Shown: positions 1-47,552 of the stretch, piece after piece
Position numbering within the stretch: position 1 is the stretch's first letter
Layout of the letters: each line of letters begins with the position of its first letter
Notes under the pieces: generated by a model
The model's database searches: none
The model's input: the letters and a program-made list of their open reading frames with translations, nothing else
Told to the model about the DNA's origin: nothing
Origin: Bacteroidales bacterium
Lineage (GTDB): Bacteria > Bacteroidota > Bacteroidia > Bacteroidales > P3
NCBI GenBank assembly: GCA_016283175.1
Contig: JAEEMK010000023.1
Span: forward strand, 1 to 47,552
Direction of reading: 5' to 3'
Length of the DNA stretch: 47,552 bases
Made by a program: the position numbers and the translations under genes

Positions 1-1207
1 AGTCAAACTCCTCGTCGTCCTTGGCGGTGCGAAGTCCCGGCAGGAAGGTGTACATACGCAGCACCCGTTTCGAGAACTCCTCAATCTCGCTCTTGGCCGA
101 CTGCAGGTTGAGCTCGGCGGTCGACAGCCAGTTGCCCTCGATATAGGTGAGGCGGAACTCGTCCTCGGTGTCTTCGACCTTGGTTTTCACCATCCAGTCG
201 ACAATCTTCAATATCTGCGGTATGAAGAAGGCGAGGATTATGGTATTTCCGACGTTGAAAATGGTGTGGAACAGCGATATTGCCAGAGGCACCGATTCGC
301 GGTTGTAGAGTGGATCGTCGATAGATGCGTAGGGGCTGCATCCCGTCATATTCTCAGTCAGGAAAGCGATGAAGTTCATCAGCGGCGAGAACACGATGAG
401 CGTTATGATTACACCCACCACGTTGAATACCAAGTGGGCACGGGCTGCTTTCTTGCCGGCTGTGTTGGCCACCAATGCCGCAAGGTTGGCGGTGATGGTC
501 GTGCCGATGTTCTGTCCCATAACCAGTGCCACGGCGACGTCAAACCCGATCCATCCGTTGTAGCACATCACAAGGGTTATGGCCATCATTGCCGCAGATG
601 CCTGCACGAGGCAGGTGAGCAGGGCGCCGATGGCAACAAAAATCAGTATCGACCAGAATCCGTAGTCGCTGAGAGTCGATATTGCGTGAAGGAAATTGGG
701 ATATTGGTCGAGGTTCGACATTGGCTCCTGCAGCAGTTCCATACCCACAAGCAGCAGGGCGAGGCCTATGATGGTTTGTCCGATCGACTTCATCTTGTCG
801 CGACCCGAGAAGATAAAGAAAAGGCTTATGGCCGCCAGCAGCATAGGCAAACTGAATCCACCGGCATTGTCGCCAAGACCGAAAAGTGTTATTATCCACG
901 CCGTTACGGTGGTGCCGATGTTGGCACCCATAATGACTGCCACGGCTCCTGCCAGCGACAGCAATCCGGCGTTGACAAAGCCCACCACCATTACCGTTGT
1001 GGCCGACGAACTTTGGATTGCTGCGGTGACAGCCGTACCGGTCAAGATGCCGCTCAGAGGGTTGCCGGTTATGTGTTTCAATACAGAACGCATCTTGCTT
1101 CCTGCAATCTTCTGAAGGCCCTCGCTCATCAGTTTCATAGCAAAGAGGAATACTGCCAATGCACCGGTCAGTTTCAGAATTACGATGACAATGTCCCAAA
1201 CATTCAT
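1..1207 (-). CDS. Na/Pi cotransporter family protein (partial, C-terminus off the left edge)
   Basis: Sodium-dependent phosphate transporter of the NptA/YjbB (PF02690) type, acting in the inner membrane. The frame is open from ATG at 1207 to the window edge, giving 402 residues. It shows the family's duplicated layout: QSSSAT at residues 65-70 followed by GANIGTT (94-100), then a second half with QASAA (202-206) followed by GQNIGTT (231-237). Hydrophobic segments fill roughly residues 5-335. The last ~60 visible residues turn hydrophilic and helical, as expected where a PhoU-like cytoplasmic domain begins. The gene diverges from the lipid kinase at 1458. A TATTTTTG box (minus strand, 1266-1273) is a possible -7 element, but I see no matching -33. 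Family assignment is firm; substrate is inferred from the family. Confidence 0.9.
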   Translation of the reverse strand, partial: MNVWDIVIVILKLTGALAVFLFAMKLMSEGLQKIAGSKMRSVLKHITGNPLSGILTGTAVTAAIQSSSATTVMVVGFVNAGLLSLAGAVAVIMGANIGTTVTAWIITLFGLGDNAGGFSLPMLLAAISLFFIFSGRDKMKSIGQTIIGLALLLVGMELLQEPMSNLDQYPNFLHAISTLSDYGFWSILIFVAIGALLTCLVQASAAMMAITLVMCYNGWIGFDVAVALVMGQNIGTTITANLAALVANTAGKKAARAHLVFNVVGVIITLIVFSPLMNFIAFLTENMTGCSPYASIDDPLYNRESVPLAISLFHTIFNVGNTIILAFFIPQILKIVDWMVKTKVEDTEDEFRLTYIEGNWLSTAELNLQSAKSEIEEFSKRVLRMYTFLPGLRTAKDDEEFD

Positions 1208-1396
1208 AATCTAACTTGTTGGTTTGTTTATGGTTATTCTTATTTGAGGTTGTTTTGTGATGTTGCAAAAATACAAAACCGCTGTGACACGACAGGAGAA
1301 AACCTGTTAAGTTTTTGTTACATTTTCAGTGCCTTCATATTCATTATCTCTTATCGACGTGATAAATTCAGAGCAAAGTAATGCTGAAAATATTAT

Positions 1397-1427
1397 TTTG
1401 CCGATTCTGGAAATTTGCCTATCTTTG
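1397..1427 (+). promoter_or_regulatory. Bacteroidota-type promoter for the lipid kinase gene
   Basis: TTTG at 1397-1400 and TATCTTTG at 1420-1427 are separated by exactly 19 bases. This matches the Bacteroidota housekeeping consensus TTTG-N19-TAnnTTTG. It ends 30 bases before the ATG at 1458, which supports that start over the upstream in-frame ATG at 1329. Confidence 0.75.
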
Positions 1428-1457
1428 CAAACTATTTCAAGAAACATCATTGCGATA

Positions 1458-2369
1458 ATGAAGCATATATTTATAGTTAATCCCAGTGCAGGCAAGTGTG
1501 ATGCCACCGACGAGATACGTAGCCGTCTTGCCAACCTTGACGATGGCATAGACACCGAGATATATGTCACCAAAGCGTCTGGCGACGCTACGCGATTTGT
1601 AAGATCACGATGCGAGAATTCCGATGGTGTGCCTCTGCGGTTCTATTCTTGCGGTGGCGATGGCACCCTCAACGAGGTGGTCAGCGGAACTGTGGGATTT
1701 ACCAACGCCGAAGTGACCTGCTATCCTTCCGGAAGTGGCAACGACTATGTGAAATACTATGGTGGCAGCAGTCGTTTTATGGACATTAAGCGCTTGATTG
1801 ATGGTGAAGTCCACAAGGTGGATATTATGCAGGTGGGTAACCGCTATGCGCTGAATGTATGCAACTTCGGTTTTGATGCTGTCGTATGCCGTACTATGGA
1901 GCAAGTGCGACGCAAACCTATCATAGGCGGTCGCAACGCATACACAACGGGCATCCTCAAGGCTCTTTTCACAGGACGCCACACCGAGTGCCGCATCACC
2001 GTCGATGGCACCGTCGTCAACGATGGCCCGATATTGTTCTGTACGATGGGTAACGGACGCTATGTCGGAGGGTCATACCAATGTTCACCGTTGTCGCAGA
2101 ATGACGATGGTCTTATCGAAGTATGTGTCTTCAAGCCAATGAGTATCATTACTTTCGCGCGCCTTATAGGTTCATATCGCGATGGCTCGTTCATTCATCG
2201 TGACGATGTCCGTGATAAAATGACTTATCTTCGCGGAGAAAGTATCGACATAGAAACACCGGCACCCATCGACCTCTGCCTTGACGGCGAGCTTGTCAGC
2301 GGCACCCACTTCACCATCCGCCAGCTGCCACGTGCCGTCCGCTTCGTTGTGCCGTCCGAAAACAACTAA
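1458..2369 (+). CDS. Diacylglycerol/lipid kinase family protein (YegS/BmrU-like)
   Basis: Cytosolic or membrane-associated lipid kinase of the DAGK catalytic family (303 aa), likely phosphorylating diacylglycerol or a related lipid. The N-terminus has the family's VNPSAGK motif (residues 7-13). GGDGTLNE at 66-73 is the nucleotide-binding signature, and PSGSGND at 90-96 is the second conserved glycine-rich loop. Length is usual for the family. An in-frame ATG at 1329 would add 43 residues, but these lie upstream of the promoter at 1397-1427 and have no family match, so ATG 1458 is chosen. The gene diverges from the Na/Pi transporter and is followed by a palindromic repeat at 2383-2442 that may help end transcription. 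The exact lipid substrate cannot be read from sequence. Confidence 0.9.
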   Translation: MKHIFIVNPSAGKCDATDEIRSRLANLDDGIDTEIYVTKASGDATRFVRSRCENSDGVPLRFYSCGGDGTLNEVVSGTVGFTNAEVTCYPSGSGNDYVKYYGGSSRFMDIKRLIDGEVHKVDIMQVGNRYALNVCNFGFDAVVCRTMEQVRRKPIIGGRNAYTTGILKALFTGRHTECRITVDGTVVNDGPILFCTMGNGRYVGGSYQCSPLSQNDDGLIEVCVFKPMSIITFARLIGSYRDGSFIHRDDVRDKMTYLRGESIDIETPAPIDLCLDGELVSGTHFTIRQLPRAVRFVVPSENN

Positions 2370-2382
2370 AACTTCACAATAT

Positions 2383-2442
2383 CCGTTGCGTCGGATTGCA
2401 GATCCGACGCTGCTTAATATAAAGATTTTCAACCCACAACGG
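2383..2442. repeat. REP-like palindromic repeat, copy A
   Basis: The core is a hairpin, GCGTCGGAT (2388-2396), loop TGCAG, ATCCGACGC (2402-2410). It is followed by an AT-rich stretch and closed by an outer pair, CCGTTG (2383-2388) with CAACGG (2437-2442). About 55 bases recur with a few differences at 3582-3636 on the other side of the lipoprotein gene. It lies directly after the lipid kinase stop. It could act as a terminator or mRNA 3' stabiliser, but no T-run follows immediately. Confidence 0.75.
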
Positions 2443-2606
2443 AAATATTAAAAAAAAAGACAAAAACGGTGTAAGATTTCGCATACTCGTACGACTACAA
2501 TATAGGAAACAATTTGAGGTGGCATATCTATATGGAAAATAGGGCCACAACATACTAAAGACTAAAAACGAACGTTATTTAAATAAATTAAAAACTTAAG
2601 TAAACT

Positions 2607-3569
2607 ATGAAAAAAACAGCATTATTTGCAGCATCTGCTGCGTTGCTCCTTTTCGGAGCCTGCCAAAAGGAGGGTAAATACAACCCCAAGGAAAAGATCT
2701 CGCAAGTGTCTGAAGAGTACAGCTATGAGCACTCATCCTACGACGAGTACGCAGAGGAATGGAATACCTACACCGAAAGCACACCGAAGCACGTAAGCGA
2801 GAAATGGACCTGGGACGGCAAAAAGCTCACACAGATAGCGTACATCAACTACGACTATGACAGTGATGGCAATTTGGTTCCTGACGGTCAAGATGTGATG
2901 AATTTCACTTACGACGGGAGCCAACTTACAGAAATCAACAGCAGCTTTGGAGAGCGGATGGTGTTCACCTACGACGGTAAGAAACTGCAGAAAGCAGAAT
3001 ACTTTGATGAGTCCACCACTCCGGTGGTTAGCTATGAATTCGAACACAACGGCAAGAAAATCAGCGCCATAATAATGACGATGAGCGATGTGCTCTTCAA
3101 GAAATCCCCATCCGTCAATCGTATGGAACGCCTTCTGTTGGGCAACATCATTCCGCAGACCAAGAGCACCGAGAAGGTCCTCAACAGCCTGCGTACGAAA
3201 GCCACCAAGGCGGCAACAAGTGTCAGAATGGAACTGACCTGGGATGGCGACAACGTCAGCAAGATTACCGCAGCAACGCCTTATGGCAACGCCGCGATGT
3301 CGTTCACTTATGACGATAAGAACAACCCCTTCAAGGGCTTTGTGCTGATGTTTGGATTCTATGGCGAGAGCGAAACAGGCGTCGAGTTCTGCAACAAGAA
3401 CAACATCACCAAAAGCGTTCTTTCGGACATAGAGGGTGACACTGAAGAAGAGAACTACAGTTATACCTACGACGGCAAATGGCCCGTCACCCGCACAATA
3501 AAATACTCGTGGAACGAGGAGAACTTCAAGGAAAGCCAAACACAAACAACGTACTTCGAATACGAGTAA
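2607..3569 (+). CDS. Lipoprotein with repeated YDGKKL-type motifs
   Basis: I do not recognise a named family. The N-terminus is a lipoprotein signal peptide: MKK, a hydrophobic stretch, then lipobox LFGAC with Cys19. This predicts an envelope lipoprotein. The mature part (320-aa precursor) contains spaced short motifs of the form W/Y-x-G-K-K-L-x-x-I, for example WDGKKLTQI, YDGSQLTEI, YDGKKLQKA, HNGKKISAI and WDGDNVSKI. They resemble the strands of YD/RHS-like beta repeats. It ends in YFEYE. A paralogue with the same layout and ending lies at 34120-35037. The gene is monocistronic and bracketed by two copies of a palindromic repeat. Residues 20-65 are rich in Glu, Lys and Tyr. Function unknown; surface adhesion or ligand binding would be guesses. 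Confidence 0.85.
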   Translation: MKKTALFAASAALLLFGACQKEGKYNPKEKISQVSEEYSYEHSSYDEYAEEWNTYTESTPKHVSEKWTWDGKKLTQIAYINYDYDSDGNLVPDGQDVMNFTYDGSQLTEINSSFGERMVFTYDGKKLQKAEYFDESTTPVVSYEFEHNGKKISAIIMTMSDVLFKKSPSVNRMERLLLGNIIPQTKSTEKVLNSLRTKATKAATSVRMELTWDGDNVSKITAATPYGNAAMSFTYDDKNNPFKGFVLMFGFYGESETGVEFCNKNNITKSVLSDIEGDTEEENYSYTYDGKWPVTRTIKYSWNEENFKESQTQTTYFEYE

Positions 3570-3581
3570 TCCGATATGCAC

Positions 3582-3636
3582 CGTTGCGTCGGATCTGCGA
3601 TCCGACGTTGCTTATTATAAGGATTTTCAATCCACA
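3582..3636. repeat. REP-like palindromic repeat, copy B
   Basis: Second copy of the repeat seen at 2383-2437. The hairpin is CGTCGGATC (3587-3595), loop TGC, GATCCGACG (3599-3607). It is followed by the same AT-rich tail ending in TTTTCAATCCACAA. The loop bases differ from copy A while the stem is kept, which suggests the fold matters or was recently duplicated. Confidence 0.75.
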
Positions 3637-3641
3637 AAACC

Positions 3642-3680
3642 AAAAAGTTGTGGCGGATCACAGATCCGCCACAACTTTTT
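3642..3680. terminator. Strong hairpin with A/T flanks, probable two-way terminator
   Basis: Perfect 18-bp inverted repeat: arms 3642-3659 and 3663-3680 with loop ACA. The arms carry five A on the left and five T on the right, so it is a rho-independent-type terminator for the lipoprotein gene (plus). On the minus strand it could also stop transcripts coming from panC. Its GC core (GGCGGATC / GATCCGCC) is a variant of the neighbouring REP-like hairpin. Confidence 0.8.
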
Positions 3681-3757
3681 ATAAGGAATTATATTCTGCG
3701 TATTGGAATTCCAAATTGTCTTTAAAGTAAACTTGCTAACCGTAAGCTTTTCGAAGC

Positions 3758-4636
3758 TCAGAATTTCACAATGTCGATCAGGCGCACTCCGTCCAGCCAT
3801 ACGGCGATGCAGCCTACGGCGCCGTCGTCACCGGCATCGTCCCAGTTCTCGATGGGCTGCAAGGTGCGCGCATTGACAATTTCAAAGTATTCAGGTTCGA
3901 ATTTCAATCCATTGGGGCATTGCTCGGTGTTGACCTCGTGGAATGAGCCGAGTGTGCCCATCACCCACTCCCTGACTTCGTCGACATCCTCGTATTCAGC
4001 CATCTCTGCTGCCTGCTGCAAGGTTTCGTAGATGGTTGGCGCTATTGCGCGGGCGGCAGGCGAGAGGCGCATATTGCGGCTACTCAACGCCAATCCATCG
4101 TCGGCACGCACGATGGGGCAGGGAACTATCTCGATGGGGTAGTGTATCTGTTCTATAAGGTTGCGTATGATGGCCAACTGCTGGTAGTCCTTTTCGCCGA
4201 AGTAGGCGCGGTTGGGCTCGACGATGTCGAACAGGCGGCGCACCACTACTGCCACGCCCGAAAAATGGCCTGGACGCTGCGGCCCTTCCATCACCTCTTC
4301 CAGCGGTCCGAAGTGGTAGACATCCTTCACGGGTTCGGGATACATCTCCTCAACGCTGGGGATCAGTACCATAGTGGCTCCGGCCGACTCCAGTTTCTCG
4401 CAGTCGGCTTCGACAGTGCGGGGATATTTGGCCAAATCCTCTTTATTGTTGAACTGTATAGGGTTGACAAAGACGCTGACTACAACGATGTCGTTCTGCT
4501 CAAGGGCTTTGCGTACCAGCGACAGGTGACCGTCGTGCAGGGCGCCCATTGTGGGTACCAAGCCTACGCTTTTGCCTTGTGCTTTCTCTTTGCTTACAGC
4601 CTCGCGAAGGGCTGCAACAGTAGTGAATTTCTGCAT
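3758..4636 (-). CDS. panC: Pantothenate synthetase (pantoate--beta-alanine ligase)
   Basis: Cytosolic enzyme that joins pantoate and beta-alanine with ATP to give pantothenate, the precursor of CoA. At 292 aa it has normal length. The HIGH-type nucleotide-binding motif is in PTMGALHDGHL (residues 28-38). FVNPIQF (56-62) and GEKDYQQ (147-153) are conserved substrate-binding stretches. SSRN (185-188) stands at the KMSKS-like position. ATG 4636 is used because the family signature starts at the usual distance. No panB or panD lies nearby, so the pathway genes are dispersed. The upstream 409 bases hold a repeat element and no clear promoter consensus. Assignment is firm. Confidence 0.96.
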   Translation of the reverse strand: MQKFTTVAALREAVSKEKAQGKSVGLVPTMGALHDGHLSLVRKALEQNDIVVVSVFVNPIQFNNKEDLAKYPRTVEADCEKLESAGATMVLIPSVEEMYPEPVKDVYHFGPLEEVMEGPQRPGHFSGVAVVVRRLFDIVEPNRAYFGEKDYQQLAIIRNLIEQIHYPIEIVPCPIVRADDGLALSSRNMRLSPAARAIAPTIYETLQQAAEMAEYEDVDEVREWVMGTLGSFHEVNTEQCPNGLKFEPEYFEIVNARTLQPIENWDDAGDDGAVGCIAVWLDGVRLIDIVKF

Positions 4637-4848
4637 ATTGTGGGTTTATTTTATTAGTTGTAATGATTGTATATGGGTGCTGTATTTAAGAATGCACTAT
4701 CTCATAACGTACCCTAAACATATTTATTTTGCAAAGGACGGTTAAAATACGCCATAGTTATGCTGTTTGTTATTCAAAGCGATGAAAATCAGTGTTGTAT
4801 ATCGTTTTGCTTTTCGCAGTGTTACAAAGCCTTCTTTTTGCCGTTTTG

Positions 4849-4919
4849 ACGTTGTTTTCGGTACACCTTCCCTGGCATATGTACAGTATTTGTACAGTAT
4901 ATGTACATATGCCAGGGAA
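4849..4919. repeat. Inverted-repeat element of 11-bp units (copy 1, short form)
   Basis: Arms 4868-4885 and 4902-4919 are a perfect 18-bp inverted repeat starting with TTCCCTGGCATATGTACA. The interior continues in 11-bp units of the type ATATGTACAGT / ATTTGTACAGT. The non-palindromic left flank 4849-4867 matches 24396-24414 at most positions, so this is a true second copy of the element at 24396-24525 with fewer internal units. Confidence 0.85.
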
Positions 4920-4938
4920 AACAGGGGGGAGGGGCTTT
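4906..4938. repeat. 33-bp direct repeat, first copy
   Basis: Identical to 4992-5024, 86 bases downstream. It begins with the right end of the inverted-repeat element (CATATGCCAGGGAA) and runs into a G-rich tail (six G, A, four G, CTTT). Confidence 0.85.
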
Positions 4939-4991
4939 GAACCTGGCTGCCACGCACAAGGCTTCTCCACGCGCTCCACAGGAGCTTGTGC

Positions 4992-5024
4992 CATATGCCA
5001 GGGAAAACAGGGGGGAGGGGCTTT
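4992..5024. repeat. 33-bp direct repeat, second copy
   Basis: Exact copy of 4906-4938. The 53 bases between the copies contain an imperfect stem (GCACAAG near 4956 with CTTGTGC near 4990). Two identical copies of the element end suggest a nested or tandem insertion. Confidence 0.85.
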
Positions 5025-5045
5025 TAGACAACAGTGTCAGGGTCA

Positions 5046-5888
5046 CTATAGCAAAGGCAACAAGTCGCCTTGCGCCACAATGGCTGCGGTGCCGCCTACA
5101 TATATGTTGCCGTCGGAAGTTGTGCGAGTGGCGATAACAGACGGACGCCCCATAGCTTCACCCTGCAGGAAGGTGAAGTCACCCGTGGCAGGAGCGACAC
5201 CGTTTGCTGCCAGATAGTGTGTCAGTGCTGCATTGGCGGTGCCTGTAGCTGACTCTTCGGGAATGCCGTACTGCGGGGCAAAGTCGCGGACGTGGGCGGT
5301 GTAGCCGTCGTCGGCAAGTGCAAAAAGGTGGAAACTGACGGCTTCATATTTTTGTGTAAGGGCTGCAACGGCTTCCATATCGGGCTGCAGGGCGTTCAAG
5401 GTCGCTGTGTCGGTAACGGGAATCATAATGTCTTCAAGGCCTGAATAGGCCACTTGCACGGGAAGGCCGGAGTGATTGTCTTCAAGTCCCAACGCCTTGT
5501 AGAGAGTTGCAGTGTCGTCGATGGTTCTTGTTATGCGTGGAGCTGCCATCTGCATCAGGACTCTTTCCCCGGCTTCGATATCGAGGTCTCCGGCCATAGT
5601 ATGGCACAGACAGTGCCCTTCGGCCAATCCGAGACGGTGCAGCAAAACGAATGCGCCAACGGTGGCGTGGCCGCACAGCTCCACTTCGGCATTAGGGGTG
5701 AAGTAGCGCATATGATATTTTGCAGGTGACAATCGGCGTACAAAAGCCGTTTCGGAATAGCGTAGTTCTGCCGCTATCTGCAGCATAAGCTTTTCTGTGG
5801 GGAATGGATTGTCGCCCAGCAGTACCACACCTGCCGGATTGCCGCTGAAAGGGCTGTCGGTGAAGGCGTCAACGATATAGTATTTCAT
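5046..5888 (-). CDS. PhzF family isomerase/epimerase-like protein
   Basis: Member of the PhzF / diaminopimelate-epimerase-like fold, 280 aa, the usual size. The N-terminal signature VDAFTDSPFSGNPAGVV is at residues 6-22. The proposed general acid/base Glu is E46 in ELRYSETAFV, corresponding to E45 of PhzF. FTPNAEVELCGHATVGA marks the first half-domain, and a GTANAA stretch marks the second. ATG 5888 is preferred over an in-frame ATG at 5909, because the family starts with MKYYIVDAF. It lies 26 bases after the holin-like gene and is probably last in the yciO-holin-phzF operon. The substrate is unknown. No phenazine genes are present, so phenazine synthesis is not implied. Confidence 0.92.
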   Translation of the reverse strand: MKYYIVDAFTDSPFSGNPAGVVLLGDNPFPTEKLMLQIAAELRYSETAFVRRLSPAKYHMRYFTPNAEVELCGHATVGAFVLLHRLGLAEGHCLCHTMAGDLDIEAGERVLMQMAAPRITRTIDDTATLYKALGLEDNHSGLPVQVAYSGLEDIMIPVTDTATLNALQPDMEAVAALTQKYEAVSFHLFALADDGYTAHVRDFAPQYGIPEESATGTANAALTHYLAANGVAPATGDFTFLQGEAMGRPSVIATRTTSDGNIYVGGTAAIVAQGDLLPLL

Positions 5889-5914
5889 AATCTTAATCCA
5901 GTTAGACACCAGAT

Positions 5915-6379
5915 CTAATTAATTTCCTCGTAGTCTGTGAAGCCTTCGTCGTCGGTGTCGTCTTTGCGCGGTTTGTATGTGCTGCGGTTCAGCCAACGGT
6001 TTGGAAGTTCAAGCAGGTAGTTCAATGCGGTGATTATCAGACTGAACAGTAGTGCGTAGGCGAATGTGTCGACTTGGAAGGGGCCCACGATGGCGTCGGC
6101 AAACTCGACGATTATGGCATTGATGACAAAGATGAAGAGTCCCATAGTGACAAGAGTGAAAGGCAACGTTATGAAGATGAGGATGGGACGTATGAAATTG
6201 TCGAGTAGTGCGATGACTAGTGCGGTGAATGCAGCTACCCATACGCTGCCGCCTTCGATGCGGACACCAGGCAGTATTTTGATTGCTATGATAGTGGCAA
6301 GAGTCAGCACAATGGTGCGGGCCAGAAATCCCCAGGGTCCCGACTGGCGCTGCTGGTTGGTGGTGATGTTTATTTTCAA
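5915..6379 (-). CDS. Phage holin family / YvlD-like four-TM membrane protein
   Basis: Small inner-membrane protein of the PF04020 type (4-TM 'phage holin' superfamily, the YvlD group), 154 aa. Four hydrophobic segments are visible at about residues 20-40, 47-67, 70-95 and 107-125. The typical motif is LLDNFIRPILIFITLPFTLVT-like, where a helix is broken by Arg-Pro. A charged tail rich in Asp and Glu (about 137-154) is cytoplasmic or periplasmic. Despite its name the family is mostly chromosomal and not lytic; no phage genes are near. It sits between the yciO-type and phzF genes with gaps of 37 and 26 bases, so co-transcription is likely. Function unknown. Confidence 0.85.
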   Translation of the reverse strand: MKINITTNQQRQSGPWGFLARTIVLTLATIIAIKILPGVRIEGGSVWVAAFTALVIALLDNFIRPILIFITLPFTLVTMGLFIFVINAIIVEFADAIVGPFQVDTFAYALLFSLIITALNYLLELPNRWLNRSTYKPRKDDTDDEGFTDYEEIN

Positions 6380-6416
6380 GGCTTTGGAGGATTGAAGGTT
6401 TGTAATAATTTGTTGG

Positions 6417-7043
6417 CTATAAGGTTATGTCTACTTCACCTTTGCCTTGGCGTACAAGCTCGAGTTTGCCGTCGCTGCAGTCGATGACTGTCGACGGTAT
6501 GTCTTCGCCTATGCCTCCGTCAACGACAATATCGACCTGGTGTCCAAATAGTTCGTGTATCAGTTCGGGGTCGGTGAGGTATTCCGTCTCGCGATCTGTG
6601 TCGAGGGTTCGAACCGAAGTGCCTATCAGCGGGCATCCCACGGCCTGTATGATGGCATTGCATACGGTGTCGGCGGGCACACGCACACCGATGGTGCGAT
6701 TGGGATTGAGATAGTTGCGCGGTATATTGCTGTTGGCGTCGAGGATGAAGGTGTAAGGTCCCGGCAGGCATTCACGGACAAGTCGGAAAGTGTCGCGGTC
6801 GAGGGGACGCACGTATTCTGACACTGTTGCAATGTCGGGGCAGAGCATCGAGTACTTGGCTTTTTTGAGCGAGAAGCCTTTAAGGCGTGCAATGGTCTCG
6901 ACGGACTTTTTGAAAGCCATACTGCAGACAAAAGCATACAGCGTATCGGTAGGCAGAATGGCTATGCCTCCATTGTTCAGGATGTCTGCTACTGTGTTGA
7001 CGTCGCGATAGTTAGGGTTGTCCTGATATATTTTTAACAGCAT
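6417..7043 (-). CDS. L-threonylcarbamoyladenylate synthase type protein (Sua5/YciO/YrdC family)
   Basis: YrdC-like RNA-binding-domain protein of 208 aa. The family makes threonylcarbamoyl-AMP from threonine, bicarbonate and ATP for the t6A tRNA modification. Diagnostic stretches are GGIAILPTDTLYAF (residues 25-38), KRLKGFS-like ARLKGFSLKKAKYSML, LPGPYTFIL, TIGVRVPA, and a closing GGIGEDIPSTVIDC. The last is the conserved S-T-V/I nucleotide-site segment. The YciO subgroup is the best match by length and by the LPTDTLYAF wording, and YciO proteins may not be the main TsaC. First gene of a likely three-gene operon behind the consensus promoter at 7067-7097. Confidence 0.9.
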   Translation of the reverse strand: MLLKIYQDNPNYRDVNTVADILNNGGIAILPTDTLYAFVCSMAFKKSVETIARLKGFSLKKAKYSMLCPDIATVSEYVRPLDRDTFRLVRECLPGPYTFILDANSNIPRNYLNPNRTIGVRVPADTVCNAIIQAVGCPLIGTSVRTLDTDRETEYLTDPELIHELFGHQVDIVVDGGIGEDIPSTVIDCSDGKLELVRQGKGEVDITL

Positions 7044-7066
7044 TTTTTGTATTTTTTTTGAAGTTG

Positions 7067-7097
7067 CAAAAGTACGAATGTTGTGCGGATTGACAAA
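7067..7097 (-). promoter_or_regulatory. Bacteroidota-type promoter for the yciO-holin-phzF operon
   Basis: Read on the minus strand: TTTG (7097-7094), 19 bases, TACTTTTG (7074-7067). This is an exact fit to TTTG-N19-TAnnTTTG. It ends 23 bases upstream of the ATG at 7043, giving a short leader. Confidence 0.78.
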
Positions 7098-7148
7098 ATA
7101 ATTTTTTTAATAAGACGTTATGAATGAACAATAATAACCACGAAGACA

Positions 7149-8447
7149 ATGAAGAGATTATCAGGAATGTTGTTGCTGTCGCTGTTCTGCTTGGTTTCGA
7201 GCGGTGCAAGCGGACAGGAGAATGTGCGTTTCGGCGAATGGTTTCGCGACACGACACTGCGTGTGGACTATCTGCGGCAGGGGTGTCTGAAACACGACAC
7301 CTGTATTTTGCAGCGATTTGTGCTGCAGAATGACAGCTGGGCGGGTTCACTGACGCAGCTGCTGGACCAGATTGACAACGGCGAGTTCCGACTGCTGGTG
7401 AAGGATGCCGCCACGGGCCGCGACCTCTATTCGCGCTGCTATAACACTTTGTTTGAGGAATATCGATTCACGGTGGCAAGCCGTGAACGCGACAGCGTGG
7501 CCACTTTCGAGGAAGTGATGGTGATGCCTATGCCCAAACGTACTGTGGATGTGTGTATGCAGAAACGCGACAAGCAAGGACGTTTTTTCACTGCTTCAAC
7601 CTTCCGTTTCGACCCTGCTGCATTCCGTGCCGGCAAGGCTTTGCCTGAAAAGAAACCTATTGCGCTGCTTGAAAATGGCGACCCGCATAATAAAATCGAT
7701 GTAGTCATTGTTGCCGAAGGCTATGGCAAGAAAGACAGCAGAAAGATGATGGAGGATTTCGGCAAGTTCACTGAATACCTGTTGGGTCAGGAACCTTTTG
7801 CAAGCCGCAGGAATGATTTCAATGTCTGGGGAGTCGGTATGTTGATGAGCGAGAGTGGTGTCACCGACCCCAATCAAGGACGTTATGTCGAGAGTGCTGT
7901 CGGGTCGTCGTACAACACGTTCAATATGGATCGTTATCTGATGACTACGCAGTTGTTCAGGCTTCACAACCTGTTGCGCGGTGTGCCTTATGACCATATC
8001 ATAATTATGGCCAACTGCGACACATACGGTGGGGGTGCAATATACAACTATTATGCTTTCAGTGCCGTGCAGGAGATGTCGATGTGGATTCTGCCTCACG
8101 AGTTGGGTCATTCTATAGGAGGTCTTGCCGACGAATATGTAGAGGATGACACCAATTACAATCGCCGTTATGTTGATCGCGAGCCGGTGGAACCCAACAT
8201 CACGTCGTTGAAGAACTTCGAAAGCAAGTGGAAATATCTGGTTCCCGAAGGTACACCGATACCGACGCCGCCGGTTGAGGGGCTGGGACGCCGCGAGAAT
8301 GGTCCTGTCGGTGCCTATGAGGGTGCTGGATATTTGGAGAAAGGTTGCTATCGCCCTTGCACAAAGTGTATGATGCGCGACTATGCCACCTTCTGTCCAG
8401 TATGCACAAAGCGTTTGAATGAGGTGTTCGATATTTACATAAAATAG
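7149..8447 (+). CDS. Secreted M64 (IgA peptidase-like) metallopeptidase
   Basis: Predicted zinc metallopeptidase of family M64. Members include Clostridium ramosum IgA peptidase and many uncharacterised Bacteroidota proteins. A signal peptide covers about residues 1-24 (MKRL, hydrophobic core, ending GASGQ). The zinc motif HELGHS starts at residue 317 and runs into GLADEY, the family's extended HExGHxxxGLxDEY signature. The N-terminal ~100 residues are the beta-rich M64 N-domain. A late cluster of cysteines (CYRPCTKCMM and CPVC) is also typical of the family. At 432 aa the protein is complete and has no T9SS sorting domain. The beta-helix lipoprotein gene follows after 12 bases, probably in the same transcript. 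The real substrate is unknown. Confidence 0.93.
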   Translation: MKRLSGMLLLSLFCLVSSGASGQENVRFGEWFRDTTLRVDYLRQGCLKHDTCILQRFVLQNDSWAGSLTQLLDQIDNGEFRLLVKDAATGRDLYSRCYNTLFEEYRFTVASRERDSVATFEEVMVMPMPKRTVDVCMQKRDKQGRFFTASTFRFDPAAFRAGKALPEKKPIALLENGDPHNKIDVVIVAEGYGKKDSRKMMEDFGKFTEYLLGQEPFASRRNDFNVWGVGMLMSESGVTDPNQGRYVESAVGSSYNTFNMDRYLMTTQLFRLHNLLRGVPYDHIIIMANCDTYGGGAIYNYYAFSAVQEMSMWILPHELGHSIGGLADEYVEDDTNYNRRYVDREPVEPNITSLKNFESKWKYLVPEGTPIPTPPVEGLGRRENGPVGAYEGAGYLEKGCYRPCTKCMMRDYATFCPVCTKRLNEVFDIYIK

Positions 8448-8459
8448 CCAATACGTTGT

Positions 8460-9977
8460 ATGAATATGTTTAAATCCAGAGTTTTGATCGTCGTCCTGCT
8501 GGTGTTGACAGCAATACTTGCAACGTCGTGTATCAAAGAAGATCGATACCTGACCGACAGTTCGGTGCGGTTGGCTTTCTCGGAAGACACTGTGACATTC
8601 GACACTGTCTTTGCAACAATGGCTACGGTGACACGCTCGGTGAAGGTATATAATCGCTATGACGAACCACTGCTTATCAACAGCGTTGCACTTCAAATGG
8701 GCGGAGCTTCGCGATTCCGCATCAACGTAGACGGCGACACGTCGCGCATTGCCCGCGATGTGGAAATAGCAGCCAACGACAGCATTTTCATATTCATACA
8801 GGCTAACATCAATCCAAACGACCAGACAACACCATATTTGGTGGAAGATGCCATAGTGTTCAGCTTCAACAACAGGCAGCAGTCGCTTCCAGTGACTGCT
8901 TATGGTCGCAATGCGGTGTATCACAATCCGACATACACCCACCAGATTTACCAACTGTACATCAACCACCTGGGACAGATTGACACAATGTGGATTCCTT
9001 TCTCTATTATAGACTGTGCCAACTGGGATCACAGCCGTCCGCACGTCATTATGGGATATGCCGTTATCAATAGTAACGAAACGTTGCACCTCACCACAGG
9101 CGATGAGCTTTATTTTGCCAACGATGCCTGCCTGTGGGTCTACGACAGTGCCACGCTCGATGTGCGGGGCAGCTTGTCAAAACCGGTTGTTTTCAGTTCT
9201 GTACGCCACGACGGCTACTATGACAGTCTGCCAGGCCAGTGGCAGGGCATTTGGCTGTCGACTGGAAGCAAGGACAATCACATAGAATGGGCCTGCATTG
9301 AGAATGCCACCATAGGCATACAAGTCGACACCAACGTCAACAGCAACCCGACTCTTGATATCAGCAACAGCATTATACAGAATCATTCGCGTATGGGTAT
9401 CCTAGGACAGGGTGCACGGATAGAGGGCGATAACCTGCTTGTAAGCAGCTGCGGAGAACAGCTCGTTAGCCTTCTTTATGGTGGTCGTTACCTGTTTAGC
9501 AACAGTACTTTTGCCAACTATTGGCGATACAGTGGCCGCAAAACGCAGTCGGTGTGGCTTAACAATTACTACAAGTACAGCGCGACTGAAGTCTTTCCGC
9601 GTCCACTGCAACAGGCTGAGTTCCGCAACTGCATCATTTATGGCAACTACAATGGAAGCGACAACAGCGGAGAGCTGCTGTTTGACTGGATGGAAAACTG
9701 CGAAATGAACTGTACATTCTACAACTGCCTGTTGCGCACCTCTTTGGTTGACAGCAATGGATGTGCCACATACAGTCCTGCACCAACAATTGCTGGAGGC
9801 AACGATATTGTTGGTAAGGATCCCAAATTCAATGATGCCTACAAGCACGACTACGAACTGCAGGAGAACTCACCGGCCATAGGCGCCGGCAGCAGTGCCT
9901 GGCTTAAAAGCAGCACCGACTTGAAAGGCAATCCGCGCAGCAATCCTCCGACAATAGGAGCATTCGAAAAACAGTAG
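8460..9977 (+). CDS. Lipoprotein with right-handed beta-helix / choice-of-anchor-Q-like domain
   Basis: Envelope lipoprotein of 505 aa. The signal peptide ends in lipobox LATSC, with the acylated Cys near residue 24. Residues ~35-150 look like an immunoglobulin-like domain with short beta strands (FDTVFATMATVTRSVKVYN). From ~190 onward the sequence has the rhythm of a parallel beta helix (Asn-rich turns, 'NHIEWACIENATIGIQV', 'SNSIIQNHSRMGILGQG'). The ending, NSPAIGAGSS...GAFEKQ, is the common closing motif of beta-helix surface proteins in this phylum. The gene is 12 bases after the M64 peptidase, so the two may work together on surface glycoprotein or polysaccharide. That pairing is inference. 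An alternative ATG lies at 8466. Confidence 0.85.
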   Translation: MNMFKSRVLIVVLLVLTAILATSCIKEDRYLTDSSVRLAFSEDTVTFDTVFATMATVTRSVKVYNRYDEPLLINSVALQMGGASRFRINVDGDTSRIARDVEIAANDSIFIFIQANINPNDQTTPYLVEDAIVFSFNNRQQSLPVTAYGRNAVYHNPTYTHQIYQLYINHLGQIDTMWIPFSIIDCANWDHSRPHVIMGYAVINSNETLHLTTGDELYFANDACLWVYDSATLDVRGSLSKPVVFSSVRHDGYYDSLPGQWQGIWLSTGSKDNHIEWACIENATIGIQVDTNVNSNPTLDISNSIIQNHSRMGILGQGARIEGDNLLVSSCGEQLVSLLYGGRYLFSNSTFANYWRYSGRKTQSVWLNNYYKYSATEVFPRPLQQAEFRNCIIYGNYNGSDNSGELLFDWMENCEMNCTFYNCLLRTSLVDSNGCATYSPAPTIAGGNDIVGKDPKFNDAYKHDYELQENSPAIGAGSSAWLKSSTDLKGNPRSNPPTIGAFEKQ

Positions 9978-10074
9978 CTGTGTCTTTTTGAAGAACAGCT
10001 AAGCCGCTCCGATAAGGAGCATTTGTGCCAATTCGTGAGATTTGTGTTCTAAATAGAGATTGACTTTGCTCTCG

Positions 10075-10620
10075 CTATGCGAAGCGTTCCTGGATTTCGT
10101 TCTTCATAAACTCCAAGGCCTCATCGGTGGGAATCTTGCTCTTGGCGCAACTCTCGAATATTGCGCCTGCAAGACTTGTGGGGTCGGCATCGGCAGGCAG
10201 CTTGACGGCACTGCCGTTGATTAGGTTGATCATCTCCTCCTTGGCCTCGCGGATACGGTTCCAGCTCTCTGTGGTAAGATATACCTGCTGGCTGAGGTTA
10301 TGCTCCCACTCGTCACGTATGCTCTTGGTCATAGCCAGTTGCAAAGCCTTGATGTCCATACCAGGATGGAAAGTTCGTAGGATAAGGCTGTTGGGCGATA
10401 TGCGCTCCAAATAGAGAGCCATACGCTCGTAAGCTTGTAGGCGGATGGGGGTGACCACCTTGAGCGACTCCTTACGCTCGTCAATCCTCATCTGCAGCAT
10501 CTGGTTCTTTTGCTGGTTATCGAAGTAACTTGTGACGATTTTGTAGAAAATGAATCCTGTCACGGTGACAGAGAGGAGTCCCGTGAAGACAATGATAATT
10601 GCTATTAATGTTGCTGACAT
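10075..10620 (-). CDS. Membrane-anchored protein of unknown function
   Basis: Not recognised as a named family. The 181-aa protein starts with one transmembrane helix (about residues 4-28, Ile/Val/Leu rich, ending FYKIV). The rest is a long charged helical region, with basic and acidic residues alternating (NQQKNQMLQMRIDERKES) and then LQAYERMALYLERISP. Type II or N-anchored topology with a cytoplasmic helical domain is the simplest reading. It lies 42 bases after lepA in the same direction and is probably co-transcribed. Similar small proteins occur widely in Bacteroidota as hypothetical proteins. Confidence 0.8.
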   Translation of the reverse strand: MSATLIAIIIVFTGLLSVTVTGFIFYKIVTSYFDNQQKNQMLQMRIDERKESLKVVTPIRLQAYERMALYLERISPNSLILRTFHPGMDIKALQLAMTKSIRDEWEHNLSQQVYLTTESWNRIREAKEEMINLINGSAVKLPADADPTSLAGAIFESCAKSKIPTDEALEFMKNEIQERFA

Positions 10621-10662
10621 AATTATTATTTCTCTTTATGCAGGCTTGACACCTACGTACCA

Positions 10663-12474
10663 TTAATCCAATTTCAGTACGGCGAGGAAGGCGCTTTGTG
10701 GCACTTCCACATTGCCAACTTGGCGCATACGTTTTTTGCCTTCTTTTTGTTTTTCAAGTAGTTTGCGCTTGCGTGTGATATCGCCACCGTAGCATTTGGC
10801 AGTGACATCTTTGCGAACTTGTCGTACTGTTTCGCGGGCGATAATTTTACTGCCTATGGCAGCCTGAATGGCCACGTCGAACTGCTGGCGGGGGATAAGA
10901 TCCTTCAACTTTTCGCACATTTTCCGGCCAATAGGATAAGCGTTGTCGACATAGGTCAGCGTTGATAGCGCGTCGACAGGATCGCCGTTGAGCAGTATCT
11001 CAAGCTTCACCAGTTTGCTGGGCTTGAAGCCGTTAAGGTAGTAGTCGAACGATGCATAGCCCTTCGAAATACTTTTCAGTTTGTCGTAGAAGTCAAACAC
11101 TACCTCGCCAAGTGGCAGGTCGAAGGTTATCTCGATGCGGTCGGTAGTCAGGTAATTCTGGTTTTTCAGGATGCCTCGTTTGTCCATACACAGTTTGATG
11201 ACGGGACCTATATAGTCCGCTTTGGTGATAATCTGTGCGTGGATATAAGGTTCGTAGACCTCCTTAATGTTGTTTGGTTCGGGCATTCCCGACGGATTGT
11301 AGACATCTATCTCTTGTCCGTTGGTCAACTGCACCTTGTACTGCACGTTGGGCACTGTGGTGATAACATCCATATTGAACTCGCGTGTCAGACGTTCTTG
11401 GACAATCTCCATATGCAGCAGTCCAAGGAAACCGCAGCGGAAACCAAAGCCCAGCGCCAACGAGCTTTCAGGCTCGAAAGTCAGCGAGGCGTCGTTGAGC
11501 TGCAGTTTTTCTATGCTGGCACGCAACTCCTCATAGTCGTCGGTGTCGACAGGGTAGACTCCAGCAAAGACCATAGGCTTGACCGATTCGAATCCGTCGA
11601 TGGCCTTGTCGCAGGGTTGCTCAACGTGTGTGATAGTATCTCCCACACGCACTTCCTTCGAACTCTTGATGCCACTGATTATATATCCCACATCACCAGC
11701 TTTCAGTTCCTTGCGCGGCTCCATATTGAGGCGCAAGACACCTATCTCGTCGGCGTGGTAGTCTTTTTCTGTACTGACGAATTTCACCCAGTCGTTAGTG
11801 CGAAGCGTGCCGTTGACGATGCGGAAATAGCTGATGATGCCACGGAATGGATTGAACACCGAATCGAAAACCAAAGCTTGTAGAGGTGACGCCTCGTCGC
11901 CCTTGGGGGCAGGTACACGCTCGACAATGGCATCGAGGATTTCTGGCACCCCGACGCCAGTCTTGGCGCTGCAGGATAGGATGTCGTCGCGTGTACACCC
12001 AAGCAGGTCGATGATTTCGTCAGCCACCTCTTCGGGCATAGCGCTGTCGAGGTCTATTTTGTTCATCACGGGGATGATCTCCAAGTCATTCTCCAGCGCC
12101 AGATAAAGGTTGCTGATAGTCTGAGCCTGGATGCCCTGAGTGGCGTCAACAACGAGGAGGGCTCCCTCGCAGGCAGCGATGGAGCGGCTCACCTCATAGC
12201 TGAAGTCCACGTGACCAGGGGTGTCGATAAGATTCAGGACAAAGTTTTGACCTGCATATGCACTATTCCTCTCCGCTGGGACGTGATAGTTCATCTGTAT
12301 GGCGTGGCTTTTGATGGTGATGCCACGCTCTTTTTCAAGGTCCATATCATCGAGCACTTGGTCTTGCATTTCACGCTGTGAAACGGTGTTCGTGACTTCC
12401 AGTAGACGGTCGGCCAGGGTGCTTTTGCCGTGGTCGATGTGGGCGATGATACAGAAGTTGCGGATGTTTTTCAA
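10663..12474 (-). CDS. lepA: Elongation factor 4 (LepA), back-translocating GTPase
   Basis: Translational GTPase that binds stalled or post-translocation ribosomes. The 603-aa length is normal. The G domain opens [20 protein letters not shown] with the P-loop AHIDHGKS (residues 10-17). The switch I region has [11 protein letters not shown]3 is DTPGHVDF, and G4 is NKIDLD. The C-terminus has the LepA-specific KxxPRQQF-type stretch ([16 protein letters not shown]) and a basic tail near [17 protein letters not shown] small insert around residues 67-72 ([11 protein letters not shown]) lies after switch I and looks lineage-specific. It is downstream of the Cys-rich exported protein (36-base gap) and upstream of the TM-anchored unknown. 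Confidence 0.97.
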
Positions 12475-12510
12475 AGGGTTTGAAAAGTTGAAAAGGTTTT
12501 GTTCAATTGA

Positions 12511-12843
12511 TTATTTTGTCGAGGCGGACTTGTTCTCTACACCTTTGTTGCAAGCTTTGGCGTTGCCGTCCTTGTTGCACTCTTTCTTGCCGTTCTTGTC
12601 GCAGCATCCTTTGTTTTCGGGCTTGGCGCTGACAGCCTGCGCATTAGCGGAATTGTTGCACTGTTTGTGGTGAGGACAGTTGCCACAGGACTTTGCTGTG
12701 GGTTTTGCGACACCCTTATCGGCGCTTACAGTCTGCTTTTCAGTTTTAGCCTTCTCGTTGTTAGCCTTCTTGATGGGTTCCTGAGCCATAGCTATGCCGA
12801 TGCAAAGCACCATAGCTGATAAAAATAGAGCAATTTTCTTCAT
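12511..12843 (-). CDS. Small exported Cys/Lys-rich protein, possibly metal-binding
   Basis: 110-aa protein with a clear signal peptide (MKKIALFLSAMVLCIGIAMAQ). The mature part is low-complexity, rich in Lys, Asn and Ala, and carries seven cysteines in two clusters. The first is CGNCPHHKQC (CxxC plus two His). The second is GCCDKNGKKECNKDGNAKAC. The pattern suggests metal binding or disulfides in the periplasm, but no named family fits. It precedes lepA by 36 bases on the same strand. Codon choice resembles the neighbours, and the frame has no competing gene. It could also be a redox-stress protein; sequence alone does not decide. Confidence 0.75.
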   Translation of the reverse strand: MKKIALFLSAMVLCIGIAMAQEPIKKANNEKAKTEKQTVSADKGVAKPTAKSCGNCPHHKQCNNSANAQAVSAKPENKGCCDKNGKKECNKDGNAKACNKGVENKSASTK

Positions 12844-13189
12844 TGTAGTGTGGAATTAAGTTTTGTGGCTTTTATAACGCATAAAAACATAAAAAAGTAT
12901 ATCGCCTGAAAATTTATTTTTTTTCTATCTTAACAACAAAAGAAGGGGCATCCCTGTCCAATAAAATGTACTAATATTGGAAGTTCTTATGTGTTTTCTC
13001 TTTAAAATGTGTGTATATAAGAATGCAATAAAAACTGATATAATGATTGTTATAGAGTTGTCAAAACTTGGCAAGGACTCTTTTTATCCGCAGTAAGAAA
13101 AAAAAGTGTAACTTTGCATTTTGGCAGTTGTGTGCACACAAGTGCCTATATTATGTATTATAATTTAAAAATCAATAATATAAATAATT
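12844..13189. other. 346-bp divergent intergenic region upstream of lysS
   Basis: AT-rich spacer between the Cys-rich protein gene (minus) and lysS (plus). I see the lysS -7 box and a 14-bp palindrome near its right side, and nothing gene-like. A promoter for the minus-strand gene must lie near 12850-12930, but no clear TAnnTTTG is visible there. Confidence 0.6.
13109..13141 (+). promoter_or_regulatory. lysS -7 element and adjacent 14-bp palindrome
   Basis: TAACTTTG at 13109-13116 fits the Bacteroidota -7 box; no good TTTG occurs 19 bases upstream. Just downstream, at 13128-13141, is the perfect palindrome TTGTGTGCACACAA. It would straddle or follow the transcription start, as an operator would. 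Confidence 0.45.
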
Positions 13190-14908
13190 ATGGCAGAACT
13201 GAGTGAACAAGAACAAATACGCAGAAATTCGCTGAACGAACTGAAGAAACTGGGCATTAACCCCTATCCAGCAGCACTGTATGAAGTGAACGCTAAATCG
13301 AGCGAGATTCTGGAACAGTTCCCGACCGACAACAGCAAGTTTCAGAATATCAGCATAGCTGGCCGTATTATGAGCCGCCGCATTATGGGTGCTGCTTCTT
13401 TTGTGGAATTGCAGGATGCCTACGGACGTATACAACTTTACATTAAGCGTGACGAGATATGCCCCGGTGAGGACAAGACTATGTACAACACCGTTTTCAA
13501 ACGCCTGCTGGACATTGGAGATATCATTGGCGTTACGGGTTTTGTTTTTGTAACTCAGATGGGCGAGACATCGATACACGTCAAGACATTGACAGTACTG
13601 AGCAAAAGCCTCCGCCCACTGCCCATCGTCAAGGAAAAGGACGGCGTGGTGTACGACGCTTTCAGCGACCCTGAACTCCGCTACCGAATGCGCTATGTTG
13701 ACCTGATTGTCAATCCACAGGTGCGTGAGACTTTCGTTCAGCGTGCCAAGATTGTCAACACTATGCGCAGCTATTTCAACGAACAGGGCTATCTGGAAGT
13801 CGATACTCCTGTGCTGCAGAGTATCCCAGGCGGTGCTGCCGCACGTCCATTTGTGACTCACCACAATGCTCTCGACATCGACCTATACCTGCGCATTGCC
13901 AACGAACTGTATCTAAAACGACTGATTGTCGGTGGCTTTGCTGGAGTGTATGAGTTCAGCCGCAATTTCCGCAACGAGGGTATGGACCGCACCCACAACC
14001 CAGAGTTCACCGCGATGGAAATATATGTGCCCTATAAGGACTATAACTGGATGATGACCTTCACCGAGAATATGCTGGAGCGCATCGCCGTCAACCTGCA
14101 CGGCACAACGAAGGTCAACGTATGGGGCAACGAGATTGATTTCAAACCACCGTTCCGCCGCGCACCGATGTGCGACCTTATCAAGGAGATGACAGGCTAC
14201 GACGTGGCAAATATGGACGAAGCACAGCTTATTGATGCCTGCAAGCAACTTGGCGTAGAGACCGATGCAACGATGGGTAAAGGCAAACTGATTGACGCTA
14301 TCTTCGGTGAGAAATGCGAGCACACGCTTATACAGCCCACATTTGTCACCGACTATCCCATCGAGATGTCTCCGCTTTGCAAGCGTCACCGCAACAACCC
14401 GAACCTCACCGAGCGTTTCGAACTGTTTGTATGCGGCAAGGAACTGGCCAACGCATACAGTGAGCTCAACGACCCGATAGACCAGCTTGGACGTTTCCAG
14501 GAACAGTTGCGCCTGAGCGAGAAGGGTGATGACGAGGCTATGTTCATTGATATGGACTTTGTACGCGCCCTCGAGTACGGTATGCCGCCTACCAGCGGTA
14601 TGGGCATCGGCATCGACCGTCTGGTGATGATGATGACCGGTGCGCAAAGCATTCAAGATGTGCTGCTTTTCCCACAGATGAAGCCCGAAAAGAAAGCTGC
14701 TGTCACCACCGACGAGGAATTTGTTGCCGCAGGTGTCGCTGCCGAATGGGTACCGATGCTGCGAAAAGCTGGCATCAACACTATCGCCCAGCTCAAAGAG
14801 GCCAACCCTAATAAATTATACAACGATCTCAACGGTCTGCGTAAAAAGAACAAACTGGACATCCCGCCTGTACAGAAAGAGGCTGTGGAAAACTGGATTA
14901 ACGGATAA
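13190..14908 (+). CDS. lysS: Lysyl-tRNA synthetase, class II
   Basis: Cytosolic enzyme that charges tRNA-Lys. The 572-aa protein has an N-terminal OB-fold anticodon-binding domain (about residues 55-155). The class II catalytic domain follows: motif 2 as [15 protein letters not shown] and motif 3 as [15 protein letters not shown] near residues 468-482. After motif 3 there is an extra ~70-residue C-terminal tail. Its helical, helix-hairpin-helix-like wording ([17 protein letters not shown]) resembles the tails of other Bacteroidales LysS proteins. The stop TAA (14906-14908) overlaps the ATG of the MBL-fold gene by one base, so the two are translationally coupled. Confidence 0.96.
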
Positions 14909-15546
14909 TGATCAAACAGTTTACCTTCAATCATTTCGGCGTAAATTGCTATGTGGTTTACGATGAAAAGTCCAAAGAGTGCGCCCTCATTGATCCTGCT
15001 ATGGAAGCCAGTTATGAGGACGCACAGTTGTTCCAGTTCGTGGAACGCCTTGGTCTCACCCCTACTCTGTTGCTGTTGACACACGCCCACGTCGACCACA
15101 TTTGCGGACTTCGCCAGGTGTCAGAGAAATATCGCCTGCCCATAAATATGCATAGCGACGGGCTCAAATTGTTGCGTCAGGCAGAAGCCTATGGCAGCAT
15201 AATGGGGTTCAATACAGGCCGTATGGACCACCTCGACACAGTGCACGCCGACGATGGCACCATTCTGCACACAGGCAACATCGAAATCGAATGTCGCTAC
15301 GTGCCAGGTCATTGCGAAGGCAGTCTTTGTTTTGTCATTCCTTCTGAAGAGGCTGTAGCTACCGGCGACGCACTCTTTCAGGGCAGCATAGGCCGCACCG
15401 ACTTGCCGGGAGGCAACTATCCGCTGCTGATAGAAAAACTGAAAGAGCGTATTCTGACGCTTCCAGACAATTATATGGTGCTGCCCGGCCACGGCGAGAC
15501 CTCGACCATAGGCGACGAGAAAAAGTATAATCCCTTTCTTTCATAA
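14908..15546 (+). CDS. MBL-fold metallo-hydrolase (glyoxalase II-like)
   Basis: Cytosolic metallo-beta-lactamase-fold hydrolase, 212 aa. The metal motif THAHVDH is at residues 58-64 (H59, H61, D63, H64). Further ligands are the His in VPGHCEGS and Asp in GDALFQGSIGRTD, and the last is the His in LPGHGETS. This short form, without a C-terminal glyoxalase II domain, matches the YcbL type, which hydrolyses thioesters such as S-lactoylglutathione or a related thiol ester. The actual thiol in this organism is not known. Coupled to lysS by a one-base overlap and followed after 5 bases by ung. Confidence 0.92.
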   Translation: MIKQFTFNHFGVNCYVVYDEKSKECALIDPAMEASYEDAQLFQFVERLGLTPTLLLLTHAHVDHICGLRQVSEKYRLPINMHSDGLKLLRQAEAYGSIMGFNTGRMDHLDTVHADDGTILHTGNIEIECRYVPGHCEGSLCFVIPSEEAVATGDALFQGSIGRTDLPGGNYPLLIEKLKERILTLPDNYMVLPGHGETSTIGDEKKYNPFLS

Positions 15547-15551
15547 AAAAT

Positions 15552-16226
15552 ATGATTAAGATTGATCCCAGCTGGCTTAACGTACTGCAGTCACAGTTTG
15601 ATGCACCTTATTTTGTTGAATTGAAACAGTTTCTTGTTGCCGAACGACAGGCCTATACCTGCTATCCGAAAGGTAAGGACATCTTTGCCGCTTTCGACCG
15701 CACACCATTCGACAAAGTCAAGGTTGTCATCCTGGGTCAGGATCCCTACCACGAGCCAGGGCAGGCTATGGGGCTTTGTTTCTCGGTGCCAAACGGTATT
15801 GCTGTGCCGCCATCGCTGGTCAACATCATTAAGGAGATCAATACCGACTTGGGAACAAACATACCCCTTACAAACGGCGATTTGAGCGGTTGGGCCGAAC
15901 AAGGTGTACTCCTACTAAATGCCACACTGACTGTACGAGCCCATCAGGCTGGCAGCCACCAACGTCACGGCTGGGAACTGTTCACCGATGCAGCTATCCG
16001 CGAACTGTCGCAACGCCGCAGCGGAATTGTGTTCCTGCTGTGGGGCAGTTATGCAATTGCCAAAAGCCAGTTCATCGACAAAGGCAAACACCATATTCTC
16101 ACGGCACCGCATCCATCGCCGCTGTCGGCATACCGGGGGTTCTTCGGCTGCCGCCACTTTTCAAAAACAAACGAGCTACTGTCTGCCCAGGGCGATACAC
16201 CCATCGACTGGACAAGAATAGGATAG
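15552..16226 (+). CDS. ung: Uracil-DNA glycosylase, family 1
   Basis: DNA repair enzyme that removes uracil from DNA. At 224 aa it has the usual size. The water-activating loop GQDPYH is at residues 62-67, with catalytic Asp64. The uracil-binding and minor-groove segments follow as LLLNATLTVR and the HPSPLSAYRGFFGC loop with its conserved His. The start at 15552 is 5 bases after the MBL gene, giving a lysS-MBL-ung operon. The stop (16224-16226) is one base from the convergent sprA stop, so any terminator for this operon must lie inside the sprA coding region. Confidence 0.97.
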   Translation: MIKIDPSWLNVLQSQFDAPYFVELKQFLVAERQAYTCYPKGKDIFAAFDRTPFDKVKVVILGQDPYHEPGQAMGLCFSVPNGIAVPPSLVNIIKEINTDLGTNIPLTNGDLSGWAEQGVLLLNATLTVRAHQAGSHQRHGWELFTDAAIRELSQRRSGIVFLLWGSYAIAKSQFIDKGKHHILTAPHPSPLSAYRGFFGCRHFSKTNELLSAQGDTPIDWTRIG

Positions 16227-16227
16227 T

Positions 16228-19200
16228 TCAGAACGAGAAGCGAACGGTGAGGCCTCCCTTGGTGGTTGAATTGGGGTAGGCGTTGGAGATATACGGCGTG
16301 TTGATATTGGTCTCAAAGAAGGCCTGCAGAGTCAGTGTAGACGACAAAGCATATTCAGCGCGCACACGTGCCATCCATATTTTGGAACCTGAAGATATTT
16401 GACGCGACATCTGGTTGATTTTGCGTATCTGCGTCATATTGTTGTTATAGGTTATGTCCAACTGCAGGACCAAGTCGCTTTTAAGATTGTATTCTTTGTC
16501 ACTTGCCTTGACGTGGAACTCAAGGTCTTTGAAACGGTAACCTGTGCCGAAAGTGATGCCTTCGCGATAGGTTTCAGTCAACTGGTTGTTGACAAAACTC
16601 AAGTTCAGACTGCGTATTTTGTCATAGCGCAGTTTGAACTGAAGGCTGTTAACCATACTGACAGACAGCATAATGAGTGGTTGGAACTGTTCGTTGATGA
16701 TGACACCGTCCATAGAGACTGGTGAAATATAGTCGCCATTGTTGTTGATCACTGTCTCCGTACCGTAGTCATAACCTTCGAGGACTGCGCCTATTGCAGC
16801 ATCTGTATAGAAATTGCCTATGGTGTAGTCGCTTTTGTATTTATGCTGTATACTTACCTGTGTGAACCATTTCTTGAAGAAATCTATTTTTGCAAGACCG
16901 TTGTAGCTGATGTCCCAGTCGGGTAATGGTATTGTCAGGAACGGCGAGAACGACTGTTTTGAAACGTCTTTGCCAAGATAGGTGGCAAGGAATGCCGTGA
17001 GAAGTACAGTCTGCTGGTTGGCACCATATCCTGCCGGATACCATTCTCCGTTCATTGTGTCCTGCACCATCAGGTCACTGTATGGATCAGGATTGAGACG
17101 GGCAAGACGGGCTGCCGCTATTCCGCGTGCTGCTATGAAGTCATTGAAGAGGTCGTCGCTGTTGCGGAAAGCTGTGCGGAACGACCAAGCACTTGTGGTG
17201 TAATTGCCTACCAGAGTGTTGCTCAGCGGACCTTCGACACTTCCAGTGGCATTACTGTATTTGTAATAGTACTCCTGACGTGTTGAATAGTTTTGGTGAG
17301 CACTGGACTTTATGATAAAATCACGTATAGGTTCGATTGTCGTCTGGAATGTAAGCAGACTGTTCTGTGAAGCGTTGTTGGGTGTATTCATCAGAGTATC
17401 GTGCGATAGCAGGTCGTTCTGTAGCAAGCTTTCGACGGTGCCGCTCGTGGCATTGCCGTCGGTTGATAGGCTGAAGGGGTTGTTCTCTGGCAGACCAAGC
17501 ACAAAAGGCAGACCAGGCTGCCACAGGTTGGATGGGTCAAGACCAATGATGCGCGATTCGCCCATAAAACCTGCAATGGTGGCACCGTATGAATTGTTGT
17601 ATGTGATATTGACTGATTTAACACCAGTAACGAAACGTAGTCCGAAATAGCCCAGTTCGCGTAACATTTCCTCGCGTGCCACACGTCTCAACGAATCGGC
17701 AAGAGCAGCATCGGCTTTGCGCTGTTCAAGATTGCGTTTCTTGTCCAGCTCGTTACGGTCTTTGTCGGCATCCTTCCCTTTCTTGTTTACATCCTTTTTG
17801 TTCTTGGGCTTCTGGGCATAGGCTTTCTTCAACAATTTCGACTTGTTGTACAAAGTCTGGAAGTTTGCCTGCATAGGAAGGTTTATTGTGGTATTGTTGT
17901 TTATGACACTGCCCTGCGAGGCCAATGCTTGTGTTGTACCATTGTATATGTATGTGGTGCGGTATGTCAATGGCAATCGCAGAAAATCCATATAAGGCAA
18001 CTTGCTTATGGGTAAATCCCACGTTATGTTGATATCCTGCCTGAAATTCTGCATTGTACCGCCTCTCATAATAGCTGTCCAGATTGAGTCATTGGCTGTA
18101 CGGTCTATCTGTCCGGGTGGTTCGTCGATACGTGCGTTGGCAACGGCATCGTAGGTGATATGGAAGCTGCGCGCAAGGTCATATTGCACATTGTAGTCGC
18201 GTTCCCAAGTGAACTGCTTGAAATAGGTTGGATTCATAATGACCAACGCAGCACTTTTGTTTCTGAGAAGTGTACTTTCAATGTCTCTATAGATTTTGGT
18301 GTTGAAACTGACATTTTTAGGTTGATAGTAGAGATTGAAGTCCTTAATAAATTTAAGGTTCTTGTTTTGGAACGGCTTTAGTTTGTCAAACGGCTTGAAC
18401 TGTTTAGGCTGGTTGACGGCAAAGTTATATGAAATACCGCCTTGGTGCTGGTCTTTGTTGTAGTATTCAATGTCGTCGTCGCTGCTACGCTCACCACTGT
18501 AAGAGTATGAAAACGAGAAGTTCTCAAAATCATAGAAGTGTGGTTTCAACGCCGACTTTCCGGTACGTTCCTTGCGCATATTGGTCAGCGTCAAATTGGT
18601 TGTTTGGTGACGCTGTTGTGTCATTTTCTTTATCGAATCGCGCTCTGCCTGTGTTTTATATGTTTTCAGGTCGTCTTTGAGTTTCACGTCAGGATCCAGC
18701 GGATTGTATTCAGGGCTGCCTATCTGGTTGTTGTAGTCAAGATACAGCGGTATGTGCATACCCCATTCGTCGGGCAGGAATTTGCCCATCTCAAGGTTCA
18801 GAGTACTCTGAATGTTGAGGGTGTTGACCAGTTCAATTTTGTTGAGCTTGTCTTCCAGGTTGCCGAAACCACTGGTAGTGTACGACGTGTATAACGACAA
18901 GTTGCCTGCATCTGCCAAATTGGTGCGCGCCAGTGCCATAGCAGCCCAACCGCCCTTGTTGATATAGTCGGCCAGACGCATCTCGTTGATCCATACAATG
19001 GCGCTCTTCGGAAGCATATCGTTACCGTCGTCGAGAGTTTGTTTGCGAGGATTGCGGACACCGACCATAATGACCTTGACCTTGCCGAGATTGGGTGTGC
19101 CCATAATGGTGTAACGGCGACCGTCTACCATTTCGCTATAAAGCATCGTGCTGTTATAATCCACCTCGCCGCTGCGTATCTTTCTATTGCGGTTGGTCTT

Positions 19201-22200
19201 TATTTCCACAAGTTTCTGCAGGTCGATCTCCACCTGATTTGCCCCGGGCCATATAATTTCCTTGCTGTCGGCCGAGGTGCCCCACGGTGTCAACGTCAAC
19301 GGAAGTTCATACTCATAATAGTTGTTGGTATAGTCACTTCCGAGACGTACAAAGAGTGTCAGGTCGCCGTCGTAAAGATGATCCAGCTCATATTTCTTTT
19401 CGGCGTGGACAAACATTTTCAGTTTACCATAATACCTCAAATCATATTGGGCATTGCGGTAAATGGCTCGTGCGTCGCCGGCGTTCAGTTCCTGAATGTC
19501 AAGCTCCAAAGCCTGCTCGTTCAATTCCGTGTATGAAGAAGAAGTCGAGTACCACGATTCGCGTTCAATATTGGGCGGGAGGTTGTACGGAACCGGCTGG
19601 CGGCTGCCGTTTTCCTCGATGTTGACAGTCGACAAAGTGAAACTGGTGTTTTCGCCCATACCGGTCGGGTAGTCACCCGGCTGCAGCAAATCTTCACTGT
19701 ATTTGCGCCAGGTACCGTAGACAAGTTCAAGAGTGGCAAAACGAAGTATCACGGGGTCTTGAAAACCATTGAGGAACATTCGCATAAAACGTATCGACTG
19801 AAAGCCGTTGATGTTGCCTATGGTCTGGTCGGGCTCACGGATGGGGATTTTGAACTGATACCATCGGCAGTTGGTTGTCGTACCGTTGGCAAGCTGCACA
19901 TTCTGTGCCTCTTGTATGTCGACAATGTGGTTCTTGCCAATAACCATTTGGTCTGGCGTGAGGTTTATGACATACTGGTAGTAGTTCTCGCTTTCACTGA
20001 GGGTGTTGTCGCGGTTTATATCCTCTATATTGGGATATGAACTGCCTTCAGTCGAGTAGTCCTCCGTATTGTCGGCATCGCTTGCCGAGTTGCCTTCGGG
20101 ATTGTTGTACTTCTTGTAGCGGTCGTTGATTTTAGTGTTGTTTTGGTCGTAATAGCTGCTGCGGAAATAGCGGAAGTCGTCGTTTGAGGGGTCTTCGAGA
20201 GCTTGCAGGTAGGCTTGTGAAGAGGTACCGTGCAGTGCAGCAATGCTGTTAATATAATCAGCGAAGAAGCTTTGCTCGTCGTTGAGGTCGACAGCGCTGC
20301 TCAATCCGTCATAGCCGATGTCCTGATAATGGCGGCTTTCCTCGTTGTTGTCGAAAGCATTTACGACACTCTGCATCTTGGGCACACGACCCCATATTGT
20401 GGTGTCGACTGGATTGTCAATGAAAGCCTGTGCCGTGTTGGAAGTGGGCAGGCCGTTCTCAAAGCCCTTGCGACCGTCGCGAAGAATATCCTCGCTGATG
20501 TCGCCAAGGTTAATGAATAGCCGTCCACCGCTTTTGCTGTCGTCGTGCTCGCCTGTGGCAGGGTCGATGAAGGGATCCATCAGCCAGAACTCAAGAGTCT
20601 CGATGTTTTGCGTCTCAAAGTCGGTGTATGTCAGTTCGCGCATAATACCACCCCAACGGCTCTGTGGATTGTTCAGAAGTCCGTTCTGGTCAATACCCGA
20701 ACTGAACGCAGTGGGCGCGACATCATAGTTGTACGGGCCTTTCTCACTGGGGTAATAAGCCATTGTCAACTCATAAATGCGGGTGTTCTCGCCAGCGGCA
20801 AGACTCTTGTTCGGGAAGACTTCACGTTGGTTGATTTGGCGTGCATAGGGATGTGAGCGGTCGTTCTCGTCGATGTTTTCGGGACAGTTGCTTTCAAAGA
20901 ATATTCTGCCCACCGTGTACCACGCCAGCCTGGCACGGTTGAAACCGTATGCAAGGCCGCTGCCCTGCGATGTCTCGGGAAACATCGACAGCGAACTTTT
21001 GTAGTCCTGAGGTGTCGATGCCAGACTCCAAAAACTGTAGCCCTTAAGGTCTATATTGCTTTCGGCTCCCTCAAAGTCGTCGATGTACGTAACTTTTCCA
21101 TCATCGCTGCCTGTGTTGGCCATACCGGGTATGAAATGCGCAAACTCGGCCTGCAACGTCAGTGTCGACGGTGCCTTGGTCTGAAGACCGGGCAGACGGT
21201 CCATAAACTTGGTGATGAACGGCACATCGTGGCGATAGTTCAGGTCCAATCCCCAAATTGAGTTGCTCGTAGGCTCGTCGCCGAAATTGTTCTTCTGGGT
21301 CAACGGTTTTTCCCTCAAGTTCATAAACGTGCCGCCGAGATTGAAGTCGGGGTCAAATTCATAGTTCAGATGAAGGCCAAGCATCGTTTTTGTCATCATC
21401 GAGAACGAACTGTTCTCGCTGCTGACACTGATGGGTGTGCCCGACGACAGCAGACTCTCGTTGATGATTCGCACCGTACCCATAGTGTAGTCAACGGTAT
21501 AGTCCACATTCTCTATCAGCGGCATACCGCCGGCAGTGACAGACACTGAGCCTTGTGCCACACTGTAGCCCAGCTGTATCTCGCCGCTGACCGAACTGGT
21601 ATAGTATCCCTCCAGGTAGAACTTGTTCTTGTCGGCATACTGCTGTGCCAGCGTCTGCGTCATCGTGTACAGCGAGTCGAAACAGTATCTGTTGGCCAGC
21701 GCATTGTCGCCCAGCATTTCACGCAAGTCCTTGCCAAAAGGCTCCACATATGGGAAAAAGATGCGTCCCGTCGATGCCTGTATGGTTCCGCCCTTGAAAG
21801 CGGCACTGTCGAACCAGTCGAAAACACCATCGGGATAATAATAGCTCTGCGAAGCATCCATTCGGTCAAGGCCGAAAACCTCGACCAACGGAGTGGCTTC
21901 CAAAGGACCTTCGGTGAAATAGCCTATCCCCACTCCGCCTTCGGGATTTTCGTATAGAACATTGAGACGGAAATTGTCGCGGCTTATCTGTGTGCTTTTC
22001 AGAAAATAGACATTCTTCATCATCAACTTCCACAGCGGACTGCGGCTGTTGACTGCCGTTCCTTTTATAAGTTTTACAATCAGTGTATTTGGGTCGTTGA
22101 CACCGTCGGTGGTTAGTTCACCGACCTGATAGACGGTGGTGTCGCCGATAACCTGATACTGAAATGCCACGGCAAGTATCTGGTCGTTGGCCAACGGCTG

Positions 22201-23532
22201 CGACAAGGTGATGAAACCGAGTTGGGGGTTGAAGGTATACTCGTTGGGAGCCAAAAGGCGCGCGCTCTGCAACTTCTCATAGTCGGTGCCGCCGGTGAAG
22301 CCCATACCCTCCATATATGAACTGACATTGTTGATGTTGCGGACGGCGCTGGTATTGATAAGTTGCAGCAGGTTGTTTGAAGTCTGACCGTTGGGCAATG
22401 CCGACAGGCCGCCGTAGACGCCTGGCGACGAAGTCTTTTGCTCGCCAAGGTCGGTCAGTGCAAGTATGTCGCGGTTGTTGGTGACGGCGGCACCGATGTT
22501 GGTGCGCCACACCTCAAGGCGTATAATCTTGATGTTGCTGTTGACTATAGGCAGCGTCGACATCGCCTTGTTGTAGTTGTCGTAGAAGTATTGCGCAATA
22601 AAATAGTGACGGTTCTCTTCATATTCGTCGGCACGAATCTCGAATTCCTGCGACGAGGCACCGCCCTGCACCTGCATATTCTCGGTGCTGGTCTCCTTGT
22701 GGCTGGCCACGGCGTCGACAGTCAAGTTGCCGAACTTCAGTTTGGAATGGATACCGAACAGGCGTTGGCTGCCCTTGATGAGGGTGGTGTTCAGTGGAAA
22801 TGATATGTCGGCAGCCTCAAGCAGCTGGATGATGTTGTCCTCCTTGCCCTCATATTTCAGTTTCGCCTGATTCTCAAAGTCGAACGTCGCCTGGGTGTTC
22901 CAGTTGATGTCGGTATTGATAAGGTCGCCAATCTTGGCGTTGAGGGTCAGCTGGATATTCTCGTCGAAATCGAACGTCGTATTGCTTCGGCGCGACTCGT
23001 CCATCGATGGATTGTCAGTGAAATTGTTGATGACCTGCAGTGTCAGGTCGGCACTTCCGCTGGGGGTGACTTTTATCTCAGGCTTGTCCATCAAGCTCTC
23101 CAGTTTGCGGCTTATTTCGTTGAACCCGGGTATCTTGCTGAGCAGACCGTCCTCGCCGCCGTTGAGGCTGTTTTCTTCCAGTTTCTGATTCCAGAAGTCG
23201 TTCATCAGGTTCTGCATCTGGTAGTCCTGATACTCCTCAAAAGTCATATACTGGCGGTTTACGACGATGTTGCCCACCTTGGTGAGGCGGACATAACTGT
23301 GCGTTGCCGGGTCGTATTCGACAGTGGTGGTCATATTCGACGGGTTGCCGAGATAGAGCGGACTCTGCGGCGCGTCGCCGTTTTGCGGTATCGGAAAGCG
23401 CAAGTCGGCATCCGTGCTGTCGCCCTCCACCTGGGCCTGCACCGTCGTGGCCGTGAACAACAGCGACAACAGCACAAGGAACCGCCACAAGCGGTTCCGC
23501 ACCTTGCCATCTATCACAGCCTTTATAGTCAA
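16228..23532 (-). CDS. sprA: Cell-surface protein SprA/Sov, T9SS outer-membrane translocon
   Basis: Giant outer-membrane beta-barrel that forms the exit pore of the type IX secretion system (SprA in Flavobacterium, Sov in Porphyromonas). The 2434-aa length is normal. A signal peptide is visible at residues 1-34 (MTIKAVIDGK..., ending TTVQAQ). The body shows long runs of amphipathic beta strands, recurrent motifs such as GLDLNYRHDVPF and VWINEMRLADY, and a beta-signal-like C-terminus (GGLTVRFSF). A Lys/Asp/Glu-rich, coiled-coil-like insert lies at about 1895-1960 between barrel strands. It follows ruvA after 45 bases, a neighbour relationship known in other Bacteroidota. Its stop is one base from the convergent ung stop. 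With the cargo proteins downstream it argues for an active T9SS. Confidence 0.97.
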   Translation of the reverse strand: MTIKAVIDGKVRNRLWRFLVLLSLLFTATTVQAQVEGDSTDADLRFPIPQNGDAPQSPLYLGNPSNMTTTVEYDPATHSYVRLTKVGNIVVNRQYMTFEEYQDYQMQNLMNDFWNQKLEENSLNGGEDGLLSKIPGFNEISRKLESLMDKPEIKVTPSGSADLTLQVINNFTDNPSMDESRRSNTTFDFDENIQLTLNAKIGDLINTDINWNTQATFDFENQAKLKYEGKEDNIIQLLEAADISFPLNTTLIKGSQRLFGIHSKLKFGNLTVDAVASHKETSTENMQVQGGASSQEFEIRADEYEENRHYFIAQYFYDNYNKAMSTLPIVNSNIKIIRLEVWRTNIGAAVTNNRDILALTDLGEQKTSSPGVYGGLSALPNGQTSNNLLQLINTSAVRNINNVSSYMEGMGFTGGTDYEKLQSARLLAPNEYTFNPQLGFITLSQPLANDQILAVAFQYQVIGDTTVYQVGELTTDGVNDPNTLIVKLIKGTAVNSRSPLWKLMMKNVYFLKSTQISRDNFRLNVLYENPEGGVGIGYFTEGPLEATPLVEVFGLDRMDASQSYYYPDGVFDWFDSAAFKGGTIQASTGRIFFPYVEPFGKDLREMLGDNALANRYCFDSLYTMTQTLAQQYADKNKFYLEGYYTSSVSGEIQLGYSVAQGSVSVTAGGMPLIENVDYTVDYTMGTVRIINESLLSSGTPISVSSENSSFSMMTKTMLGLHLNYEFDPDFNLGGTFMNLREKPLTQKNNFGDEPTSNSIWGLDLNYRHDVPFITKFMDRLPGLQTKAPSTLTLQAEFAHFIPGMANTGSDDGKVTYIDDFEGAESNIDLKGYSFWSLASTPQDYKSSLSMFPETSQGSGLAYGFNRARLAWYTVGRIFFESNCPENIDENDRSHPYARQINQREVFPNKSLAAGENTRIYELTMAYYPSEKGPYNYDVAPTAFSSGIDQNGLLNNPQSRWGGIMRELTYTDFETQNIETLEFWLMDPFIDPATGEHDDSKSGGRLFINLGDISEDILRDGRKGFENGLPTSNTAQAFIDNPVDTTIWGRVPKMQSVVNAFDNNEESRHYQDIGYDGLSSAVDLNDEQSFFADYINSIAALHGTSSQAYLQALEDPSNDDFRYFRSSYYDQNNTKINDRYKKYNNPEGNSASDADNTEDYSTEGSSYPNIEDINRDNTLSESENYYQYVINLTPDQMVIGKNHIVDIQEAQNVQLANGTTTNCRWYQFKIPIREPDQTIGNINGFQSIRFMRMFLNGFQDPVILRFATLELVYGTWRKYSEDLLQPGDYPTGMGENTSFTLSTVNIEENGSRQPVPYNLPPNIERESWYSTSSSYTELNEQALELDIQELNAGDARAIYRNAQYDLRYYGKLKMFVHAEKKYELDHLYDGDLTLFVRLGSDYTNNYYEYELPLTLTPWGTSADSKEIIWPGANQVEIDLQKLVEIKTNRNRKIRSGEVDYNSTMLYSEMVDGRRYTIMGTPNLGKVKVIMVGVRNPRKQTLDDGNDMLPKSAIVWINEMRLADYINKGGWAAMALARTNLADAGNLSLYTSYTTSGFGNLEDKLNKIELVNTLNIQSTLNLEMGKFLPDEWGMHIPLYLDYNNQIGSPEYNPLDPDVKLKDDLKTYKTQAERDSIKKMTQQRHQTTNLTLTNMRKERTGKSALKPHFYDFENFSFSYSYSGERSSDDDIEYYNKDQHQGGISYNFAVNQPKQFKPFDKLKPFQNKNLKFIKDFNLYYQPKNVSFNTKIYRDIESTLLRNKSAALVIMNPTYFKQFTWERDYNVQYDLARSFHITYDAVANARIDEPPGQIDRTANDSIWTAIMRGGTMQNFRQDINITWDLPISKLPYMDFLRLPLTYRTTYIYNGTTQALASQGSVINNNTTINLPMQANFQTLYNKSKLLKKAYAQKPKNKKDVNKKGKDADKDRNELDKKRNLEQRKADAALADSLRRVAREEMLRELGYFGLRFVTGVKSVNITYNNSYGATIAGFMGESRIIGLDPSNLWQPGLPFVLGLPENNPFSLSTDGNATSGTVESLLQNDLLSHDTLMNTPNNASQNSLLTFQTTIEPIRDFIIKSSAHQNYSTRQEYYYKYSNATGSVEGPLSNTLVGNYTTSAWSFRTAFRNSDDLFNDFIAARGIAAARLARLNPDPYSDLMVQDTMNGEWYPAGYGANQQTVLLTAFLATYLGKDVSKQSFSPFLTIPLPDWDISYNGLAKIDFFKKWFTQVSIQHKYKSDYTIGNFYTDAAIGAVLEGYDYGTETVINNNGDYISPVSMDGVIINEQFQPLIMLSVSMVNSLQFKLRYDKIRSLNLSFVNNQLTETYREGITFGTGYRFKDLEFHVKASDKEYNLKSDLVLQLDITYNNNMTQIRKINQMSRQISSGSKIWMARVRAEYALSSTLTLQAFFETNINTPYISNAYPNSTTKGGLTVRFSF

Positions 23533-23577
23533 TGTTGCCTGTTTTGTTAAGTTTTAAGCGTCACGGGCTCTGCTTTG

Positions 23578-24174
23578 TCAAATGCCGTGAGCCAAAGTGA
23601 GTTTTATGATTTCCTCTACCGTGGCGCCTGGGTTGGCCGAAATCACCGTCGACACTACCTTTTCAGAAGCTGCTTTTGGGAATCCCAGCATAACCAGTGC
23701 AGACAAAGCCTCGTCGGCATTGTTGTTGCCCTGGTGCGACGAAGAAGTGCCGCCGGCAAGCGTCTGAATGGCAAACGGATCTACTTTGTCGCGAAGTTCC
23801 AGCAGTATGCGCTGTGCCGTCTTGGCACCGATGCCCTTCACTTTCTGCACACGCTTGACATCCTGGTCAAGGATGGCGCGCGTCAGTTCCTCGACAGTAA
23901 GCGACGACAGCATTATGCGTGCCGTCGCGGCACCCACGCCGTTGACACCAATCAGCAGGCGGAACATCTCGCGCTCGCCTTCAGTGTAGAATCCAAACAG
24001 CAGATGGGCATCCTCGCGAACCACCTCGTGAACCAGCAGCTTGACCTCGTCCAAATCCTTGATTTGGGAATATGTGTTTATCGTGGTTTCAAGCAGATAG
24101 CCCACACCGCCGCAGTCGATGACAGCGTATGCCGGCGTGGCCTCGTCCAGTTTTCCTCGAATATAGTTGTACAT
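23578..24174 (-). CDS. ruvA: Holliday junction branch-migration protein RuvA
   Basis: Tetrameric DNA-binding subunit of the RuvAB motor, 198 aa. Domain I (OB fold) runs from MYNYIRGKL to about residue 62. Domain II has two helix-hairpin-helix motifs, LLIGVNGVGAATARIML and KVKGIGAKTAQRIL. Domain III is the small C-terminal RuvB-binding helix bundle (ADEALSALVMLGFPKAASEKVV). It is upstream of sprA by 45 bases and probably drives it in one transcript. No ruvB or ruvC is in the window. The 654 bases upstream contain a 111-bp palindrome and no clear promoter consensus. Confidence 0.97.
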   Translation of the reverse strand: MYNYIRGKLDEATPAYAVIDCGGVGYLLETTINTYSQIKDLDEVKLLVHEVVREDAHLLFGFYTEGEREMFRLLIGVNGVGAATARIMLSSLTVEELTRAILDQDVKRVQKVKGIGAKTAQRILLELRDKVDPFAIQTLAGGTSSSHQGNNNADEALSALVMLGFPKAASEKVVSTVISANPGATVEEIIKLTLAHGI

Positions 24175-24395
24175 AGGATTATTATGGGTTACGAAAAATC
24201 TTCCAATGCCTCATAACGCAAAAAAAAGCTGCGTATTGTGCCAGTGCAATAATTTAATAATTCAGGGGCTCAAGCACCATATGCGACGCGACGCTGTTCC
24301 TTTTTTTGAATTGGGAATAGCTTTATGCCTGTATGACTGTGCGTTACGACATTCATTATTTCGTGGTGTTTCTCTGCTTTCATTAGGATGTAACA

Positions 24396-24525
24396 ACGAT
24401 GTTCTCAGTAGACATTCCCTGGCATATGTACAGTATTTGTACAGTATATGTACAGTATTTGTACGCTTCTAAAGCGTACATATACTGTACATATACTGTA
24501 CAAATACTGTACATATGCCAGGGAA
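24396..24525. repeat. Inverted-repeat element of 11-bp units (copy 2, long form): 54-bp stem, 3-nt loop
   Basis: Arms 24415-24468 and 24472-24525 pair over 54 bp with a single mismatch and a loop of three bases (CTA). Each arm starts TTCCCTGGC and continues with 11-bp units: ATATGTACAGT, ATTTGTACAGT, ATATGTACAGT, then ATTTGTACG on one side and the equivalent of ATATGTACG on the other. The left flank 24396-24414 matches 4849-4867. The unit length is not a multiple of three, so coding is unlikely. It sits after the minus-strand cargo block and would make a very stable RNA hairpin if transcribed. Confidence 0.92.
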
Positions 24526-24689
24526 CGTATATGCTATGCACACTACATATACCGTAAAAAGCATTGTGAAAAGTATAATACTGTAATGTTTTGATTGTTA
24601 GGATGATTGCAGATTGGCACTGTGGCTTATGGTTAAATTGCTTTCCTCGGTGGCTGTAGCACAAAAAGCAGTCGACAGCCGTTCCTGCT

Positions 24690-24812
24690 TCAACACTCTG
24701 TTCGAATTGCTTCAAAAACATCATCCAAAAAGTCCGTCTCCAACATCCTGTTGACGAATTCCTGAGCTCGGCACGGTAGGATACCGAAGACAATTATCAG
24801 GAATAGAAGCAT
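24690..24812 (-). CDS. Small ORF with signal-peptide-like N-terminus (doubtful or gene remnant)
   Basis: The 40-codon frame starts with ATG 24812, 16 bases after the stop of the type A cargo gene. It encodes MLLFLIIVFGILPCRAQ, a credible signal peptide, then about 23 polar residues and a TGA. Shortly before this stop, the neighbouring frame remains open for another ~40 codons with a Cys-containing segment (VDCFLCYSHRGKQF). This could be a truncated or frameshifted gene for a secreted protein, or a real short peptide. No family is recognisable and the evidence is thin. Confidence 0.3.
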   Translation of the reverse strand: MLLFLIIVFGILPCRAQEFVNRMLETDFLDDVFEAIRTEC

Positions 24813-24828
24813 ATTGTTTTTGATTGGT

Positions 24829-27120
24829 TTATTGTGAGAATATGTCAGACATCTTCGTTAGTCTTATGGTATGTGTTTTGCCTGATGCGGTGGTGAGGGT
24901 GAGGAGGTAGGTGGCCTGGGGGCGCGAGGTGAGGTCGAGGGTGTAGCGTCCGGAGCCTTCGGCTGTGAGGCGCACCTGCTCGCGGCGGCCTGTGAGGTCG
25001 GTGAGATAGCAATTTTGAATTTCGAAATCTGAATTTTGAATTTGGAGAGTCACTATGCCGGTAGTTGGGTTTGGATAGCAGACAAGCTCTTGTTTTTCTA
25101 CATCTTCTATCCCTATGGGCGGTGGCGGCGTTGTTCCGATGTAGAGGGTCTTGGTGAGCGAGGCTGGGTTCCAGTAACTGGTGCCAGGCTGGATGGCAGT
25201 GACTTGGCAGATGCCCTGCTGACGCAACGCCACCAGTATCACGCCGTCTTCGCTGATATCGACTCTCGCCATCGACGGGTCGGAGGTGATATAGCTCACA
25301 GGCAGGCCGCTGGTGGCCGTGGCGTTGATCGGCAGGTCAGGATTGGTTTCGGGATGAGGGATGCGCAGGATGTTGCCGCCAGGCCAGACAATCGACTGGT
25401 TGGCGTGGAGGTTGGGGTGGACGTATGGCTTGCGCATCGAGGTGTCGACCAACTTGGCTATGTATTGTCCGTTGCCACAGAATATGTCGCCGAAGGTGGT
25501 GGGGCTGCTGAAGCTGTTGCCGGTCACGTATACTGCGGTGTCCGTCAGCAGCAGGTGTCCGGGCTGGCTGTCGGGATCGGTGCAGTGGAAGGGGTATATG
25601 GCCACCTCGTTGCCGTCGTAGTCCCACTGCGCCAGAGCCAGTCCTTTTTCGTATGCTCCACTGGTGTTGAGTACGGTGTAGGAAAAGTAAACACTGCCCA
25701 AGTAGCCCACCTGTGCAAAGACTCGGTTGTCGCGCGCAGCGATGGACAAGCCACCCGCCGAGCTACCCCAGGCGGAGTGCATCCGCCCGTAGGAGAGGTA
25801 GCGCCCGTCATCAATCCCCACGCGGAGCCAGAAGGCATCGTTGCGATTGTCAAGGGTGTCGCCACGGTAGATGATCTGGTGCGGATTGCTGTTGCCGGTG
25901 AAGCTATCGGTTCCCGCAACGCCAAGTACGAAGAGCGACCCCGTGGCGGTGTCGGTGCAGGTGGCGCTGAGCATCACCGCCGGGTAGTTTCTGTCGCCAG
26001 GAACGTAGTCAAATTGCATCAGCAAGTTGGCGTTCAGGCCGGTGTCGAGGCGGAGCATACAGTCGGTGCCCCAGGCCAGCGAGAGTGTGTCCACCTGCAG
26101 CACAAGCCCGTTCGATCGTGCAATGGGTATGCTGTCGTGTTCTACTTTTATATTGAAGGTGAAGTACAACTGGTCGTCGTCGTGGATATCAAACGACCTT
26201 ATGTCCAGCCAGTTGGTGTTGAGGGGGTCGACCCACGGCGCATCGCCGGCAATGTAGGAAGCGTCGAGCAGACTGTCGAAATGGGGCGAGAACTTCAGCA
26301 CCTGCTGGTTCCACCAGCCCGTGGGGTATGGCGGGATATGGGTAAGGAAGTGCGTGCCGTCAACCATAAAGCGGTACCCGCTCAATCCGCCATCGTGGAT
26401 GTGCAGAGTCTCCGTCCCGGAGAAGGCCCAATCCTGAGTGAGGCGGACAACATAGATGTTGCCGCGGCTGTCCACATCGAAATGCCCATTGGTCAGCCAT
26501 TCGCCATACACCTTTTGCCCGTGCCTGACGGGCTGTCCCACGCTGTCGAGATAGGTGACCTGCAGGAAGTGGTGTTCCAGCAGCGTGCCGTCCAGTCCCA
26601 GGGTGATGAAGGCCGTGGCCCTCCAATTGTACACACTATCCGTTGGCAGCAGCAACTCGCTGGTGGTTAGCAGCGTGTCGAGGTAGTAGAGCTTTGTCCA
26701 CACTATATTGTCGTAGACGGTGGTGTATGGCAGCGGAATGTCCACCATCATCATCAGAGCCGTGTCGCCAAGCATACGCAGGTCGTGTACTTTCACGCCG
26801 CTGTCGCCGCCACGCTCCCAAGGGTTGATGATGCGGTGCCACAGGTATTGCCCGTCGGGCGACATCTTGACTAGCAGCAGGCTGCGGTTATGGTTGGTGA
26901 TGGTCTCGAAGGGGTCGATGGTGTCCAACCAGCCGCCCCTGGCCACCTGCATAAGGTGGTACGTGTTGCCCTCCACGTCGGCCACCAGGCCGCAGGGAAA
27001 ATTGGAGTAATCGTCGCCATAGCCGTAGAAACTCTTGGCCCATTCGAAGCGCTGGGCGTGGGCGGCGAGGGAAAGCGCGACAAATGTAAACAATAGGCTA
27101 ATTCTCTTGATTGCTTTCAT
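24829..27120 (-). CDS. Secreted protein with T9SS type A sorting domain
   Basis: The 763-aa precursor has a signal peptide (MKAIKRISLLFTFVALSLAAHAQ). Its long beta-rich body looks like a beta-propeller-like or SBBP-type repeat region (phrases such as GNTYHLMQVARGG, GNIYVVRLTQD and DRNYPAVMLSA). A proline-rich linker (TTPPPPIGIEDVEKQ) leads to a ~75-residue C-terminal T9SS type A domain, with YPNPTTGIVTLQ followed by YLTDLTGRR and closing strands. It should be exported through SprA and surface-anchored or released. An in-frame ATG at 27144 overlaps the upstream stop as ATGA and adds 8 residues. I prefer 27120 because the signal peptide starts there. Residues about 693-703 are encoded by an AT-rich simple repeat. 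The specific function is unknown. Confidence 0.87.
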   Translation of the reverse strand: MKAIKRISLLFTFVALSLAAHAQRFEWAKSFYGYGDDYSNFPCGLVADVEGNTYHLMQVARGGWLDTIDPFETITNHNRSLLLVKMSPDGQYLWHRIINPWERGGDSGVKVHDLRMLGDTALMMMVDIPLPYTTVYDNIVWTKLYYLDTLLTTSELLLPTDSVYNWRATAFITLGLDGTLLEHHFLQVTYLDSVGQPVRHGQKVYGEWLTNGHFDVDSRGNIYVVRLTQDWAFSGTETLHIHDGGLSGYRFMVDGTHFLTHIPPYPTGWWNQQVLKFSPHFDSLLDASYIAGDAPWVDPLNTNWLDIRSFDIHDDDQLYFTFNIKVEHDSIPIARSNGLVLQVDTLSLAWGTDCMLRLDTGLNANLLMQFDYVPGDRNYPAVMLSATCTDTATGSLFVLGVAGTDSFTGNSNPHQIIYRGDTLDNRNDAFWLRVGIDDGRYLSYGRMHSAWGSSAGGLSIAARDNRVFAQVGYLGSVYFSYTVLNTSGAYEKGLALAQWDYDGNEVAIYPFHCTDPDSQPGHLLLTDTAVYVTGNSFSSPTTFGDIFCGNGQYIAKLVDTSMRKPYVHPNLHANQSIVWPGGNILRIPHPETNPDLPINATATSGLPVSYITSDPSMARVDISEDGVILVALRQQGICQVTAIQPGTSYWNPASLTKTLYIGTTPPPPIGIEDVEKQELVCYPNPTTGIVTLQIQNSDFEIQNCYLTDLTGRREQVRLTAEGSGRYTLDLTSRPQATYLLTLTTASGKTHTIRLTKMSDIFSQ
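25011..25043. repeat. AATTTTGAATTT simple repeat inside a coding region
   Basis: Two copies of AATTTTGAATTT (25011-25022 and 25032-25043) lie in the sorting-domain part of the cargo gene. They read as IQNSDFEIQN in the protein. The same tract type occupies the rpoB-rpoC gap, so it appears to be a short repeat that has entered or arisen in a coding region while keeping the frame. Confidence 0.7.
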
Positions 27121-27140
27121 ATTGTATGTGGTTTTAGTTA

Positions 27141-28907
27141 TCATCTTATCAATGTCACCGTGCCGATGCCGGCGCGGACAATGCCGTTGGGTAGTTCGAC
27201 TTCGTATTTGTACACGTATGCTGCCTGGGGTTGGGGGATGCCTTTGGCGGTGCCGTCCCAGGCGGCTTCGGGGTCGGTGGTGCTGAAAATCAAGTTGCCC
27301 CAGCGGTTGTAGATATACAATTCATACTTGACGGGTTCAAAACTGAGGTAGCCGCGGAAACTGTTGTTTGTCTCCTGCCCGGGCGTGAAGGCATTGGGGA
27401 ACCAGATATTGTACATTGGAGGCTCCTCTATTGTTGGAATTGTATCCTCTGGTATTATAGGAGGTGTGGCATTAATACTCACTGTCAGCGTCACCATAGA
27501 GTCGCACCCATACTGGTTGGTGAAATGAAAGATGTACTCGCCACTGTCAGCGATGGCGGTACCGCCGTATCGAAGGGTGTCGCCGGCATCGATGCTGATA
27601 TGCTGTGTTGTTGAGTCTGTCGGATTGACAAACAGCTTTAAGAAATAGTGCCGCTGGGCAAAGTCGTCCACGCTGTCGCGTTGGAATGTGAAAGTGCCTG
27701 GCATCGTTGGCTGGGCATAAAAGCCATAGCCATTATACAGCTCGCCGAGACAGATGGTGTCTCTTATGGTTACTGTGTCTTTTCGTATTATTGTTTGCAG
27801 ATGCAGCGTCACCGTCGAGTCACATCCGTTGGCGGCAACGATGGTAAATGAGTATGAACCGTTTTCTGTCAGTGTTGAGTCGAAAAAGAGAAGACTGTCG
27901 CCGATGAAAATGGTGTCGTAGAGCACGGTGTCGCTTGTGGGCAGGATGGTAAGAGTCAGCAGATGGACGTCGACGGTGCTGTCGTTCACCAACTCTGTGT
28001 AGTCGAAGGTGTATGTACCGGGAGTGCTCATCTGGCTGACTGTCGGGGTGAAACTGTAGCCGCTGTATGCCGTTCCTTGACAGATGGTGTCGGTGTGAAA
28101 CAGAGTGTCGCGTGTGGTGATATGGGCGGGATAGATACGGACGTTGTCGATAAAGGTGGAGTTGCCGCCTGGAAATCCGTAAGTAAGGGTATCGCATCTT
28201 TTGGTACGGAAACCGATACGGTAAGGTGGCGAGACACCGTCGAACATTCCGAGCACGTCAACGTCGAACATCTGCCACTCGTAGCCGTTGAGCGTGTAGG
28301 TAAGAGTCAAGAATGGGATAAAATCGCGCCCGCAGGTAGGATTACAGGGCCAACTGGTGTGCATTTCCGACCACCAGAATGTAGTTGTGGTGTCAGGCAC
28401 CGAGTCGGTCAAAATGCCAACCTCTATTTCGAGCGGTATCAGTCCTGCACCTGGACTTGGACTGTTTGTGTCTTGTCCGACAACGAAATCGAAGGTGACT
28501 CTTGCCGGCAATTCGTAGAACCAGGGCGACGCCAACAGCGAACCACCACACTTGTAGTCGGAGGTCGTATCCCAAAAGCCCACTGCCGGATGATAGTCAT
28601 TCCAAGCACCGGCATAGTCCATACGCACCATACCGTTGTTGATATAGCTGTAATTATTGTAAGGTACCAACAAATGGCCAGGCCTACAGAACATTGTTCC
28701 TGCCCATCCGCGAGTACAACCTTCCCAACCGCCAAAGAAATGATAAGCAGGATAATAATAATTGGTTGCATCTATTTGCCTGATCGAGTCTTCAATATAG
28801 TCCTCAAAATCCTCATAGAACGGCAGGGTGACGACGACCTGGCTGCGCAGATTGGCACAGCACAGCAGCATTGGCAACAACCAGATATGTTTTCCCCTGC
28901 AAAACAT
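27141..28907 (-). CDS. Secreted protein with T9SS type B (gliding-motility-type) C-terminal domain
   Basis: The 588-aa precursor has a signal-peptide-like start (MFCRGKHIWLLPMLLCCANLRSQ). The first ~230 residues form a jelly-roll-like domain (LPFYEDFEDY..., RVTFDFVVGQD). Three or more repeats with TICLGELYNGYGF-like phrases follow, similar to adhesin repeats of the phylum. The C-terminus is the type B sorting domain (TIGR04131 type): WFPNAFTPGQETNN, YELYIYNRWGNLIF, WDGTAKG, AYVYKYEVELPNG. ATG 28907 is chosen because it follows the msrA stop by one base and starts a signal peptide; ATG 28943 would overlap msrA by 35 bases. Probably surface-exposed; ligand unknown. Confidence 0.87.
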   Translation of the reverse strand: MFCRGKHIWLLPMLLCCANLRSQVVVTLPFYEDFEDYIEDSIRQIDATNYYYPAYHFFGGWEGCTRGWAGTMFCRPGHLLVPYNNYSYINNGMVRMDYAGAWNDYHPAVGFWDTTSDYKCGGSLLASPWFYELPARVTFDFVVGQDTNSPSPGAGLIPLEIEVGILTDSVPDTTTTFWWSEMHTSWPCNPTCGRDFIPFLTLTYTLNGYEWQMFDVDVLGMFDGVSPPYRIGFRTKRCDTLTYGFPGGNSTFIDNVRIYPAHITTRDTLFHTDTICQGTAYSGYSFTPTVSQMSTPGTYTFDYTELVNDSTVDVHLLTLTILPTSDTVLYDTIFIGDSLLFFDSTLTENGSYSFTIVAANGCDSTVTLHLQTIIRKDTVTIRDTICLGELYNGYGFYAQPTMPGTFTFQRDSVDDFAQRHYFLKLFVNPTDSTTQHISIDAGDTLRYGGTAIADSGEYIFHFTNQYGCDSMVTLTVSINATPPIIPEDTIPTIEEPPMYNIWFPNAFTPGQETNNSFRGYLSFEPVKYELYIYNRWGNLIFSTTDPEAAWDGTAKGIPQPQAAYVYKYEVELPNGIVRAGIGTVTLIR

Positions 28908-28908
28908 C

Positions 28909-29871
28909 TCATTTAGTGTCTTTGGCTTTCTTCGCAAGCTCAAAGAGTGCCACGGGCAGGTGGCAATAGCCCGAGGGGTTCTTGTCTAGGTAGTCCTGAT
29001 GGTACTCCTCGGCGCGGTAGAAATTGCGTAGCGGCTCCACTTCGACACAAAGCGGCAAGCCGTACTTCTTGGCCTCTTCTGCAACCACCTCGTCGATGAC
29101 GGCGCGGTCGGCAAGGTTGCCATAATAGATACCTGTACGGTAGCGCGTGCCCTCGTCCTCGCCCTGCTTGTTGAGGCTGGTGGGGTCGATGGCCTTGAAA
29201 TACATCTCGAGCAGAAAACGCAGGCTCACCACCGACGGGTTATAGCGCAGATGCACCGTCTCGGCATAGCCCGTCTGGTCGGTATAGACCTCCTTGTAGG
29301 TCGGGTTCTCGGTGTTGCCGTTGGCAAAGCCTACCTCTGTAAAGGTAACGCCTTCTATCAGTTTCAGATACTTTTCTGCTCCCCAGAAGCAGCCGGCGGC
29401 AAGCCATACATCACGCTCGCTGCCGATAGGCGGAAGCAGCAGGACTATCTTCTCAAGCCATTCCGCATCAACCTCGTCAAAGGTGTTCAACTCGCGACTG
29501 TCGATGTCGAGCACGGCAACAACGGCACCTTTCTGTATAACGGGTACCACTATCTCGCTGCGGCTTTCGCTGCTGCAGGCGATATGGCCGGGAAACTGCT
29601 CCACGTCGGGCACAACCACCGTGCGGCGCTCCTTCCACGCTGTGCCGCATACACCCTTGCTGAAGCCTATGTGCATACACGCCACAGGTCCTTGGAACGG
29701 GCCAAGTATCAGTTCACCGCCCTCTACGCGGTAGAATCCTGTCCACCAAAAGCGGAAAGTGTCGTGGATAAGGGCGGCAACGTTTGACATCACGGCAATG
29801 CTGTCGTTCTCGCCTGCAATGAGACTCTTGATCTGTTTGTATAATAAGGAATATGATTCTTCTTTTTTCAT
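28909..29871 (-). CDS. Fused free-methionine-R-sulfoxide reductase (GAF) and MsrA
   Basis: Bifunctional repair enzyme of 320 aa. Residues 1-~148 form a GAF-type fRMsr domain that reduces free Met-R-sulfoxide. Its three redox cysteines are C65 (GPVACMHI), C75 (KGVCGTAW) and C99 (GHIACSSESRSEIVVP). Residues ~153-310 form MsrA, which reduces protein Met-S-sulfoxide; catalytic C161 is in AAGCFWGAE, and a resolving Cys is in SGYCHL near the end. The linker is very short. An ATG at 29895 overlaps the upstream gene by 4 bases (ATGA) and would add 8 residues; ATG 29871 is preferred because MKKEESYS begins the domain. No signal peptide, so it acts in the cytosol. It lies between the membrane protein and secreted cargo genes. 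Confidence 0.93.
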   Translation of the reverse strand: MKKEESYSLLYKQIKSLIAGENDSIAVMSNVAALIHDTFRFWWTGFYRVEGGELILGPFQGPVACMHIGFSKGVCGTAWKERRTVVVPDVEQFPGHIACSSESRSEIVVPVIQKGAVVAVLDIDSRELNTFDEVDAEWLEKIVLLLPPIGSERDVWLAAGCFWGAEKYLKLIEGVTFTEVGFANGNTENPTYKEVYTDQTGYAETVHLRYNPSVVSLRFLLEMYFKAIDPTSLNKQGEDEGTRYRTGIYYGNLADRAVIDEVVAEEAKKYGLPLCVEVEPLRNFYRAEEYHQDYLDKNPSGYCHLPVALFELAKKAKDTK

Positions 29872-29891
29872 AGTCAAAACGGTTATTGTTG

Positions 29892-30734
29892 TCATCTTTT
29901 TATTACAAGGACGCCGCGACGGGTCGTTTCATAATCAGAGAACTTTATCACATAGAAATAGTTGCCGTCGGGACAGTTGTCGCCACAAAACTCGTTATGA
30001 TATTTTGTTGAGCTGAATATGCGTTTGCTTTTGGCGGTATACACTTGTACTTGAACAGTGCCATAGTTCTCGATGTCGGGTATTGCCCAGCAGTCATTGT
30101 ATCCGTCTCCGTTGGGTGTCAGCAGGTTGGGAATAACTACCGATAGTTCGGTTTTGCGGTGTGTGACGGTGTCTCGTGGCTCTGGTTGTGTTGTTGGGTA
30201 TTTAATTTTTGCCGAATCAACAGCAGGTGTTGAAGGAAGGTTGCTTTCAGCAACTTTATTGTTCGGGACTGGTTGCGGAACAGTGGTCGTTTCATTTTGG
30301 GCTGTTGCAAACGCAGTTGTCTTCTTTTGGTCTGCTGTTAGCAGTGCTGCTTTTGGCGCAGTAGTGCTTTTTGTTGATGGAGCTTCGACGGTTTTATGCT
30401 CTAAGATTGTTGGTCTGGCAACTATGTTGTCGGTTGCTTTTTCTGCACTGTCGAGGGGTTCTTCAACCACAATTTCTTCAATTGGCTGATAGGTAATAGT
30501 TGGTTGAGACTGCGGTATGGTGTCGTTCGATTTTGATATTGCAAACAAAGTTGCAGCTGCAGCAACTGCTATCCCAGAGGCGATGACGATAAATCTTCCT
30601 ATGTTTCTTGTTTTAGACGTTTTGGTCGCTTGCACAGCATCCAAACGGCCTTCAATGGTGTTCCAAACATTTGCCGGTGGTTGTTGTTCTGCATTCTTCA
30701 ATTGCTCTTTTGCCAATTTCTCTATGATATCCAT
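29892..30734 (-). CDS. Single-TM protein with T9SS type B-like C-terminus, candidate sigma regulator
   Basis: The 280-aa protein is encoded 30 bases after the ECF sigma factor. Residues 1-44 are cytoplasmic and include PPANVWNTIEGRL, a motif I associate with small proteins encoded after sigma factors in this phylum. A TM helix follows at about 45-67 (IGRFIVIASGIAVAAAATLFAI). A long Thr/Pro/Ala-rich linker (~70-195) leads to a C-terminal domain, PNLLTPNGDGYNDCWAIP and VQVYTAKSKRIF, matching the gliding-motility type B fold. The design of sigma-binding N-tail, one TM and extracytoplasmic domain is that of an anti-sigma factor. The anti-sigma role is inferred from position and topology; no ZAS motif is visible. 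Confidence 0.8.
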   Translation of the reverse strand: MDIIEKLAKEQLKNAEQQPPANVWNTIEGRLDAVQATKTSKTRNIGRFIVIASGIAVAAAATLFAISKSNDTIPQSQPTITYQPIEEIVVEEPLDSAEKATDNIVARPTILEHKTVEAPSTKSTTAPKAALLTADQKKTTAFATAQNETTTVPQPVPNNKVAESNLPSTPAVDSAKIKYPTTQPEPRDTVTHRKTELSVVIPNLLTPNGDGYNDCWAIPDIENYGTVQVQVYTAKSKRIFSSTKYHNEFCGDNCPDGNYFYVIKFSDYETTRRGVLVIKR

Positions 30735-30764
30735 AACTTACGCTTTAATATATCGTTACTTATC

Positions 30765-31325
30765 TTATCTGTAATTCTTTATGAAATTTTCACCCAGTTG
30801 TTTTGTCAGACGTTCTCTGACTGTTTGCAATGCCCTGTAATATCGTGACTTGACGGTAGAAACAGGTATGTTCATCATTTTGCCTGCTTCTTTCAATGAA
30901 CAGTCTTCTACAGCCACCAAGTTGAAAACCATTCGTTCCTCGTTGGAAAGATTTCTCAACGCCACAAGTAGTGCTTCTCGAATGTCAATTTGTGTGGCGA
31001 TATCCGCATAGCCGCCGTCATACTCGGTGCTGTCCAGTTGTTTAAAAGTCTGCTGTCGACGGTGGTTGGCGTGATAGAATCTTATAGCCTTGCGCAGAAA
31101 GATGGTTTGCATCCAGCCTTCGAAGGATCCTTCGTTGCGATAGTTGCCAATTTCGCTGAAAACATCAATGAAGCCATCAGTAAGAATCTCGTTGGCGCTT
31201 TCTGTATCGTTGGTGTAGCGACGGCATAACGCATAGAATCGGGAACTGTATCTGTCATACAGTTCCTTCTGCATTGCTCTGTTGCCTTGCTTGCATCCTT
31301 CTATGACTGTTTCCAGGCTTATCAT
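30765..31325 (-). CDS. ECF-type RNA polymerase sigma factor
   Basis: Sigma-70 family, extracytoplasmic-function type, 186 aa. Region 2 is seen in KELYDRYSSRFYALCRRYTND...ANEILTDGFIDVF, with the aromatic-rich segment FEGWMQTIFLRKAIRFYH for -10 recognition. Region 4 is LSNEERMVFNLVAVEDCSLKEAGKMMNIPVSTVKSRYYRALQTV, a standard helix-turn-helix. ATG 31325 (MISLETVI) is preferred over ATG 31346, which would add seven residues. The M1 peptidase gene ends ~50 bases upstream on the same strand, so the sigma gene may be co-transcribed or have its own promoter there. The following genes are good candidates for its regulon. Confidence 0.95.
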   Translation of the reverse strand: MISLETVIEGCKQGNRAMQKELYDRYSSRFYALCRRYTNDTESANEILTDGFIDVFSEIGNYRNEGSFEGWMQTIFLRKAIRFYHANHRRQQTFKQLDSTEYDGGYADIATQIDIREALLVALRNLSNEERMVFNLVAVEDCSLKEAGKMMNIPVSTVKSRYYRALQTVRERLTKQLGENFIKNYR

Positions 31326-31376
31326 TTCTAAAACAGAGTAGTGCATTAAAGGCCTCGAAAAGTTTAGCAGACTATG

Positions 31377-33716
31377 TTAAAAAATCATAAATTGCACTTT
31401 TTGACTGCTCAACTTATTGTTTTCCAATTGACGGATAATGAAGGAGTAAATGCCTGATTTGAGGTCGAGAGCAATTTGACCGCCGCTGACAGTGCGAATG
31501 TCTTTGAAAACGGCTCTGCCACCTGTGTCGTATATATCAATCGAAAGTGCCTCGCCTGGATTGTCGGTCTCTATGGTCACTGTGCCGCTTGTTGGATTGG
31601 GATATATACGTACCGAACCCGTTTCAGTCTCGTTGGGAGCGACAATGTCAACGTATGATGTGTCTTTCACAGCAAGGGTGTATTGTCCAAGTTTCAACGC
31701 GGTCATTACAAAATATCCCTGCGACGAGTTGCCTGTGTGCAGGCTCGTGGCTGGTTTCCACTCGCTGGCGGCGTCTTCGCGGTATAGTAGGCACAACTGT
31801 TCAAACTCTGCTGAACTATTGAAAAGATTATTGTCAAGCGAACGGTCGTTTCCATTACGAGAAAAATAAAAGCGGCCACCTATCTTGAAGCCTTCGGGGA
31901 TAATACCCGTTACCTGCCAATAGCGGTCGGCCATTTTTGCATACCGCGGATTTTGCAATGTGTCGGGTTTTACCCAGTGATGGGTAACGTAAAGCCAGGC
32001 GCTGTCGCCGTCATTCACCTTGCTCACCTCTGCACGGAACAGCGCTGAAGAGAGATTGTAAGACCCTTTTGTTTTTATGAAAAGTTCTTGACTAACTGAT
32101 GCTTTCGAAAGGTCGTCGTTGTAGTCAACGATGGCAAATTCAGGCTTGAATGGTAACTGGAAAACAGCAGTGGTTTCTTTGCCGTCGAATGTTATCAGGC
32201 GGTCGGCGCGATTAAGACGGTTAGCCGAAAAGAATGTCACCCACACACGGTTGCCATTGGCCAGACTGTCGGTGCCGTAAGTTTTCTGCTGTATATGGAT
32301 TGTTGTTGTTGTGTTGTTGTTGTGGATAGAGTCAATTATGAAATCTGTGAATCCTGGTTTGAATACGTGGAAATCGAAGAAGTCAGTAAGATCGGTGCCA
32401 GTGTATAGCGAAAGACTGTCGCGCAGCTGGTAGCTGTCAATGTTTTGGAATGCGCAACGGCTGAAAAGTGTTTGCATAGCAGCATAGAAGAGCGAATCGC
32501 CCACATATCCGCGCAGGGAGTGCCATACCGTGGCACCTTTGTTGTATACGGTCATACCGTAAGTATATTCGGGCGTTTGCCCATATACTGGTTTGAAACC
32601 GTCATCTCTTATATGTGCTGTTATGAGCACATTTTTAAGGTTTTCCTTGGCATAGTCTTTGTAGCGAAGTGGATTGCTGTCGGAATAGATAGCTTCGACA
32701 GCCACCTCCTCGCAAAAAGATGCACCGCCCTCGTTGATCCACATATCCAGACTTGTAGCACAGGTGACGAGATTGCCAAACCACGAGTGGGCAAACTCGT
32801 GGCTCATAGTTGCCAGGCAGGCTTCGTCCTGCGATGACATACACTGTGTTGTAAAGGCAACGTTTCCGACGTGTTCCATCGAACCTTTTGTCGTCGACAC
32901 ATATCCCACGCGGTCCCACATATAGGGTCCAAAACGGCGTTCAAACATCGGTATCACCCGGCTCATATTGTCGTAGGCGGCCCACACCATAGCGCTGTCG
33001 TGACCTGTAAAGCCTAGCAGGGCAGGGTAGATGCCGTATTCGCTGACATATTCTCGTTCAATGATGTGGAAAGGCGCCACTGCCACACCAACAAGGTATG
33101 TTGGCGTCTGGCGATTCAGAGTCCAGAAGTATGTAGAACTGCCATCGGTATGCTCGGTAATGCTATCCAAAAGGCCTGTGCATATTGCTCTCCAGTTGGG
33201 TTTTGCTGTGATTTCAAAATGGTAGGTAGCCTTGTCGTAGAAGTTGTCGCGGCACGGGAACCAGGCCTTGCCAGCATTGTGTGGATATTCGTATAATGCA
33301 ATGCCGAGATTGTAGTATATGTTGTTGTCGAAATAGAAACCACCCCAGCCTTGCGGCATAATATGTTGCCCCTTGCGGTAAAAAACGGTTATCGTCACTG
33401 TATCGTCGATGTTGCCGACATAAGGTACTTTCACAAGGCGCATTGCTGCATCATAGCAGAATGGTGAAGGTGTACCGTCAAACCATACAGAGTCGATATC
33501 CGATGCGCAGAGTTCCAGTGCGACGGTGTCCATATGGCTAAGTATGTGCATAGTAACGACTGCCGAGCCTTCGATGCGGTTAGCGGTATGGTTGCCTATG
33601 TCAAGCCGTAGGTCGTAGTGCAGAGCATCGACGCTGTCGGTCATATTATCTTGTGCGCAGATAGTACTGCACAGTGAAAAGAACAGTATTAAAACTTTAA
33701 GTGATTTGATATTCAT
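31377..33716 (-). CDS. Secreted M1 family metallopeptidase with T9SS type A sorting domain
   Basis: Zinc aminopeptidase-like exoenzyme, 779-aa precursor. The signal peptide is MNIKSLKVLILFFSLCSTICAQ. The gluzincin site is complete: HEFAH at 306-310 and the third ligand E329 in NEGGASF, giving HExxH-X18-E. The substrate-binding GAMEN motif is present as GSMEH (278-282). A beta-rich region follows the catalytic domain. The last ~85 residues are a type A sorting domain (RIYPNPTSGTVTIE, IDIYDTGGRAVFK, GIYSFII). ATG 33716 is used because upstream in-frame ATGs (33803 and others) precede no signal peptide. A TATTTTTG box on the minus strand (33752-33759) may be its -7 element. It is expected outside the cell, handled by SprA. 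Confidence 0.94.
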   Translation of the reverse strand: MNIKSLKVLILFFSLCSTICAQDNMTDSVDALHYDLRLDIGNHTANRIEGSAVVTMHILSHMDTVALELCASDIDSVWFDGTPSPFCYDAAMRLVKVPYVGNIDDTVTITVFYRKGQHIMPQGWGGFYFDNNIYYNLGIALYEYPHNAGKAWFPCRDNFYDKATYHFEITAKPNWRAICTGLLDSITEHTDGSSTYFWTLNRQTPTYLVGVAVAPFHIIEREYVSEYGIYPALLGFTGHDSAMVWAAYDNMSRVIPMFERRFGPYMWDRVGYVSTTKGSMEHVGNVAFTTQCMSSQDEACLATMSHEFAHSWFGNLVTCATSLDMWINEGGASFCEEVAVEAIYSDSNPLRYKDYAKENLKNVLITAHIRDDGFKPVYGQTPEYTYGMTVYNKGATVWHSLRGYVGDSLFYAAMQTLFSRCAFQNIDSYQLRDSLSLYTGTDLTDFFDFHVFKPGFTDFIIDSIHNNNTTTTIHIQQKTYGTDSLANGNRVWVTFFSANRLNRADRLITFDGKETTAVFQLPFKPEFAIVDYNDDLSKASVSQELFIKTKGSYNLSSALFRAEVSKVNDGDSAWLYVTHHWVKPDTLQNPRYAKMADRYWQVTGIIPEGFKIGGRFYFSRNGNDRSLDNNLFNSSAEFEQLCLLYREDAASEWKPATSLHTGNSSQGYFVMTALKLGQYTLAVKDTSYVDIVAPNETETGSVRIYPNPTSGTVTIETDNPGEALSIDIYDTGGRAVFKDIRTVSGGQIALDLKSGIYSFIIRQLENNKLSSQKVQFMIF

Positions 33717-34119
33717 AAGTTTGCAGCAAGATTTTTTTTGGTAATACAATGCAAAAATACACATAATTTCCGAATTGCAGCGTGGCAAACCATATTTTGG
33801 CACTCAGCCGCAATGGGGAGTGCCGGCGCCGGCTGCGGTTTGGCCTCAACCGCTATGCCCGTTCAACTATACTTTGACCATACTTCAACGATACTTCGAC
33901 CATATATCAACTATACTATATCGTTGAAGTATCGTTGATATATAGTCGAAGTATCGTTGAACGGACTATGAAGATACCTACTATCCTCTCCCGAAACGGT
34001 TTTTTCTGTTTTGTTTTGTTTGATGGCACCGCACCTCGGTGTTGAATTTACAGGTGGGAGAAATCAAAATGATACATAATTTTTACGTTTCGTTGGCGTT
34101 ATATAATAAAATATTCAAT
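33717..34119. other. 403-bp divergent intergenic region with an 11-bp-unit inverted repeat
   Basis: Between the M1 peptidase (minus) and the second lipoprotein (plus). It contains a possible -7 box for the peptidase (33752-33759), a GC hairpin GGCACTC/GAGTGCC (33799-33824), the palindrome GCCGGCGCCGGC (33822-33833) and the repeat element at 33859-33964. The lipoprotein promoter should lie in 33965-34119; only a near-match TACGTTTC at 34084-34091 is visible. Confidence 0.65.
33859..33964. repeat. Inverted-repeat element of 11-bp units (different sequence family)
   Basis: After CCG come five 11-bp units on the left (33862-33916: TTCAACTATAC, TTTGACCATAC, TTCAACGATAC, TTCGACCATAT, ATCAACTATAC). 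They abut four units of reverse orientation (33917-33960: TATATCGTTGA, AGTATCGTTGA, TATATAGTCGA, AGTATCGTTGA), closed by ACGG. The two sides pair imperfectly over about 47 bp. The sequence is unrelated to the TATGTACAGT elements, but the construction (11-bp units, inverted halves, intergenic) is the same. Confidence 0.85.
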
Positions 34120-35037
34120 ATGAAGCGTTTTTTCACAACGGTTGTTTTGATAGCAGTCCTATGTGTTATGTCCGGCTGCAAAAAGGATGGAGTATATAGA
34201 CCCAGTCAGAAGCTGTCGGGTATCTCGGAATACTTTGAACGGACTCACCAGAGGTATGATAACGAACTCAAGGTATGGAAAGTCATTCATAAGGACAGCA
34301 CGAAACGCCATCAGACAGAGAAATGGATCTGGAATGGCAATCGTCTGGATCGCATTGACTTCTATTCGGGTAACAATGTGTCTAACAGCCTTGCGTTTAC
34401 ATACGACGGCAAGCGCCTTGTTCGTGCTTATATTAGTGAAACAAAGTCGGGCGTCGAATATCACTACAACGGTAAAAAACTCGAGACAATGACCGTTAAA
34501 AACAAAAACGGAGAGACTGTTGCAACTTATGAATTTAAATATGACGGAAAGAAGATCAGCCAGATAACCATTGATGGCAATGCTGTTCAAACCAAATCAG
34601 ACATTGACATTGATGCTTTGGCGCTTTTGCCTGTGTTGGGTGATGCCCAATCGGTGCACGACCTTGCAGAATGCCATAAGAAAGATCAAGCAAAAAAAGG
34701 TGAGACAGTGTACCGTATAGTTTGGAAAGGCGACAATATCAAAAGCATTAGCAACGCTTCTGACGGTAATACAGTAACATATCGATACGATGATAAATAT
34801 AACCCTTTGCAGGGGTTGATGCCAACACTTATTGGCGTAGGCGAAAACGTAGACAGTTATGCTTTTGCGAACAAAAACAATGTTATTTCAGTCGATTACG
34901 GTAGTTCAAAACTCTCATATAGCTACACATATAGTGAAAAATTGCCGGTGTCACGCAGTCGCAACGAAATAGACCATTACACGCAGGGCTACCGATATGT
35001 GGATGTCTATATTACGTACTTCGAGTATATTGAATAG
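34120..35037 (+). CDS. Lipoprotein with repeated YDGKKL-type motifs, paralogue of 2607-3569
   Basis: 305-aa precursor with a lipoprotein signal (MKRFFTTVVLIAVLCVMSGC; lipobox MSGC). The mature part repeats WNGNRLDRI, YDGKRLVRA, YNGKKLETM, YDGKKISQI and WKGDNIKSI, and ends YFEYIE. Signal, motif order, the opening KxDGVYRPSQKLSGI versus KEGKYNPKEKISQV, and the C-terminus all match the protein at 2607-3569, so they are paralogues. ATG 34120 is chosen because the signal peptide starts there; the upstream in-frame ATG at 34039 adds no signal. It is a single-gene unit and diverges from the M1 peptidase. Function unknown. Confidence 0.85.
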   Translation: MKRFFTTVVLIAVLCVMSGCKKDGVYRPSQKLSGISEYFERTHQRYDNELKVWKVIHKDSTKRHQTEKWIWNGNRLDRIDFYSGNNVSNSLAFTYDGKRLVRAYISETKSGVEYHYNGKKLETMTVKNKNGETVATYEFKYDGKKISQITIDGNAVQTKSDIDIDALALLPVLGDAQSVHDLAECHKKDQAKKGETVYRIVWKGDNIKSISNASDGNTVTYRYDDKYNPLQGLMPTLIGVGENVDSYAFANKNNVISVDYGSSKLSYSYTYSEKLPVSRSRNEIDHYTQGYRYVDVYITYFEYIE

Positions 35038-35120
35038 CCGGTGATAGTATAATTCAATTGCTCAGCATTATTTTACAATGCGGTGGAGTGAATTTACTGT
35101 TGTGATCAAGTATAATATAC

Positions 35121-35151
35121 AAAAAGAGGGATGCTGTAAAGCATCCCTCTT
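35121..35151 (-). terminator. Rho-independent terminator of the rpoBC-DUF3467 operon
   Basis: Perfect 10-bp stem AGAGGGATGC (35125-35134) / GCATCCCTCT (35141-35150) with a 6-base loop. On the minus strand the hairpin is followed by TTTTTG, a normal U-tract. It lies 42 bases after the DUF3467 stop and faces the tail of the plus-strand lipoprotein. Confidence 0.85.
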
Positions 35152-35192
35152 GTACAAACCTTATAAAAACACAAATGCTATTTCATTTGTTG

Positions 35193-35504
35193 TCAGGCTT
35201 TGCCCTGCGGCACCATATTGTAGGGTATGGCATCGTTGGGACTGTGCGGCTCGTCGATGACTCCAAAGTTCTTTTCGTACTTCTGTAGGTTGTCGTTCAA
35301 GGCCATAAGGAGTCTTTTGGCGTGGATGGGCGACATCAGTATGCGCTGTCGCACTGTTGCGCCTTCACGGCCAGGCAGAGCCTGTGCAAAGTCGAGGATA
35401 AACTCGGCAGGAGAGTGGGTTATTACAGCAAGGTTGCTGTATGTACCTTGCGCAACATCATCACTGATATTGAGGTTCAGATTGTTTTTGTTTTCTTGTG
35501 CCAT
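35193..35504 (-). CDS. DUF3467 domain-containing protein
   Basis: Small cytosolic protein of 103 aa, matching the DUF3467 family that is common in Bacteroidota next to rpoC. It has the conserved segments VAQGTYSNLAVITHSPAEFILDFAQ and RILMSPIHAKRLLMALNDNLQKYE. It has no signal or membrane segment. It follows rpoC after 15 bases and precedes the operon terminator, so it is expressed with RNA polymerase subunits. A role with transcription or folding of the polymerase is plausible only from position. Confidence 0.88.
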   Translation of the reverse strand: MAQENKNNLNLNISDDVAQGTYSNLAVITHSPAEFILDFAQALPGREGATVRQRILMSPIHAKRLLMALNDNLQKYEKNFGVIDEPHSPNDAIPYNMVPQGKA

Positions 35505-35519
35505 TGTTTAATCCTCTTG

Positions 35520-39983
<4,464 letters not shown>

Positions 39984-40067
39984 ATTGTTATAATTTTGAA
40001 TTTTGAATGTTGAATTTTGAGTTCTATGCAAACGACGGATTCATAATTCAAAATTCATAATTCATAA
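39984..40067. repeat. AT-rich AATTTTGAA tracts in the rpoB-rpoC gap
   Basis: 39992-40020 holds three TGAATTTTGA-like units, and 40041-40072 holds units of the opposite orientation (AATTCAAAATTC, CATAATT). Together they can pair into an AT-rich hairpin across a ~20-base loop. Similar tracts lie in the rplA-rplJ gap and in a cargo gene (25011-25043). Confidence 0.65.
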
Positions 40068-43874
<3,807 letters not shown>

Positions 43875-43951
43875 GGGAATAAAAATTTTTGGTTTACGAA
43901 ACTCTAGTACTCACAAACTCACATATTCATATCTATACGCACGGGGATAAG

Positions 43952-44007
43952 TATTGCATAGCAATAAGGAATAGGTACTCCGACACAAGTCGGAGACCCT
44001 ATTCCTT
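43952..44007 (-). promoter_or_regulatory. Two-tier hairpin in the rplL-rpoB gap, candidate attenuator or processing site
   Basis: Outer stem AAGGAATAG / CTATTCCTT (43966-43974 with 43999-44007) and inner stem CTCCGAC / GTCGGAG (43978-43984 with 43989-43995), loop ACAA. A small TATTGC/GCAATA stem (43952-43966) adjoins it. There is no U-run, so partial termination or RNase processing that sets rpoB levels is more likely than full termination. Confidence 0.6.
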
Positions 44008-44030
44008 AGGTGAGCCAAGTAGTGTATAAA

Positions 44031-44414
44031 TTACTTAACTTCAACCTCTGCACCAGCCTCTTCGAGGGCTTTCTTCAGTGCATCGGCTTCGTCCTTCGAG
44101 ACGCCTTCCTTAACGGTCTTGGGAGCACCGTCAACGAGTTCCTTCGACTCTTTCAGACCGAGGCTTGCGAGGTCCTTCACAGCCTTCACAACGGCCAGTT
44201 TCTTGGTCATATCGGGAACACCCTTCAGGATAACGTCAAACGAGGTCTTTTCCTCAGCGGCGGCAGCGCCACCAGCGGCGGGAGCAGCAGCAACTGCAAC
44301 AGCGGCAGCTGCGGGTTCAATGCCGTATTCCTCTTTCAGGACGTCAGCTAATTCTTTTACTTCTTTAACGGTTAAGTTAACCAGTTCTTCTGCTAAGGCT
44401 TTAATGTCTGCCAT
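44031..44414 (-). CDS. rplL: Large-subunit ribosomal protein bL12 (L7/L12)
   Basis: Stalk protein of the 50S subunit that recruits translational GTPases, 127 aa. It starts [26 protein letters not shown] (dimerisation domain), passes through an Ala/Gly-rich hinge ([14 protein letters not shown]), then has the C-terminal factor-binding domain with [31 protein letters not shown] 44414 is the family start; the open frame runs on to 44480 without family support. It follows rplJ, as in other bacteria. Confidence 0.97.
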
Positions 44415-44495
44415 AATTATTTTAAATTTAAATGTTTTACAATTTTGTTTTTTGACTTGTGTCCGGCATCTGCCGCACACGGAATTTTGTTTTGT

Positions 44496-45026
44496 TTATT
44501 CTGCTTTCTCTGACAAAGTCTCGAGGACACCGCAGATGGTGTTGCCTGCCGACTGGAGGCCCGAAACAACGTTCTTGATCGGCGACTGCAGCAGTGCGAT
44601 AACGTCGGCGATAAGTTCGCTCTTGGACTTGATGTTGACAAGCGCGTCGAGATTCTCAGCACCCACATAGAAGCTCTCCTCAACATAGGCACCCTTCAGC
44701 AAAGGTTTCTTGGCGTCCTTGTTGTTGGCCAGGAATTCCTTTATGAGCTTTGCGGGAGCGTTGTTGATGTTCGACAGCATAATGCAGGTCTCACCTTTCA
44801 CCACGGGCTTCAGCTCCGAGTAGTCTACGCCACTCTTTTCCATAGCCTTGATGAGAAGGGTGTTCTTGACAACTTCCAGCTTCACCTCTTTGCGGAAGGC
44901 GGCGCGGCGCAGCTTGCTCGTCTGCACGGAGTTCAGACCTCCGATGTCGGCGATGTAGAGATGCGGGTAGGCCTTGATTTCCTCACACAAGGAGTCTATC
45001 AGTTGGTCTTTCTGTTCTTTTCTCAT
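44496..45026 (-). CDS. rplJ: Large-subunit ribosomal protein uL10
   Basis: 50S stalk base protein that carries L7/L12 dimers, 176 aa. The N-terminal domain begins MRKEQKDQLIDSLCEEIKAYPHLYIADIGGLN and continues with TSKLRRAAFRKEVKLEVVKNTLLIKAM, the conserved rRNA-binding core. The C-terminal helix (SGLQSAGNTICGVLETLSEKAE) binds L7/L12. It is followed by rplL (81 bases between genes). In many bacteria L10 represses its own operon; no leader fold is assigned here. Confidence 0.97.
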   Translation of the reverse strand: MRKEQKDQLIDSLCEEIKAYPHLYIADIGGLNSVQTSKLRRAAFRKEVKLEVVKNTLLIKAMEKSGVDYSELKPVVKGETCIMLSNINNAPAKLIKEFLANNKDAKKPLLKGAYVEESFYVGAENLDALVNIKSKSELIADVIALLQSPIKNVVSGLQSAGNTICGVLETLSEKAE

Positions 45027-45086
45027 AAATTGTGAATTAACTCGTTTAGAAAATCGAAATTATTTTCAATTCTCAATTTTCAATTT
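45027..45086. other. AT-rich rplA-rplJ gap with AATT...CAATTTTC tracts
   Basis: 60 bases of short AATTCTCAATTTTCAATTTTT-type repeats, resembling the rpoB-rpoC gap. This is where an L10 leader would sit, but no strong fold is visible by eye. Confidence 0.4.
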
Positions 45087-45782
45087 TTACAATGTTGCGG
45101 CTTTGGTGTCGACCTTGACGCCGGGGCTCATAGTGGAGGAGACGGTGATGCTCTTCACATAGGTACCCTTGGCAGCCGAAGGTTTCAGCTTGATGATGGC
45201 CTGGAGGACCTCACGTGCGTTCTCGACAATTTTCTTCTCGTCGAAGCTGCATTTTCCGACAGCGGTATGGATGATACCGAATTTGTCGACCTTGAAGTCA
45301 ATCTTACCAGCCTTAGCCTCTTGGACAGCCTTGCCGATTTCCATAGTAACGGTGCCGGTCTTGGGGTTCGGCATCAGGCCGCGAGGACCGAGGATGCGTC
45401 CCAGAGCACCAATCTTGGGCATACAGCTGGGCATAGTGATGATGACATCGACGTCTGTCCAACCGCCCTTGATTTTGGCAACATATTCGTCCAAGCCGTA
45501 GTAATCGGCTCCGGCGGCTTTTGCCTCTTCCTCCTTGTCGGGGGTGCAGAGTACCAACACGCGAACAGTCTTGCCCGTGCCGTGAGGCAGGGTGACGCTT
45601 CCGCGGACCATCTGGTTGGCTTTGCGCGGGTCGACGCCCAAGCGGACATCGATGTCAAAGCTGGAATCAAACTTGGTGTAGGTAATCTGTTTTACAACAG
45701 TTACGGCCTCTTCGAGCGAATAGACCTTTTCTTTGTCAAACTTTGCAAAAGCCTCTTTCTGTTTTTTAGATAGTTTTGCCAT
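45087..45782 (-). CDS. rplA: Large-subunit ribosomal protein uL1
   Basis: L1 stalk protein of the 50S subunit, 231 aa. It opens [27 protein letters not shown] and contains the signature block [22 protein letters not shown] and the [24 protein letters not shown] motif, diagnostic for L1. The C-terminus has [14 protein letters not shown]. It follows rplK by 124 bases. Confidence 0.98.
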
Positions 45783-45906
45783 TTCTGATCGTTTTTGTGG
45801 TCACCGCGCTTTCGTCGTCTCAGGTCTCAGCAGGTCTTTAACCGTTAAACTTTAACCTATAAACTTTACTACTAACGCTACCACTGTTAATAATTCTTTC
45901 TTTAAT

Positions 45907-46350
45907 TTACTTTGCCAGGGGGTTCTCACCCGTAACAGTGATACCCATACTGCGTGCAGTGCCGGCAACCATACTCATAGCCGACTCGATAGTGAAGCAG
46001 TTCAGGTCGGGCATTTTGGCTTCGGCAATCTGGCGTACCTGTTCCCAAGTGACGGAGGCGACCTTTACGCGGTTGGGTTCAGCAGAACCCTTGGCGGCCT
46101 TCGAAGCCTCTTTCAGCTGTACGGCAACAGGGGGAGTCTTTACTACAAAATCAAAGGACTTGTCGGTGTAGACATTGATGATGACGGGCAGAATCTTGCC
46201 AGCCTGGTCCTGCGTACGAGCGTTGAACTGCTTGCAGAACTCCATAATGTTGACACCTTTGGCACCCAATGCGGGACCTACGGGAGGAGCCGGGTTGGCG
46301 GCGCCGCCTTTGATCTGAAGTTTAATCAATCCTGCAATTTCTTTTGCCAT
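45907..46350 (-). CDS. rplK: Large-subunit ribosomal protein uL11
   Basis: GTPase-associated-centre protein of the 50S subunit, 147 aa. N-domain: [36 protein letters not shown]-domain: [44 protein letters not shown], the rRNA-binding helix. The start at 46350 ([11 protein letters not shown]) is standard. It lies 60 bases after nusG in the usual order. Confidence 0.98.
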
Positions 46351-46410
46351 TGAATGAAAAATTTAAAACATTTGTAAATACAACATCTACTTTTGAACCA
46401 TGCCGTTTCG

Positions 46411-46956
46411 CTATTCTTTCTCCACCTGGTTGTAGTTGAGTTCGAGCGGTGTTTTGCGACCGAAGATCTTGACCGTAACCTTGAGTTTCATCTTTTCCTC
46501 GTTCACCTCTTCCACGATACCGGAGAAGGAGTTGAAGGGGCCGTCGATAACCTTGACAGGTTCGCCGACGATGAATTTGTCGAGGAGGCCGCCGTCGCTG
46601 TCGAGCTGTTCATCCATGTTGCCAAGGATGCGGTTGATTTCAGCGGGACGCATCGGGATGGGGCCGCCATCTTTCTCGCGGAGGAAATCTAAGACATTGG
46701 GGACATTCTGGATAACGGGAATGATCTCATCCTTGAGGTCGGCCTCTATCAACACATAACCCGGGAAGAAGTTGCGGTCCTTGACCACCTTCTTGCCGTT
46801 GCGGATAGAATAGACTTTCTCAGTAGGGATGAGGACTTGCGGAACGAGTTCAGACCAGCCACGTTTAGCCATTTCGCTTTCGATGTACTCTTTGGCCTTT
46901 TTCTCTTTACCGCTGATAGCCCTTACGACATACCATTTCTTAGACTGTTGATCCAT
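46411..46956 (-). CDS. nusG: Transcription termination/antitermination factor NusG
   Basis: RNA-polymerase-bound elongation factor, 181 aa. The NGN domain covers about 1-115 (WYVVRAISGKEKKAKEYIESEM, FFPGYVLIEADL, VPNVLDFLREKDGGPIPM). A KOW domain closes the protein (GEPVKVIDGPFNSFSGIVEEVNEEKMKLKV). It precedes rplK in the operon and follows secE at an unusually wide 182 bases. Its length and domain set mark it as housekeeping NusG and not an UpxY/RfaH-type regulator. Confidence 0.97.
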   Translation of the reverse strand: MDQQSKKWYVVRAISGKEKKAKEYIESEMAKRGWSELVPQVLIPTEKVYSIRNGKKVVKDRNFFPGYVLIEADLKDEIIPVIQNVPNVLDFLREKDGGPIPMRPAEINRILGNMDEQLDSDGGLLDKFIVGEPVKVIDGPFNSFSGIVEEVNEEKMKLKVTVKIFGRKTPLELNYNQVEKE

Positions 46957-47138
46957 TGCTTAAAACTATTGAAACAGATATGATTCCTAATTGTCGTTGG
47001 GGGTTCATCGCGCTGTCTTCGCCGACAGCATTCATCCGCCCCGAGTCATGAACCGGCCTCAAATAAGATTGGGAAGCAAGACCGGTCCGCACACCCGCGC
47101 ACATGAGAAGCGGTGCGTGGGGACAAGCGAGACTGTTT
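46957..47138 (-). other. 182-bp GC-rich structured spacer between secE and nusG
   Basis: secE and nusG are usually close. This spacer is richer in G and C than nearby gaps and holds nested inverted repeats. GGTTCAT (47002-47008) pairs with ATGAACC (47048-47054), enclosing GCTGTC/GACAGC (47012-47029). It could be a leader or processing structure. The open frame across it (46940-47260) does not look like a real protein. Confidence 0.5.
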
Positions 47139-47354
47139 TTATGAGACAATAGAATAATAGATTCCCAATATACCTTTCCATGCACCGCCCTGGACACCAC
47201 AGACATAGTCCATGATGAAGACAATGACGGCGAGGATAAGGGCTGCGACAGCGACCACAACGGCGCTGTTTTGCAGCTCTTTAAAACTTGGCCACGACAC
47301 TTTGTGCACGAGTTCGTCGTAGCTTGATTTCACGTAATCTCCGAATTTAGACAT
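47139..47354 (-). CDS. secE: Preprotein translocase subunit SecE
   Basis: Small inner-membrane clamp of the SecYEG channel, 71 aa. It begins MSKFGDYVKSSYDELVHKVSWPSFKELQNSA, with the amphipathic helix and conserved VSWPSxxE segment. It has one TM helix at about 33-52 (VVVAVAALILAVIVFIMDYV). ATG 47354 is the family start; the frame running into the tRNA gene at 47402 is not used. It lies 21 bases downstream of tRNA-Trp. Confidence 0.96.
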   Translation of the reverse strand: MSKFGDYVKSSYDELVHKVSWPSFKELQNSAVVVAVAALILAVIVFIMDYVCGVQGGAWKGILGIYYSIVS

Positions 47355-47375
47355 CTTAACTTTCGATTTGATTGG

Positions 47376-47446
47376 CAGGGGCAGAGAGAATCGAACTCCC
47401 AACTACGGTTTTGGAGACCGTCATTATGCCATTTAACTATGCCCCT
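47376..47446 (-). tRNA. tRNA-Trp (anticodon CCA)
   Basis: Minus-strand cloverleaf, 71 nt without encoded CCA. Acceptor stem AGGGGCA / TGCCCCT (7 bp), anticodon stem ACGGT/ACCGT with loop CTCCAAA (anticodon CCA), and T arm GGGAG-TTCGATT-CTCTC. The tuf - tRNA-Trp - secE order is the usual one in bacteria, and the tRNA is probably cut from a tuf-secE transcript. Confidence 0.95.
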
Positions 47447-47488
47447 GGATAGAGCCGCAGGGCTGCGGCTCTAAGGAGTTTTCTTCGA

Positions 47489-47552
47489 TTATTCGAGGAT
47501 TTTGGTCACCTGACCGGAACCCACGGTGCGGCCACCCTCGCGGATAGCGAAG
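47489..47552 (-). CDS. tuf: Elongation factor Tu (last 20 codons only)
   Basis: C-terminal end of EF-Tu. The frame reads FAIREGGRTVGSGQVTKILE and then TAA (47491-47489). This is the highly conserved terminal strand of domain 3. The rest of the gene lies beyond the right edge of the window. Confidence 0.93.
   Translation of the reverse strand, partial: FAIREGGRTVGSGQVTKILE

Follow-up and report, generated by a model that had tools for sequence, protein, structure and literature searches.

The window analysed here, a stretch of 47,552 nucleotides that makes up the complete contig C35 of the Bacteroidales genome studied (G000; 2.25 Mb in 111 contigs), contains a near-perfect palindrome between ruvA, whose start codon lies about 240 bp away, and a gene whose product carries a T9SS type A sorting domain (table 1). 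An earlier note made from the letters of the window had described its long arms, the short loop and the single mismatch correctly, and the same applies to the internal organization of the arms as a ladder: TGTACA recurs in steps of 11 bp, with roughly one helical turn between neighbouring GTAC cores, which brings equivalent sites to almost the same side of the double helix. The predicted folding energy of a 181-nt stretch around the palindrome is -62.9 kcal/mol, compared with a mean of -16.4 kcal/mol for dinucleotide-shuffled sequences (z = -15.2), and none of 200 such shuffles folds as well.

Table 1. Features of the window related to the ladder palindromes, with their coordinates.
Feature	Position	Strand	Description and basis
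Short family copy	4868..4919	.	Lacks the central GCTT..AAGC
Repeated half-end CATATGCCAGGGA	4992..5004	+	Behind the second repeat type
ruvA	23578..24174	-	NCBIfam TIGR00084, 203 bits (cut-off 85)
Left half-flank, family I	24329..24414	.	Outer limit approximate; alignment of 18 I+II copies and half clusters
Near-perfect palindrome	24415..24525	.	111 bp; 54-bp arms, one mismatch, 3-nt loop
Core common to copies	24421..24519	.	99 bp; GGCATATGTAC, three 11-bp steps, GCTT, 3-nt loop, AAGC, mirror
Right half-flank, family II, diverged	24526..24602	.	Outer limit approximate; same alignment and half clusters
Gene for 771-aa protein with T9SS type A sorting domain	24829..27144	-	Opposite flank from ruvA; encoded on the same strand
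Second ladder palindrome	33884..33961	.	Different 11-bp unit near TCAACGATACT; between divergent genes

The second ladder palindrome of the window, unrelated in sequence, is located 9.4 kb from the first one and is flanked by genes at 31377-33803 (minus strand) and 34039-35037 (plus strand); no further copies of it were found in the fetched parts of G000. The ruvA loci of 29 relatives bear no palindrome, and the neighbour of ruvA is different there. The product of the gene directly upstream of ruvA in genome G058 is 82% identical to the protein encoded at positions 8460-9974 of the window, and the ruvA loci of six more relatives resemble the G058 arrangement when judged by eye. Since the respective gene of the window (8460-9977) is found 14 kb from ruvA and in the other orientation than in G058, the surroundings of ruvA must have been rearranged, with the palindrome near one breakpoint.

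As the earlier note had anticipated, further intergenic copies exist both in G000 and in related genomes. We count about 93 copies with an intact centre in G000 (94 matches to a regular expression, one of them rejected), a few of which, at contig ends, may be one place counted twice (e.g. those on contigs C10 and C43). The copies were drawn from listings of 100 of 185 and 100 of 281 matches plus all 97 matches to another pattern, and the list may miss a few; the 360 relaxed matches, at four per full copy, would correspond to some 90 of these. The arms of 90 copies pair at a median of 47.5 out of 49 positions (minimum 36), and the mean column identity is 95% among the 76 of 89 cores that were aligned, 13 irregular, shortened or contig-end cores having been dropped. 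The number of steps is equal in most copies, contrary to the variable number of units that had been expected, and TTCCCTGGC does not hold as a defining end, the six bases beside GGC being variable (TTCCCT, AGCATA, TTCCAA, TTCCTC and others). Outside the core the copies are mosaic: each side belongs to one of several families of flank, and many different pairings occur. The flank of about 19 bp said to be in common with positions 4849-4867 is the inner end of flank family I, a cluster of 43 halves, the match itself being only loose. A set of 18 hand-picked copies with flanks I and II, including the window copy, align over about 300 bp as one long imperfect palindrome (figures taken from part of the alignment output). 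Several I+II copies have the ACT step displaced by one rung in one arm relative to the other. Both sides of the pair are altered at 13 of 48 pairs, compared with 7.7 after shuffling (60 distinct rows), a covariation that copying alone can also bring about in palindrome arms. The objection that the palindrome is an assembly artefact fails for the family, because copies with different flanks are found at about 93 places in G000 and again in other genomes that were assembled separately. At one contig start (L039, positions 1-160) the left flank mirrors the right one, which is probably a snap-back assembly artefact affecting a single copy.

The copies have a characteristic position with respect to genes. 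According to gene orientations from a simple hexamer gene caller, 44 of the 82 G000 copies with called neighbours are located between divergent genes, 35 between genes of the same direction and three between convergent genes, 11 more copies being situated at contig ends. The corresponding numbers for control intergenic regions that are 100 bp or longer and lack a copy are 17, 35 and 10 (Fisher's test, P = 0.002 for divergent and P = 0.016 for convergent placement); these controls are imperfect, having been taken from the window and from 48 loci that had been picked for the copies in them. A start codon is faced by 134 of the 174 half-elements with a called neighbour, at a median distance of 248 bp. 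The sequence TAnnTTTG, which we take to be the promoter motif of the phylum, is present in the stretch from ladder to start codon in 68 of 131 regions (shuffling predicts 20.5) and not once on the coding strand inside the ladders. Where the motif is seen, the ladder thus lies upstream of it; it is absent from about half of the 131 upstream regions.

The copies also keep apart from each other. The 99 G000 loci considered, short copies included, are distributed over 57 contigs and define 42 neighbour distances with a minimum of 7,577 bp and a median of 14,315 bp, partial copies standing about 100 bp from a full one on contigs C72 and C101 having been merged beforehand. While 34 of these distances are below 20 kb, none is below 7 kb, as opposed to 16.3 expected if each contig's loci are placed uniformly along it, and no zero was obtained in 20,000 simulations. 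A comparable result comes from genome G069, with 62 copies, a minimum of 8,329 bp and none of 44 distances below 7 kb (9.6 expected, P = 5e-5; in G069 and G053, contigs without a length on record were taken to end 5 kb beyond the last copy). The G069 gaps above 8 kb are broadly distributed around a median of 30 kb, so the pattern is one of exclusion rather than periodicity.

The genome G053 harbours both GTAC ladders and ladders with a different 11-bp unit (GTTCTTATATC), the latter at no fewer than 54 loci among 100 of 157 matches listed. Neighbouring GTTCTTATATC ladders of this list are separated by at least 10,431 bp, with none of 29 spacings below 7 kb (7.3 expected, P = 1e-4), and the 25 GTAC ladders on their own likewise show no spacing below 7 kb, a result that is not significant (1.6 expected, P = 0.15). 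Between the two families, 27 same-contig pairs have a minimum distance of 7,878 bp, and none is below 7 kb (3.6 expected, P = 0.016; second family as represented among the matches listed). When 27 pattern-matched loci of both families were tested together against real intergenic sites on the fetched contigs, none of 18 spacings fell below 7 kb (4.8 expected, P = 0.0016); an irregular ladder outside this pattern, near 30.5 kb on contig C2, is about 12 kb from its neighbour. G053 ladders of 7, 8, 9, 10 and 14 bp do occur less than 7 kb from other ladders, often near gene ends, and were kept out of the spacing analysis as something separate, a decision taken only once they had been seen. A terminator-like appearance is shown by certain G053 palindromes (L248, L265, L267 and L279), some of them near gene ends, in which units of 7 or 8 bp surround a CTGACGCGGCAGCC-like centre.

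Within the genus, a relaxed GTAC pattern is found in 10 of 120 genomes including G000 (up to 360 matches) and the exact core in five of 99, again with G000, which implies that the GTAC family is not essential to the genus. The carriers in named collections are Bacteroidales MAGs, three out of four from sheep or goat gut. Outside the genus, the relaxed pattern matched two of 391 genomes sampled from the order, each time as a one-strand head-to-tail run; at L303 (genome G278, of another family) such a run consists of an 11-bp TGTACGATAGA-like unit and gives 11 overlapping matches. When 394 kb from eight genomes of the genus were scanned for palindromes, 11-bp ladders of other sequences came to light in G069, G053 and G045, and ladders of the GTAC kind in G069, G053 and G042. 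In G023, two ladders stand about 11 kb apart, both between divergent genes; their 11-bp units are again different, and one of the ladders is imperfect. A palindrome of 22-bp units was encountered in G163, a member of another genus. The genomic context differs between the two G053 families, six of 10 GTAC ladders and one of 13 other ladders being in divergent regions. The step dinucleotide is AG in 515 of 520 G000 steps and GG or GC in 58 of 67 from G053; from the few loci seen elsewhere, it is AG in G082, AG and GC in G025, GG and GC in G042, AA in G069, G045 and G074, and GA and GT in G036 and G119. Some species therefore share steps, and the homogenized step differs between groups.

Certain sites are shared between species. 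Intergenic regions of G053 upstream of orthologues of genes facing a G000 copy carry a GTAC ladder in six of 31 cases (one being an overlapping gene call), compared with five of 585 other regions (P = 4e-6). The ratios are 5/23 and 5/250 for regions of at least 100 bp (P = 5e-4) and 4/13 and 2/48 for divergent regions of that length (P = 0.016). These are recounts as distinct regions, a per-gene count (9/44 versus 8/617) including regions twice. At locus L081 both flanks align between G000 and G053 up to the ladder. The other G053 ladder is found in three of 31 orthologous regions and in 10 of 585 others (P = 0.02, rising to 0.09 for regions of at least 100 bp). In G069 and in G023, a single orthologue apiece bears a ladder built from the unit of its own genome. 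Most orthologous regions lack any ladder, and some are much shorter, with no exact junction that could be aligned: G000 regions of 764 and 501 bp correspond to ladderless ones of 150 and 123-134 bp, respectively, and one ladderless G053 region still measures 424 bp compared with 501 bp in G000. Partial sharing along with many ladderless sites points to gain and loss of sites, and the recent origin proposed in the earlier note is too simple, because some sites are held in common with a sister species. At the sites that are kept, the letters follow their own genome, as in concerted evolution; hot-spot insertion may be an alternative source of shared sites.

Our best reading, to which we would assign a probability of roughly 40%, is that the ladders represent a class of DNA-level chromosomal elements, recognized by their structure, copy number, location, spacing, species-group-specific steps and partly shared sites. 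Such an element would consist of a central 11-bp palindromic ladder, with about one step per helical turn, within a longer imperfect palindrome, and would be kept mostly upstream of genes, never closer than roughly 7.5-8 kb to the next one. The anatomy speaks for action at the DNA level, and the design recurs with unrelated units in other genomes. Palindromes as long as this one are able to form cruciforms when the DNA is negatively supercoiled, a state that divergent transcription promotes; the ladders might extrude where divergent transcription supplies negative supercoils or, alternatively, might load one dimeric protein per turn. In either case they could mark or buffer chromosome domains about 10-15 kb long. 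Homogenization within a species would plausibly come about when a broken palindrome is repaired with a different copy as template, a process that would account for both the uniform ladders and the mosaic flanks. An SbcD homologue scores above the cut-off in G000 and 15 of 20 genomes searched; among these 20, the carriers G042 and G119 gave no match. Somewhat less likely is the more specific view of helically phased ladders as landmarks, none within about 8 kb of another, whose architecture, place and spacing would be selected and whose step would be rewritten genome-wide in different species groups. Equally tentative is its corollary that unrelated sequences fill the same spaced structural role. 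Counting against a structural reading are the presence of the GTAC family in no more than 10 of 120 genomes of the genus, the broad G069 gaps, the non-significant spacing of the G053 GTAC ladders alone, a cross-family test of just 27 pairs, the post hoc separation of the 11-bp class from shorter and longer ladders, the differing contexts of the G053 families, the many ladderless orthologous sites and the lack of the promoter motif in about half of the regions. In PMC6907758, BIMEs are discussed as candidate barriers between supercoiling domains, and the domains reported start at about 10 kb and range over 10-400 kb. The minimum spacing of the ladders is near the lower end of these sizes, and an element that can be seen and counted in this way would make the domain question directly testable.

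Transposition with target immunity is the main and strongest rival. The ladders would then be MITE-like non-autonomous elements moved in trans by a transposase with a preference for upstream regions and immunity acting within about 7.5 kb, a scenario that we regard as well conceivable, if short of probable. The likeness to intergenic MITE-like repeats noticed in the earlier note, whose interpretation is partly supported, holds up. Speaking for transposition are the patchy presence in the genus with high copy numbers in several genomes, the mosaic flanks and those G000 intergenic regions that exceed their ladderless orthologues by hundreds of base pairs. Immunity, which is described for Mu, would explain exclusion within a family. 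It also operates in Tn7 and Tn3. However, unrelated ladder families avoid each other as well, the steps at shared sites follow their own genome, and the ladderless region in G053 comes close to its G000 orthologue in length (424 and 501 bp). The ends vary. As for terminal inverted repeats of the MITE kind, the flanks comprise inverted halves that belong to several families and are homologous in part, without sharp outer limits. A clear target duplication is not seen either: for 4-mers, no boundary suits more than 12 of 85 copies (mean 0.58), and this best fit may be due to a self-palindromic TATA in the flanks, the test being weakened by the mosaic ends. RAYT (Y1_Tnp) was the sole transposase family searched, and no member was found adjoining ladder copies in G000; the two Y1_Tnp loci of this genome, 3.3 kb each, contain isolated 7-8-mers of the end motifs and no ladder. 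If the elements are transposons with immunity, the spacing of insertions can be read straight from genomes. Either way, some ninety near-perfect 100-bp palindromes in a genome with an SbcD homologue bear on the question of palindrome survival.

It is unlikely that the spacing reflects purging, i.e. recombination or breakage of nearby palindromes with loss of the intervening DNA, the element itself being without a role. The palindromes are direct and inverted repeats of each other, an SbcD homologue is present in G000, and palindrome-induced rearrangement in E. coli is reported in PMC3315005. Yet the limit is sharp, near 7.6 and 8.3 kb in two species, unlike a gradual effect of distance; unrelated families keep apart too, and partial copies persist next to full ones on C72 and C101.

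A still more improbable explanation is that the ladder is a multi-site operator, a hairpin RNA or a terminator controlling neighbouring genes, as the upstream position and a TGTACA palindrome every 11 bp might suggest: the promoter motif, where found, lies beyond the ladder, the convergent placement of just three of 82 copies rules out a terminator, Rfam returned only tRNAs from the window and six loci, and a regulon is not apparent from the downstream genes, as 119 of the 134 (15 were omitted by hand without a fixed rule) contain 176 Pfam families, none in more than two. A search for viral, phage or plasmid cargo likewise gave no match.

In the literature searched, with most subscription journals outside it, we found no description of the ladder element, its spacing or its step. 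Several known repeats share particular traits with it. ERIC and NEMIS are intergenic palindromic MITEs of about 100 bp with many copies, in which respect they resemble the ladders, but to our knowledge they have neither an internal 11-bp ladder nor mutual exclusion. The binding sites matS and those of Noc and SlmA are short, single, conserved in sequence and spread along the chromosome; many palindromic sites on one chromosome are thus a common trait, whereas the ladder steps differ between species groups. REP and BIME sequences are dispersed intergenic palindromes as well, but of 20-40 bp units as opposed to a ladder with 54-bp arms, and with a convergent rather than upstream location, the spacing exclusion being a feature of the ladder. 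REPs associated with RAYTs are defined in PMC3733652 as 20-40 bp palindromes tagged with GTAG or CGTC, and the ladder of 99-111 bp bears no such tag at its ends. BrickBuilt of Porphyromonas gingivalis comes from the same order, is intergenic and contains short tandem units. These are 23-nt direct repeats with TIRs, in 19 copies in strain ATCC 33277, and the main text has no word starting with 'palindrom' (PMC4596501); the ladder is made of 11-bp units in inverted arms.

Two other kinds of repeat accompany copies of the family. A repeat some 85 bp long, which contains GCCACGCACAAGGCTTCTCCACGCGCTCCACAGGAGCTTGTG and is linked to the family end CATATGCC, is present at positions 4920-5004 of the window and at L044, L058, L070 and L095, in places standing in tandem. 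Another long palindromic repeat, GTGCGACACACCCC..CTCTCCGAGAGGGG, adjoins several ladder copies and is seen at L060, L076 and L094 and at positions 429-549 of L184 in G069.
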